Assembly (NCBI GenBank): GCA_015231955.1
Contig: JADGAN010000015.1
Span: forward strand, 1 to 64,000
DNA from: Oligoflexia bacterium
GTDB taxonomy: Bacteria; Bdellovibrionota; Bacteriovoracia; Bacteriovoracales; Bacteriovoracaceae
Direction of reading: 5' to 3'
Length of the DNA stretch: 64,000 nt
The notes beneath the pieces are model-generated. The model was not told the origin of the DNA. It made no database searches and worked only from the letters and a program-made list of their open reading frames with translations. The position numbers were made by a program, and so were the translations under genes. Shown here piece by piece: positions 1 through 64,000 of this stretch. The stretch's first letter is position 1, and the number at the start of each line of letters is the position of its first letter.

Positions 1-60
1 AATTGCCTCCGATTCCTGCTGCAGTTTTGTAATTTTATCTCGTATCGAATCCTTGCTCAT
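1..60 (-). CDS. N-terminal end of an unidentified gene, cut by the window edge
   Basis: An open frame reads leftwards from an ATG at 60-58 to the window edge and gives 20 residues starting MSKDSIRDKITKLQQ, a charged, helix-forming start. No clear Shine-Dalgarno sequence precedes it, so the start is uncertain. The fragment is too short to identify. The rightward neighbour is the half-copy of the palindromic repeat at 134-187. Confidence 0.35.
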   Translation of the reverse strand, partial: MSKDSIRDKITKLQQESEAI

Positions 61-133
61 AAAGATCAGTATTACTTATTTTAATCAAGAGGCCCAGTTA
101 AATTTCAAGGCCTAAATCAATTTTTTTTCGAAG

Positions 134-187
134 AAGCTGAATAGCATCTGGATGAAAGTTGATGGTTGAAGGGAGTGAGCAGTTACA
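134..187. repeat. Half copy of a dispersed palindromic repeat
   Basis: The stretch ending GTGAGCAGTTAC (175-186) matches the right half of the long palindrome at 44566-44687. The match covers about 34 bp, including the motif AGCAT-TGG, a run of GGTTGA-type purines and the terminal GAGCAGTTAC. Only the right half is present here, so it cannot form the full hairpin. It lies between the partial gene at the window edge and the terminator of the outer-membrane protein gene. Confidence 0.55.
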
Positions 188-220
188 GAATAATAATGAA
201 AATATTCCCTGGGCACAAAT

Positions 221-256
221 AAAAAAAGGCCTAAAAATATTACTCTTTAGGCCTTT
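221..256 (-). terminator. Intrinsic terminator of the outer-membrane protein gene
   Basis: A perfect 11-bp inverted repeat, AAAGGCCTAAA (225-235) and TTTAGGCCTTT (246-256), encloses a 10-nt loop. Read on the minus strand it is followed by a T run, 33 bp after the stop codon of the gene at 289-1446. The arrangement may also work in the other direction. Confidence 0.8.
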
Positions 257-288
257 CTTTATTGTTAGTTAGGATAAGCTCAAGTTAA

Positions 289-1446
289 CTAAATATTAAG
301 TGTAAATCCTGCTAGCCATTGAGATGTTTCAATCTTTTTACCATTGGCAATGTCACCATTTGTAGCGGTAGCGGGAACATCTCTCTTGTATTTATCCGTT
401 GAGGAAATGTATCCTATATGGAATCGAGGAGTTTCTTTTTTATCAGCAGCTTTAAATCTTGGGAAAAATTCTAAAATAATAGCATATGCATTTCGGTTAA
501 AATTATTAGCATCTTCAAGCTTGCTCTTACTGATTTCATACTTGGCAACTGGTCGAACAAAATAACTACCACCATGATTATACTTCATCTCTATATAATA
601 TGATTGATCGCTATCTTTTTTATTTTCTGTGGTTTCACTCTTGTATACATTTTTCAAGAAGTCAGCATTTACAATTAATTGTTTATCAAAAAGATTAAAT
701 GCAGAACCGATTGCCCAGTATGATTTCTTCTTTTCTGGAGCAGCAACTAGACCAGAAAGTCCACCATCAACTTGCTTTGGTGTTTTAAGGTAGTGATAAG
801 AGGCCATTGGAGCAATCATACCATCTAAGAAGCTACCACTCCATACAACACCCATACCTGGACCATCTTGATTAGCAATACCTTTGTCTCCTTCAAAAAG
901 GGCAGCAGTAAATGTTTGATCTGCAATAGCGTATGCAAGAGCAGCACCTACTTTATAATCAACACTGCCTAGTCCACTTCCTGCCAAAGTAGTAAAATAA
1001 AAATCCTCATACTTTTGAGAACCCTCAATTCCGCCAGCTAGGGTAAAATATTTCCCAAATTTAAGGGTAAGAGGTTCAACGATTTTATATTCACCAGCAA
1101 GTTCATAGAATGAATCTAGAAAATTTAATTTTTGCAGGTTTGGACCAGCTGCTGTGGAGATTTCATAAATCGTAGCAAGATTCCAAGCAAAGTAGTAGCG
1201 CATCTTTTCTTCAAGAGAACCTTCAGCATTGAAAATCGCAGTATGAACCTTGAAATTTTTAGATTCGAGTTCTTTGTTTTCTTTCATGCGATAACCATCG
1301 CTACGAACAGTATTATCATCTGATTTATTAATTTGATAATCTGTTCTCAAAGCTACATTAGGAGTAAAGGTAGCAGCTGCAAAGCTTGCAGTACTTGCCA
1401 TTAGCGAGATTAATAAAGTAACAAACAAACTACTTTTCCCAAACAT
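289..1446 (-). CDS. Outer-membrane beta-barrel protein (porin-like)
   Basis: A 385-residue protein with a signal peptide (residues 1 to about 23, hydrophobic core after Lys4, cleavage after an Ala-Ser-Phe-Ala-type site). A long mature part follows with alternating polar and aromatic strands, Gly/Tyr-rich turns and a C-terminal strand ending GFTLNI, as in Gram-negative porins or phosphate-selective-porin-like barrels. It would sit in the outer membrane; the solute is unknown. An AGGAGGA Shine-Dalgarno lies 5 bp before the ATG. It is a single-gene unit with its own terminator at 221-256. The fold assignment rests on composition and the signal peptide, not on a diagnostic motif. Confidence 0.72.
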   Translation of the reverse strand: MFGKSSLFVTLLISLMASTASFAAATFTPNVALRTDYQINKSDDNTVRSDGYRMKENKELESKNFKVHTAIFNAEGSLEEKMRYYFAWNLATIYEISTAAGPNLQKLNFLDSFYELAGEYKIVEPLTLKFGKYFTLAGGIEGSQKYEDFYFTTLAGSGLGSVDYKVGAALAYAIADQTFTAALFEGDKGIANQDGPGMGVVWSGSFLDGMIAPMASYHYLKTPKQVDGGLSGLVAAPEKKKSYWAIGSAFNLFDKQLIVNADFLKNVYKSETTENKKDSDQSYYIEMKYNHGGSYFVRPVAKYEISKSKLEDANNFNRNAYAIILEFFPRFKAADKKETPRFHIGYISSTDKYKRDVPATATNGDIANGKKIETSQWLAGFTLNI

Positions 1447-1571
1447 AAAGATCCTCCTAAAATTAAAATGAAATACAGGTAAAGATCACAAAATAATTAG
1501 TAATCGACTTATCTAGTCTAATATATAGATTAGATTTATCTCCTTCATCTATAACAATAACAAGATTGGAT

Positions 1572-1617
1572 AAAAAAAAGAACAATAAAATACAAAAAGA
1601 AACCTACTTCTTGTTCT
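1572..1617 (-). terminator. Probable terminator downstream of aspS
   Basis: On the minus strand a 7-bp stem, AGAACAA with TTGTTCT (arms at 1611-1617 and 1579-1585), is followed by an uninterrupted run of eight T. It lies about 55 bp after the aspS stop codon. The loop is long (25 nt) but contains a weaker inner pairing. Confidence 0.55.
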
Positions 1618-1672
1618 ATTCATAGACAATAAAGATCATAGATCACTTTTTCTAATGGTGATGATTGATTAT

Positions 1673-3025
1673 TTAAGGAGTGATTCGATGGATATCACGA
1701 GGGAAGAAGGTGGCCTCTTTTATGTTGGTGATGTTGCAGAGGCGGGCGGTTAGGCGTTCAAGACCGATGGCGAGTCCACCGTGTGGAGGAGCTCCGTATT
1801 TGTGCATTTGCAGGAAGGATGCAAAGTCATCGGGATTAAGGCCAAAGCGTTTGAATTTTGCTACTTGCTCGTCGTAGTCGTTGATACGTTGACCTCCGGT
1901 GGTGATCTCGATTCCACGGAAGAGGAGATCGAAGGAGCGGGTTTTGTCAGGCACTGCCGGGTCGTCTTTGGTGTAGAAGGGACGCTTCATGGTGGGGTAG
2001 TGGGTGACAAAGAGGAATTCACTAGCAAACTCTTTGAGCGACCATTCGGTTAAATATTTTTCCTCTTCTGCCGCTAAATCGGGTTCGGCACGCATGTCGA
2101 TCTTTTTCTTTTTGTAATAGATTTCGTGGGCCTGATCGAGGGTGATGATGGGGATTTGCTCGCCGATGATGGGTAGGGTGACTTCGAGCAGGTCGAGTTC
2201 AAATTGATTGTTATCGCGAAGGTAATCCATCATGTAGCGGAGAAGGGCCGCTTCCATATTCATTACGTCGAGGTGCGATTCGATAAAACCCATCTCCAGA
2301 TCAAGAGAGACATATTCGTTTAAGTGGCGATTGGTGTTGTGCTTTTCTGCGCGAAAGACAGTTCCTACATCGTAGACGCGACCAAAGACACCAATGCCGA
2401 ACTGTTTATAGAATTGTGGAGATTGTGCAAGATAGGCCACGCGATCAAAGTATTGGATTTGAAAAATATTGGCCCCGCCCTCAGCACCTGCAAATACAAT
2501 TTTAGGGGAGAAGATGCGGGTAAAACCGTTGTCACTTAAAAAGCTATGAAAGGCATTGACGATCGATTCAGAAATTTTGAAAACGGCACGTACTTTGGGG
2601 TGGCGGAGAGAGATCGGGCGCATATCAAAGAGCGTTTCACCACCGACGTTTAAAACTTTTTTGGAGATATCAAAAGGCATGATGGTTGCAGGTGCATGGA
2701 TGGTCTTGATCTCGGAGACTTTGATTTCGATGTTTCGAGGGAAGATGGTCTTATCACTTAAATTGGCAGCAAGCACGCGGCCTTGGATACGGATGAAATC
2801 ACCCTCTTTAAGTGTAGAGGCATCAACTGGAGGTTCAACCACAGTTTGGACACAAAAGCGTGGCCCACGAATGATAAGAAAGGTGACTTGAGGAAGTACG
2901 CGCAAGCGGTGAACTGTACCCTCTATGGTTACTTCGCTATCGACTCGCTCGGAGAGGGTCTTATAGTCGAGAGGTGGCTGGTTGGTGGTCTTGATAAATT
3001 CAAAGTTGCTGATATCGGTTGCCAT
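1673..3025 (-). CDS. aspS: Archaeal-type aspartyl-tRNA synthetase, possibly non-discriminating
   Basis: Class II aminoacyl-tRNA synthetase of 450 residues, charging tRNA with aspartate in the cytosol. It has an N-terminal OB-fold anticodon domain (about 30-110) and a catalytic core. Motif 2 reads FRAEKHNTNRHLNEY with an Asp/Glu pattern of AspRS rather than AsnRS; motif 3 is GGLAIGLERL and the C terminus is PRDIHRITP, both typical of the archaeal/eukaryotic type. It lacks the roughly 140-residue GAD insertion that makes the usual bacterial AspRS about 590 residues long. His39 sits where discriminating archaeal enzymes have Trp (Trp26 of Thermococcus kodakarensis), a feature linked to charging of both tRNA-Asp and tRNA-Asn. 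The dual specificity is inference. Confidence 0.93.
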   Translation of the reverse strand: MATDISNFEFIKTTNQPPLDYKTLSERVDSEVTIEGTVHRLRVLPQVTFLIIRGPRFCVQTVVEPPVDASTLKEGDFIRIQGRVLAANLSDKTIFPRNIEIKVSEIKTIHAPATIMPFDISKKVLNVGGETLFDMRPISLRHPKVRAVFKISESIVNAFHSFLSDNGFTRIFSPKIVFAGAEGGANIFQIQYFDRVAYLAQSPQFYKQFGIGVFGRVYDVGTVFRAEKHNTNRHLNEYVSLDLEMGFIESHLDVMNMEAALLRYMMDYLRDNNQFELDLLEVTLPIIGEQIPIITLDQAHEIYYKKKKIDMRAEPDLAAEEEKYLTEWSLKEFASEFLFVTHYPTMKRPFYTKDDPAVPDKTRSFDLLFRGIEITTGGQRINDYDEQVAKFKRFGLNPDDFASFLQMHKYGAPPHGGLAIGLERLTARLCNITNIKEATFFPRDIHRITP

Positions 3026-3096
3026 TACTTCATCCTGGTTGTGATGGTTATAAAAATTTGTTGTAACACATTTTTAGATGAGAGGCGATGATCTTT

Positions 3097-4044
3097 TTAA
3101 AATAACTCTCCGTTGAATGCCCCGGATAGTAGTTTTAAAAGTGGATTTTTTTGTTGAATGAGGTTCATGGTGGCCGGACTGTTGTCTGTTCGCCCTACAG
3201 ATTTCTTGGCCTCATTGTACATTCTAACCAACTCTTTTGTTGTTATTTGCATAATACCTTTCATAAAAGGGGTCCACGGTTGCCTGGTCCTAGGAGCGAC
3301 AAATCTAAACGTAATACTGCTATTATCAGCGCCGACCACGATTTGATCATCAACATCGTTATATCCAAGCTTATAAAGGCCATCGAGAAAACCATTTAAC
3401 ATCGCTGCATCTTTAAATTGGATTTGGATATTTTCCATTGTTAGCTCATTAGGATTTGAAAACATCCCCGCCTTAAATCCTGTTACCCACCAATGAGTGG
3501 CCTTCCTATCAAAAATTTTTACTCCATTTTTATATAAAGAAAAAGACATGGTAAGCATCTCTTTGTTGCCCACCGACGCGTAGTGGTTAGTACCTGCTAC
3601 TCGTTTGTAAATCCCAATCTCAGCTCCCGACATGATATTGTATTGGCCCTTCCACAGCTCAATCATGTAAGTTTGTCCATTGTATTTAAAGGGAATAGGT
3701 TCTGCATCGATCACCATTGCTGTTGGCAATGCCATGGCATCATACACGCTATTGAATCCCATCAGCCTTTGTAGTGCATCGATTTTGGTCACATAAATAT
3801 CTTGATTTGGCTCATACTCAAATCCTGCGATTGCGGCAATCTTTTCAAAATCGAAGGGATTAGCGCTAGTGCCGGTAGCCGCAGCGTTGATTCCAAAATC
3901 AAGTCCAAATCCAAGAGTACGACCAATGCCAAAATCAAAACTAGGAGTGGCATGAACCTTTATCGTATAGGTAGCAGTACATAGAGTACAAAATATACTC
4001 ACTAAACAGAAAAATTTCGAAAAAAGGTTTATAGTCGCGGTCAT
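3097..4044 (-). CDS. Exported DUF4474-domain protein
   Basis: A 315-residue protein with a hydrophobic signal sequence (about residues 7-27) and no other clear membrane segment. Residues about 70-150 carry the DUF4474 pattern: a YEPNQDIYV block, a DALQRLMGF block, and then 'I-D-x-EPIPFKYNGQTYMIELWKGQY' followed by G-x-EIGIY. The rest, with a WWVTGFKAG segment, also fits that family. The function of DUF4474 is not known. AGGAG lies 8 bp before the ATG. It follows the same strand as aspS with a 71-bp gap, but an operon is not evident. Confidence 0.75.
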   Translation of the reverse strand: MTATINLFSKFFCLVSIFCTLCTATYTIKVHATPSFDFGIGRTLGFGLDFGINAAATGTSANPFDFEKIAAIAGFEYEPNQDIYVTKIDALQRLMGFNSVYDAMALPTAMVIDAEPIPFKYNGQTYMIELWKGQYNIMSGAEIGIYKRVAGTNHYASVGNKEMLTMSFSLYKNGVKIFDRKATHWWVTGFKAGMFSNPNELTMENIQIQFKDAAMLNGFLDGLYKLGYNDVDDQIVVGADNSSITFRFVAPRTRQPWTPFMKGIMQITTKELVRMYNEAKKSVGRTDNSPATMNLIQQKNPLLKLLSGAFNGELF

Positions 4045-4177
4045 AGTGAAGTCTCCTCAAAAAATGGCTTTCCATAAAAGAGAGGGAATTTTCCCATGCA
4101 TTAAAATTTGAGTCAACAATGGCCCTAACTATGCCATTTTTTCCTATAAACTGGCATGAGAGTGCCAACCCTGCTTT

Positions 4178-5557
4178 TCACTTTGAGAGGAGAGGTGATG
4201 ATCGTTTTAAATAGCGACCCGTGGCCTTGGCGTTGCTACTCACCTTTTTTCCTCGAAGGAAGATGTGAGTGCACTTGCCTTGGAGGGGGAGGCCCTCGTA
4301 GAGGGAGTGATCACAGCGTGTGTGTTGGGTGGCGGCGTGGATAGTGTGGGTTTGCGTGGGATCGAAGATCACTAGGTCAGCATCACTATCGATAGCGATG
4401 GCCCCTTTTTGGGGATAAAGCCCAAAAATTTTGGCGGGATTAGTGGCAGTGATAGCTACAAAAGTTTGCATATCGATGCGTCCACTTTTTACACCATAAG
4501 TGTAGAGCAGTTCCATTCGCTGCTCTACTCCAGGAGCGCCATTGGGGATTTTAGTAAAATCGTGAAGGCCTAACCTTTTTTGAGAGAGCAGAAAGGGGCA
4601 GTGGTCGGTGGCGACGACGCTAATACGACCGTTGGCAAGGCCTTGCCAAAGCCCACTCTGCTCGCTAGCAGGACGTAGGGGTGGACTCATGACAAATCTA
4701 GAGGCAACATCAAAATCGCTACTGCTGTAGACGCTATCGTTTAAGAGAAGGTATTGTGGGCATGTTTCGAAGAGTAGTCCTGTGTTTTCACCGGCGGTGA
4801 GGGCACTGCTACTTGAGAGATGAACAATATAGGTTGGGCAATTACTCTCCGCCTGAAGCCTCGCCATGGTGTGGATAGCATTTATCTCGGCAATAATAGG
4901 ATGCGAGAGTGGATGGGAAGCGGGAGAGATTTTGCCAGCAGCAAGTAGTGCTTGGGTTTTTTCCTCAATCAGTTTTCCATCCTCTGCGTGGACGGTGAGG
5001 ATTCCTCCATAGTCGCGAACTGTATGCATGAGAGAGAGCATCTCTTCTTCGCTAATTTTCATTGCAGGATAGGCGAGGAAGGTTTTAAAGGAGGTGATAC
5101 CAAAATCGCGCACGGCCTTTTTGACCTCATGTTTGGTTTGTTCATTAACAATCGTGACCGATAGGTGCAGCCCATAGTCGCAGTGAACTTTACCCAGGGC
5201 CTTTTGTTGCCACTTCTCGAAAGTTTTAGTGAGTGAATCATTTTCGGTTCTACTTTGATTGGCAAAGTCGATGATGGTAGTGGTGCCACCTTGGAGGGCG
5301 GCGAGGGTGCCACTGGAAAAATCATCACTAGCTTCAATGCCAAAATGGGGTAACGGCAGTTGCATGTGTGTATGCACATCGATACCTCCCGGGATGACAA
5401 AGTGTTTATCAGCATCGAAAGTATTGCTGATTTGCTCCCGGTATTTTTCGTACAGGTTGCTGCCGATATCAAAAATTTTTTCATCCTTAATCAGGATATC
5501 GGCGATTTTTATTTCTGTAGGCAGCACCAGCTTCCCGTTTTTTATAAGGGTGTACAT
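4178..5557 (-). CDS. hydA: Dihydropyrimidinase / D-hydantoinase
   Basis: A 459-residue cyclic amidohydrolase of the amidohydrolase superfamily, opening dihydropyrimidine or hydantoin rings. All metal ligands of the family are visible: His62 and His64 in the DVHTH motif, Lys158 (the carboxylated lysine, in SFKTFLAY), His190 (VHAED), His246 (VHLSS) and Asp318 (ATDH). Length fits the family. The start has GGAGAG just upstream. The gene is 38 bp downstream of the MFS gene on the same strand, so uptake or export of a substrate could be linked. An allantoinase or dihydroorotase-like role cannot be excluded, although the HxH context and FKxFxAY motif favour dihydropyrimidinase. Confidence 0.88.
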   Translation of the reverse strand: MYTLIKNGKLVLPTEIKIADILIKDEKIFDIGSNLYEKYREQISNTFDADKHFVIPGGIDVHTHMQLPLPHFGIEASDDFSSGTLAALQGGTTTIIDFANQSRTENDSLTKTFEKWQQKALGKVHCDYGLHLSVTIVNEQTKHEVKKAVRDFGITSFKTFLAYPAMKISEEEMLSLMHTVRDYGGILTVHAEDGKLIEEKTQALLAAGKISPASHPLSHPIIAEINAIHTMARLQAESNCPTYIVHLSSSSALTAGENTGLLFETCPQYLLLNDSVYSSSDFDVASRFVMSPPLRPASEQSGLWQGLANGRISVVATDHCPFLLSQKRLGLHDFTKIPNGAPGVEQRMELLYTYGVKSGRIDMQTFVAITATNPAKIFGLYPQKGAIAIDSDADLVIFDPTQTHTIHAATQHTRCDHSLYEGLPLQGKCTHIFLRGKKVSSNAKATGRYLKRSSPLLSK

Positions 5558-5595
5558 TTTATTTCTCTCTCCGAAGGTGAATGTAAGCTTAAAAT

Positions 5596-6885
5596 TTAAA
5601 ACAATTTTTGGATAATAGTCTGGATAATATTATAACGAAAGAGGTGCCTGTGCCAGTAGCTAAGTGTGATGGCCAGAACGGTGATAATGGAAATTCCGCC
5701 CATGGTAAAGGCGACCTGACCACCCAGGCCTTCTGCAATGGCACCAAAGAGAAAGTTTCCAAAAGGGGTAGATCCCGCAAAAACCAGAGTATAGATGCTC
5801 ATGGCCCGTCCTCGGTACTTGCCTTCAGTGTTGAGAAGCACAATGGTGTTGGCGACGGTTGCAGGCCAAATGGTGGTCATACCGCAAAGGATAAGCATGA
5901 GCATGGTAGAGTGAAAGCTGTTGCTATATCCAAGAGCAATGAGACTAAAAGAGAGCAAGATAGAGTGCAAGATAAGTCCTGTGAGGTTGGCAGGAATGAT
6001 CTTATTGATATGATGGATAGTTAGCGCTCCAACCAGGGAGCCAATGCCTAAGGGAACCCACAGAATGCCGAGATCTTTTTCCGGGAGAAAAAGGACATTT
6101 TTAGTGAAGATGGGAATGAGGATATTAAAGTTGTGGCCAAGAGTTCCTATGATAAAGAGGATGATGATGGTTTTGATGAGGAGAGGATTTTCTGTCAGGT
6201 GTTTGATTCCATCGTTCATATCGGAGAAGATTTTTTTCCAACTAAAGGCAACAGTCACTGTAGCGATAGGAGGAGAGGATCTTTCTTGCAAATGGGGGGC
6301 AACGGTGTGAGCAATTTTAAAGAGCGCAAAAATAAAAGCAATGAAACTTATACTGTTAAAGATAAAGCACCATTTGATCCCAAAGGAGGCGGTAATATAA
6401 CCAGCGAGGATTGGCCCTACGATTCTTGCGAGGTTGAAGATCGTGGTGTTCATGGCAATGGCACTATGGATGTCTTGGCGATCGACAAGATCGGCGAGGT
6501 AGGCCTGGCGTGCAGGAACATCGATGGCGTTGGCAAAACCCATCAGCACTGTCAGCAACAGAATATGCCAGTACTCGATTGTCTCCAAATAGACGAGAGC
6601 AGCAAAGATAATAGAGAGAAACATAGTCACGATCTGAGCGTAGATGATAATAGTTTTCTTGGGAAAATAGTCGATGATGGGGCCGATGAGCAGCGAGAAG
6701 AGAAGAATCGGAATAAATTGAGCGGCACCAAGGATGCCCAATTTCATAGGGGAGTTGGTCATGGTGATCACAAACCATGATTGTGCTGTAAATTGGATCC
6801 ATGAGCCGATCACAGATACCAAAAGACCAGTCCAGTAGTAACAAAAATCTTTACGCTTAAATGCTGCGAGAATGCCACCTATCAT
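5596..6885 (-). CDS. MFS transporter of the MFS_3 (EntS-like) family
   Basis: About 429 residues with 12 predicted membrane helices. The N-terminal region (F-x-YYWTGLLVSVIGSWIQ, then W-FVITMT-S) and the segment DVPARQAYLADLVDR after helix 4 are typical of the MFS_3/TMEM-type drug and siderophore exporters related to EntS. It would export a small molecule across the inner membrane; the substrate is unknown. I chose ATG 6885 because AAGGTGG lies 5 bp upstream; a GTG 9 bp earlier lies inside that ribosome-binding site. It is upstream of and co-directional with the dihydropyrimidinase. Confidence 0.85.
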   Translation of the reverse strand: MIGGILAAFKRKDFCYYWTGLLVSVIGSWIQFTAQSWFVITMTNSPMKLGILGAAQFIPILLFSLLIGPIIDYFPKKTIIIYAQIVTMFLSIIFAALVYLETIEYWHILLLTVLMGFANAIDVPARQAYLADLVDRQDIHSAIAMNTTIFNLARIVGPILAGYITASFGIKWCFIFNSISFIAFIFALFKIAHTVAPHLQERSSPPIATVTVAFSWKKIFSDMNDGIKHLTENPLLIKTIIILFIIGTLGHNFNILIPIFTKNVLFLPEKDLGILWVPLGIGSLVGALTIHHINKIIPANLTGLILHSILLSFSLIALGYSNSFHSTMLMLILCGMTTIWPATVANTIVLLNTEGKYRGRAMSIYTLVFAGSTPFGNFLFGAIAEGLGGQVAFTMGGISIITVLAITLSYWHRHLFRYNIIQTIIQKLF

Positions 6886-7025
6886 GGGAACCACCTTACA
6901 AGAAACTAATGAAAGAACTATAAAAGACGCACAATCTTATCGTGTATTTACCGGAGAAGTTTAATCAGCTATTGAATCAATAAATTTTAAGGAGATATTA
7001 AACAGGAATAAAGAGTTCAGAGCAT

Positions 7026-7235
7026 TTAAAATTTTTTGAATTGTTTTCTTGTTGGAGATTTTTGCAAGTTCTTTAAGCTTTTTTCAACTGTAGGGATCAC
7101 CTCTATGCCTACGGGCGATGAGGTATATTTCATTTCACACAAAGGTGATCACATGGTCTTTACGGTCAAACAGCAGATCGATTTGCACGCCACTTTAATC
7201 AGGGAGGTTTTTCCGATTCTGCGTCGATGATAGGA
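7026..7235 (-). pseudogene. Remnant of an AAA-type ATPase with C-terminal nuclease-like domain
   Basis: Read on the minus strand, about 7232-7194 encodes RRRIGKTSLIK, a P-loop typical of the N terminus of ATPases related to PF01637. It is joined after a few bases to GVQIDLLFDRKDHVIT and, after a one-base shift, CEMKYTSSP, which resembles the GAQIDLLIDR...CEIKY block at the C terminus of the same family. Some 300 codons between the two ends appear deleted and the remaining pieces are out of frame. It abuts the left edge of repeat unit A. The family assignment is from memory of the motif pair. Confidence 0.5.
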
Positions 7236-7542
7236 CTAAAATCCAAATCCATAAGAATACTAACTGCTTTCATTGACAGTAATAAATTTAAACTCCCTAA
7301 ATTTTTTATATTGAGACTTAGCAGAATTTCTGGGCACCAACCTATTTGAAGGAAACAATCGGAATTAAATAATCGCTTGAGTTCGTTGCGTTTGTTTGAA
7401 TTACTTAAAGTCTCAATATGTAACGATGTTACTCTGGTGGTGGAAATTGCGATTGGGATCTGGATTATAAATAGTGATGGAAAGAGGTCAAGACCCTTTC
7501 TCTAATCGTTAAAGATGCATTTTGGAGAGGAGTCAATAGGAT

Positions 7543-8022
7543 ATGAAAAAAAGCAGAATTTTATTACTGTCACTTTTACTGTTTTCGTTCATGCTACCAC
7601 AGTCACAGATTGCTAGAGCGGTGGGTAACGACGAGAAGGCCACCACTTACATTAAGTCGATAGATGGCCCAAAGGAAGTTCCAGTATCGTGGCTTAAAGG
7701 AAAGCGATCAAAGGGGTCTACGTTTGAGAAATTCAGTAGTCGGCCACCAATTTATCTCCCTAGCTCTCCGGAGGAAGCACCGTTATTCCCCATCGCCGGT
7801 AAATCGCTAGACTCGATCTTGTCCTTTCTAAAAGACAGTACGATCAGCTATGAGCTTTGTGATTCAGAACGACTATGCAAAGATGTGGATGAGTGCAAGC
7901 TTTCAAAGATGTCACATCAGCTGCGTGCTGATATTCAAGAGAGAGAGAGCTTTTGCAAATTTTTCCAAAACTATCCCCTCTGGCAAAACTTTATCCGGAT
8001 GTGTATAAACGGATCTTGTTGA
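7543..8022 (+). CDS. Secreted variable protein, N-terminal frame, copy A
   Basis: A 159-residue frame starting with a lipid-free signal peptide (KKSR, hydrophobic stretch, cleavage near ARA, about residue 26). The mature part is unlike any family I recognise. At its end it overlaps a second frame (7953-8750) shifted by -1. The sense continues naturally into that second frame, so the two probably once formed one protein of about 400 residues. The same break is present in copy B (12837-13316). AGGAGTC and a closer AGG precede the ATG. Whether a short secreted protein is still made from this frame is unknown. Confidence 0.6.
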   Translation: MKKSRILLLSLLLFSFMLPQSQIARAVGNDEKATTYIKSIDGPKEVPVSWLKGKRSKGSTFEKFSSRPPIYLPSSPEEAPLFPIAGKSLDSILSFLKDSTISYELCDSERLCKDVDECKLSKMSHQLRADIQERESFCKFFQNYPLWQNFIRMCINGSC

Positions 8023-8750
8023 CGGTAGCGGCGAAGAACAATGACTTAAATTTCTTAAAATACGTCCTCCATAAATATAAATTACAAACCAAGGTATTGA
8101 TGGAGGAGTTTGATCTTCGAAAATACTTAAATAAAAATGAAGATGAGTTGAAATTTCCGTTATCTGCCTCTGATTTTTCTAAACTCGCCGGTGGAAGCAA
8201 GATCTCTATTGTCAATGTCGTGTTGACTTCCCCTGACACTGGAGAGGCAAAGAAGGGCATTCGCTCCTTTCTGGAGCAGAAAGGATTAATCACCGCTGCC
8301 GAGGTGAAAGCGGCGGAAGCACTGGTTGCCACACCACCTGCCCCACTCACAGAGGACGTTGAAACAAGCACTAAAGCGATCTATAAAAAAATCCTCGGTA
8401 CTCATCCAGCTTTAGGAGACAATGCTTACATAGACCCACGCAATTTAGTTTGGGGTGATACGCTTCCGAACAAGATGAAGCAACAAGATGCCGATAAGTA
8501 TTGTTCAGATTTATCAAAACCAGCATTGAATATCGCGTGCCATCTGCCAACTAAAAAAGAGTATAAAGATCTTGCAGCAGATAAAGCTCATGAGAAATTG
8601 CCAAACTTTTCTGGAAAAGGGTTTTGGTCGTCCTCAGTCTATCCTCGTAATCCTATCAACGCGTACATCTTCGACGGCAGCAATGGTGATGTCGACGTCG
8701 GCTATCGTAGCAATGCTCTGTCATTGCGTTGCGTTTGTTTTGGTCGGTAG
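7953..8750 (+). CDS. Variable protein, C-type-lectin-like C-terminal frame, copy A (DGR target)
   Basis: A 265-residue frame in the -1 phase relative to the gene at 7543. Its C-terminal ~110 residues resemble the DUF1566/FGE-type C-type-lectin fold used by DGR target proteins: LVWGD, a DADKYC block, CHLPTKKEY, GFWSSS and a final SLRCVC. The last 36 codons (8640-8747) are hypervariable against copy B. A linker rich in Ala and Pro (about residues 110-125) is 14 residues longer than in copy B. If fused to the upstream frame, the lectin-like end would be displayed outside the cytoplasm. The only upstream start in this frame is a TTG at 7953 or internal GTG/ATG codons, so independent translation is doubtful. 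Confidence 0.65.
   Translation: MQIFPKLSPLAKLYPDVYKRILLTVAAKNNDLNFLKYVLHKYKLQTKVLMEEFDLRKYLNKNEDELKFPLSASDFSKLAGGSKISIVNVVLTSPDTGEAKKGIRSFLEQKGLITAAEVKAAEALVATPPAPLTEDVETSTKAIYKKILGTHPALGDNAYIDPRNLVWGDTLPNKMKQQDADKYCSDLSKPALNIACHLPTKKEYKDLAADKAHEKLPNFSGKGFWSSSVYPRNPINAYIFDGSNGDVDVGYRSNALSLRCVCFGR
8640..8747 (+). other. Variable region of a diversity-generating retroelement, copy A
   Basis: Thirty-six codons just before the stop. Compared with 13892-13999, 25 of 108 bases differ and 12 amino acids change, all between GFWSSSV and the invariant SLRC. About 160 bp immediately upstream and about 30 bp after the stop are identical between copies. At 15 of the 25 differing sites one copy has A, as expected if both arose from adenines in a template. 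No template repeat is visible in the window. Confidence 0.7.
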
Positions 8751-8785
8751 CTGCGAGCGTGGATGATATTGATCATTTTGCTTTT

Positions 8786-8852
8786 GTGCCAGCCGACTTT
8801 TGGGACTCATCATGTGAGCGCACCAAGTCCCAGAAGTGGGCTGGCACTTTTT
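8786..8852 (+). terminator. Strong hairpin terminator after variable gene A
   Basis: GTGCCAGCC-g-ACTTTTGGGACT (8786-8807) pairs with AGTCCCAGAAGT-g-GGCTGGCAC (8826-8847), about 20 bp of stem, followed by TTTTT. It lies 36 bp after the stop codon. The structure is absent after copy B because the repeat ends earlier. Confidence 0.75.
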
Positions 8853-9190
8853 CCCCTTCTGCAGTGGTTGGTGATATTGTTCATGAAGTCTTGAGTAAAG
8901 GCGAAAAAGTTTTTGGGACGCCTTAAAGTAAGAAGTGCCACGCCACTTTTGGAATGCATCTCTCAGCTGCAAGGAGTCTCGGGATCATCGCATTAAGTCG
9001 AGCCGAGAAGTCGATTTTCATAAATGATTTTTATTCAACTTTAAAACCTACTAATTTTTTTTGCGCAATGAGCGAGTAAAGAAAAGCATGCACCTGTGGT
9101 TTCGCACTTGCTGAAAATAGAGGTGCATGTCACTCTTCTCCCTCTTCTCCTCTAGGAAAGCGCAGAGGTCAAAAGCGGGATATGAGAAGG
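8853..9190. other. Non-coding stretch with a small hairpin
   Basis: No gene found. A 9-bp inverted repeat, CATGCACCT (9088-9096) and AGGTGCATG (9121-9129), encloses 24 nt and could form a hairpin. Nothing else recognisable is present. Confidence 0.4.
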
Positions 9191-9226
9191 TTGACTTTCA
9201 TTGAAGTATCGTATATAGTTATACTT
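9191..9226 (+). promoter_or_regulatory. Promoter with overlapping operator for the nucleotidyltransferase module
   Basis: TTGACT (9191-9196), a 17-bp spacer and TATAGT (9214-9219) form a good sigma70-type promoter. An inverted repeat, AAGTAT (9204-9209) and ATACTT (9221-9226), straddles the -10 element, as in self-repressed toxin-antitoxin operons. The Shine-Dalgarno AGGAGGAG follows at once, so the leader would be very short. Confidence 0.6.
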
Positions 9227-9236
9227 AGGAGGAGTA

Positions 9237-9776
9237 ATGAAACCCAAGGAAATAATCGCTGAATTTGACCAATATTTACACCAACGTGGACAACAGCTTA
9301 ATGCCGTTGTTATCGGAGGAGCGGCTTTGGCCCTTCTTGGAATTATTACCCGTGAGACGCAAGATTGTGACATTTTGGATCCAAATATTCCAGAAGATAT
9401 TCAAAATTCAGCAAAAGAGTTTGCCCAAGAACTCTCGAAAAGGGGATGTGACTTAAAAGTTGATTGGCTTAATAATGGGCCGGCCAGTTTGAAAGATGTC
9501 CTGCCACCGGGTTGGCAACTCCGTCTGGAAAAACTCTACTTTGGCAAATCATTGTCTCTTCAATCCCTTAGTAGGAGCGATCTTCTCAAAAGCAAACTTT
9601 TTGCATTTTGTGACAGGGGGCAGGATCTACAAGACTGCATTGCTCTAAAACCTACTAAAGAGGAGCTTCGTGATGCGCTTGAGTGGGTAAAGATGCAAGA
9701 TGCAAACCCTGGATGGCCAGCACATGTTGAAAGTCAATTCATCAAACTTGCAAGGAAACTTGGCCATGGCCTTTAA
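9237..9776 (+). CDS. Nucleotidyltransferase-fold protein (DUF6036-like)
   Basis: A 179-residue protein with the nucleotidyltransferase pattern: VVIGGAALALLG (about 22-33) followed by an acidic motif RETQDCDIL (about 39-47) and a later LLKSKLFAFCDRGQDLQD helix with Asp. This matches DUF6036/AbiEii-like proteins that often act as the toxin or modifying partner in two-gene modules. An AGGAGGAG site is 4 bp from the ATG. The next gene overlaps by 11 bp, so the two are translationally coupled. Self-regulation is suggested by the palindrome over the promoter. Toxin activity is inference. Confidence 0.72.
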   Translation: MKPKEIIAEFDQYLHQRGQQLNAVVIGGAALALLGIITRETQDCDILDPNIPEDIQNSAKEFAQELSKRGCDLKVDWLNNGPASLKDVLPPGWQLRLEKLYFGKSLSLQSLSRSDLLKSKLFAFCDRGQDLQDCIALKPTKEELRDALEWVKMQDANPGWPAHVESQFIKLARKLGHGL

Positions 9777-10467
9777 ACGACTCTTGATCCCAGCTGAATT
9801 TGCAAAAGGAGATAAGCTCACCTCAGATCTGGTCGGGATAGGTTTTCGATTTGCGGCCCCTATGCCAAAAGAAGAACCCAATATTGAAGACACCATAATT
9901 GCTGCTTCTCTCGAAGGTATTGCTAATGATGATTACAGGATGTTATCCCTTTTAGTGGATTGGTTTTCAATCCATGTTGCACGTGTGAATGTCGATAGAT
10001 TAGTCAATGCCGTACAACTTGTTCAAGAAAAAAAAGTTAAAACTTTTTGGGCCTCACTTGCAGAGTGGCAAAAGAAAGATTGGCGGCTGAAAAAATTGCA
10101 AAAAGTGTATACAGGCCCTCGACTTGATTTAATCGGGGAAGGAACTGAATTTCTAATTGAAAGGCAAGGCGAAGATGAGCGTTTTTGTGGTACATTTTTG
10201 CGTATCCCAAATAATCTCTTACGCCACCGACCAAACGATGTCTTAACGCCTGAGGAACTTGCAAGGAGGAGCCTCTCGTATCATTTTAGGATAATGATAG
10301 GCCCTAGTTATCGAGCTGATATGTGGGCCCTCCTCGAAAAAAATTCAGAGCTCACGCCCTCAGAAATTGCCAGACAAAGTTATGGATCTTTTCCAACAGC
10401 GTGGGAAGTTAAGCGTGATTGGTTGCTGCTCCATCAACTGACAACTCGTGAACTACAGGCATCTTAG
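9766..10467 (+). CDS. Partner of the nucleotidyltransferase, unknown family
   Basis: A 233-residue soluble protein starting at an ATG that overlaps the end of the nucleotidyltransferase gene by 11 bp. No family recognised. The middle is rich in basic and aromatic residues (WASLAEWQKKDWRLKKL). The C-terminal part, LTPSEIARQSYGSFPTAWEVKRDW, looks like a winged-helix or helix-turn-helix segment. Gene order and coupling suggest it is the cognate partner, perhaps the antitoxin and repressor binding the operator at 9204-9226. No signal peptide or membrane segment. Confidence 0.6.
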   Translation: MAFKRLLIPAEFAKGDKLTSDLVGIGFRFAAPMPKEEPNIEDTIIAASLEGIANDDYRMLSLLVDWFSIHVARVNVDRLVNAVQLVQEKKVKTFWASLAEWQKKDWRLKKLQKVYTGPRLDLIGEGTEFLIERQGEDERFCGTFLRIPNNLLRHRPNDVLTPEELARRSLSYHFRIMIGPSYRADMWALLEKNSELTPSEIARQSYGSFPTAWEVKRDWLLLHQLTTRELQAS

Positions 10468-10472
10468 GAATT

Positions 10473-10712
10473 TCATAGAGGAAATGCGCTCAACTTTTGT
10501 TCAACTAGGAGACCGTAACATTCCGGGGGCCAAGCCACCTCCTTCTTATTTGCTAGTGGGTACCACTCATCAAATTTATCTCTCAGCTCATTGTTAAGAA
10601 CCTTGGTGCGAGTTTGGAACAGCAGATGTGCTCCTCTCTTTCTCCATCTCATTTGTTGCTTTTTCACGAAGCGCTTGCTGATCACTTGATTCGCTTGGCA
10701 ATTCGTTATCTC
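10473..10712 (-). pseudogene. C-terminal remnant of a transposase
   Basis: On the minus strand NQVISKRFVKKQQMRW, then KRGAHLLFQTRTKVLNNEL and a WYP motif, recall the C-terminal end of insertion-sequence transposases ('K-K-QQMRW-xx-RGAHLLLQxRT-x-VLN'). Only about 80 codons remain and the upstream catalytic part is gone. No terminal repeats could be defined. I do not assign the IS family. Confidence 0.6.
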
Positions 10713-10857
10713 AAGGACGGCAAAATTCCTGCATATACTAGAAAAACTCCAAGTCGACCCAATCTCCTAATTGGGTTCATGGCAGACTGTAACCGCGCAA
10801 GTGGTAATGAAAAGAGTAATGTTGAGTCGAATAACAAACATTTTAAAAATTTATTTT

Positions 10858-11058
10858 ACAAAGTGTTGGCCTATGAATAGAGACAAAGAACTTTGCAATG
10901 TCGAGCTTAAGTGCCCATACAGGCATATTGCCACCTTGGCTTAGCTCTCGGACTTTTTGTTGAAATCGGCGGCAAAAGTTTTGCGCTAATCGGTCTTCGA
11001 ATTGTATTTGAGAGCGGCCCGCTGGACTGTGCAGGCGATAGCGTTTGTAGGTCATCAT
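10858..11058 (-). pseudogene. Reverse-transcriptase fragment 1 (DGR/retron-like)
   Basis: Read on the minus strand the frame ends FQQKVRELSQGGNMPVWALK, then LDIAKFFVSIHRPTL, the reverse-transcriptase block that carries the first catalytic Asp (LDIxKFFxSI). Upstream of FQQKVREL the sequence differs from fragment 2: the CRSGKGTHGAIKYA block is missing and a different stretch (HSPAGRSQIQFEDRLAQNF) is joined. The frame stops soon after. It lies upstream of the truncated repeat copy C, in the opposite orientation. Confidence 0.65.
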
Positions 11059-11189
11059 CAGATCGTGAAAGCTTGGCCATATCTATTTTTTATACTCTTC
11101 ATTGCAATTAAAAGCAAATCACCAAAACATCGATGGTGACGATGTTTACATTGATTGCGATATGGCCGCCGCCGCAGCGGCAGCAGGAA

Positions 11190-11249
11190 AAATCCAAATC
11201 CATAAGAATGCTAATTGCTTTCATTGACAGTAATAAATTTAAACTCCCT
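11190..11249 (+). repeat. Truncated third copy of the cassette leader (copy C)
   Basis: Sixty bases from AAAATCCAAATCC to AAACTCCCT match the first 60 bases of copies A (7238) and B (12533) with two or three changes. Homology stops where the TTTTTTA tandem array begins. As with copy B, a reverse-transcriptase fragment on the minus strand lies just to its left. Confidence 0.8.
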
Positions 11250-11251
11250 CT

Positions 11252-11296
11252 TTTTTTTATTTTTTATTTTTTATTTTTTATTTTTTATTTTTTATT
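11252..11296. repeat. Tandem 7-bp repeat, TTTTTTA x6
   Basis: Six units of TTTTTTA follow one another. The array contains the stop codon of the antitoxin gene (11285), so its length could alter the end of that protein. On the minus strand it reads as A-rich and offers no T-run terminator. Confidence 0.85.
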
Positions 11297-11650
11297 CGCT
11301 ATTTTTCTCGATTGCGATAAATCTTTATGATTTCTTTTTTTCTCAGCAATCAATCTATCTCTTTTTTTATCAATAGAAGCGATCTCTTCGAACTCCATAT
11401 CTTCACCATTTGGAAAAAGCAAGACAGAAGGATGAACGCCTAAAGCGGCCGCTATCTTTCTGGCATGGCCTAAACTTAATTCTATTTTCCCATTTTCAAT
11501 GGAAGATAAATGGGTTTCTTTTATTCCACATAATTTCTCTACATCTTTAAGAGTGAAATTGATGGACTTTCTTAAGGCCCGTATAGCTCCTCCACTAGTT
11601 AACCGTGCAGGAACTAATTTATTTAAAACATCTTTAAAATTTTTCATCAT
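11285..11650 (-). CDS. higA: HigA-type antitoxin, XRE helix-turn-helix protein
   Basis: A 121-residue protein with one HTH_3/Xre domain (about residues 22-78): ALRKSINFTLKDVEKLCGIKETHLSSIENGKIELS, then HARKIAAALGVHPSVLL. The gene starts directly after the toxin stop codon, the toxin-first order of HigBA. The antitoxin would bind the toxin and repress the operon through the palindrome at 11991-12010. The last codons lie in the TTTTTTA array. Confidence 0.85.
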   Translation of the reverse strand: MMKNFKDVLNKLVPARLTSGGAIRALRKSINFTLKDVEKLCGIKETHLSSIENGKIELSLGHARKIAAALGVHPSVLLFPNGEDMEFEEIASIDKKRDRLIAEKKRNHKDLSQSRKIANKK

Positions 11651-11956
11651 CTAATCCTTTTTTGAGTAATCATGATCTTTTGTTACTCGCACAACCTCTA
11701 CTATGATTTTGTGTTCAATCACTCGATAGATAATTCGTCCACTGTAACTAAAGCAAGATGATCGATAACCTAACCACTCTCTGTGCAGGGCATGGTCATC
11801 CCAGCGAGACATTTCTTTTAGAACGTCAGGGCCTAACTTTTCCATATGTTGAATCCAAAGCTTTAAAACTTCGATATCTTCATTTGTAAAGACACCTTTC
11901 TTTAAATTCCTCATCAACTCTTTTTCTGCTTTTTCGGTTAACTTCACTTGCCACAT
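11651..11956 (-). CDS. higB: HigB/RelE-superfamily toxin
   Basis: A 101-residue small basic protein of the RelE/ParE fold: an N-terminal KLTEKAEKEL helix, a middle WLGYRSSCFSYSGRIIYRV strand pair with conserved Arg, and IVEVVRVTKDHDY at the end. Toxins of this family are ribosome-dependent mRNA endonucleases. GAGGG lies 6 bp before the ATG. It overlaps nothing and is followed without gap by the antitoxin. Confidence 0.85.
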   Translation of the reverse strand: MWQVKLTEKAEKELMRNLKKGVFTNEDIEVLKLWIQHMEKLGPDVLKEMSRWDDHALHREWLGYRSSCFSYSGRIIYRVIEHKIIVEVVRVTKDHDYSKKD

Positions 11957-11990
11957 ATTTCGCCCTCTTTCGAACTTACGGTATAAAGTA

Positions 11991-12010
11991 ACTTACGTAT
12001 TTATGTAAGT
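11991..12010 (-). promoter_or_regulatory. Palindromic operator of the HigBA operon
   Basis: ACTTACGTATTTATGTAAGT is an interrupted palindrome (arms ACTTAC-TA / TA-GTAAGT), 35 bp upstream of the toxin start. Its position suggests the binding site of the XRE antitoxin. Confidence 0.6.
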
Positions 12011-12029
12011 AAAACAAAAAAATATTATT

Positions 12030-12371
12030 TTAAACTATCAGATCTTACTTTTTGCTTCTCAGAAACTGTAATATACTAACTCAAACAGTCGGTTAAATCC
12101 TATTGAAAGCCCTTCCCGTATTTCGGCCGACTGTTCTTCTCCTCTTGGGGGCCGATGGTAAGTAAACCCGAACAGGATATCAATGCCATGAATCTTGGCC
12201 GGATGACGAGAATAATTACCGCATAATAAAAATTGCAATCCCATCGCATATCAATCCGCTTTATACATCGATTGAGGAGTGGTTTAGGGCAAAATGACAA
12301 TTTTTTTCATGAATCCTTACCATCCCCCGAATTGTGTAGACTCAGGAAATTTTTCTCCTACCAGTGACTGG
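12030..12371. other. Stretch with no assignable gene
   Basis: Two overlapping minus-strand frames of about 60 codons run through this stretch but resemble nothing I know and lack good ribosome-binding sites. It may be another decayed mobile-element fragment. Confidence 0.3.
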
Positions 12372-12532
12372 AAATTTACAAAGTGTTGGCCTATGAATAG
12401 AGACAAAGAACTTTGCAATATCGAGCTTAAGTGCCCATACAGGCATATTGCCACTTTGACTTAGCTTAGCTCTCGGACTTTTTGTTGAGCATATTTGATA
12501 GCGCCATGAGTGCCTTTTCCTGATCGGCAGGC
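12372..12532 (-). pseudogene. Reverse-transcriptase fragment 2 (DGR type), frameshifted
   Basis: On the minus strand CRSGKGTHGAIKYAQQKVRE, then a 5-bp duplication of CTAAG causing a frameshift and stop, then (in another frame) NMPVWALKLDIAKFFVSIHR. The CRxGKGTH motif followed by LKLDIxKFFxSI is characteristic of DGR reverse transcriptases and close relatives. About 50 codons remain. It directly abuts copy B of the cassette. The 3' part is about 90% identical to fragment 1. Confidence 0.75.
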
Positions 12533-12836
12533 AAAATCCAAATCCAGAAGAATGCTAACTGCTTTCATTGATAGTAATAAATTTAAACTCCCTAAATTTT
12601 TTATATTGAGACTTGGCAGAATTTCTGGGCACCAATCTATTTGAAGGAAACAATCGGAATTAAATAATCGCTTGAGTTCGTTGGGTTTGTTTGAATTACG
12701 TAAAGTCTCAATATGTAACGATGTTGCTCTGGTGGTAGAAATTGCGATTGGGATCTGGGTTATAAATAGTGATGGAAAGAGGTCAAGACCCTTTTTCTAA
12801 TCGTTAAAGATGCACTTTGGAGAGAGGCAATAGGAT

Positions 12837-13316
12837 ATGAAAAAAAGCAGAATTTTATTACTGTCACTTTTACTGTTTTCATTCATGCTAGCACAGTCAC
12901 AGATTGCTAGAGCGGTGGGTAACGACGAGAAGGCCACCACTTATATTAAGTCGATAGATGGCCCAAAGGAAGTTCCAGTATCGTGGCTTAAAGGAAAGCG
13001 ATCAAAGGGGTCTACGTTTGAGGAATTCAGTAGTCGACCACCAATTTATCTTCCTAGCTCTCCGGAGGAAGCCCCGTTATTCCCCATCGCCGGTAAATCG
13101 CTAGACTCGATCTTGTCCTTTCTAAAAGACAGTACGATCAGCTATGAGCTTTGTGATTCAGAACGACTATGCAAAGATGTGGATGAGTGCAAGCTTTCAA
13201 AGATGTCACATCAGCTGCGTGCTGATATTCAAGAGAGAGAGAGCTTTTGCAAATTTTTCCAAAACTATCCCCTCTGGCAAAACTTTATCCGGATGTGTAT
13301 AAACGGATCTTGTTGA
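12837..13316 (+). CDS. Secreted variable protein, N-terminal frame, copy B
   Basis: A 159-residue frame, differing from copy A at only two residues (Pro/Ala in the signal peptide, Lys/Glu near residue 66). It has the same signal peptide and the same -1 break into the following frame at about 13247. Most base differences from copy A here are synonymous. It probably encoded the N-terminal half of a longer secreted protein. Confidence 0.6.
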   Translation: MKKSRILLLSLLLFSFMLAQSQIARAVGNDEKATTYIKSIDGPKEVPVSWLKGKRSKGSTFEEFSSRPPIYLPSSPEEAPLFPIAGKSLDSILSFLKDSTISYELCDSERLCKDVDECKLSKMSHQLRADIQERESFCKFFQNYPLWQNFIRMCINGSC

Positions 13317-14002
13317 CGGTAGCGGCGATGAACAATGACTTAAATTTCTTAAAATACATTCTCCATAAATATAAATTACAAACCAAGGTATTGCTAGAGG
13401 AGTTTGACCTTCGAAAATACTTAAATAAAAATGAAGATGAGTTGAAATTTCCGTTATCTGCCTCTGATTTTTCTAAACTCGCCGGTGGAAGCAAGATCTC
13501 TATTATCAATGTCGTGCTGACTTTCCCTGACACTGGAGAGGCAAAGGAGGGCATTCGCCCCTTCCTCGAGCAGCAAGGATTAATCACTCTTGCACCTCTC
13601 ACGGAGGACGTTGAAACAAGCACTAAAGCGATCTATAAAAAAATCCTCGGTACTCATCCAGCTTTAGGAGACAATGCTTACATAGACCCACGCAATTTAG
13701 TTTGGGGTGATAGGCTTCCGAACCTGATGAAACAACAAGATGCCGATAAGTATTGTTCAGATTTATCAAAACCAGCATTGAATATCGCGTGCCATCTGCC
13801 AACTAAAAAAGAGTATAAAGATCTTGCAGCAGATAAAGCTCATGAGAAATTGCCAAACTTTTCTGGAAAAGGGTTTTGGTCGTCCTCAGTCTGTCCTAGT
13901 AATCCTGGCTTCGCATACGACTTCGACGGCAGCCTTGGGTACGTTGACTACGCCAATCGTAGCTTTGCTGGGTCATTGCGTTGTGTTTGTTTTGGTAGGT
14001 AG
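13247..14002 (+). CDS. Variable protein, C-type-lectin-like C-terminal frame, copy B (DGR target)
   Basis: A 251-residue frame homologous to 7953-8750, 14 residues shorter in the Ala/Pro linker. It carries the same DUF1566/FGE-like end (LVWGD, CHLPTKKEY, GFWSSS, SLRCVC) but a different variable segment: Cys, Ser, Gly, Phe, Asp, Leu, Tyr, Tyr, Ala, Asn, Phe and Gly replace Tyr, Arg, Ile, Asn, Ile, Asn, Asp, Val, Gly, Tyr, Asn and Leu of copy A. The stop codon is 46 bp from the end of the convergent MobA-like gene. Confidence 0.65.
   Translation: MQIFPKLSPLAKLYPDVYKRILLTVAAMNNDLNFLKYILHKYKLQTKVLLEEFDLRKYLNKNEDELKFPLSASDFSKLAGGSKISIINVVLTFPDTGEAKEGIRPFLEQQGLITLAPLTEDVETSTKAIYKKILGTHPALGDNAYIDPRNLVWGDRLPNLMKQQDADKYCSDLSKPALNIACHLPTKKEYKDLAADKAHEKLPNFSGKGFWSSSVCPSNPGFAYDFDGSLGYVDYANRSFAGSLRCVCFGR
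13892..13999 (+). other. Variable region of a diversity-generating retroelement, copy B
   Basis: Counterpart of 8640-8747. Of 25 base differences, 20 fall in the 12 changed codons and 5 are silent. Invariant islands (FDGS, RS, SLRC) alternate with changed sites, as in lectin-fold variable regions where scaffold residues are protected and binding-face residues vary. Confidence 0.7.
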
Positions 14003-14047
14003 CTGCGAGCGTGGATGATATTGATCATTTGATTATTTGAGTTCGCT

Positions 14048-14707
14048 TCAAAGAACAATAGGCGGAGAGAAATGGGAGCAGTATTGGTTCCATGCCTCGA
14101 TGGTATTTAGGTTTATGAGGATTTGTGGATCTGGAACGGCAATTCGCAAAATCTCTTGCGGTGAAAGTTTTTTGATCTGGTGATCGAGGCGAGCATCGCT
14201 GCTTGCAAGCGGAGTGGCCAAGATCTTTTCAATAAAAGCTGTGTGATGAATGATGATGGGGTGGCCGCTTTTTTTGCTTTCGGGAAGAAAGGGGATGGTA
14301 ATGACGACAGGGGGGCCGCTTTCAAGCAGGGGCAGCAAGTGTTCTTTGGAGAGGAGAGGAGTATCAATGGGTAGAATGATGAGTGGAGGAGTAGGGCATT
14401 GCTTAAGTGCAAGTTTAAGAGAGGAGAAGGGCCCGCCCAGGTCAGGAGTAGCGTTGATGATCCACTCGACGTCAGCAAGCGGAGTAAGGATCGGGATAAA
14501 AAGAGGGGCGCAAAGATGGTTGACTACGACGATTGTTTGTTTTCCTCCACACTGCTGAAAGCGCTCGATCTGTTCAACGATCCAGGGGTGCCCATGATAG
14601 TCGAGAAGTCCCTTGTGCAGGTGATTTCCAGCGACGAGCATACGACTGGAGTGGCCTCCGGCCAATAAAATAAGTGTACTATTGGAGATTTTATGATTAG
14701 AATCCAT
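14048..14707 (-). CDS. MobA/MocA-like nucleotidyltransferase
   Basis: A 219-residue GT-A-fold nucleotidyltransferase (NTP_transf_3). The N terminus has LILLAGGHSSRM, the nucleotide-binding motif LAGGxSxRM, followed by HKGLLDYHGHPWI with the lysine typical of the family. LPIDTPLL (about 118-125) holds the metal-binding Asp, and SGHPIII matches the MobA/MocA/IspD-like substrate region. It probably transfers a guanylyl, cytidylyl or sugar-type nucleotide, perhaps in molybdenum-cofactor maturation; a modABC transporter is encoded at 59.5-62 kb. It is divergent from rimO, with 43 bp between the starts. Confidence 0.75.
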   Translation of the reverse strand: MDSNHKISNSTLILLAGGHSSRMLVAGNHLHKGLLDYHGHPWIVEQIERFQQCGGKQTIVVVNHLCAPLFIPILTPLADVEWIINATPDLGGPFSSLKLALKQCPTPPLIILPIDTPLLSKEHLLPLLESGPPVVITIPFLPESKKSGHPIIIHHTAFIEKILATPLASSDARLDHQIKKLSPQEILRIAVPDPQILINLNTIEAWNQYCSHFSPPIVL

Positions 14708-14750
14708 CGCTTTGGTTTATAGCAAATCTACTGTCTTGAGGGAAGAAAAG

Positions 14751-16127
14751 ATGTCTTTATCACGTTTTTATTTTGTGGCGCTTGGATGTGCCAAGAATTT
14801 GGTGGATGCAGAGGTGATGTTGGGAAAGCTTGGTGGTGGCGGGTATCAGATTGTGGAGCATCCAGAGAGTGCTGAAATCATCATTATCAACACCTGCTCT
14901 TTTATTGATTCGGCCAAAGAGGAGTCAATCGAGGTGATCTTGGAGATGGCCGAGTATAAGAAGGCCGGTGTGGGTGCCTGCAAATGCGTGGTGGTTTCGG
15001 GATGCATGCCTCAGCGCTATTCAGAGGAGTTGGAGAAGGAACTCCCAGAGGTGGATTTGTTCATTGGTACGGGAGAGTATGCTAAGATTGTCGAGTACCT
15101 TAAGAAATTAGAGAAGAACCCAGAACAGAAAAAACGCAGCTTTGTATCGGTTCCCAAATATTTAGCGACAGATAAAGATCTTAGGATTAACACCTCTCCT
15201 TCCTATATGGCATGGCTGAAAATTGCAGAGGGGTGTGATCGTCATTGCTCCTTTTGTATTATTCCTACAATTCGTGGGAAGTATCGTTCACGAACGGTGA
15301 CCTCGCTTATGAAGGAGGCAAAGCTACTGGAAGCGCAAGGGGTACGGGAATTGAATTTGATCTCTCAAGATATCTCTGTCTATGGTAAAGATCTGGCGGA
15401 GAGAAACAATTTACAAAATTTGGTGAAGGGACTGGAGAAGCTTCCAGGAATCGATTGGATTCGCCTGCTTTATTACTATCCCGATAAATTGGATCGAGAA
15501 TTTATTGAGATGATGAAGAACTCCTCTAAACTTTGCCACTATGTGGATATGCCAGTTCAGCACTTTTCTGATGGGGTTTTAAAGCGCATGAACCGCAAAG
15601 TGACTGGTGGGAAGTTGTTGCAAAAGATAGAGATGCTAAAGAAAGGCATTCCAGATATTGTGTTGCGAACTTCGGTGATTGTGGGTTTTCCTGGAGAGAG
15701 TGATAAAGATTTTCAAGCGTTGTTACAAGGGATTGAGCAAGCGGAATTTCATAATTTAGGTGTCTTTCAATACTCGGATGAAGAGGGAACTGCTGCTTAT
15801 AAGTTAAAGGAGAAGCTCCCTAAAAAAATCATCAACGAGCGCTTCCGTGAAGTATATAAATTACAAAAGAAAATTTCTAAGCGACTGAACAAAAGGTATG
15901 TAGGACAAACCTTGGATGTTCTGATCGAAGGATCGCACCACGACACAGAGTTGTTGTTGCAAGGGCGTTTTTATGGGCAGTCTCCCGATATTGATGGAAA
16001 AGTGATTATCAACGATGGTGGAAGTGTTACGGTGGGTGAGATTGTAAAAGTAAAAATTGCTGAGGCCCACGATTACGATTTAGTGGGAGAGATAGTAGGA
16101 CGCCCCTCTATTAAATCTATTAAATGA
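14751..16127 (+). CDS. rimO: Ribosomal protein S12 methylthiotransferase RimO
   Basis: A 458-residue radical-SAM enzyme that methylthiolates Asp of ribosomal protein S12. The N-terminal UPF0004 domain has three cluster cysteines (LGCAKN, NTCSF, SGCMPQR). The radical-SAM domain has CDRHCSFC and the RimO-type IPTIRGKYRSR. A TRAM domain ends the protein. I chose ATG 14751, preceded by GAGGGAAG; an upstream TTG at 14712 lacks a ribosome-binding site. Motifs ALGCAKNLVDAE and QDISVYG separate it from MiaB. Confidence 0.95.
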   Translation: MSLSRFYFVALGCAKNLVDAEVMLGKLGGGGYQIVEHPESAEIIIINTCSFIDSAKEESIEVILEMAEYKKAGVGACKCVVVSGCMPQRYSEELEKELPEVDLFIGTGEYAKIVEYLKKLEKNPEQKKRSFVSVPKYLATDKDLRINTSPSYMAWLKIAEGCDRHCSFCIIPTIRGKYRSRTVTSLMKEAKLLEAQGVRELNLISQDISVYGKDLAERNNLQNLVKGLEKLPGIDWIRLLYYYPDKLDREFIEMMKNSSKLCHYVDMPVQHFSDGVLKRMNRKVTGGKLLQKIEMLKKGIPDIVLRTSVIVGFPGESDKDFQALLQGIEQAEFHNLGVFQYSDEEGTAAYKLKEKLPKKIINERFREVYKLQKKISKRLNKRYVGQTLDVLIEGSHHDTELLLQGRFYGQSPDIDGKVIINDGGSVTVGEIVKVKIAEAHDYDLVGEIVGRPSIKSIK

Positions 16128-16231
16128 GAATTGTTTATTTAAGTGAAAAAAATACCACTTTTGGGAGTGCTCACTTCAAAAAATATTCTCTATGTTAAAA
16201 TCCTCTTAAAGACTACTGAAAGGGGGTGTTC

Positions 16232-17062
16232 GTGAAATTCATTGCTAAAACTTTCATTTTAATTTCAGTTGTGGTGATTGGGTTTACCTGCGTACTGATT
16301 GCACAGGAGCGGGAGAGTTACGAGGAGAGTGCCTTTAAGCGGATTTTGCGAAAGTATTTAATTCAAGTGGAGATGGTGATTCACTACCCGCTGGCAGAAA
16401 AAATTTTAGGAAAATCTCCAGAAGATATTCGTATTCCTGAGTTGCCGGAGGTAGTATCCAATGCCAAGGTGGTGGTCGAGCAGCAAGAGAAGCAGGTTGA
16501 CTTAAAAATATCCGAAGAAGAGAAGGAGAAGAACAGCTACTACTTTATTCATGAGGTCTACCTGGTGACGCTTAAGCGCAATCCGCGAGAGGAAGAGGTT
16601 AGCAAGTGGATGAATACTCTGGGGCAAGGGGCCACGCGTGAAGGCATCTACCGCTCTATCGTGCTTGGAACAGAGTATGCGGAACTGGAGCAGTTTCGAG
16701 AGGTAATGGATCAGCGTGTTGTTCGTTTTGCCACAATCTATACTAAAAAGTATTTGGGGTTAGAGTTGATTGAGAGTAGCTTTGCGAGTTTCAACTCTTA
16801 TAGCGTAAAAAAATATTGTGTAGAAAAGTCACTTGAGTTAATCGATGCTTTCTTGCAAAATAAGCAAGAGGAGCAACTCTACGATTGGTATGCCGTCTTT
16901 TCCGGTGATGTGGCAGAGAGTTTTCCTAAGCTTTGGACTGGAGAAAATCGCAAACAGATCTATAAGCGAGCACATAGAAATTGGGCCAGTCGAGTTTACT
17001 TTGACTGGCTAAAGAGTGAAGTCATCATCAAACTTCACCACGTTTTTAACTCGATGACATAA
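16232..17062 (+). CDS. Membrane-anchored protein with DUF4214-like domain
   Basis: A 276-residue protein with an N-terminal membrane anchor or signal peptide (about residues 5-22), a Glu/Lys-rich segment and a region YFIHEVYLVTLKRNPREEEV, then W-x-N-LGQGATREGIYRSIVLGTEY, that resembles the DUF4214 repeat of surface and S-layer-type proteins. GTG 16232 fits the AGGGGG site (5-bp spacing) better than GTG 16226. It is 17 bp upstream of the ABC exporter genes and probably in the same operon. Function unknown. Confidence 0.6.
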   Translation: MKFIAKTFILISVVVIGFTCVLIAQERESYEESAFKRILRKYLIQVEMVIHYPLAEKILGKSPEDIRIPELPEVVSNAKVVVEQQEKQVDLKISEEEKEKNSYYFIHEVYLVTLKRNPREEEVSKWMNTLGQGATREGIYRSIVLGTEYAELEQFREVMDQRVVRFATIYTKKYLGLELIESSFASFNSYSVKKYCVEKSLELIDAFLQNKQEEQLYDWYAVFSGDVAESFPKLWTGENRKQIYKRAHRNWASRVYFDWLKSEVIIKLHHVFNSMT

Positions 17063-17079
17063 TTGACTAGATGTAGATA

Positions 17080-18942
17080 ATGAATAATCAAAATGATTTG
17101 AACGCTCCTGTGCTTACAAAAGATGATAAGCGATTCTTTCGGGAGCTCTGTTTTTCTTACATCAAAGAGTATAAAAGGCAATTTTTCTTTGGAACTGTTG
17201 CCATCACCTTGATCAATGCCTTTGATGTTTTACCACCGATTATCTTAAAGTATGTGACCGATGATTTGGAGTCAGGAACACTTCGTTACCCCTTGATTGC
17301 TTATGTCTTGGTCATTGTCGTGGTCTATCTTTGTATGGGAGGATTACGATTTGCATGGCGATACTTTTTTATCATTACCTCGAGAAGGATTGAGGCAAAG
17401 ACACGCCTCGATTTGTTTTCAAAAATTTTGCAAGGAAATTATCGGGAAGTCTGTTCGCTTAATCCGGGCACGGTGGTGAGTTTACTAGGCCAGGATATCG
17501 ATAATTTTAGAATGTTTTTAGGGCCTGGAGTGCTGGTTTTCTTTGATATGCTCACCTATCTTATCTATGTACCGCTCATGGTGCTGTATATTTTAGGGGC
17601 ACCGGGATTAATTTTACTACTGCCCTTTTTATTTATTCCTTTTGTAATGCCGGCGTATGAGCGAGTGATGAGTCGTCTTTATACCGACTCTTCTAAAATT
17701 TTGGCAAAAATGTCGGATAACGTTTATGAAAACAGTATTGGTATTAAGATCTTTCGCGTACTTTCTTTGATTGAGATTAGGCGCTCCAAATTTGGGGGAC
17801 TGGTCGATGAGCTTTATGGAAGGCGAATGACGAGTGCTAAAGTGGATATTTGGCTCGATACCTTTATTAGTGTTCTCTCCTTCTTTTCCATGGCCGCGAT
17901 GTTGCTCTTGGCCTACTTTGCATTAAACCCCACGCATACCCACTTGTCTGCCTTTGTGGCCATCGGGACGGTGGTCATGGTGATGAAGCTTTTAGAAAAG
18001 ATCATTTGGCCAATGATGGCCTTTGCTTATCTTGCAAATATGTTGGAGCGTGCACGTGCTTCGGTTAAGCGACTTCGAATTTTGTATGAGATCAAAGCTT
18101 TCAAGAATGGCACCACTCCCATTACCTCCAAACTTACATCGATTGAGTTAAAGGGGGTTAGTTTTCAGTATGATCAAAGTTGGGGGCTTTCCTCGATTGA
18201 TCTACAGGTCAAGCGTGGAGAGAAGATTGCTCTTGTTGGCGATGTAGGCTCGGGCAAAAGTACGTTACTGCGAGTGCTGGCAACCCTTTATGGCCCCGAT
18301 GATTTTACACAAATGGAGGCGTTCAAAATTAATGGAGTGGATTTTGAGCAGTTAGACCTGCGAACGGTTCGTGATAAGATTGCCTACGTTCCCCAGGAGG
18401 CGATTGTTTTTAATAATACTATTTTAAAAAATATTGTTCCGGGGCCACACCCTAACCTCGATGAAGTCCATCAGGTGTTAGAGATGGTAAATCTGCTCGA
18501 GGATCTGCAACAATTTCCCGAGGGAATCAATACCATGGTAGGAGAAAAAGGTGTGACTTTGTCCGGAGGACAAAAGCAACGTTTGGCGATGGCCAGGTCT
18601 TTTTATGCGAAGTCTTCGCTTTATCTTTGGGATGATGCCATCTCCGCTTTGGATTTAAAGACAGAACAAAAAGTTGTAAGTAGCATTCAAAAACTTAATG
18701 AGGATGCAATTTTGGTTTTGGCCACACACCGTTTATCTGCACTGATCGATTTTGATCGCATCTATGTGCTGGTAAGTGGTGAAATCGTGGAGAGTGGAAC
18801 TTATAGTGAACTTTTGGATTTGGAAGGAGAGTTTTATCGCCTCTACCTTTTCCAGGAAAAGACTATGGCGCTTTCCCTCTATCGCCAGCAAGAGCAAGCA
18901 AAGCTACTACAAGGAAAAGCAAAAGAGTATGCAAGCGAGTAA
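17080..18942 (+). CDS. ABC exporter half-transporter, subunit 1 (degenerate Walker B)
   Basis: A 620-residue type IV ABC exporter half: six membrane helices (about 30-330) and a nucleotide-binding domain. Walker A is GDVGSGKST, the signature is the canonical LSGGQKQRL, but Walker B ends LWDDAISALD, so Asp replaces the catalytic Glu. The next gene overlaps by 14 bp and has the reverse defects, so the two should form a heterodimer with one working ATP site. Substrate unknown; lipids, peptides or drugs are usual for this class. Confidence 0.88.
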   Translation: MNNQNDLNAPVLTKDDKRFFRELCFSYIKEYKRQFFFGTVAITLINAFDVLPPIILKYVTDDLESGTLRYPLIAYVLVIVVVYLCMGGLRFAWRYFFIITSRRIEAKTRLDLFSKILQGNYREVCSLNPGTVVSLLGQDIDNFRMFLGPGVLVFFDMLTYLIYVPLMVLYILGAPGLILLLPFLFIPFVMPAYERVMSRLYTDSSKILAKMSDNVYENSIGIKIFRVLSLIEIRRSKFGGLVDELYGRRMTSAKVDIWLDTFISVLSFFSMAAMLLLAYFALNPTHTHLSAFVAIGTVVMVMKLLEKIIWPMMAFAYLANMLERARASVKRLRILYEIKAFKNGTTPITSKLTSIELKGVSFQYDQSWGLSSIDLQVKRGEKIALVGDVGSGKSTLLRVLATLYGPDDFTQMEAFKINGVDFEQLDLRTVRDKIAYVPQEAIVFNNTILKNIVPGPHPNLDEVHQVLEMVNLLEDLQQFPEGINTMVGEKGVTLSGGQKQRLAMARSFYAKSSLYLWDDAISALDLKTEQKVVSSIQKLNEDAILVLATHRLSALIDFDRIYVLVSGEIVESGTYSELLDLEGEFYRLYLFQEKTMALSLYRQQEQAKLLQGKAKEYASE

Positions 18943-20791
18943 TAGTAATGAATTCTTCTTACGTGATGATCATCAAGAGCTAAAACGGATCAATTTGAAG
19001 ACAGTTTTAGATGTTCGCAAATATCAAGCGATTCGTGATCTGAAATTTTTAGGTCCCTATGTGCGCCATGGATGGATGGTGCCGATGACGTCGCTACTTC
19101 TCTTTATTGTCTCTGCACTGCTCATGGTGTACATCCCACGTGCAATTGGCAATATCATCGATTTTGGATTAAAAGATCCCAATACCTTTTATCACTATTT
19201 TGCAATTTTTGCGTTTGCCTACTGCTTGAAGATTGTCGTGGTTTTTTTTCAAAGGTGGACCTTTGTGCTCTTTGGAGAACGGGCGATTGCAGAGCTTCGG
19301 CGCGATCTGGTCAAGGTGGTTATGGGTATGCCCATGAAATTTTTTGACATCAACTCTTCGGGCAAGGTGATCAGCAGAACTGTCAACGATGTCACCAATC
19401 TTTCAATGCTAATGTCACCTAGTCTCTTTTCCACCATTAGTGATATGGTGATGATTTTAGGTGCGATGATCGCCATCTTTATCTTGTCTCCTAAAATCGG
19501 TGCAGGGTTGTTGGTGCTGCTGATTATACTGGTGATGTTTATGTTAAGTATCATTACCTACATGGGCCGGAAGCAACGGCGCTTCAGATCGATCATCTCG
19601 CAGTTAAGCACCTTTGTTGCTGACTCTATTAATGGAATCGATGTGATTACTGCTCAAAATTATCATCCACTCTGGATGCATAATTATAATAAATGGGTGC
19701 GCTTGCTCTTTACTGCTTCTAAAAAGATTGTGTTGCTGTGGGGCCGTTTTCCCATTGGCCATACCATGATCATCGGCCTTTCCTATGCCATCACCATTTT
19801 TGTTGGATGGGATAGTGTGAAAAATGGTGCGCTTACGCTTGGAGAGTTTGTCTCCGTTTTGAGCTACATCACCATGGCCTTTCATCCTTTTCATGAAATC
19901 TCTCATCGGATTAATGAATTGCAATCTTCGATGTCATCGATGAGTAAGATCAAGGAGATTTTAAAATTTAAAGAGGCGGTTAATGTTAAAGAGCGAGAGG
20001 ATCATCAGATCGATTTTCCCACTAAGGAGCTAGAGAAAAATTTCAAAGAGGCGCCAATCACCATTCGTAACTTAAGCTTTGGTTATGGTATCGGTGACTT
20101 GATCTTTAAAAATATGAATCTCACCATCCCTTCGCATCGAGTGACGGCAATAATTGGAAGAACTGGTTCCGGAAAAACCACCCTCTCTAATCTACTCTGT
20201 GCCCTCTATCCTTGGCCAGAAGGGGAGATCTTTTATGGGAGTTATCCTTTGACCCAAATCCCTCGAGTGCTCCTCTATGAGCATATTGGAATTGTGACCC
20301 AACACCTCTTTTTATTTGAAGATACTTTGCGGGAAAATTTGCGCCTTTATAACACCAAGATAAGCGATGAGGAGATCTACCGCGTACTTCGTGAAGTTAA
20401 CTTGGAAAATAAAGTGCTCTCTTTACAACATCGTTTAGCAACAGAACTATCACTGAAAAGCGATTTTTTCTCTGTAGGGGAAAAGCAACTGTTGGTGATT
20501 GCACGCATGCTGCTTAAAAACCCCTCTATCCTCATTTTTGATGAGGCCACTGCAAGCTTAGATAACAATACCGAATTTTTAGTGCAACAATACTTAAAGA
20601 AGCTTTTCTTGAATCGTACCACCATCATTATCGCTCACCGTTTATCAACGATCAAACTTGCCGACTACGTTATTGTATTGGAGCGGGGCCAAGTGATTGA
20701 GTCAGGAGAACCCGCAGATTTAGAAAAACTCGATGGACACTATTCTCAATATATGTCCTTCCTAGAGAGTACAGAGCTTAACAGCAAGTAA
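18929..20791 (+). CDS. ABC exporter half-transporter, subunit 2 (degenerate signature)
   Basis: A 620-residue ABC exporter half. ATG 18929 overlaps the end of subunit 1 by 14 bp; a longer frame from 18776 would lie wholly inside that gene. The nucleotide-binding domain has Walker A GRTGSGKTT, the degenerate signature FSVGEKQLL and a normal Walker B LIFDEATASLD with catalytic Glu. The complete ATP site would use this Walker A/B together with the LSGGQ of subunit 1. Convergent with fbp, 7 bp apart. Confidence 0.88.
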   Translation: MQASNSNEFFLRDDHQELKRINLKTVLDVRKYQAIRDLKFLGPYVRHGWMVPMTSLLLFIVSALLMVYIPRAIGNIIDFGLKDPNTFYHYFAIFAFAYCLKIVVVFFQRWTFVLFGERAIAELRRDLVKVVMGMPMKFFDINSSGKVISRTVNDVTNLSMLMSPSLFSTISDMVMILGAMIAIFILSPKIGAGLLVLLIILVMFMLSIITYMGRKQRRFRSIISQLSTFVADSINGIDVITAQNYHPLWMHNYNKWVRLLFTASKKIVLLWGRFPIGHTMIIGLSYAITIFVGWDSVKNGALTLGEFVSVLSYITMAFHPFHEISHRINELQSSMSSMSKIKEILKFKEAVNVKEREDHQIDFPTKELEKNFKEAPITIRNLSFGYGIGDLIFKNMNLTIPSHRVTAIIGRTGSGKTTLSNLLCALYPWPEGEIFYGSYPLTQIPRVLLYEHIGIVTQHLFLFEDTLRENLRLYNTKISDEEIYRVLREVNLENKVLSLQHRLATELSLKSDFFSVGEKQLLVIARMLLKNPSILIFDEATASLDNNTEFLVQQYLKKLFLNRTTIIIAHRLSTIKLADYVIVLERGQVIESGEPADLEKLDGHYSQYMSFLESTELNSK

Positions 20792-20798
20792 GTGTGAA

Positions 20799-21821
20799 TT
20801 ATTTGGGAGCAGTTGCTTTACAGAGAGATTCTATTTTTTTGACTTCGTCGTAGTTCCCAATGAACAAAGGAGTTCGTTGATGAATCGCTTGCGGAATTAA
20901 CTCTAAAATATCGCCTTCACCATCAGAGGCGTATCCACCGGCCTCTCTGGCAATTAGTGCTAGAGGGGCGGCTTCGTAAAGGAGTCGTAATTTCCCCTCG
21001 GTTTTTGTGGGATCTTTATTGTCTCTTGGATAAAGATAAACTCCTCCTTCGAGTAAATTACGGTGGAAATCGGCAACGAGAGAGCCAATGTAGCGAGAAG
21101 AGATCCCTTGGTATTGCTTGATATCTACTAGGTATTGACTCAATTGTGGATCCCAGTAAGGAGTGTTGGCCTCATTGGTACTGTAATATTTTAAACGTGA
21201 AGGAATTTTAATATCGGGATGGGATAATAAAAATTCGCCAATTGAGGGTTCCAGGGTAAAGCCATGAACCCCATTGCCAGCAGTGTAGACAAACATGGTA
21301 GAAGAACCATAGAGGACATAGCCGGCAGCGACTTGCTTGTATCCGGGTTGCAAGCAATCGTGGATGCTGCCTTTTTGAATTTTGGAAATTTTTCTGTGAA
21401 TGGAAAAGATGGTTCCTACGCTGACATTAACATCGATATTGGAGGAACCATCCAAGGGATCAAAAATCAAGACGTAATTTCCTTTATGAAACTCATCAGG
21501 GATTTGTAAAAGGTCCTCTTCCTCTTCCGAGGCCATGACGGCCACACGCCCGGTAAAGGCATTGAGATGAAACATTACCCCATTGGCAAGCTCATCCAAT
21601 TTTTTGACCTCTTCCCCTTGAACATTGATAGAGCCGGTTGCTCCAATGATATTGCCCAGTCCGGCCCTTCGCACTTCACGCGTAATCACTTTTGCGGCGA
21701 GAGCAAGATCATAGAGGAGGTTAGTGAACTCTCCGGTTGCCTCTGGATAGTGTCGCTGCTGTTCAATCAAGTGGCGTTCAATTGTCATTACTTTGTGACT
21801 GCTGCCGCTATTCTGATTCAT
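20799..21821 (-). CDS. fbp: Fructose-1,6-bisphosphatase, class I
   Basis: A 340-residue class I FBPase, the committed step of gluconeogenesis. The metal site [11 protein letters not shown] (about 120-130) and the substrate-binding blocks [29 protein letters not shown] and [20 protein letters not shown] are complete. Length fits the family. Just 30 bp downstream of epmA on the same strand, so possibly co-transcribed. Confidence 0.95.
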
Positions 21822-21851
21822 AATTCATACTCCTATTATTGATTAAATTTA

Positions 21852-22856
21852 TTAAAAATAAAAAGGGTTTTCAATCTTGGTGATGGCAGAAAGTAGCCGC
21901 TCTACACCGAGGGCGATACCGGCCGATGGAGGGAGCCCGCGCGAGAGTGCTTGGAAGAGGGTGGTTGCTTCAGGCAGTGAGTATCCATAGCACTGTTTTT
22001 TGAGAGCGCTCTGTTCGCGAAAACGTTGGCGTTGGATGGTGATATCGGTTAGTTCATTAAAGCAGTTGCAAAGTTCAATTCCGTGAATATAAATCTCAAA
22101 ACGCTCGCAGACGCGAGGGTCGCTTTGTTTGATGGTAGAGAGTGCGTTTAAGTGGTGAGGAAACTCATAGAGTAAAAGAAAATCGCGCTCGACCAATCTT
22201 GGTTCAATGAGATTAAGAAAGAGTAGAAAATAGTAGTCATCCCAGTGAAGTCTTTGCAGGTGATCTTTGGGAAGTGGGATCTCTTTAAAATCTTTTTCAA
22301 TCATGGCAGCGATGTCATGGCGTTCGAGAAAATTTAAGATATCAAGGTGAAGATACTCTTGAAAGAGCTCTTGGATGGTATAGCGTTCGCGCTTGAGATT
22401 ATGACTGTGATTGCGTGTGGGGATTTTTTGTTGCTGGAGATAGTTTTGGCAATAAGAGATCAGGGACTCGCAATCATCCATAATTGCTTCGTAGCGGGAG
22501 TGGGCACGATACCACTCTAGCATGAGGAATTGGCAGCGGTGAATGGGAGAGTTTGGTTCATCTCGAAAGCAATAACTTAAGTTGAAAATGTTTTCAAAAC
22601 CGAGTGAGAGCAACTCCTTCATATGAAATTCGGGTGAGGTGTGCAGGTAGTATGGAGTTATGCTTTTGCCGATATTTGAATATGCGGAGAAGGGGTGGAT
22701 GTGCGCTTCGTATCCAGGGTTGCTAACCATGGGTGGGGTTAAAACATCGAGAAATCCTTGCATGCGAAAGAAGTCACGAATGGCCGCAAGGAGAAGGAAT
22801 TGTGCATGTAGTTTTTGTTTGTCCATAGGCCATAAGTATTGCCACACTTGGATCAA
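21852..22856 (-). CDS. epmA: EF-P-(R)-beta-lysine ligase EpmA (GenX/PoxA)
   Basis: A 334-residue protein equal to the catalytic core of class II lysyl-tRNA synthetase without the anticodon domain. Motif 1 region has FLDVLTPPMV-NPG-E, motif 2 FRDEPNSPIHRCQFLMLEWY, and motif 3 GIALGVERLLSA. EpmA attaches beta-lysine to a lysine of elongation factor P to help translate polyproline stretches. EpmB and EF-P are not in the window. Divergent from ftsY, 53 bp between starts. Confidence 0.92.
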   Translation of the reverse strand: MIQVWQYLWPMDKQKLHAQFLLLAAIRDFFRMQGFLDVLTPPMVSNPGYEAHIHPFSAYSNIGKSITPYYLHTSPEFHMKELLSLGFENIFNLSYCFRDEPNSPIHRCQFLMLEWYRAHSRYEAIMDDCESLISYCQNYLQQQKIPTRNHSHNLKRERYTIQELFQEYLHLDILNFLERHDIAAMIEKDFKEIPLPKDHLQRLHWDDYYFLLFLNLIEPRLVERDFLLLYEFPHHLNALSTIKQSDPRVCERFEIYIHGIELCNCFNELTDITIQRQRFREQSALKKQCYGYSLPEATTLFQALSRGLPPSAGIALGVERLLSAITKIENPFYF

Positions 22857-22909
22857 GATTGTAAGTATGGATAAAAAAAAAAGTTATATTTTACAAAAGG
22901 TTTTTGGAT

Positions 22910-24061
22910 ATGAGTGTTAGTTTGGATTTTTTATTGCTAGCGCTAGCGTTTGGGGGTTTTTTGTTCTTCGTTGGCGGTCTTTGGTTGCTCTTTGGTCGAA
23001 AGAAGAGGTCAAAGACAGAGTCAGAGATAGAGTTAACAGCAGCGCCAGTTCAAGAGCAGATCGAAGAGCAGATCGAGGAGAAAATGGAAGAGGTGGTAGA
23101 GAAGCTACCACCAGCTAAAGTTAGTGATTGGAGTTTTCGTTTAAAGAAGGGGCTTACACGTTCACGTGAGGAGATTTGGGGAAAGATTCATCGCATGCTC
23201 AGTGGTGAGGGCGGTGTTTCAAAAGATCAATTGGAGGAGATTGAAGCTTTGCTCTATACGGCAGATCTTGGACCCAAAGTGGTGCAGGAGTTAATGGGTG
23301 AACTTACAAAGAGTGTGGCCACCAGGAGTGAACAAGCGGCGAGCGCTAAGAATTTTATTTTTGAGTTTTTGTACCAGAAGATGCAAGGGGCCCAGTCACT
23401 GCTAAAAGAGGAACTCTTTACTTTCGATTCCAAAAACCGACCAAGTGGCCCCATTGTGATTATGGTGGTGGGAGTGAATGGTGCAGGCAAGACAACCACC
23501 ATTGGAAAACTTGCGCAAAAATTATCCCTACAGGGAGCGCGTGTGATTGTTGCTGCTGCAGACACTTTTCGTGCGGCCGCAGTGGATCAGTTGGCGGTGT
23601 GGTGTGAGCGGGCCAATGCGAAGATGATTCGTGCTAAGGAGGGGAGTGATCCCAGTGGCGTGGCCTACGAGGCCTTGGCGGCCGCAAAGAAGGAGGGGGC
23701 CGATTATTGTATTATTGATACTGCTGGGCGCTTGCATACGAAGCTAAACTTGATGGAAGAACTTAAGAAAAATAAACGGGTATTGCAAAAGTTGGATGAG
23801 AGTGCTCCTCACCATGTGCTACTGGTTATTGATGCGGTGACAGGTCAAAATGCCATCAAGCAGGCCCAGGAGTTTCATAGTGCACTTGGAGTGACAGGCC
23901 TTGTCTTTACGAAGTGTGATGGCTCTTCCAAAGCGGGAAGCGCTGTCGGAATTGTAGAGAATTTGCAAATTCCCATTGCCTATATTGGAGTGGGCGAGTC
24001 GGTGGAAGATCTTGACCGTTTTGATTTAAAAGAATACTTATCTTCATTGGTTAATGCCTAA
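22910..24061 (+). CDS. ftsY: Signal recognition particle receptor FtsY, membrane anchored
   Basis: A 383-residue SRP GTPase receptor that delivers ribosomes to the translocon. The first ~28 residues form a hydrophobic transmembrane segment followed by RKKR, unlike the peripheral E. coli protein. A Glu-rich spacer (about 38-65) precedes the helical N domain. The G domain has GVNGAGKTTTIGKLA, DTFRAAAVDQL, DTAGRLHT and TKCDGSSKAG. ATG 22910 follows an AAAAGG site and is preferred over the in-frame TTG 22904. Confidence 0.95.
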   Translation: MSVSLDFLLLALAFGGFLFFVGGLWLLFGRKKRSKTESEIELTAAPVQEQIEEQIEEKMEEVVEKLPPAKVSDWSFRLKKGLTRSREEIWGKIHRMLSGEGGVSKDQLEEIEALLYTADLGPKVVQELMGELTKSVATRSEQAASAKNFIFEFLYQKMQGAQSLLKEELFTFDSKNRPSGPIVIMVVGVNGAGKTTTIGKLAQKLSLQGARVIVAAADTFRAAAVDQLAVWCERANAKMIRAKEGSDPSGVAYEALAAAKKEGADYCIIDTAGRLHTKLNLMEELKKNKRVLQKLDESAPHHVLLVIDAVTGQNAIKQAQEFHSALGVTGLVFTKCDGSSKAGSAVGIVENLQIPIAYIGVGESVEDLDRFDLKEYLSSLVNA

Positions 24062-24177
24062 GAATAATGCATGGATTGCTGCGTAAGATGGCTTTCTGCC
24101 AATTGACTGTAAACACTTTTTTGATTACGGTTAAAGTGTTGAAATGAATTGAATAGATTATACAAAAGCAATGGTTA

Positions 24178-24597
24178 ATGGATTTAAAAGATAACAACAT
24201 TGGATCTCATACGTCTGCGTCTATACCTGATTCTCCTCAAGAATTTGAGATTCTTGGACTTAAAGTGAGATTTAAGGCGACCAAAGATGAAACCGTCGAT
24301 GTTAACAGGGTTGTCGATCTCATCAGTTTTGAAATCGATGAAATAAAAAAACATTCACCTCAACTGGATGGTGCACAAATTGCTCTGTTGGCCGCGCTTA
24401 AGCTGGCCAACGATAAGGTTGCGCTTGAGGATGATTTTAGATGTAGCATCGAGAGAGTTTCTGATCTTGCTTTGAGCGTGAGAAGGATGATTGATGTGGT
24501 GGGTGATGAGGGCCAGGATAGGAGTGAAACGATCGCAAATCATGGTAGCATAAATAGTAACAGTGTTAGTAGTAGCACTAATTCTATTTTATTGTGA
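24178..24597 (+). CDS. zapA: ZapA-family cell division protein
   Basis: A 139-residue protein. Residues about 22-90 show the ZapA pattern: FEILGLKVRFKATKDE, then VDLISFEIDEIKK and IALLAALKLANDKVALED, the last being the helical dimerisation part. ZapA binds and bundles FtsZ filaments. A Ser/Asn-rich tail of about 20 residues is extra. The start is ATG or TTG near 24178 with weak context. A candidate structured RNA follows, as 6S RNA follows zapA in many proteobacteria. Confidence 0.75.
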   Translation: MDLKDNNIGSHTSASIPDSPQEFEILGLKVRFKATKDETVDVNRVVDLISFEIDEIKKHSPQLDGAQIALLAALKLANDKVALEDDFRCSIERVSDLALSVRRMIDVVGDEGQDRSETIANHGSINSNSVSSSTNSILL

Positions 24598-24623
24598 GTT
24601 GCTTTCGGGTTTAAGTGAATTTT

Positions 24624-24710
24624 AGAGGTTGCAACATATCTATATTTAGAGTATGCCAGTTTAGGAAGTACTAAGCGTAAGCTTGGCATCATGGAGCTTT
24701 GCACCTCTCT
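24624..24710 (+). ncRNA. Candidate structured RNA downstream of zapA (6S-like position)
   Basis: AGAGGTTGCA at 24624-24633 can pair with TGCACCTCT at 24700-24708, closing an 85-nt element. Inside is an asymmetric open region and a second hairpin, ATGCCA (24652-24657) with TGGCAT (24684-24689), with a further inner stem. A long rod with a central bubble directly after zapA is the layout of 6S RNA (ssrS). It is only about half the usual 6S length, and the upstream TTGTGA/TGAATT promoter match is weak, so identity is uncertain. Confidence 0.4.
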
Positions 24711-24788
24711 TCTTCAGAATTCAAACTGATCCCCTTATGTTGTTGAATGTAATATTGGGTATATTATGCGAAAAAGGGGTACCTCACT

Positions 24789-26345
24789 ATGGTTGAAATT
24801 ATTATAGCGTCAATTGTATTTTTGTTAGTTGGAGCGGGTATTGGCTACGTTGTTCGTCAGCGCATGCTTATTGCCGAGGAGAAAGAGAAGCAGGAGAAAG
24901 GCAATAACATTATAGAGAAGGCAAAAAAAGAGGCGCAAGAGATTAAATACAATGCTCGTAAAGAGGCAAAACTCATTATCAAAGAAGAGCGAACCGAACT
25001 AGAAAAAGAGATTCGGTCGATGCAACAAAATTTAAAAAATCAAGAGCGAGAACTTTCGAAAAAAGAGGTTTTGTTAGAGCAAAAGAGCGAGGATAAAGAT
25101 AAAGAGATTGAGCGCATTCGTAGTAAAGAGGGGGAGATCGACTTAGAGAGAAAGCGCTTAAATGAAGAGGTCGCAAAGTTTAAGGGAAAGCAAACAGAGC
25201 TTTTAGAACAGCTGACAAAAATTAGTGGAATGACTAGAGAAGAGGCAAAGAATGAGATAAAAGAGGCGCTGATTCAGGAGGCGCGAGTCGACTCTGCAAA
25301 ACAGATTCGTAAAGTTGAGGAGGAGGCGCGCGAGGATGCAGAGAAAAAAGCGAAAAGAATTATTGGCATTGCAATCCAGCGCTTTGCTGGAGAGTATGTA
25401 TCCGAAGGCACCATCTCCACTGTGGAGTTGCCATCAGAGGATATTAAGGGGCGCTTGATTGGACGTGAGGGAAGAAACATTCGCGCCTTTGAGCAGATTT
25501 GTGGTGTAGATTTAATTATTGATGACACTCCTGAAGTGGTGGTCATCTCGTCCTTTAATGTGGTGAGAAGAGAGATTGCAAGACTTACTATCATGAAGTT
25601 GATCTCTGATGGAAGAATTCATCCCGCCAAGATTGAAGAGTTTTATGAGAAGTCGAAGTCGGAGTTTGATAACCGCTTGCGCGAATTAGGTGAGAAGGCG
25701 CAGATGGAGATTGGGGTTCACGGCATTCATCCAGAGATTTTAAAGTTGGTGGGGGCCCTCAATTGGAGAACCTCCTATACACAAAACCAATACCAGCATG
25801 CGCTGGAGTGTGCTTTCCTTTGTGGAAGTATGGCGGCAGAGCTGGGACTTAATGTCAAGCAAGCGAGGCGAGCGGCACTCCTTCACGACATTGGTAAGGT
25901 GATCGATGCCTCGGCAGAGTCGTCTCACGCTGTCGTTGGAGCAGAGTTTGCCAAAAGGTATGGTGAGTCTGCTGATATCGTGCATGCGATCCGTGCTCAC
26001 CATGAGGATGAGAAGCCCGAATCGATTCTTGCACATATTGTGGGTGCTGCCGATGCGCTTTCAGGAGCACGTCCTGGCGCACGCAAAGCTATGATGGAGT
26101 CGTATGTTTCTAGGCTTTCTGATATTGAAGGCATCGTGAATAGCTTTGATGGTGTCTCAAAAAGTTATGCTATCTCTGCGGGACGCGAAGTGCGCGTGCT
26201 AGTAGAGAGCGAGAAGGTTTCTGATGAGGAGACAATGGTGATGTCGAGAGAGATTGCTAAGAAGATTGAGAAAGAGATGACTTACCCTGGTTCGATTAAG
26301 GTGACTGTGATTCGCGAAACGCGCGCAGTTCACGTAGCGAAGTAG
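24789..26345 (+). CDS. rny: Ribonuclease Y
   Basis: A 518-residue membrane-bound endoribonuclease that initiates mRNA decay. It has an N-terminal transmembrane helix (about 3-22), a long Glu/Lys-rich coiled coil (about 30-185), a KH domain with GRLIGREGRNIRAFE, and an HD domain with LLHDIGKV and IRAHHEDEKPES. Length is standard (about 520). Followed 7 bp later by the CNNM/CorC-like gene, likely in one operon. Confidence 0.96.
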   Translation: MVEIIIASIVFLLVGAGIGYVVRQRMLIAEEKEKQEKGNNIIEKAKKEAQEIKYNARKEAKLIIKEERTELEKEIRSMQQNLKNQERELSKKEVLLEQKSEDKDKEIERIRSKEGEIDLERKRLNEEVAKFKGKQTELLEQLTKISGMTREEAKNEIKEALIQEARVDSAKQIRKVEEEAREDAEKKAKRIIGIAIQRFAGEYVSEGTISTVELPSEDIKGRLIGREGRNIRAFEQICGVDLIIDDTPEVVVISSFNVVRREIARLTIMKLISDGRIHPAKIEEFYEKSKSEFDNRLRELGEKAQMEIGVHGIHPEILKLVGALNWRTSYTQNQYQHALECAFLCGSMAAELGLNVKQARRAALLHDIGKVIDASAESSHAVVGAEFAKRYGESADIVHAIRAHHEDEKPESILAHIVGAADALSGARPGARKAMMESYVSRLSDIEGIVNSFDGVSKSYAISAGREVRVLVESEKVSDEETMVMSREIAKKIEKEMTYPGSIKVTVIRETRAVHVAK

Positions 26346-26351
26346 GCATCT

Positions 26352-27701
26352 ATGGGAGCAGAGGTTTCGTTATTTGAGTTTGTTGTTTTGATCACTGCTT
26401 TTATTTTTTCGGCCTTTTATTCGAGTTCAGAAGCGGTATTGATGTCGATTCCAGTCGAGAGGGTACGCCAACTCATTGAGGATGGCGGCCCCATGGGCAA
26501 GTCGCTACAGTTTGTGGCAAAACACTCCAATGCCATGCTAACGACGATTTTGATTGGAAACAATTTAGTCAATATCATCATTGCCAGTATGGCCACGCAG
26601 ATTGTGAGTCGCCATTTTGACAATGATGCTTTAAGCATCAGCGTCTTTATCTCCACTATTTTAATTCTCTTCTTTGGGGAGATTTTACCAAAGACCTTTG
26701 CACGTACACGCGCAGAGAAGTTGGTAGATGTGGTGGTGAAAATTTTACGTGTGAACTATTATCTTTTCTATCCCGCGGTGGTGCTCTCTTGTTGGCTTAT
26801 TCGCAAACTTTTAAGGAACAATTCGGAGCTAATCGGGCGTCTTGTGACCATGGATGATATTGAATTTTTAGTGAATCAGGCAGAGAAAGATAAGACGATC
26901 GATTCCAAGCAGCTTGACCTTTTAAGCTCCATCTTAGAGTTTCCGACGATTAAAGTGAAGGACATTATGATTCCTCGCCATCGGGTGCATACAATACCTG
27001 AGAGTTTAACTTTCGAGGAACTGATTAAAACGATTGCTATCTATAATCACAGTCGTTATCCCGTGTGTGAGGGCGATTTGGATAAGACGGTGGGTTTTCT
27101 TCACGTGAAGGATCTTTTGCGCTTAGATGTCGAGGCCAAGAAAAGCTTTGAGATGAAAAAGCACCTTAAAAACCCCTTCTTTGTCTATGAGCATATGAAG
27201 ATTCAAGTGGTCTTTGATCATATGAATCGCAAGAAAGTGCATCTGGCCTTGGTGAAGGATGAGAATGGGTTAGTCGTCGGGATTGTCACTTTGGAAGATA
27301 TCATCGAGGAGATTTTAGGGGAAATCCACGATGAGCACGATAAAACAGGTAGTGGTGATAGAGGGACAGATTCCAGTATTTCTATGGAGGGTGGAGTTGT
27401 TGTCGATGGAACCACCTCACTGCGTGATCTTTACAATGAGTATGATATTAAGATCCCACTAAATGATAACTATTCAACCTTGGCGGGATTTTTATTGGAT
27501 ATGCTTGGCAATAACTTTCCTAAAAAAGGGATGATGGTGTTTTGGGAAGGGCTCTCTTTTAAGATTGAAGACGTTCTCGATTTTGAAATAAAGCAGGTGC
27601 GAATTCACGATGTGGAAGGGGAGAAGCATCTTTTTTCTCACCGCCAAGGATCGCGCTCATCTGACAACAGTGGCGGAGAGAGTGGTTATGATGGTGAGTA
27701 A
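26352..27701 (+). CDS. CNNM-family protein with DUF21, CBS pair and CorC domain
   Basis: A 449-residue membrane protein. The DUF21 domain (about 1-185) has the motif AFYSSSEAVLMS and LIGNNLVNI, then GEILPKTFA. The CBS pair (about 195-330) starts at DIMIPRHRVHTIPE and ends GIVTLEDIIEEILGEIHDEHD. A CorC_HlyC domain (about 345-430) follows. The family takes part in Mg2+/Co2+ homeostasis; 'hemolysin' names are historical. Convergent with cheD, 3 bp apart. Confidence 0.9.
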   Translation: MGAEVSLFEFVVLITAFIFSAFYSSSEAVLMSIPVERVRQLIEDGGPMGKSLQFVAKHSNAMLTTILIGNNLVNIIIASMATQIVSRHFDNDALSISVFISTILILFFGEILPKTFARTRAEKLVDVVVKILRVNYYLFYPAVVLSCWLIRKLLRNNSELIGRLVTMDDIEFLVNQAEKDKTIDSKQLDLLSSILEFPTIKVKDIMIPRHRVHTIPESLTFEELIKTIAIYNHSRYPVCEGDLDKTVGFLHVKDLLRLDVEAKKSFEMKKHLKNPFFVYEHMKIQVVFDHMNRKKVHLALVKDENGLVVGIVTLEDIIEEILGEIHDEHDKTGSGDRGTDSSISMEGGVVVDGTTSLRDLYNEYDIKIPLNDNYSTLAGFLLDMLGNNFPKKGMMVFWEGLSFKIEDVLDFEIKQVRIHDVEGEKHLFSHRQGSRSSDNSGGESGYDGE

Positions 27702-27704
27702 CCT

Positions 27705-28190
27705 TTAAAATTGATAGAAAAGTGCCTCTTTGTCGTCACCTACTGAACAAAAAACTTTGCCACTATTAACCTCAAGAATCAGTTGTCGTCTTAAAAATCC
27801 ACCGAGAGATTTTTTTATAATAGTAAGCTTATTTTCAGAAAGTATTTTTAAAACGGAGCTAATGATATTGGTACAAAGAGAGTCATCATGGTCGTAAAGT
27901 ACATTGGCCCCACCAACAAGGCAGACGCGGACGTATTCTAGTGATTCACTTTGTTTATTCATGAGTTCGATTAAATAGAGAATAGCATCGTGGGCATAGC
28001 GGTGGTCTTTCTCTTCTCGATTGTTTGCATAAGGAAGCATGATATGTGCCATGCCGCCATAGCGCTTTTGTGTATCGTACATGATTACGGCCACGCAAGA
28101 GCCTAGCGGGCCAGAGACTAGCGTTTCATTGGGGTATCCAATGAGTACTTCACCAGTTTGTAAAGTTATATAGTTATTTTCCTTTTCCAT
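27705..28190 (-). CDS. cheD: Chemoreceptor glutamine deamidase CheD
   Basis: A 161-residue CheD protein, deamidating glutamines of chemoreceptors. The catalytic Cys32 (LGSCVAV) and His49 (GGMAHIMLP) keep the 17-residue spacing of the Thermotoga enzyme. Where that enzyme has Thr21, this one has Ser26. GGANVLYD and a later GGFLRRQLILEVNSG complete the family pattern. No other che gene is in the window. It lies 29 bp after the hybrid kinase gene and is probably co-transcribed with it. Confidence 0.88.
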   Translation of the reverse strand: MEKENNYITLQTGEVLIGYPNETLVSGPLGSCVAVIMYDTQKRYGGMAHIMLPYANNREEKDHRYAHDAILYLIELMNKQSESLEYVRVCLVGGANVLYDHDDSLCTNIISSVLKILSENKLTIIKKSLGGFLRRQLILEVNSGKVFCSVGDDKEALFYQF

Positions 28191-28219
28191 CCTAACATTA
28201 CCTTTTCAGAAGCGCTTGA

Positions 28220-30730
28220 TTAGTAAGGACAGGCTTCACAACATTGAGAGATAGTTTTATAGAGTTCTTTAAAAGTGAAGGGCTTTCTTAAAACACCATC
28301 GACAAGTTTAGAGTCGAGTGCTTGTTCAACCTGCATTCCACCTGCAATCACAATAATTTTTTCTCTGCGGCCGAATGCTTTTAGCTTTTTTATCAGCTCA
28401 TCTCCACCCATCGTGGGCATTTTCAGATCGGTAATAATAAAATTAAACGCCTGCTTTTTAATTTTTTCTAATGCAATCTCTCCATTTTCTGCCTCTTCTA
28501 CAATAAGTCCGATACTTCTTAGTTGAGGTTTAAGGATCTCTCTGATTTCCATCTCATCATCGACGATCAGCACATGACCAGTTATCTCTTTCGTTATGCT
28601 CTTGTTATGAGTATGCTGTTCTTGCAAGATAGTTGCATCGGCCCTAGCATAGATTTCCGGGACTTCAATGGTAAAAGTTGTGCCTACTCCTTCTAAGGAG
28701 TGGACGCTGACATCACCATGCATCTCTTTGATAATGGCCAAGCTGATTCCGAGTCCAAGTCCAGTGCCTTCTCCCAGTGGTTTAGTAGTAAAGAAGGGAT
28801 CAAAAATTCGCTCTTGAACCTCTTTAGGCATACCAACGCCGTTATCGCTAATTTTGATAATGCAATGGTGTTGATCCTCTCCCTTTAGTGTGCTGATAGA
28901 GATGGTTCCACCGTGTTTCTGCTTCTCTTGGTTTGCCTCTTTAATGGCATCTTTGGCATTTGAGAAGAGATTCATCAGCACTTGCTGGAATTTCCCAGAA
29001 TTTCCTCGGGTATAGAGTTCTTCTGCATTAAAATGGGTTGAAATAGTGATGCCATCTTGCAGGTAAAGCGCTTCAATCAGGCACAAAGACTCAGAGATGG
29101 TTTTATGAATGCTTAAGTATTCCATGCGCTCCATATCGCTTCTGGCAAAGGATCTTAGGCCATCCACAATTTTCTTAATCCGAAACAGGGCCTTATCAAC
29201 TTTGTCGAGGAGATCGCTCATATCTGGGTGATCTTTTTTATAGCGATCACCTAGAATTTCGAGGTACCCGTAAATGATAGAGAGGGGATTATTGATTTCA
29301 TGGCCAACACCTGCAGAGAGCTCTCCAATAGAGGCCATCTTTGATGCGATAAAAAGTTGTCGCTGTAGCTTTTGTCCCTCTTCCCTTTGCATGATATTGG
29401 ATAGTATTTCTCCTAAACGCATTGAGAACTCTTTTAGCCTTTTGAAATTTTCATAGCGTTTGATATCGGTTGGATTACACTGTTCCGTAGTTTCATCAAA
29501 GAAGATTTGCACCGTTCCCTTCTTCTCTCCCCCAATAAAGACCTTCTCTGAAATCATCACAGGTGTTTCGAGAAATTTGGGAGATTTGTAGTCTTTGTCT
29601 TGCAAAATAATCCTAGAGCAGGTGAGTGATGGTCTAGTCCAGTGTCGGTCAAGAGTGGTAACAGCTTCGTGGCAGATTCCTTCAATGGAGGAGACTCTTT
29701 TTGAGCTATTGGAAAGTTCATACATGCATGCACCATGGGCCGCTACCAGGGCGAGTGCACTATTGCTTTCTCGTAACTGTTGTTCCGAGGTCCGTAGCTG
29801 CTGATTAGATGCTCGAAGTTGTTGCTCTGAGGCCCGTAGTTGCTGATCGGTTGCGCGCAATTGTTGATTACTTGCATGCAACTGTTGCTCAGAGGCGCGC
29901 AATTGTTGATTAGCGGCCGTAAGCTCAGAGGTGCGCTCATAAACCATTTTCTCTAGCCACTCATTGCGCTTTTCAAACCAGTCGGCCATAAAATCAAGAG
30001 AGCTAGACAAATTACCAATCTCATCATTGCGCTTTAAATGCAGGCGTTGCGAGAGGTTACCATTGGCAATGGCATGAGCAAAGGAGATGACTTGTGCTAG
30101 AGGATTTAAGATGCGTTGTAAGAAAAGGATGCTTATAGCGAGTGCGACTAGTAATGCAGCGGCCAGAGCGATGCCCACAGAAGAGGTTTGACGGGCATGA
30201 AAATTTTTTGAGTCTTCAAGGAAAAGTGTGGCGTTTTGCTCTGCCAATGTGGCCAGGTATGCTGCTTGCTCTGCGAGCTGGGCCACATGCTTGGCCCCAA
30301 CAGTTTTGGTAATGGTGGCCGCCGCTTCGTTTTGGCCGGATCGTGTAAGAGCAATAACTTTAGCGCGAATAGGTCGCCATGCTAAGGTATTTTCATAGAG
30401 CTCTTTGATCAATTTTTCGTTTTTAAGATCCAACTTCATCATAGAATCAAGATTGCCTAGCAATGCCTGCTCATGGTGATTGACTTTGTCGACTGCTAGA
30501 TCAACTTCAGCAGGAGAACGAGAAAGCGCCACATCCTTCATGCTTCTATGCATAGAGACAAGACGAAAACGGATCTCTTTTGCATAACTATTAATCTGAA
30601 AAGGAGATTCATACATTTGAATTGCGAGCGACTGGATTTTTTTTGAGGTACAGATACCAATAGATCCTACTCCAGCAATGATCAATAAAAGGACAAAGGA
30701 ACCTAAAATGAAGATATTCCTAAGCTTCAT
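28220..30730 (-). CDS. Hybrid sensor histidine kinase with C-terminal receiver
   Basis: About 836 residues from ATG 30730 (GGAAG upstream); a frame from 30841 would add 37 residues with a second hydrophobic stretch and is less likely. Order: transmembrane helix, periplasmic four-helix sensor, second membrane helix, HAMP, a coiled coil made of seven-residue repeats of the QQLRASE/QQLRASN type, a GAF-like region, HisKA with GHEINNPLS, HATPase with NLFSNAKDA, DNGVGM and GTGLGLGI, and a receiver with Asp in ITDLKMP. It would sense an external signal. Followed by cheD. Confidence 0.9.
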   Translation of the reverse strand: MKLRNIFILGSFVLLLIIAGVGSIGICTSKKIQSLAIQMYESPFQINSYAKEIRFRLVSMHRSMKDVALSRSPAEVDLAVDKVNHHEQALLGNLDSMMKLDLKNEKLIKELYENTLAWRPIRAKVIALTRSGQNEAAATITKTVGAKHVAQLAEQAAYLATLAEQNATLFLEDSKNFHARQTSSVGIALAAALLVALAISILFLQRILNPLAQVISFAHAIANGNLSQRLHLKRNDEIGNLSSSLDFMADWFEKRNEWLEKMVYERTSELTAANQQLRASEQQLHASNQQLRATDQQLRASEQQLRASNQQLRTSEQQLRESNSALALVAAHGACMYELSNSSKRVSSIEGICHEAVTTLDRHWTRPSLTCSRIILQDKDYKSPKFLETPVMISEKVFIGGEKKGTVQIFFDETTEQCNPTDIKRYENFKRLKEFSMRLGEILSNIMQREEGQKLQRQLFIASKMASIGELSAGVGHEINNPLSIIYGYLEILGDRYKKDHPDMSDLLDKVDKALFRIKKIVDGLRSFARSDMERMEYLSIHKTISESLCLIEALYLQDGITISTHFNAEELYTRGNSGKFQQVLMNLFSNAKDAIKEANQEKQKHGGTISISTLKGEDQHHCIIKISDNGVGMPKEVQERIFDPFFTTKPLGEGTGLGLGISLAIIKEMHGDVSVHSLEGVGTTFTIEVPEIYARADATILQEQHTHNKSITKEITGHVLIVDDEMEIREILKPQLRSIGLIVEEAENGEIALEKIKKQAFNFIITDLKMPTMGGDELIKKLKAFGRREKIIVIAGGMQVEQALDSKLVDGVLRKPFTFKELYKTISQCCEACPY

Positions 30731-30963
30731 TCCCACACTCTTCCTGCTAATGTTTTTATTAATAAATAGAGAATAATATATTAATAGTACACTCAGGAAA
30801 AAGGTATTACTATCATGCATATTATGCATGATAAAGATCATAGTTTCTCTTGATTATCAGAAAGGGATTATTAAAAATTTTGCAAGCACTATTTTCTTTG
30901 ATAATTTAACTCTGACATAAAATCGAATTATCGAATTGGAATTGAATGATAAGGAGTTGGTCT

Positions 30964-32148
30964 GTGGAATCAAAACTAAAAATTCAATATATTGATGAGA
31001 ACTTAAAAAAGAATATTCCACCCTTCGATGCTAATCTTGGTTTTGGAAGGCACTTTTCGGATCATATTTTTTTAATGGAACATACTGATGGTCGTTGGCA
31101 AAATCCACGAATTGAACCTTACAAAAACATCTCCTTTCCACCATCGGCGATGACTTTCCATTATGGTCAGGGAATTTTTGAAGGGATGAAGGCCTACAAG
31201 CGTAATGGTGAACTCTTTCTCTTTCGTCCTCAGAAAAATTTAGAGCGCATGAACAACTCTGCTCGTAGAATGGTAATGCCAACCTTTGACAATGAAGAGG
31301 TACTAGAGGCCATTAAAACGTTAGTATGCTTGGAAAAAGATTGGATTCCTGATTTGAAGGGGTATGCCCTTTATATTCGCCCGACGATGATTGCAACAGA
31401 GCCTTGCCTCGGGGTAAGACCTTCAAACTCTTACTTGTTCTTTTGTATTGTTGGGCCTGTTGGCGCCTATTATCCGAAGGGGTTTAATCCTGTGGATATT
31501 TACGTTTGTGAAAAGTATGTGCGTGCAGTTCGTGGCGGAGTTGGTGAGGCCAAGGCCATGGGCAACTATGCCGCTTCTTTGTTGGCCCAGCGTGAAGGGC
31601 AAACTTATAATTGTAGTCAAGTGCTATGGCTTGATGGTGTTGAACGTCGCTACATCGAAGAGGTAGGGGCGATGAACATTTTTGTGCGCTTTAAAGATGA
31701 GTTGGCAACACCAGCACTCTTGGGATCGATTCTTCCTGGAGTGACAAGGGATAGTGTTTTGAAAATTGCTCGTGATTGGGGACTTACAGTCAATGAGCGA
31801 CAGATCTCCATTGATGAACTCATTGAAGGGGTGAAAAGTGGTAGCGTGCTAGAGGTTTTTGGTGTTGGCACTGCGGCCGTGATCTCTCCTGTTGGCCGTT
31901 TAGTTTATCAAGAGCAAAACTACACTGTTGGTGATGGAAAAACAGGTGAGTTATCGCAAAAATTATTTGATTACATCACTTCACTGCAAATTGGTTTAGA
32001 AAAAGATAAGTTTGGATTTGTCGAAAAGATCGATGAAGCAGCAATACTGGAGAAAATTTCTAAGTCACTCGGTGGCGTACTCCCTGCACATTTAAAAAAA
32101 AAAGAGTTAATTTTGAATCACAGTGAGCCTACTAGTCTTTTTCTGTAA
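30964..32148 (+). CDS. ilvE: Branched-chain amino acid aminotransferase
   Basis: A 394-residue class IV PLP aminotransferase, reversibly transferring the amino group of Leu, Ile or Val to 2-oxoglutarate. FHYGQGIFEGMKAYK, RPTMIAT, GGVGEAKAMGNYAASL (with the PLP lysine) and EEVGAMN are typical of the eukaryote-like, ~360-400-residue BCAT type. GTG 30964 is chosen because AAGGAG ends 7 bp upstream; the ATG at 30946 precedes that site. Divergent from the hybrid kinase. Confidence 0.93.
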   Translation: MESKLKIQYIDENLKKNIPPFDANLGFGRHFSDHIFLMEHTDGRWQNPRIEPYKNISFPPSAMTFHYGQGIFEGMKAYKRNGELFLFRPQKNLERMNNSARRMVMPTFDNEEVLEAIKTLVCLEKDWIPDLKGYALYIRPTMIATEPCLGVRPSNSYLFFCIVGPVGAYYPKGFNPVDIYVCEKYVRAVRGGVGEAKAMGNYAASLLAQREGQTYNCSQVLWLDGVERRYIEEVGAMNIFVRFKDELATPALLGSILPGVTRDSVLKIARDWGLTVNERQISIDELIEGVKSGSVLEVFGVGTAAVISPVGRLVYQEQNYTVGDGKTGELSQKLFDYITSLQIGLEKDKFGFVEKIDEAAILEKISKSLGGVLPAHLKKKELILNHSEPTSLFL

Positions 32149-32210
32149 ACAGGCCTTGCACAGCTTGTACGCCCTAGACCTAGGAAAATAAGACACACTT
32201 ATATCTCACC

Positions 32211-32235
32211 AAGGAAGAAGGTTATAATCTTCCTT
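32211..32235 (+). promoter_or_regulatory. Inverted repeat and -10 element immediately before a start codon
   Basis: AAGGAAGA (32211-32218) and TCTTCCTT (32228-32235) form a perfect 8-bp inverted repeat with a 9-nt loop, ending at the base before ATG 32236. TATAAT (32223-32228) lies 7 bp before the ATG, which would put a transcription start at the start codon. Both readings are possible. Confidence 0.4.
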
Positions 32236-33345
32236 ATGAAGACACCTCTAATAAGCTTACTATTTTTTGTTACTATTATAATCACCACTGATGCTAAGGC
32301 CATCATCCGCTTTGAGGATGCCACTTTTCCAGAGTTAGTCACTAGTGGCCGTCCCTTGGCGATGGGAAACGCTTTCATTTGCAAGGCCGATGATGCAAGT
32401 TCAGTTTTTTACAATCCTGCAGGATTAGGTTCAGTGCGACTTACCCACTTGCATTTGAATAACTTTCATTTGGAGGCCAATAAAAATCTTATTGATCTAA
32501 GCTCGGGTGGAAATGTTAGTTATATTGGAGAGAATATTAGTAAAGGATTTTCTTTTGAGGGAACCAGGCAGCTTTTGATTGTGAATCGAGGAAAGATGAC
32601 TCATGTGCGTGCTAATGCAGCTCCCAACTTGACGACAAGGTATATCAGTATTGGTTATCTCTACTCGCTACAAAAGCGAGCAACAATTGGCATTAAAGAG
32701 GATGCTTTGTATGAGTTTTCCTCAAGGCAAGACCATGGACCTTTTGCAGGAGTGACTCTTGCACTCTTTGGAGGGATTCTTAAGCTTGGTGCCTCGGGCG
32801 CCTATGTGAATCGCAAAGAGTTGTTGGCGGAACGTGAGCGGGAGACTCCCGTTGAAATTGAAGATGGTGAATATCAAAAAGGTGCCGCTTGGATTTCCAT
32901 GGTGGGAGCAAAGATGACTCTTCCTGTTGCATTGTTACCAACAGTGGCGGTGAATTCTCATAACACTTTTAATAGTGAATTTTCTCAAGGAAGTGATGCT
33001 GGTCGTCCGAGCAAGATTCGTCAAAGTGTGGATGTTGGATTATCTTTTACTCCACAGCTTGGGAAGTTTGTACGCTTGCATATAGAGGGTAATTTCAAAG
33101 ATGCTAATAATCGTTTTCCAGAGGTATCAGGGACAAGAAAGGCAATGGCCGGAATGGAGTTGGATCTTGGTCGTTTTTTATTTTTAAGGGCCGGCTATGG
33201 CGATGGTTTTGGTTCTGGAGGCATCGGTCTTAAAAGTCGAAAACTGGAATTTGATCTATCCACCTATGCGGTCGATACCACCAGCAATGAGTTTCGAGGT
33301 GAAGAGGATCGACGCTTCTCGATGACTGTCTCCGCAGGAATTTAG
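32236..33345 (+). CDS. Outer-membrane protein, PorV/FadL-like barrel
   Basis: A 369-residue protein with a signal peptide (about residues 1-21, ending near AKA). The mature N terminus has the FPELVTSGRPLAMGNAFICK region and DDASSVFYNPAGLGS, the 'A-SxFYNPAGL' signature of UPF0164/PorV and FadL-like barrels. The remainder alternates Gly- and aromatic-rich strands. It sits in the outer membrane, with unknown cargo. The start has no normally spaced Shine-Dalgarno. Confidence 0.72.
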   Translation: MKTPLISLLFFVTIIITTDAKAIIRFEDATFPELVTSGRPLAMGNAFICKADDASSVFYNPAGLGSVRLTHLHLNNFHLEANKNLIDLSSGGNVSYIGENISKGFSFEGTRQLLIVNRGKMTHVRANAAPNLTTRYISIGYLYSLQKRATIGIKEDALYEFSSRQDHGPFAGVTLALFGGILKLGASGAYVNRKELLAERERETPVEIEDGEYQKGAAWISMVGAKMTLPVALLPTVAVNSHNTFNSEFSQGSDAGRPSKIRQSVDVGLSFTPQLGKFVRLHIEGNFKDANNRFPEVSGTRKAMAGMELDLGRFLFLRAGYGDGFGSGGIGLKSRKLEFDLSTYAVDTTSNEFRGEEDRRFSMTVSAGI

Positions 33346-33385
33346 AATCTTTGACAACTCTAAGATGACAATGTAAAGACTGTGG

Positions 33386-35962
33386 ATGCGATTAAAAAAA
33401 CACCCCTATTTAGAGTTTCTGTATTCTGTTGAACGTCCTGCTCGCTACGTTGGTGGTGAGCACTACTCCATTCGTAAAGATTGGGATGAAAATCCTACGA
33501 TGGCAAAGGTGGCACTTTGCTATCCCGATCTTTATGAAGTGGGCATGGGACACTTAGGCCTTAAGATTTTATATCAAGAGTTAAACCAGGCAAGTGACGT
33601 TTTGGCCGAGCGCTGTTTTGCTCCTTGGAACGATTTAGAGAAGGAGCTGCGAAAATATAGTTGTCCTCTTGTCTCCCTGGAAAATTATCAAGCACTCTCT
33701 GCCTTTCATATCGTTGGTTTTTCGCTTCAATATGAGATGACTTACACCAATATGCTCACGATGATTGAGCTTGGAGGGATCTCCCTTTGGGCCAAAGATC
33801 GCCGAGAGGAAGAGAGTTTGGTGGTTGTGGGAGGGCCTGCGGCCACTCATCCAGAGGCGATAGCACCCTTTGTAGATGTGGTGGTGATTGGCGATGGTGA
33901 AGATTTACTCTTGCGAATGGCCCGTATGGTGAGAGATGCAAGAGCAAAGGGGCAAGCGAGATCTTCGATCTTAGAGGAGCTCTCTACCTGGGAAGGGATT
34001 TATGTTCCAGCACTTAAAGATAAGAATGAGAGGCGAGAGGTTAAACGATTTTGGATTAAAGATATTGGAAAGTACCCTTTCCCTGTAAATTCACCTATTC
34101 CTCATTTGACGACTATTTTTGATAAGTTTTCAGTGGAGATTGCTCGTGGCTGCACGGAGGGATGTCGCTTTTGTCAAGCAGGCCACATCTATCGGCCGAC
34201 GCGTGAGCGTTCCAGTCAAGAGGTGCTCTCTACTCTTCGTGAAGGAGTTTTAAGAGGTGGACATTGCGAAGCCTCTTTGACAGCGCTTTCAACTGCCGAT
34301 TACTCCGACTTGGTTCCTTTGGTGAAAGAGTTTTTTGCTGAGATGGAAGATCTGGGAAAAGTGCAATTAGGAATTTCGTCGCTTCGTGCGTATGGACTCG
34401 ATGAAGAGATCCTTGATCGCTTGGCACAGATTCGTAACACTTCCCTAACCTTTGCTCCAGAGGTAGGAAGTGAACGTATGCGCAAGGTGGTGAATAAAAA
34501 TATTAGCGAAGAGGATATGTTGACCACCGCGAGCAGGCTTTATGAGCGTGGTTGGAAAAAGATGAAACTTTACTTCATGATTGGACTTCCCTTTGAGGAG
34601 GATGCCGATGTTGAAGGAATTATGGAGCTTGCTAATAAGATTAGAAATCGCGGTAAAGAGATGGGAGTTAAGTATCCTGAAATAACAGTTTCCGTCTCTA
34701 CTTTTGTCCCAAGACCGCACACCCCTTTCCAGTGGGCACCGATGCTAAGCTTAGAGCAAATCAAGGCCAAGCAGGAGAAGCTTTGGGAACTTGCCAAAAA
34801 GTATCGATTAACTTTTAAGAAACATAGTGCTCAGGTCTCACTGATGGAAGCGGTCTTAGCACGTGGTGATCGTAGTATGGCCTCAGCTATCTTTCGTGCA
34901 TGGGAGATGGGAGCGCGCTTTGATGGATGGGAGGAGTGTTTTAAATTTGATCTCTGGACTCGGGCGTTTGCAGAGAGTGGTATTGTAATTGAAGAGTTGT
35001 TAAAAGAGCTTCCGACTACCAAGGGCGCACTTCCGTGGTCACACATTAATGTTGGTGTGAGTGAGGATTATTTACTTTCAGAGTGGGAAAAGGCAAAGAG
35101 TGAAATTTCCACACCTCCCTGTCGAGCAGATTTATGCCATGGGTGTGGGGTAAAGTGCGATTTGAAGGCGCGCAAGAGTGTGCAAGTCGTTTCAGCAGCG
35201 GTAAAGAGTGATAAGAGTACAGGACTCGGAAAAGAGATGGATGCTGTGAATATCAATGAGCGTAGTCCACTTCTCTTTCGACAAAAACGTGGACAAAATG
35301 TCGGCCATCGTTACCGCATTGAGTTTGCAAAAATCGGGCTTATGAGTTTTATCTCACAACTTGATTTGCAAAAGGTGATGGCGAGAATTTTTAAAAGGGC
35401 ACAAATTAAAACACTCTATTCCGAAGGACACAACGAACGGCCACTCTTAGGTTTTGGGCCTGCACTGGCACTTGGTGTGAATAGTTTACAAGAGTATATC
35501 GATGTAAGAACTGAGGAGGAATGGAGGAGTGTTGATGAGGTTTTGCAAGCACTCCAAAAAAATTCTGAGCGAGGACTTTTGTTTCTTAGAGGATGGGAGA
35601 TTGCAGTTAAGAGTGAATCGATTCAAGAGTTAGTCTCCTCCTATGACTATTTTTTTCCAGTGATTCGAGGAGAATTACCAACAACGATAGCGAGTGACGT
35701 TGTCACACAAAATCCCTTTGGAATAAAACTCTCAATGATGGAGATTGTTTCAAAAAAGTGGAACGAAGAGATTTTAGATGTGTTATCTGAAATTTATGGA
35801 AGCGAAATTTTGCATCAGCAAGGCGTTGGGATCAAGACTAATATCATCGACGGAGGAGCAATAAAGAATGCCGAACTTTATCAATTTTTAAAGGCAAAGC
35901 TTCCAGCTATTGAGTTTGCGCTTCCTATTAAAACTGCGAGCGAATTAAAATATAAAGTATGA
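33386..35962 (+). CDS. Fused radical-SAM (TIGR03960) and DUF2344 (TIGR03936) protein
   Basis: An 858-residue protein. The N-terminal part (about 1-620) is a B12-binding-like plus radical-SAM unit with ARGCTEGCRFCQAG holding the CxxxCxxC cluster site, and GGPAATHPEA upstream. The C-terminal part (about 640-850) starts at YRIEFAKIGLMSFISQLDL and matches DUF2344. The two are separate adjacent genes in many bacteria and fused here. The substrate is not known; RNA or ribosome modification has been suggested by context in other genomes. Several Cys (CRADLCHGCGVKC, about 575-590) may bind a second cluster. Confidence 0.88.
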   Translation: MRLKKHPYLEFLYSVERPARYVGGEHYSIRKDWDENPTMAKVALCYPDLYEVGMGHLGLKILYQELNQASDVLAERCFAPWNDLEKELRKYSCPLVSLENYQALSAFHIVGFSLQYEMTYTNMLTMIELGGISLWAKDRREEESLVVVGGPAATHPEAIAPFVDVVVIGDGEDLLLRMARMVRDARAKGQARSSILEELSTWEGIYVPALKDKNERREVKRFWIKDIGKYPFPVNSPIPHLTTIFDKFSVEIARGCTEGCRFCQAGHIYRPTRERSSQEVLSTLREGVLRGGHCEASLTALSTADYSDLVPLVKEFFAEMEDLGKVQLGISSLRAYGLDEEILDRLAQIRNTSLTFAPEVGSERMRKVVNKNISEEDMLTTASRLYERGWKKMKLYFMIGLPFEEDADVEGIMELANKIRNRGKEMGVKYPEITVSVSTFVPRPHTPFQWAPMLSLEQIKAKQEKLWELAKKYRLTFKKHSAQVSLMEAVLARGDRSMASAIFRAWEMGARFDGWEECFKFDLWTRAFAESGIVIEELLKELPTTKGALPWSHINVGVSEDYLLSEWEKAKSEISTPPCRADLCHGCGVKCDLKARKSVQVVSAAVKSDKSTGLGKEMDAVNINERSPLLFRQKRGQNVGHRYRIEFAKIGLMSFISQLDLQKVMARIFKRAQIKTLYSEGHNERPLLGFGPALALGVNSLQEYIDVRTEEEWRSVDEVLQALQKNSERGLLFLRGWEIAVKSESIQELVSSYDYFFPVIRGELPTTIASDVVTQNPFGIKLSMMEIVSKKWNEEILDVLSEIYGSEILHQQGVGIKTNIIDGGAIKNAELYQFLKAKLPAIEFALPIKTASELKYKV

Positions 35963-36298
35963 TTTTTTTTGTCGGTTATTGCTTTTCTATCAAGATATTC
36001 ACTATAATCCCTAGACATTTTATTTTACTAGGAGCAAGATTTTTTTAACTATCCGATCTTTAAATGATTTATCTGTAGTTTTAGTTGAAAAATCAAAATT
36101 GTTTGCTAATAATAAAATAAATGGGCATTGGCCGAATGAAATTTTTTGATCTTTTATCGTATTATTGAAGTTTTTTTGTTTTGATTATTGCATTATAAGA
36201 AGTAAGTATTTAACTAAGTTATTGGAGTTTAGTTTTATCATAAAGGTTAGGGGAAAAATTTGGTAAACACTTATTTAAGCCAAAAAAAGGATTAAGCT
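35963..36298. other. AT-rich intergenic region upstream of the porin pair
   Basis: A 336-bp, very AT-rich stretch without an open frame of note. It must contain the porin promoter, but several TTG/TATAAT-like matches compete and I cannot choose one. AAGGATTAAGCT precedes the porin ATG. Confidence 0.4.
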
Positions 36299-37438
36299 AT
36301 GAAAAAAAGATTGATTCTCCAGTTAAGTTGTCTCTCTCTGTTAGTTGGTTCAGCTCCTCTTTTCGCAGCAGATGCACCAACCGTTTATGGTTTGGTAAAG
36401 AAAGAGATCCTGTACATTGACCAAGATTCTGCAGCTGATCGTCGTGAATTTTATGGTCCGACTGATGTTGATGGCTTAGAATCACGTTTAGGCGTTAAAG
36501 GTGCTTTACCAGCAGGTGATGCTCTTAAAGCTATGTACAACTTTGAACTTGGTCTAAACTCTTCTCTTGATAATGCTGCTAATGGTGCAGATGAGAGAAT
36601 TAGAATTCGTGCTGCTAATGGTTCACTTGGTTCAGAGAAAATTGGTTTTTTGACCGTTGGTCAAGCACTTACTTTAGGTATCGGTAGAATGTTAGCTCTT
36701 GATCCATTTTACGGAACTAGTCTAAGTGCATTGGGTACAGATTATGTTTACGTAGCTGGATGGTATAGAACTCCACCTCTTGCTCCAAGAGGTGCAGTAT
36801 TTATGAATGAAATTGCCTATTCAACACCAATCTTTGCTGGTTTAAAACTTAATGTAGCGTTTGATAACAATGATCAAACTTCAGTTGAAAGAACAACAAC
36901 AGCAGAGCGTTGGTGGACAACTTCTCTTGAGTATGATGGCGATTTTTCAGGCGTAAAGCTAGCTCTCACAGGAAACTATGGTAACCAAGATAAAGATGGA
37001 ACAATTGGGAAAAGAGAGAGAGATTATTGGCAGCTTGGTAGTAAAGTAATGGTTGATCGCTTCTCTCTTGCTTTGGCCTATACTGCAAATCAAAGTTGGT
37101 CAACTGTTGCTAATAAAAAAGTTACCGATAATATGTGGCTAGGTAGTTTATCTTTTAAAGCTCTTGACGCTCTTACTCTTGCCGCTAACTACTCTATTAC
37201 CAATTTTGATAAAAATGGTAGTGAAGCAACTGGTGGCTTAACAGGTGATCAACAAGAGTTTGCTTTTGGTGCATTCTATGCATTTAGTGAAAATGTATCA
37301 ACCCATTTGGCACTTGGTTTTGCAAGTCGTGAAAGCAAAACAGCTCTTGGAGCTGCAGTTCTTCCAAAAGACACCACTCTTGCAAAGAAAGATAACGATG
37401 CTACATTAGCAGTTACTGGTATTACAATGAAGTTCTAA
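36299..37438 (+). CDS. Gram-negative porin, first of a tandem pair
   Basis: A 379-residue outer-membrane porin with a signal peptide (cleaved near residue 22, FAADAP). The mature start APTVYGLVKKEILYIDQDS and then RLGVKG are typical of general porins. RIRAANGSLGSEKIGFLTVGQ matches the beta-3/loop region, and the chain ends in Phe (MKF), the usual outer-membrane targeting signal. It is about 60% identical by eye to the following gene. It has its own terminator at 37468-37505. Confidence 0.85.
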   Translation: MKKRLILQLSCLSLLVGSAPLFAADAPTVYGLVKKEILYIDQDSAADRREFYGPTDVDGLESRLGVKGALPAGDALKAMYNFELGLNSSLDNAANGADERIRIRAANGSLGSEKIGFLTVGQALTLGIGRMLALDPFYGTSLSALGTDYVYVAGWYRTPPLAPRGAVFMNEIAYSTPIFAGLKLNVAFDNNDQTSVERTTTAERWWTTSLEYDGDFSGVKLALTGNYGNQDKDGTIGKRERDYWQLGSKVMVDRFSLALAYTANQSWSTVANKKVTDNMWLGSLSFKALDALTLAANYSITNFDKNGSEATGGLTGDQQEFAFGAFYAFSENVSTHLALGFASRESKTALGAAVLPKDTTLAKKDNDATLAVTGITMKF

Positions 37439-37467
37439 GCTAAATAGCATTATCTAAGTTTTTTTAA

Positions 37468-37505
37468 TTAAGAAAGGCCTGCATGAAAATGTGGGCCTTT
37501 TTTTA
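37468..37505 (+). terminator. Intrinsic terminator of the first porin gene
   Basis: AAAGGCC-t-GCAT and ATGT-GGGCCTTT form a stem followed by a run of T (37498-37504), about 35 bp after the stop codon. Confidence 0.8.
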
Positions 37506-37568
37506 TATAGTTTTCAGGGCAGTGTTTAAGTTTATAAATGAATGACCGAAAAAAATGAGGGAATTACT

Positions 37569-38699
37569 ATGCAAAGAAATCTACTTTTGTCACTTGTACT
37601 GGCTTCTCTATGTGGATCGACAACGGCCGCGTTTGCAGTTGATGCACCAATAGTCTATGGGCTGGTAAAAAAAGAGATTAAGTATATTAATCAAGATTCA
37701 GCTGCGGATCGACGCGAATTTTATGGGCCAACCGATGTTGATGGTTTAGAAGGCCGTCTTGGAGTAAAGGGTGTTATTCCTCTTGGGAGCGATTTTAAAG
37801 GAGTGTATAACTTAGAGTTGGGTTTAAACTCCTCTCTGGATAATGCTCCAGCAGCTGATGCTGCAAGTGATGAGCGCATTCGTATTCGCCAGGCCAATGG
37901 GGTTGTTGGTGCAGATAAGTGCGGTTTTTTTACCTTTGGTCAAGCTTACCTCCCTGGTATGGCCAGAATGGGAGCTTACGATCCACTGCTTGGAACAGGA
38001 GTGCAGATGTTAGGTCTCGACTTCCGCTATATCGCAGGGTTTGTGGCCGGCTACCCATCACTGACGAGAAGTCCCTTTATGAACTTGATCTCCTATGCAA
38101 CTCCTGCATGGAATGGCCTAAAGCTAACACTCTCTTTTGATAACAATGACCAAACTAGTGCTGCACGAACAACGACTGCTGAAAGGTGGTGGACGACAGA
38201 GCTTGCTTACGATGTTGAGTTTTCCGGTATGAAACTCTCTTTCACAGGTGTTTATGGCGATCAAAGTAAAGATGGCACAAAAGCAAAAGATGAAATGAGC
38301 TATTTCCAAACGGGTGCAAAGCTTAGTGTTGATCGCTTTGCTGTTGGTCTTGGTTACTACTGGCTAGAGTACAATAATCCATTAAATGCTAAGAATGTCG
38401 ATGATAAGAGTTATATGGCAGTTGTAAGCTATAGGGTGATTGATCCTTTGTTGTTGGCCGCAAACTATTACATGACAAAATTTGATAAGCAAGGTGTGAA
38501 CACAGGAGAGCAATCGCAATTTGGCCTTGGTGCTATTCTTGGCCTAAGCGAGAATGTATCAACGCATTTGGCATTCGCACTTGTGGAGCGTGAAAGCAAT
38601 ACAGCGCTCGGCACATCTCTACTGCCCAAAGATACCACTGGAGCAAAGAAAGATAACTCCGCCACTTTAGTCTTGGCCGGCGTAACCTTTAAATTCTAA
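37569..38699 (+). CDS. Gram-negative porin, second of a tandem pair
   Basis: A 376-residue porin closely related to the preceding one: the mature N terminus VYGLVKKEI-YI-QDSAADRR and the segment DNNDQTS-RTTTAERWWTT are nearly shared. ATG 37569 is chosen, with GAGGGA 6 bp upstream; an in-frame start at 37542 adds 9 residues before the signal peptide. The end is KFKF. Differences cluster in the putative loops, which suggests divergence of pore or surface properties after duplication. Confidence 0.85.
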   Translation: MQRNLLLSLVLASLCGSTTAAFAVDAPIVYGLVKKEIKYINQDSAADRREFYGPTDVDGLEGRLGVKGVIPLGSDFKGVYNLELGLNSSLDNAPAADAASDERIRIRQANGVVGADKCGFFTFGQAYLPGMARMGAYDPLLGTGVQMLGLDFRYIAGFVAGYPSLTRSPFMNLISYATPAWNGLKLTLSFDNNDQTSAARTTTAERWWTTELAYDVEFSGMKLSFTGVYGDQSKDGTKAKDEMSYFQTGAKLSVDRFAVGLGYYWLEYNNPLNAKNVDDKSYMAVVSYRVIDPLLLAANYYMTKFDKQGVNTGEQSQFGLGAILGLSENVSTHLAFALVERESNTALGTSLLPKDTTGAKKDNSATLVLAGVTFKF

Positions 38700-38724
38700 A
38701 CACCGCTAGATCCTACTCTAATCC

Positions 38725-38776
38725 ATAAAAGTGCCTGCTACTATTTTAAGCGATAAGAGCAGGCACTTTTTTTTTA
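38725..38776 (+). terminator. Intrinsic terminator of the second porin gene
   Basis: AAAGTGCCTGCT and AGCAGGCACTTT form a 12-bp stem followed by nine T, about 30 bp after the stop. Its stem resembles that of the terminator after variable gene A (GTGCCAGC). Confidence 0.9.
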
Positions 38777-38832
38777 AAAAAAACTACCGATAAGAAAAGG
38801 GAAGAAGAGTGGCCTCAACAAAAGGGGTTTAG

Positions 38833-40737
38833 GTGAAGAGTGTGATGAGAATGATTGTTATGATGATGATCATATGGGGATGTGGTGGTGTTCAAGCGCA
38901 GGTACAGGTTTCACTATGGGGAAAGTATAGCGATTTTGGATCAATAAAAAAGAAGGCACTTAATATTCCAGAGGTAAAACAGTTACTGGCAACATGCTTA
39001 CAGGAAGAGAGGCAAAAGCTAGAGAGTAACAAAGAGGCAACCCTTGAAATGTTAGAGCGGCAACAGGCGATCTGCTTTAGTGAGAAGTTGAAGGCGATGC
39101 CGCCTGCGCAAGCAATAGCAATGGCAAAACAACTGGATAGTGATGATCCAGATCTACAAGAGTCAATGCTCTACGAGCAAAATCCCGCCTACTTGAAACT
39201 TCAAGCATACTTAAAGAAAAAATTGGAAGAGGCGCTCTATGGGATAGTCGATGTACGAACGGGTCGCAAAGGAAAGTTGGTGGATCATCGGACTTTTTAC
39301 GATCTTTATGAGACACAACTTGGAAAGTATGTGGTCTCCCTTTTAAGTTATTACTGCGTGAATATGGATGATGGGGAACATATCTCGGAGGATCCGACAG
39401 AGAGGGCAAAGACAAGGGCCGAAAATATTAAGAAGTTGGCAGAGTTTGAAGCTGTACCTATTGCTGCGCCAACAGCTGGGCAAGGTAATAATAGCAGCAA
39501 TAATAACAATAACAACAATGCCCCCCAGACACAAAATATGAATCAGGGATTAATTCATTTTCATAATTGTATTGGCAATTTAAATCCTGCTTGTGAGTCA
39601 GGAAGTGGGTATGGACAACAGTTGGCGTGTGCAACGATGAGGCAGATTAAGGAGCTACGAAAGGCCTTGTTAGCAGTGAAAGAGATTAAGCTTGTGATGG
39701 ACAGGGAGAAGGAGAAGGATAAGGTTGATACCAATGTAACGGGATTTGATATGCGGGAATTTGATGGGGTTTATGGGAAATGGAAAAGTGCTAAGGTTTC
39801 TGAGGTTGAAAAGGATATAGAGGAGTTAACCACATTGACCAGCAATGAGCTTATGAATAAATCTGGACTTGGGAATGAGCTTGCAATGGATGCGCAAAAA
39901 TTTCAGGCGAACTGTGCCAGTGGTGGTGGCGGAGGGCCTGCTTGTCAGCGTTTAATGTATACAGGAGCAGATGTTCAAAACTTTAATAAGACACAAAGGG
40001 ATGAGTATGATGTTCGCACTGCTATTATGAAAAAGAAGATTCAAGGGATGAGTGCAGAGGAGGTTAAGCAGTTTTTGTTAAAGGAAGGGCGCACCCAGCA
40101 AGAGGTCGCACAAATTGTTCAGGCGGCATCACAAAATGCACAGGTTTTACAAGAGCGAATTGCCGCCCAATACGAGCGCGAACGAAATGCAATGATCCAA
40201 ATGGTAGTAGACAAATATAATAAACATAACCTGCAAAATGTTCAAGATCAAAAAATAGCACCAGGAGGAGATGCGAGTAGTAGTAATAGCAATAATCCGG
40301 AGGAGCGAATGAAGAAGATTGCAGAGGAGTTAAAGGATCGGCCTGCTGATATCCGAGATGCTTTTCACTACAACAATATTGTCATGGGGTATTTAAGTAA
40401 GTCGGTTCCGCAAAAAGGAGTTCCTGCAGGAGCGACAAAAGATAATCCTAAAGTGACCTATCTGGAGTTAGATGATAGTGCTTTTAACCCGGTCAATCGT
40501 GCAGCAGGAGGGGCGGCCACTATTTTGCCTGCTGCCGATCCGGCCTATTTTCAAAAGTTGCAAGCACAGACAAAACAAAATTTACAACGAACTCAAGGCA
40601 AGGATAGTGCCAATACCATCACTTCGAGTACGGTAGAGATTCCGGCCATCAATAGCATTGTCGGTAACTATTTGTCACCAGGTTCTATTCCACCACAAGC
40701 AAGCCCTACTGCGGCCTCGGCCTCACCGTCAAAATAG
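38833..40737 (+). CDS. Large exported protein of unknown function
   Basis: A 634-residue protein starting at GTG with a Met-rich signal peptide ending near VQAQ (about residue 23). The rest is mostly charged helix with Lys/Glu/Gln-rich stretches, an Asn run (about 218-227), a Gly-rich stretch with paired Cys (CASGGGGGPAC), and a Pro/Ala/Ser-rich tail. Several Cys suggest disulfides in the periplasm. No family recognised. The GTG start has AAAGGGG 6-10 bp upstream. It is convergent with the response-regulator cluster, 4 bp apart. Confidence 0.65.
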   Translation: MKSVMRMIVMMMIIWGCGGVQAQVQVSLWGKYSDFGSIKKKALNIPEVKQLLATCLQEERQKLESNKEATLEMLERQQAICFSEKLKAMPPAQAIAMAKQLDSDDPDLQESMLYEQNPAYLKLQAYLKKKLEEALYGIVDVRTGRKGKLVDHRTFYDLYETQLGKYVVSLLSYYCVNMDDGEHISEDPTERAKTRAENIKKLAEFEAVPIAAPTAGQGNNSSNNNNNNNAPQTQNMNQGLIHFHNCIGNLNPACESGSGYGQQLACATMRQIKELRKALLAVKEIKLVMDREKEKDKVDTNVTGFDMREFDGVYGKWKSAKVSEVEKDIEELTTLTSNELMNKSGLGNELAMDAQKFQANCASGGGGGPACQRLMYTGADVQNFNKTQRDEYDVRTAIMKKKIQGMSAEEVKQFLLKEGRTQQEVAQIVQAASQNAQVLQERIAAQYERERNAMIQMVVDKYNKHNLQNVQDQKIAPGGDASSSNSNNPEERMKKIAEELKDRPADIRDAFHYNNIVMGYLSKSVPQKGVPAGATKDNPKVTYLELDDSAFNPVNRAAGGAATILPAADPAYFQKLQAQTKQNLQRTQGKDSANTITSSTVEIPAINSIVGNYLSPGSIPPQASPTAASASPSK

Positions 40738-40741
40738 TTAG

Positions 40742-41200
40742 TTAACTTTTTTTAGACAAGACCTTTTCATAATCGGAAAAAAACTCAGTTTCTACTTTTA
40801 AGGCATCATTCTTACTAAATCCGCGTTCAATCCCTTTATTCATACACTCAATCAGGTTATCAAAATCTGGTTTTTCTATAAAATCAAAGGCCCCATAACG
40901 AAGAACTTCCTGCATGAGTTCTTCGCAGGCATGTCCAGTGAAAAAGATAAAAGGAGTATCTATACCTTTTTGGCGAGCGATCTTGATGAGTTCAGCGCCA
41001 TTCATAAGAGGCATCCTTATATCACAAAGGACACAGTCGATTTTTTTATTTTCTAAGATAGCAATGGCCTCAATCCCGTTTTCTGCCATGAAAATTTCAG
41101 AGCAAAATTCTCTAGTTTTTTCGTGCAAGATGAACAAGATATTTTTTTCATCATCAACAATGAGGATGGTGATTTTTGTTGGTTGGTTCAAATTGCTCAT
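40742..41200 (-). CDS. Single-domain response regulator
   Basis: A 152-residue CheY-like receiver: LIVDDEKNIL (acidic pocket), Asp in CVLCDIRMPLMNGAEL (phosphorylation site), TGH for the conserved Thr, and KP with the conserved Lys (FIEKPDF). No output domain; a 25-residue tail follows. Its start overlaps the stop of the upstream 606-residue gene by one base, so the two are coupled. The kinase is not evident. Confidence 0.88.
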   Translation of the reverse strand: MSNLNQPTKITILIVDDEKNILFILHEKTREFCSEIFMAENGIEAIAILENKKIDCVLCDIRMPLMNGAELIKIARQKGIDTPFIFFTGHACEELMQEVLRYGAFDFIEKPDFDNLIECMNKGIERGFSKNDALKVETEFFSDYEKVLSKKS

Positions 41201-43020
41201 TAAAATTTACTCCTCTTGAAATATTTTGATATTGAATTTTTTAAAACAAAACGTGATTTCATTGAAGTTGGTATTTCACTTGGATCTTCATTATAACTTG
41301 GAACAATAGTAATAGGCATGGGTGGAGACAAATTTTTTTCTTTTGGGGTGATCTTTTCAGATGGTTTATATGCTTGCTTGGGAGAGTGAACTTCCTCTAT
41401 TAGGAGTGCATTTACGAAAACACGAAGTGAGGAAATAATTTCCTCACTTGCACCATGAACTACGCCCATGTAGTGATATTTTTGGGGAATGGGCATTAAT
41501 TCTCTTGTTGGTTCTATTGTAGAGATTAAAACAGTCTTGGGGATATTTAATTTTATAGTTGTAACTTTAGGCAGTTCAAACGGAGACAAAAAAGTAATAG
41601 TATGTTCAGAGATTGAGGTAATGGTGATTGTGAATTTAAAATCGGCATAGGAGTTAGGATCATAGCAAGAGAAAAGTTGATTATGAGGTTTGATTTTTTG
41701 TTGATAGATATCTAAAGCATTTTTCAGTGTGAGGTAATTTAGTTGCTTGGGATGAGCAGTGATTTTATTATAGTTATAACTTTTTTGATATGCGCTGGAG
41801 GTAGAAGGTGCATTGAAAATGATAATTAACGGTTCATGGGATAATAACTTTGCTTCTTGAATGACAGCGGAGAGGGAGGACATTCCATTTTGCATGCGTT
41901 GATCATAGTTTGTGATAAAATAATCACTTTTACCATCAGAAATAATTGTCTGATCTTCAGGAAAAAAAAAGATGTTTTCTATCGGTTTTGCATTACTATT
42001 GTGGGAATCGAAATCGTTCAAACTAGTGTCGAGATTAAAAACAATAATCTGAGGTTTTGTTAGTGCAACGATGTCAAGTCTACTTCGGAAAAGTGGTGAG
42101 TATTCAATGGAAAAATTGCTGTGAATTTGAATTTTGACGATATCAACAAGATGAGCTGGATTGCTATCTATAATGATAACTGAAGTGGCCGCAACCAGTA
42201 GATCATCTGATTTTGAAGCGATCCAGGTTTCAATAGTGTCTTTACTTAAGCTATCAGCACAAACCTCATCCCATGGTTCTGGATAGGGTAATGACATAGT
42301 AGCACGACAGGAGTGATGGAAGTAAGCTTTGCGATAATTGACGGCAGAGAATTTACATTGCGTATTTAAATATTCACTTAAAAAAGGTGATGAAAATTTT
42401 ATCATACGCTGATTGGAATCAATTGCCAAATCAGTTTCTATATCGATTTTATCTGGCGTAATAGAAATTAATTTCACCGCTGAGTGGACATCACAAAGAA
42501 AAGAGAGCCCAGATGCAGTTGCCATCTGAGGGTAAGCAATTTTTTGCTCAAAAACGATATAATTGATATCGATAAATGCTAGTTGTTCGATGGATTGCTT
42601 AAGCAGAGTAAAGTTGACTCCATGTGAAAGTACTGAAGAGTATCTTTCAAGTAATTCCTCATTGTCAAATACACCTACAATAAAGCAGTGTTTGAATAAA
42701 AAATGTTTTTTTAAGGAGAGTAAAGTGGCAAAAAGCTCTTCTTCAGAACAGCAATCAGAAGCGATAATATCAAAATCAACATAGAGAATATGAGGGAAAA
42801 TATTATAACTCCAATGAGAAAAAAAAGCATGCAAAGATTTATTTTTAAAAGGATTGGTCATTTTTATAGTGATATCAACATTTTCTTGCTGTTGATTGCT
42901 GATGGGGTTCTTGGGAAGTGAGAAATTTTTTTGATAAGTTTGAACTATTCTTCCAAAAAAAGCATTATCTTTTCCGAGATAGAGTATGGAAATTGTGGAT
43001 GCTTTTTGGTTGCTTTTCAA
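41200..43020 (-). CDS. Signalling-associated protein of unknown family, possible PilZ-like domains
   Basis: A 606-residue soluble protein. Two parts (about 10-150 and about 265-400) have the alternating hydrophobic strands and helices of receiver-like folds but lack a clear phosphorylated Asp. Two beta-rich parts (about 160-230 and about 445-545, including ITITSISEHTITFLSPFELP) look like PilZ-type barrels, without a clear RxxxR c-di-GMP site. Flanked by a receiver gene and an HD-domain gene, so a role in second-messenger signalling or motility is plausible. Family not recognised. Confidence 0.5.
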   Translation of the reverse strand: MKSNQKASTISILYLGKDNAFFGRIVQTYQKNFSLPKNPISNQQQENVDITIKMTNPFKNKSLHAFFSHWSYNIFPHILYVDFDIIASDCCSEEELFATLLSLKKHFLFKHCFIVGVFDNEELLERYSSVLSHGVNFTLLKQSIEQLAFIDINYIVFEQKIAYPQMATASGLSFLCDVHSAVKLISITPDKIDIETDLAIDSNQRMIKFSSPFLSEYLNTQCKFSAVNYRKAYFHHSCRATMSLPYPEPWDEVCADSLSKDTIETWIASKSDDLLVAATSVIIIDSNPAHLVDIVKIQIHSNFSIEYSPLFRSRLDIVALTKPQIIVFNLDTSLNDFDSHNSNAKPIENIFFFPEDQTIISDGKSDYFITNYDQRMQNGMSSLSAVIQEAKLLSHEPLIIIFNAPSTSSAYQKSYNYNKITAHPKQLNYLTLKNALDIYQQKIKPHNQLFSCYDPNSYADFKFTITITSISEHTITFLSPFELPKVTTIKLNIPKTVLISTIEPTRELMPIPQKYHYMGVVHGASEEIISSLRVFVNALLIEEVHSPKQAYKPSEKITPKEKNLSPPMPITIVPSYNEDPSEIPTSMKSRFVLKNSISKYFKRSKF

Positions 43021-43039
43021 CGGTCACCTCCCTAGGGTA

Positions 43040-44416
43040 TTATTTTTGGTGATTTATAAAACATTTGCTTATGGCATCAATAAATTGTTGATGGCATTGC
43101 TTTTTTTCAGGAATGGAGTCGGGCAAGGAAAGGAGTAGTGCGAGTGATTTCTCTACATTAATTTCATGCTGAATCATAATATTGGCCATAGAATCGACCA
43201 TGCCTACAAGTTGCGCCGGTGGGTATACTTTATGGAAGGAGGTATTTGCTATGAGGGAATCGGAGGCATTACTAATGTGGTGATTGGCCACAATGCTTTT
43301 GACTTCCTGTGGAATTTTAGAGCAGTTTTCAAGAAGCTTAGCACCTAGCTCTGTGTGCGTAGTATACTCTGCCTTAAGAGATTCAGGGATCTCCCATTTA
43401 GGCAATAACATGATGTTAGAGGATAATTTTATTTTACCAATATCATGGAGAAGTGCCCCCATAGAAATTTTGTAGATCAAATCCCATGTTTCCCATTGTA
43501 AAGATTTACAGGCAACAGTTGTAAGGAAAGAAACGAGAAAACTATGATAATAGAGCGAGTAAGATTTTTCTTGCAGTAGATCCAATTGTTCACTCAAAAA
43601 CTTATCTTTCTTTACTAGTGAAAACATATTTTGACAAATTGTCTCACACTCTGCAACCAAAAAGGGATTTAGACCGCTGGCATGAACCTCCTCAATAAAT
43701 TTTACGGAGAGATTTTGCATGGTTTTTACTTTAGTGATAGCAGGGATATTGGGAAGAGATTGGAACTTTTCTACTAAGCTATTCAAATAGCTCAAGTAGG
43801 TAACTCGATCCTTGGTTTTAAAATAAAGATACTCAAATTTTTTTTGATTAACAGTAGCGATGTAATCAAAATCAATAATTTCATGCTTAGAGAATACTTT
43901 TTGATACTGATTTTTGTTGATTCGAAAATAGAAATCAAAAATAGCATAATCGTTTGCTATCAAATCATTGAGGGCAATACGTGTGAATTTTTCGTCATTA
44001 ATCTCTTCCATAGGAGAGAGTGCTGTTTTAGTAACCTTTTGGACAACAGCTTGCTCACACTGCAGATATGGCAGTAGTTCGGACAGGATAAAAGGTTTGG
44101 GTAAGATATGTGAAATTCCTATGTTAAGGAGATCATTGGTGGTTAACATAAGCTGGACTAAAATAGAAGGATCACTTATGGTGAAAATTATTTTTGTAGC
44201 GGGAGAATTTAATTTCATATATTTAACAACTGAAAGCGAGGGGTGATCTGTTGTGGCAACATCAATGATGGCAAAATCAAATTTACATTGAGAGAGTTTT
44301 ATCTGAGCATTTTGGCCTGTCTGTGCAGTATCGATATGCTCACAAAAAGGAGTTAGTGCCGCGGACATTTTTTCTAGATATGCTAGATCAGGATCAATAA
44401 GAATTATTTTAAACAT
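43040..44416 (-). CDS. Receiver-like protein with HD (degenerate HD-GYP) domain
   Basis: A 458-residue protein. The N-terminal receiver (about 1-115) has IILIDPD and Asp in DFAIIDVAT, followed by a linker of about 160 residues. The C-terminal HD domain has GALLHDIGKIKLS, HTELGAKLL and VANHHISN, which keep the HD metal ligands. The GYP motif of c-di-GMP phosphodiesterases is missing after the HH pair, so it may be an HDOD-like or changed hydrolase. First gene of a three-gene operon. Confidence 0.75.
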   Translation of the reverse strand: MFKIILIDPDLAYLEKMSAALTPFCEHIDTAQTGQNAQIKLSQCKFDFAIIDVATTDHPSLSVVKYMKLNSPATKIIFTISDPSILVQLMLTTNDLLNIGISHILPKPFILSELLPYLQCEQAVVQKVTKTALSPMEEINDEKFTRIALNDLIANDYAIFDFYFRINKNQYQKVFSKHEIIDFDYIATVNQKKFEYLYFKTKDRVTYLSYLNSLVEKFQSLPNIPAITKVKTMQNLSVKFIEEVHASGLNPFLVAECETICQNMFSLVKKDKFLSEQLDLLQEKSYSLYYHSFLVSFLTTVACKSLQWETWDLIYKISMGALLHDIGKIKLSSNIMLLPKWEIPESLKAEYTTHTELGAKLLENCSKIPQEVKSIVANHHISNASDSLIANTSFHKVYPPAQLVGMVDSMANIMIQHEINVEKSLALLLSLPDSIPEKKQCHQQFIDAISKCFINHQK

Positions 44417-44565
44417 AATTACCCCGCTATTAACTTACTATTGTTGTTACTTAATTATTATATTTATTGTTCGCTATCAATTAGCGGAATAAATGAAGAG
44501 AGGCCTTAGCATTAGCAATGATTTACCCAAGGGGAAAAATGATCAATAGACTGCTAGGACATTAA

Positions 44566-44687
44566 AAATTTGTGTAACTGCTCACACCCTTCAGCCATCT
44601 ACCCTCTACCGGATGCTGAAAGTTGCTTAGCTAACAGCATTTGGTTGAGAGGTGAAGGTTGAGGGGTGTGAGCAGTTACAAATTTGT
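44566..44687. repeat. Long imperfect palindrome (MITE- or REP-like element)
   Basis: GTAACTGCTCACACCC (44574-44589) is mirrored by GGGTGTGAGCAGTTAC (44664-44679). The arms continue inwards through CTCTACC/GGTTGAGAG-type pairing to a centre with GCTGAAAGTTGC and TTAGCTAACAGC. The whole can fold into a hairpin of about 50 bp. The right end overlaps the last codon and stop codon (TAA) of pncB. A half copy lies at 134-187. Confidence 0.8.
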
Positions 44688-46136
44688 TTGGATGGTTTCG
44701 ATGAGACTCTTTTTGAGATCCCAAAGGCGAGCGGAGAGATCGACATAATAGTTGTGAGGATTTTCCTGTCGTAAAATCTCCTCCCAAAATAGAGAGATCT
44801 GGTATTTACAGCGATCGCGAATATCCTCAATAGGTGGTGAATTGTAGACGCATTCACCTTTGCTGAATATCTTGATTTTAAGTTTTTCTGCACGGAAGTT
44901 ACTTAAAGTTTTCTTTTTCCAAGTATGAATGGGATCAAAAATTTCATAAGTGGTGTAGCGATCTATCTCTTCATCAAAAAAGGAGATCACATCGGCCAGT
45001 GCTTTGTTGCTTTGTTTGTCATAAATTCTCCAAGTTTCCTTAAAACCTGGAGTGGTGATTTTTGCAATATTTTCACTAACTTTGATTTTGGGAATAATAG
45101 GAGAGGAGTGATCATTTTGGATTGCTACCAATTTGTAGACACCATCAAAAACAGGAGAAGATTTTGAGGTAATGAGACGCTCTCCGACTCCAAAGATATC
45201 AATGGCATGCTCTTGAGTGACAAAATCTTTGATAAGCACTTCGTCGAGGGAGTTGGATGCCAAAATTTTACAATCGCTAAGGCCAGCATTATCAAGCAAT
45301 TTTCTGCATGCTTTAGAGAGATAAGCAATGTCGCCACTGTCAATACGGATTCCGCGTGGACGAAATCCCTTGGGCAAAAGTTCATTGTTTGCAACTTTAA
45401 TGACGTTGGGGATACCGGACTTTAGTACATCGTAAGTGTCGACCAAGAAGGTGCAATTGTTAGGATAAGTTCTTGCGTAAGCAAGAAATGCCTCATATTC
45501 GCAGGGAAATGTTTGAATCCAACTATGTGCCATGGTTCCGTAGAGAGGAATATTAAACTCCTTGGCGGCCAAAGCACAAGATGTTCCAATGCAACCACCA
45601 ATATAGGCCGAGCGTGCTCCAAAGATGGCGGCATCGACCCCATGGGCCCGGCGAGTTCCAAACTCGATAACATGACGCCCTTTCGCAGCACGGACGATGC
45701 GACTCGCCTTAGTGGCGATAAGCGATTGATGGTTAATAGAGAGTAAAACCATGGTTTCGATCAATTGTGCTTCAATGATAGGCCCAACGACAGTAACAAT
45801 AGGTTCATAGGGAAAGATAGGTGTCCCTTCTGGAATGGCCCATATATCGCAAGAGAATTTAAAATTTTTAAGGTAGGTGAGAAATTTTTCGCTGAAAATT
45901 TTTTTCTCACGAAGATACTCAATATCTTCAACAGAGAATTGTAAATTTTTAATATAAGCAATTAACTGCTCTAGGCCCGCCATAATGGCAAAGCCACCAC
46001 CGTCTGGGATCGTGCGGAAAAACATATCAAAATAGGCAATTTGCTGGGAGAGGTGATTCTCAAGATAACCATTGGCCATAGTTATTTCATAAAAATCAGT
46101 GAGTAGGGATAGGTTTTTGTTATTCATGGGAGTCAC
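44676..46136 (-). CDS. pncB: Nicotinate phosphoribosyltransferase
   Basis: A 486-residue NAPRTase of the NAD salvage (Preiss-Handler) pathway, forming nicotinate mononucleotide. The start SLLTDFYEITMANGY, EFGTRRAHG, and GIRIDSGDIAYLSK with the phosphoribosyl-binding Asp are typical. Its start overlaps the end of the amidase gene by 17 bp. The stop codon TAA is part of the palindromic repeat, so the element may have changed the C terminus. Confidence 0.94.
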   Translation of the reverse strand: MTPMNNKNLSLLTDFYEITMANGYLENHLSQQIAYFDMFFRTIPDGGGFAIMAGLEQLIAYIKNLQFSVEDIEYLREKKIFSEKFLTYLKNFKFSCDIWAIPEGTPIFPYEPIVTVVGPIIEAQLIETMVLLSINHQSLIATKASRIVRAAKGRHVIEFGTRRAHGVDAAIFGARSAYIGGCIGTSCALAAKEFNIPLYGTMAHSWIQTFPCEYEAFLAYARTYPNNCTFLVDTYDVLKSGIPNVIKVANNELLPKGFRPRGIRIDSGDIAYLSKACRKLLDNAGLSDCKILASNSLDEVLIKDFVTQEHAIDIFGVGERLITSKSSPVFDGVYKLVAIQNDHSSPIIPKIKVSENIAKITTPGFKETWRIYDKQSNKALADVISFFDEEIDRYTTYEIFDPIHTWKKKTLSNFRAEKLKIKIFSKGECVYNSPPIEDIRDRCKYQISLFWEEILRQENPHNYYVDLSARLWDLKKSLIETIQTNL

Positions 46137-46803
46137 TGATCGATTTTACAATTTTAATGCCATTATTAAGTAAGTTATAAATGGAAATTATATTCATAAG
46201 ATCTCCATTATGAAGCTCGTAATCATAGGTCTCTACGGCATTTAAAGGAACATAAACATTGATGCGTCGGTTTTGATAATTAAACCAGGTTTTAAGCGAC
46301 AATGCAAACTGTTCAATACAAATGTCAGTGCAGTCGCCAATGATAATGAAGTTTTCTATGGTATGATTTTGAGAGAGCCACTCTTTGAATTTGTTTTCAT
46401 GAAAAGCGTTAGTAGAGCTTTTTTCAATCAAAAGGTAAGGGCCTTCGTTTTTGACTTCTTGGACTATTTCGCTCTCATATGTTCCTACCTTGCAGTGAGC
46501 AGGATATATATCAAATTCGGGAGAGTCTTTGTCGTGAGCATCAGCAAATGCAATCGAAGGAATATTGGCATGCTTACAGATTTGTTGAATTTTTACGATT
46601 TCAGGGATAATTGCAGTAATGCGTGGGCTGCTGAGTGCTCCTTCGCGAGCAAAACCGTTGACCATATCAACAATAATGAGTGCGCTTTTAGAGCGATTAA
46701 GGTAATTGATGTTTAAAATGGGTAGTGATTGCAATTTTTCATTGATGTTTTTAAGAGTAATAATGCTTTTTTGGTAGAATTCTTCTTGATGGTTGATTTT
46801 CAT
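46120..46803 (-). CDS. pncA: Nicotinamidase / isochorismatase-family hydrolase
   Basis: A 227-residue cysteine hydrolase converting nicotinamide to nicotinate. Asp in ALIIVDMVNGFA, Lys in LIEKSSTNAF and the nucleophile Cys in GDCTDICIEQFAL form the expected triad. The metal region FADAHDKDSPEF resembles the DxHxxxxxEF motif with DxH. ATG 46803 is chosen (AAGGAG upstream); a longer frame to 46833 is unlikely. Coupled to pncB, so nicotinamide goes stepwise to nicotinate mononucleotide. Confidence 0.85.
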   Translation of the reverse strand: MKINHQEEFYQKSIITLKNINEKLQSLPILNINYLNRSKSALIIVDMVNGFAREGALSSPRITAIIPEIVKIQQICKHANIPSIAFADAHDKDSPEFDIYPAHCKVGTYESEIVQEVKNEGPYLLIEKSSTNAFHENKFKEWLSQNHTIENFIIIGDCTDICIEQFALSLKTWFNYQNRRINVYVPLNAVETYDYELHNGDLMNIISIYNLLNNGIKIVKSISDSHE

Positions 46804-46920
46804 GTTGTTGCATCTCCTTCGAGTAAAAAACACAATAAAGCAGATAGTTTTTTAATATCATCCCTCTTTTTTTAGTAAACGGAGGATCAATTTTTCTTAT
46901 TATGTATTAACAAAAAATTA

Positions 46921-46950
46921 TTGAAAAATATCGTGAAAAATCATTAAACT
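46921..46950 (+). promoter_or_regulatory. Possible promoter of the sucA operon
   Basis: TTGAAA (46921-46926), an 18-bp spacer and TAAACT (46945-46950) resemble a sigma70 promoter about 30 bp upstream of the GGGAGA ribosome-binding site of sucA. AT-rich context makes chance matches likely. Confidence 0.3.
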
Positions 46951-46981
46951 CTAGTTAAATACATCTAGGGAGAATGGATTT

Positions 46982-49750
46982 ATGAGTTATACACAACTAA
47001 ATGAATTGCTTGTCAGTAATCCTCAATACCTTGAATCTCTTTATGATCAATATGCCACCAATCCTAATGAACTAAGCGCAAATTGGCGTGACTTCTTTGC
47101 ATATCTTGATCATAGGCCTATGGGAGGAGGGCCATCTGTACTTACAGCACCTGTTGTATCTACTAGTAGTGAGAATGAGAACATATCCTTAAAAGAGTTT
47201 CAGGTGCTGCAATTGATTTACTCCTACAGAAGTAGGGGGCATTATATTACTAAAACTAATCCCATTAGACCTCGCAAAGATCGAAATCCAGTGTTGTCAC
47301 TAGAGGAACATGGTCTAAGCGCGAATGATCTTGATGTGGAGTTTCGTGCTGGAGAGTTTCTAAATCTAGGAAGAACGACCCTTCGTGCTATTATAGAGAG
47401 ATTAAAAAAAATCTATTGTCAGAACATTGGACTCGAGTGCATGCATATGCATCGGGTGGAGATGCGGAGGTGGCTTAGAGATAAATTTGAAAATCGTGAG
47501 ATCAACTACTCTGTTGAAAAGAAAAAGCGCATTCTTTTGAAGTTAAATGAGGCCTCTATTTTTGAAAATTTTTTACATACAAAATTTGTAGGACAAAAAA
47601 GATTTTCTTTAGAGGGCGGGGAAAATGCTATTCCTGCTCTCGATGCGATCATCGGGATGGCCGCAGAGTTTGGTACAAAAGAGGTGGTATTGGGAATGAC
47701 TCATAGAGGACGCCTTAATGTTTTGGCCAATGTCATGGGGAAAACTTATGAATATATTTTCAAAGAGTTTGAAGGAAATATTGAAACTACTTTTGGCATG
47801 GGACATGGAGATGTCAAATATCATCTTGGTTATACCAGCAATTATCGGACTGCAAATGGCAAAGAGGTAACTTTGCGTTTACTTCCGAATCCCTCGCACC
47901 TAGAGGCCGTGGGTCCTGTCGTCCTAGGGTTTGCTCGAGGGCTAGGTGATCTTCGCTATGAGCGCAAACGATCACTGGTTCTACCTTTGTTAATCCATGG
48001 AGACGCCTCTTTGGCCGGACAGGGCGTAGTCTATGAAAGTATTCAAATGGCCCGGCTGCTTGGTTGTCACGTTGGAGGCACCATCCACTTTATTATTAAT
48101 AATCAAATTGGGTTTACTACCGATTTTGATGAAGCACGCTCTTCTCACTATTGCACAGGAATTGCCAAAGTAATCGATGTACCAGTTATCCATGTGAATG
48201 GTGATGATGCTGAATCTGTTATATATGCGGTTGAGCTAGCAACTGAATTTAGGCAAAAATTTGGAGAGGATATTTTTATCGATATGCTCTGTTATCGTAA
48301 ACATGGGCATAATGAAGGCGATGAACCTAAGTATACACAACCAGAACTCTACGACTTAATCAAGTCCCACCCTGATCCACGTTCGATTTATATCAAAAAA
48401 TTGCAAGAGGAGGGTGGGACGATTGATGCTTCGATTATGACTACCATGGAGAAAAGCTATAAAGAATTGTTAAATTCGCGCTTGAATTTAATGGAAGAGA
48501 ATCAAATTAAGTATGAACCAAGTAAATATGATCCCGATTGGGAAATTTTTTCTCGGGGAGATAGAATCGATTTTGAGAGTCGCGAGCTTGCAAAGACTGC
48601 GATATCAAAGGAGCAATTTAAGTTCTTGTCAGAACATATAAGTACACTTCCTCAGGGACTAACTGCCATTCCTAAAGCACAGAAAATTTTTGAGCAACGT
48701 CAAGAGTTCTTAAAGGGAGGCAAGTGTGATTGGGCCATGGGAGAATTGCTGGCCTATGCTTCTCTTGCAAGCGAAGGCGCCAATATTCGCTTAAGTGGCC
48801 AAGATAGTGTGCGTGGAACTTTTTCTCATCGCCATGCTAGTGTTTACGATGTAAAGAATAAAAATTTTTACTCTCTATTGGATTCCTTTAAAGGAAAGAA
48901 AGGATTTGTTAATATCTATAACTCACTACTGTCAGAATATGCAGTTTTAGGGTATGAGTACGGTTATTCTTTGGTTGATCCTCAGAGCTTGGCCATTTGG
49001 GAAGCGCAGTTTGGGGATTTTACCAATGGTGCTCAAATTATCATTGATCAATTCATCTCCTCTGCTGAGACTAAATGGAAACGTGGCAGTGCGATTGTTT
49101 TGCTGCTTCCCCATGGGTATGAAGGACAGGGACCGGAACACTCTAGTGGACGACCAGAGCGCTTTCTACAACTTTGTGCTGAAAACAATATGATTGTTGC
49201 AAATTGCACTACACCGGCAAATCTTTTTCATATTCTAAGAAGACAACTCCATTGGAGATTTCGAAAACCGCTTGTACTATTTACACCAAAATCGCTGTTA
49301 AGACTTCCGGCCTGTGTTTCTTCTATAGATGATTTTGTGAATGGAAGTTTTGCGCATGTAATTGATCATCAGATGCCGCCTTCTCAAAAAATTTCCGAGA
49401 TAAAAAAATTGGTTCTTTGTAGTGGAAGAGTTTACTATGATCTAGTACCGCAAGTGGAAAAAGATACTGCAATTGTGCGTATTGAGCAGCTGCACCCCTT
49501 TCCTAGAAATCAGGTGAGTAAAATTTTAGAACGCTATAGAGATGTAAAGCGAGTGATGTGGGTGCAAGAGGAACCACGAAACATGGGAGCATACACTTAT
49601 CTTGTAACTCATGAGGAATCAGCAGATCTTTTAAGCGCAGTAAACATGGAATACGTTGGAAGGGCAACCGCTGCTTCTCCGGCAACAGGGTATTATCGTG
49701 CACATGTGAGTGAATTAGAGGCGATCTTTAAGCAAGTGAGGGACGTGTGA
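46982..49750 (+). CDS. sucA: 2-oxoglutarate dehydrogenase E1 component
   Basis: A 922-residue thiamine-diphosphate-dependent E1 enzyme of the TCA cycle. N-terminal [20 protein letters not shown] and NWRDFF match the E1o leader that binds E2/E3. The ThDP site has [39 protein letters not shown] and [24 protein letters not shown] follows. The C-terminal part has [14 protein letters not shown] and [14 protein letters not shown]. Its stop overlaps the GTG of sucB (GTGA). Confidence 0.97.
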
Positions 49751-50970
49751 AAATAGAAATTTTAGTACCTAGAATTGGGGAATCGATTAATGAAGTGGTC
49801 ATCGGAGAGTTGAAGAAAAAATCGGGTGACTATGTAGAGGTTGATGAAGAGTTACTGGAGGTTGAATCGGAAAAGGCCACACTGCCAGTTGTGGCAACTA
49901 AAGCAGGAAGAGTGCATTACTTAGTAGAGCAAGGAGATACTTTAAAAATTGGTGATAAGATTGCTGAGATCGAGGTTGGCGCCGAGGCCACGACATCCCA
50001 ACAAAAGGCGGTTCCAGTAGCGTCAGTAGCTCCAGTTGCCCCTGTAGCTGTAAGCGCAGTGGAGGAGTGCGCTCAAGATTGTGGCGGTTGTCCTGGAAGT
50101 GTTTGTACTCCAGTTTTTGCTTCACCAGCAGCAGCAAAAATTTTGCGGGAAAAAAATATTGATTTGGAAAAAGTTCCATTAGCGCTGGGTAGTGGCCGCA
50201 AAGGAATGATCACCAAGGAAGATGCTCTCAAGATGACTCCGAACTCGAGTAGTAGTGAAGTAATAAGTGGCAGAAGTGTTGAAAGAAAAAAGATGACACT
50301 TCTTCGGCGAACCATTGCTAAGCGATTATTAGAGGTGAAAAATTCTACAGCGATGCTCACCTCCTTTAATGAGGTGGACATGTCTCGAGTTGTAACATTA
50401 AGAAAGGTGTTTAAAGAGTCGTTTGAGAAGAAATATGGAGTCTCCTTGGGTTATATGTCTTTCTTTGCAAAAGCTTGTGCGGAAGTTTTAAAAGAGATTC
50501 CTGAAATCAATGCAATGATTGACGGTGAAGAAATTGTTTATCATCATTATGTAGATATGGGGATCGCTGTTTCTACACCAAGGGGATTAGTCGTTCCTGT
50601 AGTTCGGGATACACAGATATTGGCCATTCCAGAGATTGAACAGGGAATTTCTAAACTTGCACAAAAAGCTCGTGAAGGAAAAATTACCCCTGATGAAATG
50701 AAAGGTGGAACATTTACCATTACTAATGGGGGTGTTTTCGGATCGATGCTTTCAACGCCACTCTTAAACGCTCCTCAAGTGGGAATTTTGGGAATGCACT
50801 CTATTACAGATCGCGCAGTGGTGGTTGAGGGTCAAGTTGTGGTACGGCCCATGATGTATTTGGCACTCTCTTATGATCATCGTTTGGTTGATGGCAAAGA
50901 GGCAGTGACCTTTTTAAAACGTGTGAAAGAGTATATTGAAAATCCAGAAAGGTTGTTAATAGCGATTTAA
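49747..50970 (+). CDS. sucB: Dihydrolipoyl succinyltransferase (2-oxoglutarate dehydrogenase E2)
   Basis: A 407-residue E2. Lipoyl domain 1-78 with lipoylated Lys43 ([10 protein letters not shown]), a variable linker (about 80-122), peripheral-subunit-binding domain (about 125-160; [14 protein letters not shown]), and the catalytic acyltransferase domain ending [13 protein letters not shown] with His and Asp. The linker contains Cys108, Cys112, Cys115 and Cys120 (CX3CX2CX4C), which is unusual. GTG start overlapping the sucA stop. Confidence 0.95.
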
Positions 50971-50999
50971 GCTAAATTTTTAAGTGAAGGGAATAAACG

Positions 51000-52415
51000 A
51001 TGAGTTTGCAATTTGATGTAGTAGTGATTGGTAGTGGACCTGGTGGTTATACGGCGGCCATCAAAGCAGCACAAAGTGGTTTTAAAACCGCCATCATTGA
51101 AAAATATAAGGTACTTGGTGGAACATGTTTGCAAGTGGGTTGTATTCCTGCAAAAACTTATTTGTCTACAACAGAGTTGATGGCGAGTTTTCACCATAAA
51201 GCAAAGGACATGGGACTGAATGTTTCCGATGCTCTTTTTAAAGAGATCGATTTTAAAACGCTACAAAAACGAGTAAGTGATGTAGTCCTGAAATCGGAAA
51301 ATGGCATTAACTACCTTATGAAAAAAAATGGGGTGGAAGTTTTTTGTGGGCATGCAACTTTTGTTGATGCTCATACTCTTGCTCTGGCAAATCAAGAAAA
51401 AGAGCTAGAGATAAAGGCAAAATATATTATCATTGCGACAGGATCTAAGCCACTTATTCCTGAACTCTATAAATTGGATGGAGAGCGAGTGATCTCCTCT
51501 ACTGAGGCGTTAAAGCTCTCAAAAATTCCCAAGCGCTTAGGGGTTATTGGTGGTGGAGCTATTGGTTTAGAATTGGGATCGGTTTTTTCGCGCTTAGGTA
51601 GCAGTGTGAGTGTGATCGAATACTCACCGCGGATTATTATGGCCTACGATGAAGAGATGTCCAAAACTTTGGCCTCATCTCTCAAAAAACAGGGACTAAA
51701 ATTTTTTATAAATTCTGAATGCATAGAAGTTGAAGGTAAGCAGGAACTTAAACTTACCTTGAAAAATCGCACAAGTGGAGAAATCTCATCTGTAGAGGTG
51801 GATACGCTTTTAATTGCAACTGGTAGACGCCCTTATACCGAAGGCCTAGGACTGGAAAAAGTTGGAGTTAAATTAAATGCGCGAAAATTTATTGAAGTAG
51901 ATAGCGAACTTCGCACCTTTCCTCATCCTCACATCTACGCCATTGGTGATGTCATTGGTGGTTCCATGCTTGCTCATAAAGCAGAAGAAGAAGCAATCGC
52001 GGTTATTGAGAGGATGAAGGGTGAAAAACCGCACATCAATTACGATGCCATTCCTGGTGTGATTTATACCTGGCCTGAAGTTGCTAGCGTAGGGCTTCGT
52101 GAAGAGGATGCTAAAGCAAAAAACATTCCCTATAAAGTTGGCATCTTTCCCTTTTCTGCTAATGCGCGTGGGCGTATCCATGCTGAAACTGAAGGTGTGT
52201 GTAAAGTGGTAACTCACAAAGAGAGTGATCAACTTTTAGGTGTACATTACGTTGGGCCACACGCTTCTGAATTAATTGCTAGCGCAGTCATTGCTCTGGA
52301 ATTTAAGGCCTCGGCCGAAGATTTAGCACGTGTTTGCTATCCTCATCCAACACTATCTGAAGTGCTAAGAGAAGCAAGCTCACTTGCTTTTCGAGGGAAA
52401 ACCATCAATTACTAG
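51000..52415 (+). CDS. lpdA: Dihydrolipoyl dehydrogenase (E3)
   Basis: A 471-residue flavoprotein disulfide reductase that reoxidises the lipoyl group of E2. FAD-binding GSGPGGYTAAI, redox disulfide GGTCLQVGCIPAK, NAD-binding GGGAIGLELGSVFSRLG, and the second FAD block YAIGDVIGG are complete. The C-terminal HPHPTLSE (as CYPHPTLSEVL) holds the catalytic His-Glu pair. 29 bp after sucB, with AAGTGAAGGG before the ATG. Confidence 0.97.
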   Translation: MSLQFDVVVIGSGPGGYTAAIKAAQSGFKTAIIEKYKVLGGTCLQVGCIPAKTYLSTTELMASFHHKAKDMGLNVSDALFKEIDFKTLQKRVSDVVLKSENGINYLMKKNGVEVFCGHATFVDAHTLALANQEKELEIKAKYIIIATGSKPLIPELYKLDGERVISSTEALKLSKIPKRLGVIGGGAIGLELGSVFSRLGSSVSVIEYSPRIIMAYDEEMSKTLASSLKKQGLKFFINSECIEVEGKQELKLTLKNRTSGEISSVEVDTLLIATGRRPYTEGLGLEKVGVKLNARKFIEVDSELRTFPHPHIYAIGDVIGGSMLAHKAEEEAIAVIERMKGEKPHINYDAIPGVIYTWPEVASVGLREEDAKAKNIPYKVGIFPFSANARGRIHAETEGVCKVVTHKESDQLLGVHYVGPHASELIASAVIALEFKASAEDLARVCYPHPTLSEVLREASSLAFRGKTINY

Positions 52416-52501
52416 CTGCTTATGATCGGCCATTCAAGATACTTGCACCCACTGTTATAGTTTTATTATTGAGAGCAAAATAATCACCAGGGAGATCTCA
52501 A

Positions 52502-53710
52502 ATGCAGCTAAAGATTGAGAAGACGCTACAGTTAGAGTGTGGAATAGAGTTGAAAAATAGGTTGGGTAAGGCGGCCATGAGTGAAAATATGGCCGACCAC
52601 AATAATTTACCCGCAGAGGAGTTTCTCAATGCCTATGCAAGTTGGAGTAAAGGAGGTGCTTCGCTTGTAATCACCGGCCATGTTATGATTGACCGCAAAC
52701 ATATTAGCGAACCCCATAATGTTATTTTAGATGATGAGGTCTCCGACTTAACTGCTTTTCAGAAGTGGGCCCAAAGCGGAAAGGCCAACGGGACATCACT
52801 ATGGATGCAGATTAACCATCCCGGAAAGCAAATTCCCAAATTCATCAATAAAGCACCAGTAGCACCATCTGCAGTTGCTTTTCCTACGCCAATGAATAAG
52901 CTATTCAATACTCCTCGCGCCTTAAGTGAAGAAGAGATCTGGAGGATCGTCTCTATGTTTGCAACAACCGCCAAGCTTGCCAAAGGTGCAGGGTTCGATG
53001 GTGTACAAATTCATGGTGCTCATGGATACCTTGTGAGTCAATTTTTATCCCCCAAACATAATAAGCGTAGTGACCAGTGGGGAGGATCTTTGGAAAATCG
53101 TATGCGGTTTCTATTACAAATTTATCACGCCATTAGAAGTGAGGTGGGAAAAAATTTTGGGGTAGCAGTAAAGTTAAACTCTGCCGATTTTCAGCGTGGT
53201 GGATTTAGTGAAGAAGAGTCTTTGCAAGTGATACAAAAATTAGATCAGATAGGAATTGATTTTATTGAAATTTCAGGAGGAACTTATGAGGCCCCGGTAA
53301 TGGTCAAAGGAAAAAAAGAGAGTACACTTGCACGTGAAGCCTATTTTATGGAATTTACCACAAAGGTGAAGAAAGTAGTGAAGACTCCGATTATGCTTAC
53401 TGGAGGATTTAGAACAAAAGAGGGCATGGAAGGAGCGCTTGCGGCCAATGTAACCGATATTGTTGGCATGGGGCGACCTTTTGCAGTTTATCCCGATTTA
53501 GTTAATAAGCTTCTTGAAGATAAGAGTTTCAAAATGCAAATTCTACCTAAAAAAACAGGTATAGCTTTTATAGATGCGATTGTTCCCTTGGAGATAACTT
53601 GCTATGTACAGCAAATTCATCGTATGGGAAAAAAGCTTGCACCAAAAGAAAACGCAAGTGTTTGCTTATCAATAATCCAAACACTTTTAGAGATGAAAAG
53701 AAGGAGATAA
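52502..53710 (+). CDS. NADH:flavin oxidoreductase, old yellow enzyme family
   Basis: A 402-residue TIM-barrel flavoenzyme. NRLGKAAMSENMAD (FMN binding), MQINHPGKQ, the GAGFDGVQIHGAHGYLVSQFLSP motif with His pair, and NRMRFLLQIYHAIR-EVG match OYE proteins of the NemA/2,4-dienoyl-reductase group, without the extra Fe-S/FAD domain of FadH. It reduces activated double bonds; the substrate is unknown. The peroxiredoxin gene starts 2 bp after the stop and uses this gene's end as its ribosome-binding site. Confidence 0.88.
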   Translation: MQLKIEKTLQLECGIELKNRLGKAAMSENMADHNNLPAEEFLNAYASWSKGGASLVITGHVMIDRKHISEPHNVILDDEVSDLTAFQKWAQSGKANGTSLWMQINHPGKQIPKFINKAPVAPSAVAFPTPMNKLFNTPRALSEEEIWRIVSMFATTAKLAKGAGFDGVQIHGAHGYLVSQFLSPKHNKRSDQWGGSLENRMRFLLQIYHAIRSEVGKNFGVAVKLNSADFQRGGFSEEESLQVIQKLDQIGIDFIEISGGTYEAPVMVKGKKESTLAREAYFMEFTTKVKKVVKTPIMLTGGFRTKEGMEGALAANVTDIVGMGRPFAVYPDLVNKLLEDKSFKMQILPKKTGIAFIDAIVPLEITCYVQQIHRMGKKLAPKENASVCLSIIQTLLEMKRRR

Positions 53711-53712
53711 CT

Positions 53713-54237
53713 ATGAAAAAGAAAATGCTCTTGGCCGCCACTCTGTTATGTTCATTGGCGGCCGGATCTCTATTGGCAGGTGAGTTAAAGGTTGGAGATG
53801 CGGCCCCACTTTTTGAAAGCAAAGATCAAGATGGAAAGAGTTTTAACTTAAAAGCTCAAAATGGGCGTTGGACTGTTTTATATTTTTATCCCAAAGCAGA
53901 GACCCCCGGTTGCACCAAGCAGGCCTGTGCTTTTCGTGATTCCATGACAAAAATGCAAGAGGAGAAGATTGATGTCTTTGGCATAAGTAGCGATAGTGTC
54001 GAAGAGGTTAAAAAATTCCAGGAAAAGCACCATTTGAATTTTAAATTACTTGCCGATCCTGATCGAAAAATTATTTCCCTCTATGGGACACAAATGCCCA
54101 TCATCCATTATGCGAAACGCTGGACATTTATTATCGATCCAGAGCTGAAAATTCAGTTTATCGATAAAGATGTGAATGCGGAGAAGGATTCCACTAATGT
54201 CTTGAAAAAAATCTTAGAATTAAAAGCAATAAAATAG
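53713..54237 (+). CDS. Exported peroxiredoxin (AhpC/TSA, BCP-like)
   Basis: A 174-residue thiol peroxidase with a signal peptide (about residues 1-22, ending LLAG). The peroxidatic Cys lies in ETPGCTKQACAFRD with a resolving Cys 5 residues later, as in BCP/PrxQ. LYFYPKAETPGC and FKLLADPDRKIISLYG are family blocks. ATG 53713 is used; AAGGAGA is inside the stop region of the preceding gene, so translation is coupled. It should act in the periplasm, which is less usual for the family. Confidence 0.85.
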   Translation: MKKKMLLAATLLCSLAAGSLLAGELKVGDAAPLFESKDQDGKSFNLKAQNGRWTVLYFYPKAETPGCTKQACAFRDSMTKMQEEKIDVFGISSDSVEEVKKFQEKHHLNFKLLADPDRKIISLYGTQMPIIHYAKRWTFIIDPELKIQFIDKDVNAEKDSTNVLKKILELKAIK

Positions 54238-54299
54238 CATAGTTTAATACTATTGCCTCTTCTGTTTTATTTATTTTAAAAAAATACGATTTTACGTTA

Positions 54300-54321
54300 C
54301 CCCTAATAGTATATCAGGGGG
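54300..54321 (+). promoter_or_regulatory. Hairpin that would mask the ribosome-binding site of the lysine operon
   Basis: CCCCT (54300-54304) pairs with AGGGG (54316-54320) across an 11-nt loop. The right arm is the Shine-Dalgarno AGGGGG, 4 bp before the ATG at 54326. A G/C-only 4-bp core makes it stable enough to affect initiation. What would open it is unknown. Confidence 0.45.
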
Positions 54322-54325
54322 TTTT

Positions 54326-55447
54326 ATGATCAAAGAAAAAGTTCAAGCGAGAGTTTTGGTTCTTGGTGCGGGAAAAATTGGCCGTTTAATTGGGTTTTTA
54401 TTGGCCGATTCCAAAGATTACTATGTTTATCTTGCCGATTTGGCCGAACCCGATGATCGTATAAAACAAATCATGCAAGAAACTACACTGGTAGAGATGG
54501 TTTCTTTGAATGCCAAAAACAGTGATAAGCTCAAATCTTTTATCAAACAATACCAGGTGGATATTATTGTCTCTTCTTTGCCTTATTATTGTAATGCCTC
54601 GGTGATCGAGATAGCAAAAGAGTTGAATTTACATTACTTCGATTTAACAGAAGATACCAAGACTGCTGCTATTGCAGCAGAGGCGGCCAGAAGTAAAAAT
54701 AGCAGCGGAAAAGTTTTTATTCCACAGTGTGGACTTGCTCCTGGTTTTATTAGCATTGTGGCAAACGATTTAATGAAACACTTCACAGAGCTTGAAAGTG
54801 TAAAACTACGCGTAGGTGCATTACCGACCAATATAAGCAACTCGCTTCAATACTCTATTACTTGGTCAATTGACGGACTCATCAATGAATATGGAAATCT
54901 TTGTCAATCTATTGAGAATTATCAAGAGGTAAAAGTATTGCCCTTAGAGGGGATGGAAGAGATCAAAATTGATGGACTCACCTATGAGGCATTCAATACC
55001 TCTGGTGGTGTGGGAACACTCGTGGAATCTTACCTGGGAAAAGTTAAAAATTTAAGTTATAAAACGATTCGTTATCCTGGACATGGACAAAAAATGAGTT
55101 TTTTGATGAACGATCTGCAACTCAACCACGATCGTGAAACCTTAAAACGTATTTTGGAAAATGTTTTACCAAGAACTTTTCAAGATGTTGTACTTGTTTA
55201 TGTAGCGGTTACAGGAAAACAAGATGGGCACTTTCAGGAAGAAAATTATGTAAAAAAATTGTACCCCAAGAAAATCAAGGGTATGAGTTGGTCGGCGATT
55301 CAAATGACTACTGCCTCTGGGCTTTGTGCTGTTTTAGATTTGGTGATGGCAAATCCTGGTCGTTATCGTGGTCTGGTTCGCCAAGAAGATTTCTTGCTTG
55401 AAGATTTTATTCAAAATAGATTTGGACAATATTATGAACAAGCATGA
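54326..55447 (+). CDS. Saccharopine dehydrogenase (glutamate-forming), lysine degradation
   Basis: A 373-residue protein. The N-terminal Rossmann fold has [17 protein letters not shown] (NAD(P) binding), then SSLPYYCN and [11 protein letters not shown], and QCGLAPGFI at the catalytic-domain boundary, all typical of saccharopine or carboxynorspermidine dehydrogenases. In this context, with an aminoadipate-semialdehyde dehydrogenase overlapping by 14 bp, the saccharopine-to-aminoadipate-semialdehyde step is most likely. The lysine-ketoglutarate reductase needed before it is not in the window. Confidence 0.8.
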
Positions 55448-56894
55448 ATTTGGTAAGAAAATAGTATCTCGTAATCCTGCGACCGAAGAGGTTATTTCCG
55501 AGGTTGCATGCATGGAAATCGAGCGTGATTATGAGAAAATATTTTTAGCTGCTAGCGAGAGCTTTTATGAATGGAGAAGTGTTCCTGCTCCTAAGCGAGG
55601 TGAGATTGTTCGCTTGATTGCAGAAGAGTTGCGAAAACATAAAGATAGGCTTGGGACATTAGTCTCTCTAGAGACCGGTAAGTCAAAACGCGAAGGTGAT
55701 GGCGAAGTTCAAGAGATGATTGACATGGCAGATTTTGCTACCGGCCTTTCGCGGATGTTGTATGGGAAAACAATGCATTCAGAACGTACTGATCATCGCA
55801 TGATGGAACAGTGGCACCCTCTCGGTGTTATTGGAGTTATTACTGCGTTTAATTTCCCAGTTGCAGTTTGGGCCTGGAATGCTTTTCTTGCAGTAGTCAC
55901 AGGAAATAGCGTGCTTTGGAAGCCGTCACCTAAAACACCTGGATGTGCACTAGCAATTAAAGAGTTGTGTGACCAAGTGATGGAAAAGCACGCTCCTGCA
56001 CATCGAGGCATCTTTTCACTTTTTATTAGTGACCAAGATGCAGTGGTAAAAAGAATGGCAGAAGATAAAAGAGTTCCTCTGATCTCTTTTACCGGTTCTA
56101 CAAAAGTAGGGCAAATCATTGGCGAAGCAGTTGCTAAAAGGTGTGGGCGATCTTTATTGGAATTAAGTGGAAATAATGCAGTTATTGTTGATGAGAGTGC
56201 CGATTTAAATCTTGCTATTCCGGCCATTGTCTTTGGGGCCATAGGAACTGCTGGACAGAGGTGTACAACTACTCGACGCCTGATTATTCATGAATCTATT
56301 TACGAACGAGTGGTCAGCTCTTTACAGCGTGCTTACCAAAAAATTACCATTGGCAATCCTTTAGATGATAAAAATCTGATGGGGCCACTAATCGATAAAG
56401 GCGCTGTAGATAATTTTCTACATGCAATTAGATCCGTAGAAAATGTTGGAGGCAAAATTTTATTTGGAGGAAAGTCTATCCCTGGAGTTGGATACTTTGT
56501 AGAACCGACACTAGTGGAGGCACAAAATCACTGGGACATTGTACAGCAAGAGACTTTTGCTCCCATCTTGTATGTGATGAAGTATCAAGAATTTGCTGAG
56601 GCCCTACGAATGCAGAACCATTCTGCCTATGGTTTATCATCATCACTCTTCACGACAAATATAGCACGTGCCGAACTTTTTCTTTCTTCACGCGGTAGCG
56701 ATTGTGGAATTGCCAATATCAATATCGGAACCTCGGGTGCTGAGATTGGCGGCGCTTTTGGTGGGGAGAAAGATACGGGTGGTGGCCGTGAGGCCGGATC
56801 CGATTCGTGGCAAGCGTACATGCGAAGACAAACCAATACTATCAATTGGAGTAAAGAGCTCCCGCTTGCCCAAGGAATTAAATTTCAAGTTTAA
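55434..56894 (+). CDS. Alpha-aminoadipic semialdehyde dehydrogenase (ALDH7 family)
   Basis: A 486-residue aldehyde dehydrogenase. Catalytic Cys lies in [17 protein letters not shown], which is the ALDH7/antiquitin form of the motif. [14 protein letters not shown] (NAD site), SFTGSTKVG and [12 protein letters not shown] with the catalytic Glu are present. It oxidises aminoadipate semialdehyde to 2-aminoadipate with NAD. ATG 55434 overlaps the previous gene by 14 bp; the longer in-frame start at 55368 is unlikely. Confidence 0.88.
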
Positions 56895-56920
56895 CCATTA
56901 CATTGCAAAGGAGTTCATGT

Positions 56921-57715
56921 ATGTCTTACAAACAATTGCTCGATCATCTTTGGAGTGATTATTCAGATAGAAACCCCCAAGCAAAAAAAATCCATCAGCT
57001 CTTTTTATCCCAAGGGGAAGCTGTTCAAAATGATCACATTGCTCTAAGAACCTTTAATGACCCAAGAGTTAATATCGAAAAACTTTCGCAATTTTTCCTT
57101 GACTATGGTTTTGAAGAAAAAGGAGAGTATCATTTTACTGAAAAAAAACTTTTTGCTAAACATTTCGAACACCAAGATCCATTGGCACCACGAGTATTTA
57201 TTAGCGAGCTTTTAACCGAACAGTTTAGTCCGCGTTTGCAAAAGACAGCTAAGGAGTGTGTCGACTCCATTCCAACACTACTGTTCTCCTCAGAGACGCT
57301 CCTCTCCTCTGGGGCCAGTTGGATGCCATCCTACTCCACTTACAAGAGTTTACTGCAAGAATCTGAATATGCGGCCTGGATGTATGCTTTTGGTTATTGT
57401 GCCAATCATTTTACGGTGAATGTCAATGCACTAAAAGGATTTGGGCAGCTACAAGAGGTTAACGATTTTTTAGAAAAAAATGGATTTGCCCTCAATCTTT
57501 CTGGTGGGAGTATTAAAGGCACTCCTGATGAATACCTAGAGCAATCAAGCACTCTTGCCGATAAGATAGATGTCCTCTTTAAAGAAGGCACCTACCGCAT
57601 TCCGTTTTGCTATTATGAATTTGCCAAACGTTATCCATTGCCTAATGGCAAACTTTATAGTGGATTTGTGGCCACCTCTGCTGATAAAATTTTTGAAAGC
57701 ACCAATTCTAGATAG
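56921..57715 (+). CDS. 2-oxoadipate dioxygenase/decarboxylase (DUF1338, HglS-like)
   Basis: A 264-residue DUF1338 protein. HglS converts 2-oxoadipate to D-2-hydroxyglutarate with Fe(II). The metal/substrate motif HIALR gives His39 and Arg43, matching His70 and Arg74 of the Pseudomonas enzyme; a second His is in CANHFTVNVN and the Glu in YYEFAKRYP. It is short compared with the ~460-residue Pseudomonas form. ATG 56921 has AAGGAG 7 bp upstream. It completes the route from saccharopine towards 2-oxoglutarate, apart from the aminotransferase step. Confidence 0.85.
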   Translation: MSYKQLLDHLWSDYSDRNPQAKKIHQLFLSQGEAVQNDHIALRTFNDPRVNIEKLSQFFLDYGFEEKGEYHFTEKKLFAKHFEHQDPLAPRVFISELLTEQFSPRLQKTAKECVDSIPTLLFSSETLLSSGASWMPSYSTYKSLLQESEYAAWMYAFGYCANHFTVNVNALKGFGQLQEVNDFLEKNGFALNLSGGSIKGTPDEYLEQSSTLADKIDVLFKEGTYRIPFCYYEFAKRYPLPNGKLYSGFVATSADKIFESTNSR

Positions 57716-57726
57716 ATGATATGGGG

Positions 57727-57927
57727 TTAGTGAACAATTTTTTGCTTGAAGAGTTTAAATTTTTCAAACAACTCTTCTGCACGTTTTTCTATAAGCGAGA
57801 CCATTTCCATATATTCTTTTTCCTCTTGCATTGTTTGCCGAAGCAGATTCATCCCAGCTCCAAAGCTACTGTGCAAAGACATAATATCATGAAATAAATC
57901 TCTCATCTCATTGTCATATTTTTTCAT
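57727..57927 (-). CDS. Small two-helix protein resembling a lone DHp (HisKA) hairpin
   Basis: A 66-residue protein. The first helix has LFHDIMSLHSSFGAGMNLL, with His13 in an H-D-I context like the phosphorylated His of histidine kinases. A turn and a second helix, EYMEMVSLIEKRAEELFEKFKLF, follow. No ATPase domain is present. Its ATG overlaps the stop of the sigma54 regulator gene (ATGA), so the two proteins are probably made together. It may pass phosphate to, or bind, the regulator. Function is inference. Confidence 0.55.
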   Translation of the reverse strand: MKKYDNEMRDLFHDIMSLHSSFGAGMNLLRQTMQEEKEYMEMVSLIEKRAEELFEKFKLFKQKIVH

Positions 57928-59342
57928 AAGTTTGCTTCCTTACCTGTCTGCTTAGAAGAGTGGTTTTGTTGAACAACTTTATCATAAATCCTATTTGAAA
58001 AATAGTTCATCTCTCTCATGGCATCGCGAGTTCTTCCTCGATTAATATCAATAAATTTATTAATGATAATATTTTTATGATCCTCTAAATACTGTAACAA
58101 TCCCACGTTTCGAACATAATTTAAAACATAATCATTTAATACTGGGTTCTCTACATTATCCTTGAAATATCTATTCTCATTCTTAAGTACAAAATCGGGC
58201 AAATCTTCAATATCAATTCGACCCTTAGGGCACTTAAGCAACAATTCCACAATATCCTCCACATCTCTTACATTCGCGGGATATTGATAATTTTTTAATA
58301 TCTCCATGGCCGCTGGTCTAATCACTACACGCCGACTTCCGAGCTTTTTCCTAAAATGATCAATCAACAAAGAGATATCATCCTTTCTCTCTTTTAAAGC
58401 TCGCAGTGAAATCACATTTTTATAGATTCGATAAAAAAGATCCTCTCGAAATTTTCCTTCCTTGACCAACTTCACCATGTTTTCATTAGTGGCACAAATC
58501 AAACGAAAGTTAGAGGAGACAAGTTTATTTCCTCCTACTGGCATAAACTGTTTTTTTTCTATCGCCACTAAAAGTGCAGCTTGCAACGCCATCGGCATAG
58601 TCGCAATTTCATCGAGAAAAAGCGTTCCGTTATCGGCCAGCTTTAATTTCCCCATCTTACTTTCTTTAGCATCAGTAAAGGCCCCTTTTTCATGGCCAAA
58701 AAGCTCACTTCCAAGCAATGTCTCGGAAATCCCCTTACAATTTATATGTACAAACTGCCCCTTCTGGCCAATCAAAAATTCATGGGCCGCCTCGGCCAGC
58801 AAAGACTTGCCAACACCAGAAGCTCCCTCAATAAAGATCGGCCTTTTACTAGAGTTGTTTTCAATCAAAAGAGAGTGTAATTGCGCTATGGTTTCTTTAT
58901 CTTTTGTGATGTAGCGATTTTTGATAAAATTTTCAAAAAGATATTCATTTCTTTGAAGAGAAAATTTCTCTATGGTCCTAGAAATTCCCGATAAATCAGC
59001 ACTCTTAATAAAATAATCATTACACCCACAATCATACGCCTTATCGATGAACTTCTCATCATCATAAGAGGATAGTACTACTGTGTAAATTTTCTTTTCT
59101 CGAGCGGCCCTTCGGACTAGATTAAAATCGAGATACTCTGTTCCTAATTTCAGATCGAAAAAAGCGACATCATATCTATTTTTTTCCAAAAGCACTGATG
59201 CCTTTTCATTGGTATCGGCTTCATCAAACATCGCCTTTCCATTTAATGCCTGAATGATACTCAATCTAAAAAGCTCATCATCCTCAAGAATAAGGACTCG
59301 TGGTCTATGATTTTTATTATCGCTACTGATTACATTACCCAT
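57924..59342 (-). CDS. Sigma54-dependent response regulator (NtrC-like)
   Basis: A 472-residue protein: receiver (about 12-130, Asp in DVAFFDLKLG), AAA+ sigma54-activating domain (about 155-385) and a short C-terminal helix-turn-helix-like end (GRTRDAMREMN...NRIYDKV). Walker A is GASGVGKSLLAE, the sigma54 contact loop is GAFTDA and Walker B is GTLFLDEIA. I start it at ATG 59342 because AGAGG lies 6 bp upstream; ATG 59348 touches that site. Target genes are unknown. Confidence 0.88.
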   Translation of the reverse strand: MGNVISSDNKNHRPRVLILEDDELFRLSIIQALNGKAMFDEADTNEKASVLLEKNRYDVAFFDLKLGTEYLDFNLVRRAAREKKIYTVVLSSYDDEKFIDKAYDCGCNDYFIKSADLSGISRTIEKFSLQRNEYLFENFIKNRYITKDKETIAQLHSLLIENNSSKRPIFIEGASGVGKSLLAEAAHEFLIGQKGQFVHINCKGISETLLGSELFGHEKGAFTDAKESKMGKLKLADNGTLFLDEIATMPMALQAALLVAIEKKQFMPVGGNKLVSSNFRLICATNENMVKLVKEGKFREDLFYRIYKNVISLRALKERKDDISLLIDHFRKKLGSRRVVIRPAAMEILKNYQYPANVRDVEDIVELLLKCPKGRIDIEDLPDFVLKNENRYFKDNVENPVLNDYVLNYVRNVGLLQYLEDHKNIIINKFIDINRGRTRDAMREMNYFSNRIYDKVVQQNHSSKQTGKEANL

Positions 59343-59487
59343 AAGCATCCTCTTTTTTATTGGCCTATAGTTTTCGATAAAATTACTGTGCCAGAGAAGC
59401 TACATGGAAATAGCAATTGGATCAAGATAAATAAGCAGACTGTGTAATTTCTTCTCGTTGCTACATTACCAATCATCTTCCTCGTAA

Positions 59488-60561
59488 CTATAAGATAGCA
59501 ACTGATTTGATTTGCACCCATACATGATCATCTACGGTTAAAGCTAATTCTGATGAAGCCTTTCTTGTTAATCGAGAGACAAATACTGAACCTCCTATGG
59601 AAACATAAATAAGCAGCTTACCTTTATGCTGGTCATTTAGTATTTGGACGATTTTCCCCGATAACTTATTCTGGATGCTACACTTTTCAGGTTCTTTTTT
59701 AGCGATGGAAACATCTCTTGCAATAATACGAGTCCTGACTTTTTGATTAAGTATCATCTGTTCATTATCAGGAACCCACAAAATCCCACCATCAAAATCA
59801 ATGCGAACTAAATTCCATTTTGTATCAATTTCACCTATAATCCCTTCTATAATAACCCCAATCTCATCTCCAAGGTAAACAGGTAGACCGGTCTTAGAGA
59901 AGGTTTCACTGAGTGGGCCATTTGCTAAGACCTTTCCACTCTTCATCACAATAAGATAATCGGCCAACTGAGATACTTCTTGAGGGGAATGAGTCACATA
60001 CAAAATTGGAATTTTTAACTCATTATGTAGTTTTTGTAGATAAGGCAAAACTTCTTGTTTAAGTTTAGTATCAAGAGATGCCAGAGGTTCATCCATTAAA
60101 AGAAGACGAGGATTTACAGCTAGCGCACGAGCAATAGCAACTCTTTGCTTTTCTCCTCCTGAAAGTTTTTCTGGTCTTCTGGTGAGTATTCCATTTATTC
60201 CAAGTAGTCCTATTATCTGATCAAGATTGATCACCTCGTTTAGTGTTTTTGTTCGTTTGAGACCATAGCCAATATTCTCCAATACATTTAGATGAGGAAA
60301 TAAATGGGCCTCCTGAAAAACATAACCTAAAGGACGTTTATTTGTGGGTAATAAAAACTTCTCATTTTGCCAGACCTCACCGCCATAAGAAAGAAAACCA
60401 TTCTTTACATAATCAAGTCCTGCAATACAACGAAGAAGGGTTGTTTTTCCTGAACCTGAGTGGCCTAAAATTGCAGTGACTCCTTGGCAGGGGATCTTGA
60501 TATTTACATCTAAATTAAAGTTGGAAAAACTTAGATTAAATCTTGCTTCAATATTGTCCAT
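59488..60561 (-). CDS. modC: Molybdate ABC transporter ATP-binding protein
   Basis: A 357-residue ATPase. Walker A GHSGSGKTT, signature LSGGEKQRVAIARAL, Walker B LLLMDEPLASLD, and a C-terminal TOBE (Mop-like) domain (about 290-355), the ModC form. ATG 60561 has GAAGGA 6 bp upstream and starts 2 bp past the modB stop. Imports molybdate or tungstate with ModAB. Last gene of the unit. Confidence 0.93.
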   Translation of the reverse strand: MDNIEARFNLSFSNFNLDVNIKIPCQGVTAILGHSGSGKTTLLRCIAGLDYVKNGFLSYGGEVWQNEKFLLPTNKRPLGYVFQEAHLFPHLNVLENIGYGLKRTKTLNEVINLDQIIGLLGINGILTRRPEKLSGGEKQRVAIARALAVNPRLLLMDEPLASLDTKLKQEVLPYLQKLHNELKIPILYVTHSPQEVSQLADYLIVMKSGKVLANGPLSETFSKTGLPVYLGDEIGVIIEGIIGEIDTKWNLVRIDFDGGILWVPDNEQMILNQKVRTRIIARDVSIAKKEPEKCSIQNKLSGKIVQILNDQHKGKLLIYVSIGGSVFVSRLTRKASSELALTVDDHVWVQIKSVAIL

Positions 60562-60563
60562 TG

Positions 60564-61247
60564 CTATTCCTTCTTTGATTTTGGATTCCATATATAGAGG
60601 GCCAACAAAACTAGAAAGGAAAAAATAACCATAACTAGAGCAAGACGGTGGGCCGCTGCATATTCTAATGCCTCAACGTGGTCATAAATTTGTACAGAGC
60701 TTACTCTTGTTTTACCTGGGATGTTTCCACCAATCATTAAAACAACTCCAAACTCACCTACGGTATGAGCAAAGGTTAAAATACTCGCCGTCAAATACCC
60801 AGGAAGTGCCATCGGTAATATAACTGAAAAAAAAGCGTCTAGAGGAGATGCCCTTAGAGTAGCAGCAACTTCAAGAGGGCGCTTACCAATCGACTCAAAA
60901 GCGTTGTTTAGTGGTTGAACCATAAACGGTAGTGAATAGAGAACAGAGGCAACAACCAATCCAGAAAATGTAAAGGGTAGTGGTGATATTCCTAAAGCAT
61001 TGGTTATTTTTCCAACAAATCCATTGGGTCCCATTGCGAGTAGAAGATAAAAACCAAGAACTGAAGGGGGCAATACTAAAGGCAATGCCACAATAGCGTT
61101 TATAATTTTTTTCCACTTTCTTTTACTATGAGTCAACCACCATGCTAGAAGTGTTCCTATAATTAATAAGATAATGGTGGTAATACTGGCAAGTTTAAGA
61201 GTCAAGCAAATTGTCTGAATATCATTATCATCAAGAAGCATTTTCAA
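60564..61247 (-). CDS. modB: Molybdate ABC transporter permease
   Basis: A 227-residue permease with five membrane helices and the cytoplasmic-loop motif [25 protein letters not shown] (the EAA motif). [14 protein letters not shown] and [15 protein letters not shown] are typical of ModB. The start may be TTG 61247 (AGGAAAG at 8 bp) or ATG 61241. Directly after modA, before modC. Confidence 0.93.
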
Positions 61248-61249
61248 TT

Positions 61250-62026
61250 TTATTTCTTTCCTGGATTTTTAGTTTGATCTCTCTCTTTAGGAAGAACAAA
61301 ACCATATTTAATCATAATCTCTCTTGCAGGAGTGGTTTCCATAAAGTCTGCAAACTTCCTTGCCAGTTTGTTATTGGCAGCACGTTTGGTGATTATGTAG
61401 GCCTGCTCTAATGGTTTATGCAAATTATCTGGGATAGGCCAATGGGCACCTTGATTTGATAATTCTGGATTCATTGCGATTGAAAGAGCAATAATACCAA
61501 TATCGGCATTACCACTTTGAACAAATTGTGCAGTTTGAACGATATTGTCCCCATAAACTATTTTAGATTTTATGTCATTCCACACTTTTGTTGCTTCAAG
61601 GGCCTCTTGTGCTCTTTTACCATAGGGGGCGTGCTTAGGATTAGCAATGGCGATATGTTTTATCTTGGTATCTTTTAGGTCAGTTAAAGTCATTTTAGAA
61701 GCATTATGAGTTGTACTCCATAAAACGATTTTTCCAATTGCGTATAGTTTAACATCTGAAGAAGCAAAGCCATTTTTTGATAACTCCTGGGGGTAACTAA
61801 TGTCTGCTGCAAAATAAAGATCATAGGGTGCACCCTGCTGAATCTGAGCAAAGATCTTACCTGATGATCCAAAAATAACCTCAAGATCTTCTAAGGGATG
61901 ATTCTTTTTAAAAACCTTTACAATCTTATCCATCGCATACTTTAAATCAGCAGCGGCGGCGATTGTAATTTTTTCTGCATAAGCAGAACTACTTAATAAG
62001 CAGAGCATGAAAAATACTATGAACAT
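61250..62026 (-). CDS. modA: Molybdate-binding periplasmic protein
   Basis: A 258-residue solute-binding protein with a signal peptide ([17 protein letters not shown]). [42 protein letters not shown] (oxyanion Ser residues) and [15 protein letters not shown] are ModA blocks. ATG 62026 begins 5 bp after the stop of the Fur-family gene, so translation may be coupled; an upstream start at 62059 would overlap that gene. Confidence 0.92.
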
Positions 62027-62031
62027 CTTCT

Positions 62032-62466
62032 TCACTTCTTCTTCTCTTTTGTAAAACAAGTTTTACATAGACCGTGAACAAGCAACTGTTTACTATGGAT
62101 GCAAGCACCTTCAGGAGCTTCTATCCACGGAAGTTTAACTTCTGGCATGCAAGAGGTCTTTTTGCATTTTATGCAAAAAAAATGGATATGATTCCCACAA
62201 CATTTATGCGAATCAGCGTTTGTATGTATTGAACAGAATCGCCAAATGCCATCTGTACTTAATGTTCTATGGATCAGTTTACTCTTTTTTAAAGTCTCAA
62301 GAGTTCTATAAACTGTAACTTTATCAAACGAAGATATTTTTTTATGGGAAGAAAGCTCTGCCTGAGAAAGTGGTTTTTTAGCTTCTAGCAGTAGCTCAAG
62401 AATTAAAATGCGTATTGCTGTTATTTTAACATCAGCATCACTTAATATTTTTTCAGTTGCCTTCAT
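62032..62466 (-). CDS. Fur-family metal-responsive regulator
   Basis: A 144-residue Fur/Zur/Nur-type repressor. Winged helix (about 15-80) with the recognition segment FDKVTVYRTLETL, a His-rich metal-binding part (HTNADSHKCCGNHIHFFC) and two CxxC pairs (CIKCKK; CKTC) for structural zinc. ATG 62466 gives the usual length and leaves a palindrome at 62485-62501 as a promoter-proximal operator; a GTG at 62505 would put it inside the gene. First gene before modABC. The metal is unknown. Confidence 0.88.
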   Translation of the reverse strand: MKATEKILSDADVKITAIRILILELLLEAKKPLSQAELSSHKKISSFDKVTVYRTLETLKKSKLIHRTLSTDGIWRFCSIHTNADSHKCCGNHIHFFCIKCKKTSCMPEVKLPWIEAPEGACIHSKQLLVHGLCKTCFTKEKKK

Positions 62467-62484
62467 GAAACGAGGATAATATAG

Positions 62485-62501
62485 TTGCAACTGAGTTGCA
62501 A
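62485..62501 (-). promoter_or_regulatory. Palindromic operator TTGCAACTGAGTTGCAA
   Basis: A perfect 7-3-7 palindrome, also readable as TTGCAA-N5-TTGCAA, 18 bp upstream of the chosen Fur-family start. That pattern resembles the Nur (nickel-responsive Fur homologue) box of Streptomyces. It is probably the regulator's own operator and could control the whole mod unit. Confidence 0.6.
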
Positions 62502-62694
62502 TCACTTTTTGACCTATTATCGCGATTCACTTCTTGAAATTTTTTCTTTATTATCGATGCTTACCTGGGAATGCATAATACAGTGTGGGATCAGGAATGG
62601 ATGCTGCAGTAAGTGGTCGTAGATGGAGATTCTTACAAATGGAGTGATTAACTCTAGGTCTAAATATTTTTTTAGGTAATCTTCCGCTCAATAA

Positions 62695-63351
62695 TTAGAA
62701 GAACGAAAGTGAGATATATTGCCCCTTGCTTTTAAATCTCTGACAGGCAGAATCATCACCTGTGTTATACAAATAAATCATACAGTCTTGATAGGCAATG
62801 GCATACGTCGCATTGATATGGCCATCTGTATGATAGGGGGTCACTTCTCCGTACAATGAATCTTTCACCACCATTACACCATTCATAGTCATATCTGTAA
62901 ATCCCGCTCTGTTCACAGATAATTGAATTGGATAAATAACTCCCGCACTAACTGATGAAATACATTGTGCTTCTCCAATCATGACAGATGAACCAGTGGC
63001 AGTGATAGCGGTAGGAAAGAAACACAACCGATAATCTGTCACTCCACTCTCAACCTGAACAATTATTTTGTTTGCACCACTTTGGCCGCTAAAGCAAATA
63101 TTGTAAGAACCTATTAAAGGATTAGAGAAGCTATAAGTAGATGGGTAGACATTACATTTAGAAAAATCTGTTGGAAGTGAAGTGGCCATAAGAGATGTTG
63201 AGGTAGAAGTAGTGACAGTAGTAGCACTCACACTATTTGTGGTGTTTGTTGTGCCACTATCGCTAGTAGTAGTACTGGGTATATTGCTTGAATTTTTATT
63301 ACCACATCCAGAGATACTAAAAAATATTAGAATAAATAATAGAAACTTCAT
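62695..63351 (-). CDS. Lipoprotein of unknown function
   Basis: A 218-residue protein with a lipoprotein signal peptide: hydrophobic stretch then SISGC, so Cys at about residue 16 would be acylated. A Ser/Thr/Asn-rich linker (about 20-60) follows, then a compact beta-rich part with paired Cys (CNVYPS...YNICFS; CFFP...AQC; CMIY...ACQ). No family recognised. GGGGAAG precedes ATG 63351. Probably surface- or periplasm-facing. Confidence 0.7.
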   Translation of the reverse strand: MKFLLFILIFFSISGCGNKNSSNIPSTTTSDSGTTNTTNSVSATTVTTSTSTSLMATSLPTDFSKCNVYPSTYSFSNPLIGSYNICFSGQSGANKIIVQVESGVTDYRLCFFPTAITATGSSVMIGEAQCISSVSAGVIYPIQLSVNRAGFTDMTMNGVMVVKDSLYGEVTPYHTDGHINATYAIAYQDCMIYLYNTGDDSACQRFKSKGQYISLSFF

Positions 63352-63501
63352 TATCTTCCCCAAATTTAAATTTATAATATCTGGTCTTTAAATTTTAAAA
63401 AAAACACCAAATATTTGTAATTATAAAACAAAAGACATTGTCATATCAGATATTAACACTAAATGTTGTAGTAATTGTGGAATGATAAATTATAAGGATA
63501 T

Positions 63502-63535
63502 GTTCTCTTGATGATGGAGTTATCATCAAGAGAAC
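63502..63535 (-). terminator. Perfect 14-bp hairpin after the histidine kinase gene
   Basis: GTTCTCTTGATGAT (63502-63515) and ATCATCAAGAGAAC (63522-63535) form a 14-bp perfect stem with a 6-nt loop, 9 bp after the kinase stop. A T run is weak, so it may be a stabilising hairpin rather than a simple intrinsic terminator. Confidence 0.55.
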
Positions 63536-63543
63536 TGTTGAAA

Positions 63544-64000
63544 CTACTTTTTGCTATAAACTGGTAAGCTGATTTTAACTTTTGCTCCTACAATTGTGTT
63601 TTTATCATGATCGATAATATTACCTATTTCAATGTTGCCATGATGGACGTCTGTAACGGTTTTCATAATAACTGATCCAAGCCCAAGAGATGCTCTTCCA
63701 TCTGATGTTTGAGTTAAGACTCTAGTTACTCTCCTCTTGCCATAAGAGTCCAGCGCTTTTTGAGAAAACCCATTTCCATCGTCTTCAATTGATATAACCA
63801 CATTTTTTTTATCATCACTTAAATAAATTAAAATCTTAACTGAAAACTTGGCAAAAGATAAAGCGTTCTCGAGTGCATTTCTAAACATCCTTCGCAATAG
63901 ATGTTCATCTCCTAATGTCTCAATCTCTTCATTATGAATGTCTGTTGTGAAGTTTATTTTTTTATTATTTGATATGTATTGAGTGGACATGTTTTCTATT
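63544..64000 (-). CDS. Histidine kinase, C-terminal ATPase part, cut by the window edge
   Basis: The frame stays open to the right edge, so this is the 3' part of a larger gene. The HATPase_c domain is clear: RRMFRNALENALSFA (N box), IEDDGNGFSQ (G1), and a G2-like SLGLGSVIMKTVTDVHHGNIEI with the expected spacing. The N-terminal sensing and phosphoacceptor parts lie outside the window. Confidence 0.82.
   Translation of the reverse strand, partial: IENMSTQYISNNKKINFTTDIHNEEIETLGDEHLLRRMFRNALENALSFAKFSVKILIYLSDDKKNVVISIEDDGNGFSQKALDSYGKRRVTRVLTQTSDGRASLGLGSVIMKTVTDVHHGNIEIGNIIDHDKNTIVGAKVKISLPVYSKK

Follow-up and report, generated by a model that had tools for sequence, protein, structure and literature searches.

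In the diversity-generating retroelement (DGR) of Bordetella phage BPP-1 (Mtd/Avd/TR/Brt; PMC6642488), mutagenic homing is adenine-specific and is directed into a C-terminal variable region (VR). DUF1566 has been described as the commonest Pfam domain among DGR targets (PMC4159848, PMC6642488). Degraded DGRs are also on record. Isolates of Treponema denticola carry remnants of DGR targets without the reverse transcriptase (RT) and the template repeat (TR) (PMC4891356), degraded DGR pieces occur in cyanobacteria (PMC7517822), and in Pseudogulbenkiania NH8B a strongly mutated RT is found near distal targets (PMC3521204).

The locus described here is in the first 64,000 bp of contig JADGAN010000015.1 (the window) of an Oligoflexia bacterium in the family Bacteriovoracaceae (GCA_015231955.1). 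It shares the adenine-specific pattern in a C-terminal VR with the BPP-1 DGR, which differs in being phage-borne and intact and in having another target protein. As in T. denticola, targets appear to have outlived the RT and template, and as in the cyanobacteria and Pseudogulbenkiania NH8B, the RT is broken or missing beside DGR target genes. However, NH8B retains another intact RT in its genome, whereas none was found in the assembly that includes the window. Unlike in T. denticola, past activity in the window is backed by the templates of relatives, and two duplicated targets flank RT debris. Degraded DGRs are an already known kind, of which the window is a new, well-supported case. We put the probability that the locus is what remains of a two-target DGR, its target genes diversified in the past and the element since decayed, at roughly 87%.

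The targets are in a duplication of approximately 1.5 kb (7238–8778 and 12533–14030), and both copies are split into two frames in the plus orientation. In copy A, the first frame (7543–8022), which has a signal-peptide-like N-terminus and is duplicated at 12837–13316 in copy B, is followed by a second frame (7953–8750, open from 7932) that ends in an Lcl_C domain (PF07603, formerly DUF1566; E 1.8e-8). The second frame of copy B (13247–14002) ends in the same domain (E 8e-6). While copy A scores 35.1 bits against the Pfam cut-off of 34.9, copy B falls under the curated cut-off at 26.6 bits. The VRs, at 8640–8747 and 13892–13999, are assigned by sequence to the C-terminus of Lcl_C, a C-type-lectin-type domain, in agreement with the DUF1566-type host domain named in the first-pass annotation; a two-row AlphaFold model of the target (pLDDT 41) was too poor for confirming the fold. 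The targets would provide a variable binding domain, either secreted or on the cell surface. Further Lcl_C domains are present elsewhere in the genome.

Pairwise comparison of the VR copies returned exactly the differences that the first-pass annotation had listed for these coordinates, 25/108 bases and 12/36 residues. Outside the VR, only 44 of 1390 aligned bases differ (Fisher P = 6e-13). The alignment also bore out the identical flanks and the invariant islands FDGS, RS and SLRC within the VR: the nearest upstream difference is at 8480, leaving 160 bp identical in both copies ahead of the first VR change (8641), and approximately 30 bp 3' of the VR are the same in both. Both VR copies have the invariant 3' end TCATTGCGTTGYGTTTGTTTTGG, which may correspond to an IMH/IMH* end. 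A strong hairpin followed by a T run (8786–8847, plus strand; DNA fold z -4.6) begins 36 bp past the copy A stop and is probably a terminator. Copy B is not followed by such a hairpin, its flank diverging from approximately 14030.

The assembly is a draft with an estimated contamination of 3%, and strain variants could in principle have been mis-assembled as two copies. However, copies A and B have different flanks, lie 5.3 kb apart on a 106 kb contig, and are separated outside the VR by the 44 substitutions and a 42 bp indel, making such an artefact exceedingly improbable. Strain variants would, moreover, show the DGR pattern too.

Intact DGRs were found in three related genomes: G148 (contig C3) and G026 (contig C59), which are from the same family, and G131, which is from the same phylum and has two loci (a and b; contigs C26 and C36). 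Each has an Lcl_C/DUF1566 target, a bAvd, and a TR beside the RT. Their RTs carry GIPIGN(L)xSQ (GIPIGNxxSQFGAN) and YMDD motifs, and the Avd proteins of G131 and G148 match PF22296 (bAvd), with a homologue in G026. Their targets have the same type of C-terminal domain as those in the window; that of G131 locus a is under the Pfam threshold, yet its VR aligns. The TR/VR pair of G148 has 19 differences at A and none elsewhere over 111 nt, and the G131 pairs have 22 at A and two others over 111 nt (locus b) and 15 at A and one other over 90 nt (locus a). From G026, the target end of which is interrupted by two N bases, the template alone was used. The gene order in G131 is target, avd and TR, then a convergent RT on the opposite strand. 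The window shares the target domain type, a gapless VR/TR alignment and the RT clade with these DGRs, and the convergent RT orientation with G131, but where they have a complete RT, TR and Avd it has only VRs and RT pieces. Another DGR of the same phylum (G177, contig C46; TR 2774–2853, VR 2010–2089) has a different target type, with the VR ending a protein that has a pilin-like N-terminus (GFSLIEIMIAAGLMG).

It had been noted from the window alone that one copy has A at 15 of the 25 differing VR sites. While the count is correct, a random pair of differing bases includes A half the time, so the count by itself is no evidence for a DGR and a template is needed. With the genome's own template absent from the assembly, VR differences were scored on the columns of homologous TRs from other genomes. 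Both window VRs can be aligned gaplessly with the G026 TR. Of the 36 A columns in this template, 21 differ between the copies, against 3 of the 75 non-A columns (1/25 C, 1/21 G and 1/29 T; Fisher P 2.9e-10). Divergence is therefore 58% in A columns and 4.0% in non-A columns, the latter close to the 3.2% background of the duplication, and the 3 of 24 differences in aligned columns that fall off the template A columns are expected from background drift. All 12 amino-acid differences are on the 14 AAN codons of the G026 TR (hypergeometric P 4.9e-8). The base test gave P values of 1.3e-8, 8e-5 and 8e-6 with the templates of G148, G131 locus a and G131 locus b, respectively, though the templates are not fully independent. 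A-bearing templates thus do exist in related genomes, and the differences concentrate on their A columns rather than being spread equally over the bases, which upholds the DGR signature claimed in the first-pass annotation. Comparison with these homologous templates thus shows a DGR origin of both variable ends.

Such ends could otherwise stem from ordinary diversifying selection or from conversion by a paralogous Lcl_C gene, in which case the RT pieces would be there by coincidence. Other Lcl_C domains are indeed available in the genome, and gene conversion could yield a sharp-edged divergent block. However, a donor gene was not found in the genome, and the differences follow template adenines (P 3e-10) while non-A columns stay at background. 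A negative control was provided by contig C55, where a single ORF (672–1994) contains two tandem Lcl_C domains. Their ends have diverged in the ordinary way, with no adenine pattern (P 0.3), and they were rejected as DGR targets. We consider selection or conversion very unlikely. A third VR-like Lcl_C end, in a 69-aa open frame (5924–6109, minus strand), is on the 6 kb contig C104, and its differences from copy A likewise prefer template A columns (P 1.6e-5). A nearby gene on C104 resembles, as judged by eye, AbiEii nucleotidyltransferases.

The DGR-type RT fragments that the first-pass annotation had placed between the copies are two minus-strand pieces, identified by profile matches and similarity to intact DGR RTs. 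In the first (10840–11085), RT model columns 15–52 are joined to columns 127–168, and the second (12372–12538) is frame-shifted and covers columns 111–164. Over the matched stretches the pieces are 63–70% identical to the intact G131 DGR RT, and they match DGR RTs better than any intron RT. A PHROGs RT family, which is broad, also matches an RT piece (E 8e-8). The minus-strand RT pieces downstream of target A are consistent with the G131 order, and inverted gene orientations have been reported in other DGRs (PMC3521204). Part of both RT fragments is covered by a direct repeat of approximately 110 bp (10855–10963 and 12375–12488, 94% identical), and a 75–81 bp sequence upstream of both targets (7238–7312 and 12533–12607) has a third copy at 11189–11263 on the plus strand. 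As these repeats lie near the targets and across the RT pieces, tandem duplication and deletion would be a likely route of decay.

The interval expected for avd and TR (about 8750–10846) is occupied by a DUF6036 nucleotidyltransferase gene and an overlapping partner ORF (9237–10467), which are toxin-antitoxin-like; no remnant of a TR or Avd was found within it. Among the RT debris, an HTH antitoxin-like gene (PF01381; 11288–11956, minus strand) adjoins a small gene with a weak YafQ toxin match, and the two are probably a toxin-antitoxin pair.

The first-pass annotation had also predicted a template repeat in this genome, and suggested looking for an intact DGR RT. Neither was recovered from the assembly, which is 95% complete in 114 contigs. 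For the TR, a whole-genome DNA search, a masked pattern search allowing three mismatches, a template-peptide search, and adenine-tolerant scans covering the window and selected other stretches recovered nothing beyond the two VRs and more divergent Lcl_C domains. A profile of intact DGR RTs matched nothing in the assembly better than the fragments; other RT (PF00078) matches in the genome were mostly group II intron-like and were rejected. No DGR-type Avd was found in the assembly, where the G148 Avd query gave no match. Weak PF22296 matches on contigs C72, C64 and C59 of this genome were set aside because the proteins are S23-like, of the four-helix type, and have no neighbouring RT. These three proteins are nearly identical and two adjoin a similar transposase-like ORF, which is suggestive of a mobile element with an S23 protein as cargo. 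Searches of genome-contig and viral-contig collections found no relatives of the target, and the RT fragment had none in the genome contigs. The RT-related viral loci are ordinary DGRs, with TR/VR pairs unlike the window VRs.

Because the assembly contains neither a template nor an intact RT, the DGR seems to have degraded and no longer to be live. Rewriting of both VRs could still continue in trans if an intact RT and template were encoded in sequence that the assembly lacks. The draft state of the assembly leaves room for them, other DGRs are known to have targets at a distance (PMC3521204, PMC4891356), and VR-like ends are also found near contig ends on C55 and C104. However, several searches of the assembly yielded no RT, TR or DGR-type Avd, and at the locus itself the RT is present as broken pieces. 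Activity in trans therefore appears unlikely, and we favour a decayed element.

Under decay, an ancestral cassette, with target, avd and TR converging on an opposite-strand RT as in G131, would have been duplicated. As long as the RT and TR persisted, reverse transcription of TR RNA, error-prone at adenines, would have yielded cDNA that replaced the last approximately 108 bp of the Lcl_C domain in each copy, presumably independently. The avd/TR part may have been lost later, and the RT gene reduced to two pieces, though the order of these events could differ. Both VRs would then be frozen records of past mutagenic homing.

The frame break in both target copies falls exactly at an (AG)6 run (7938–7949 and 13232–13243), and these two were the sole AG/CT runs of at least six units in the 337 kb of the genome examined. 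The 42 bp indel between the copies preserves the second frame. Either an inactivating change common to both copies or a phase-variable switch could explain the break. It is a speculative idea, and on balance a doubtful one, that the targets combine DGR rewriting of the binding end with an on/off frame switch at (AG)6, such that optimised ends are kept or silenced without the retroelement. Among the papers searched, none combines the terms diversity-generating retroelement, phase variation and slipped-strand.

The locus indicates that a genome which has lost template and RT can still be tested for former DGR activity: its VRs suffice if their differences are compared with the adenine columns of a template from a relative. 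DGR loss thereby becomes measurable in genomes missed by RT- or TR-based searches, and DUF1566-type DGRs, both live and dead, are documented in this bacterial family.
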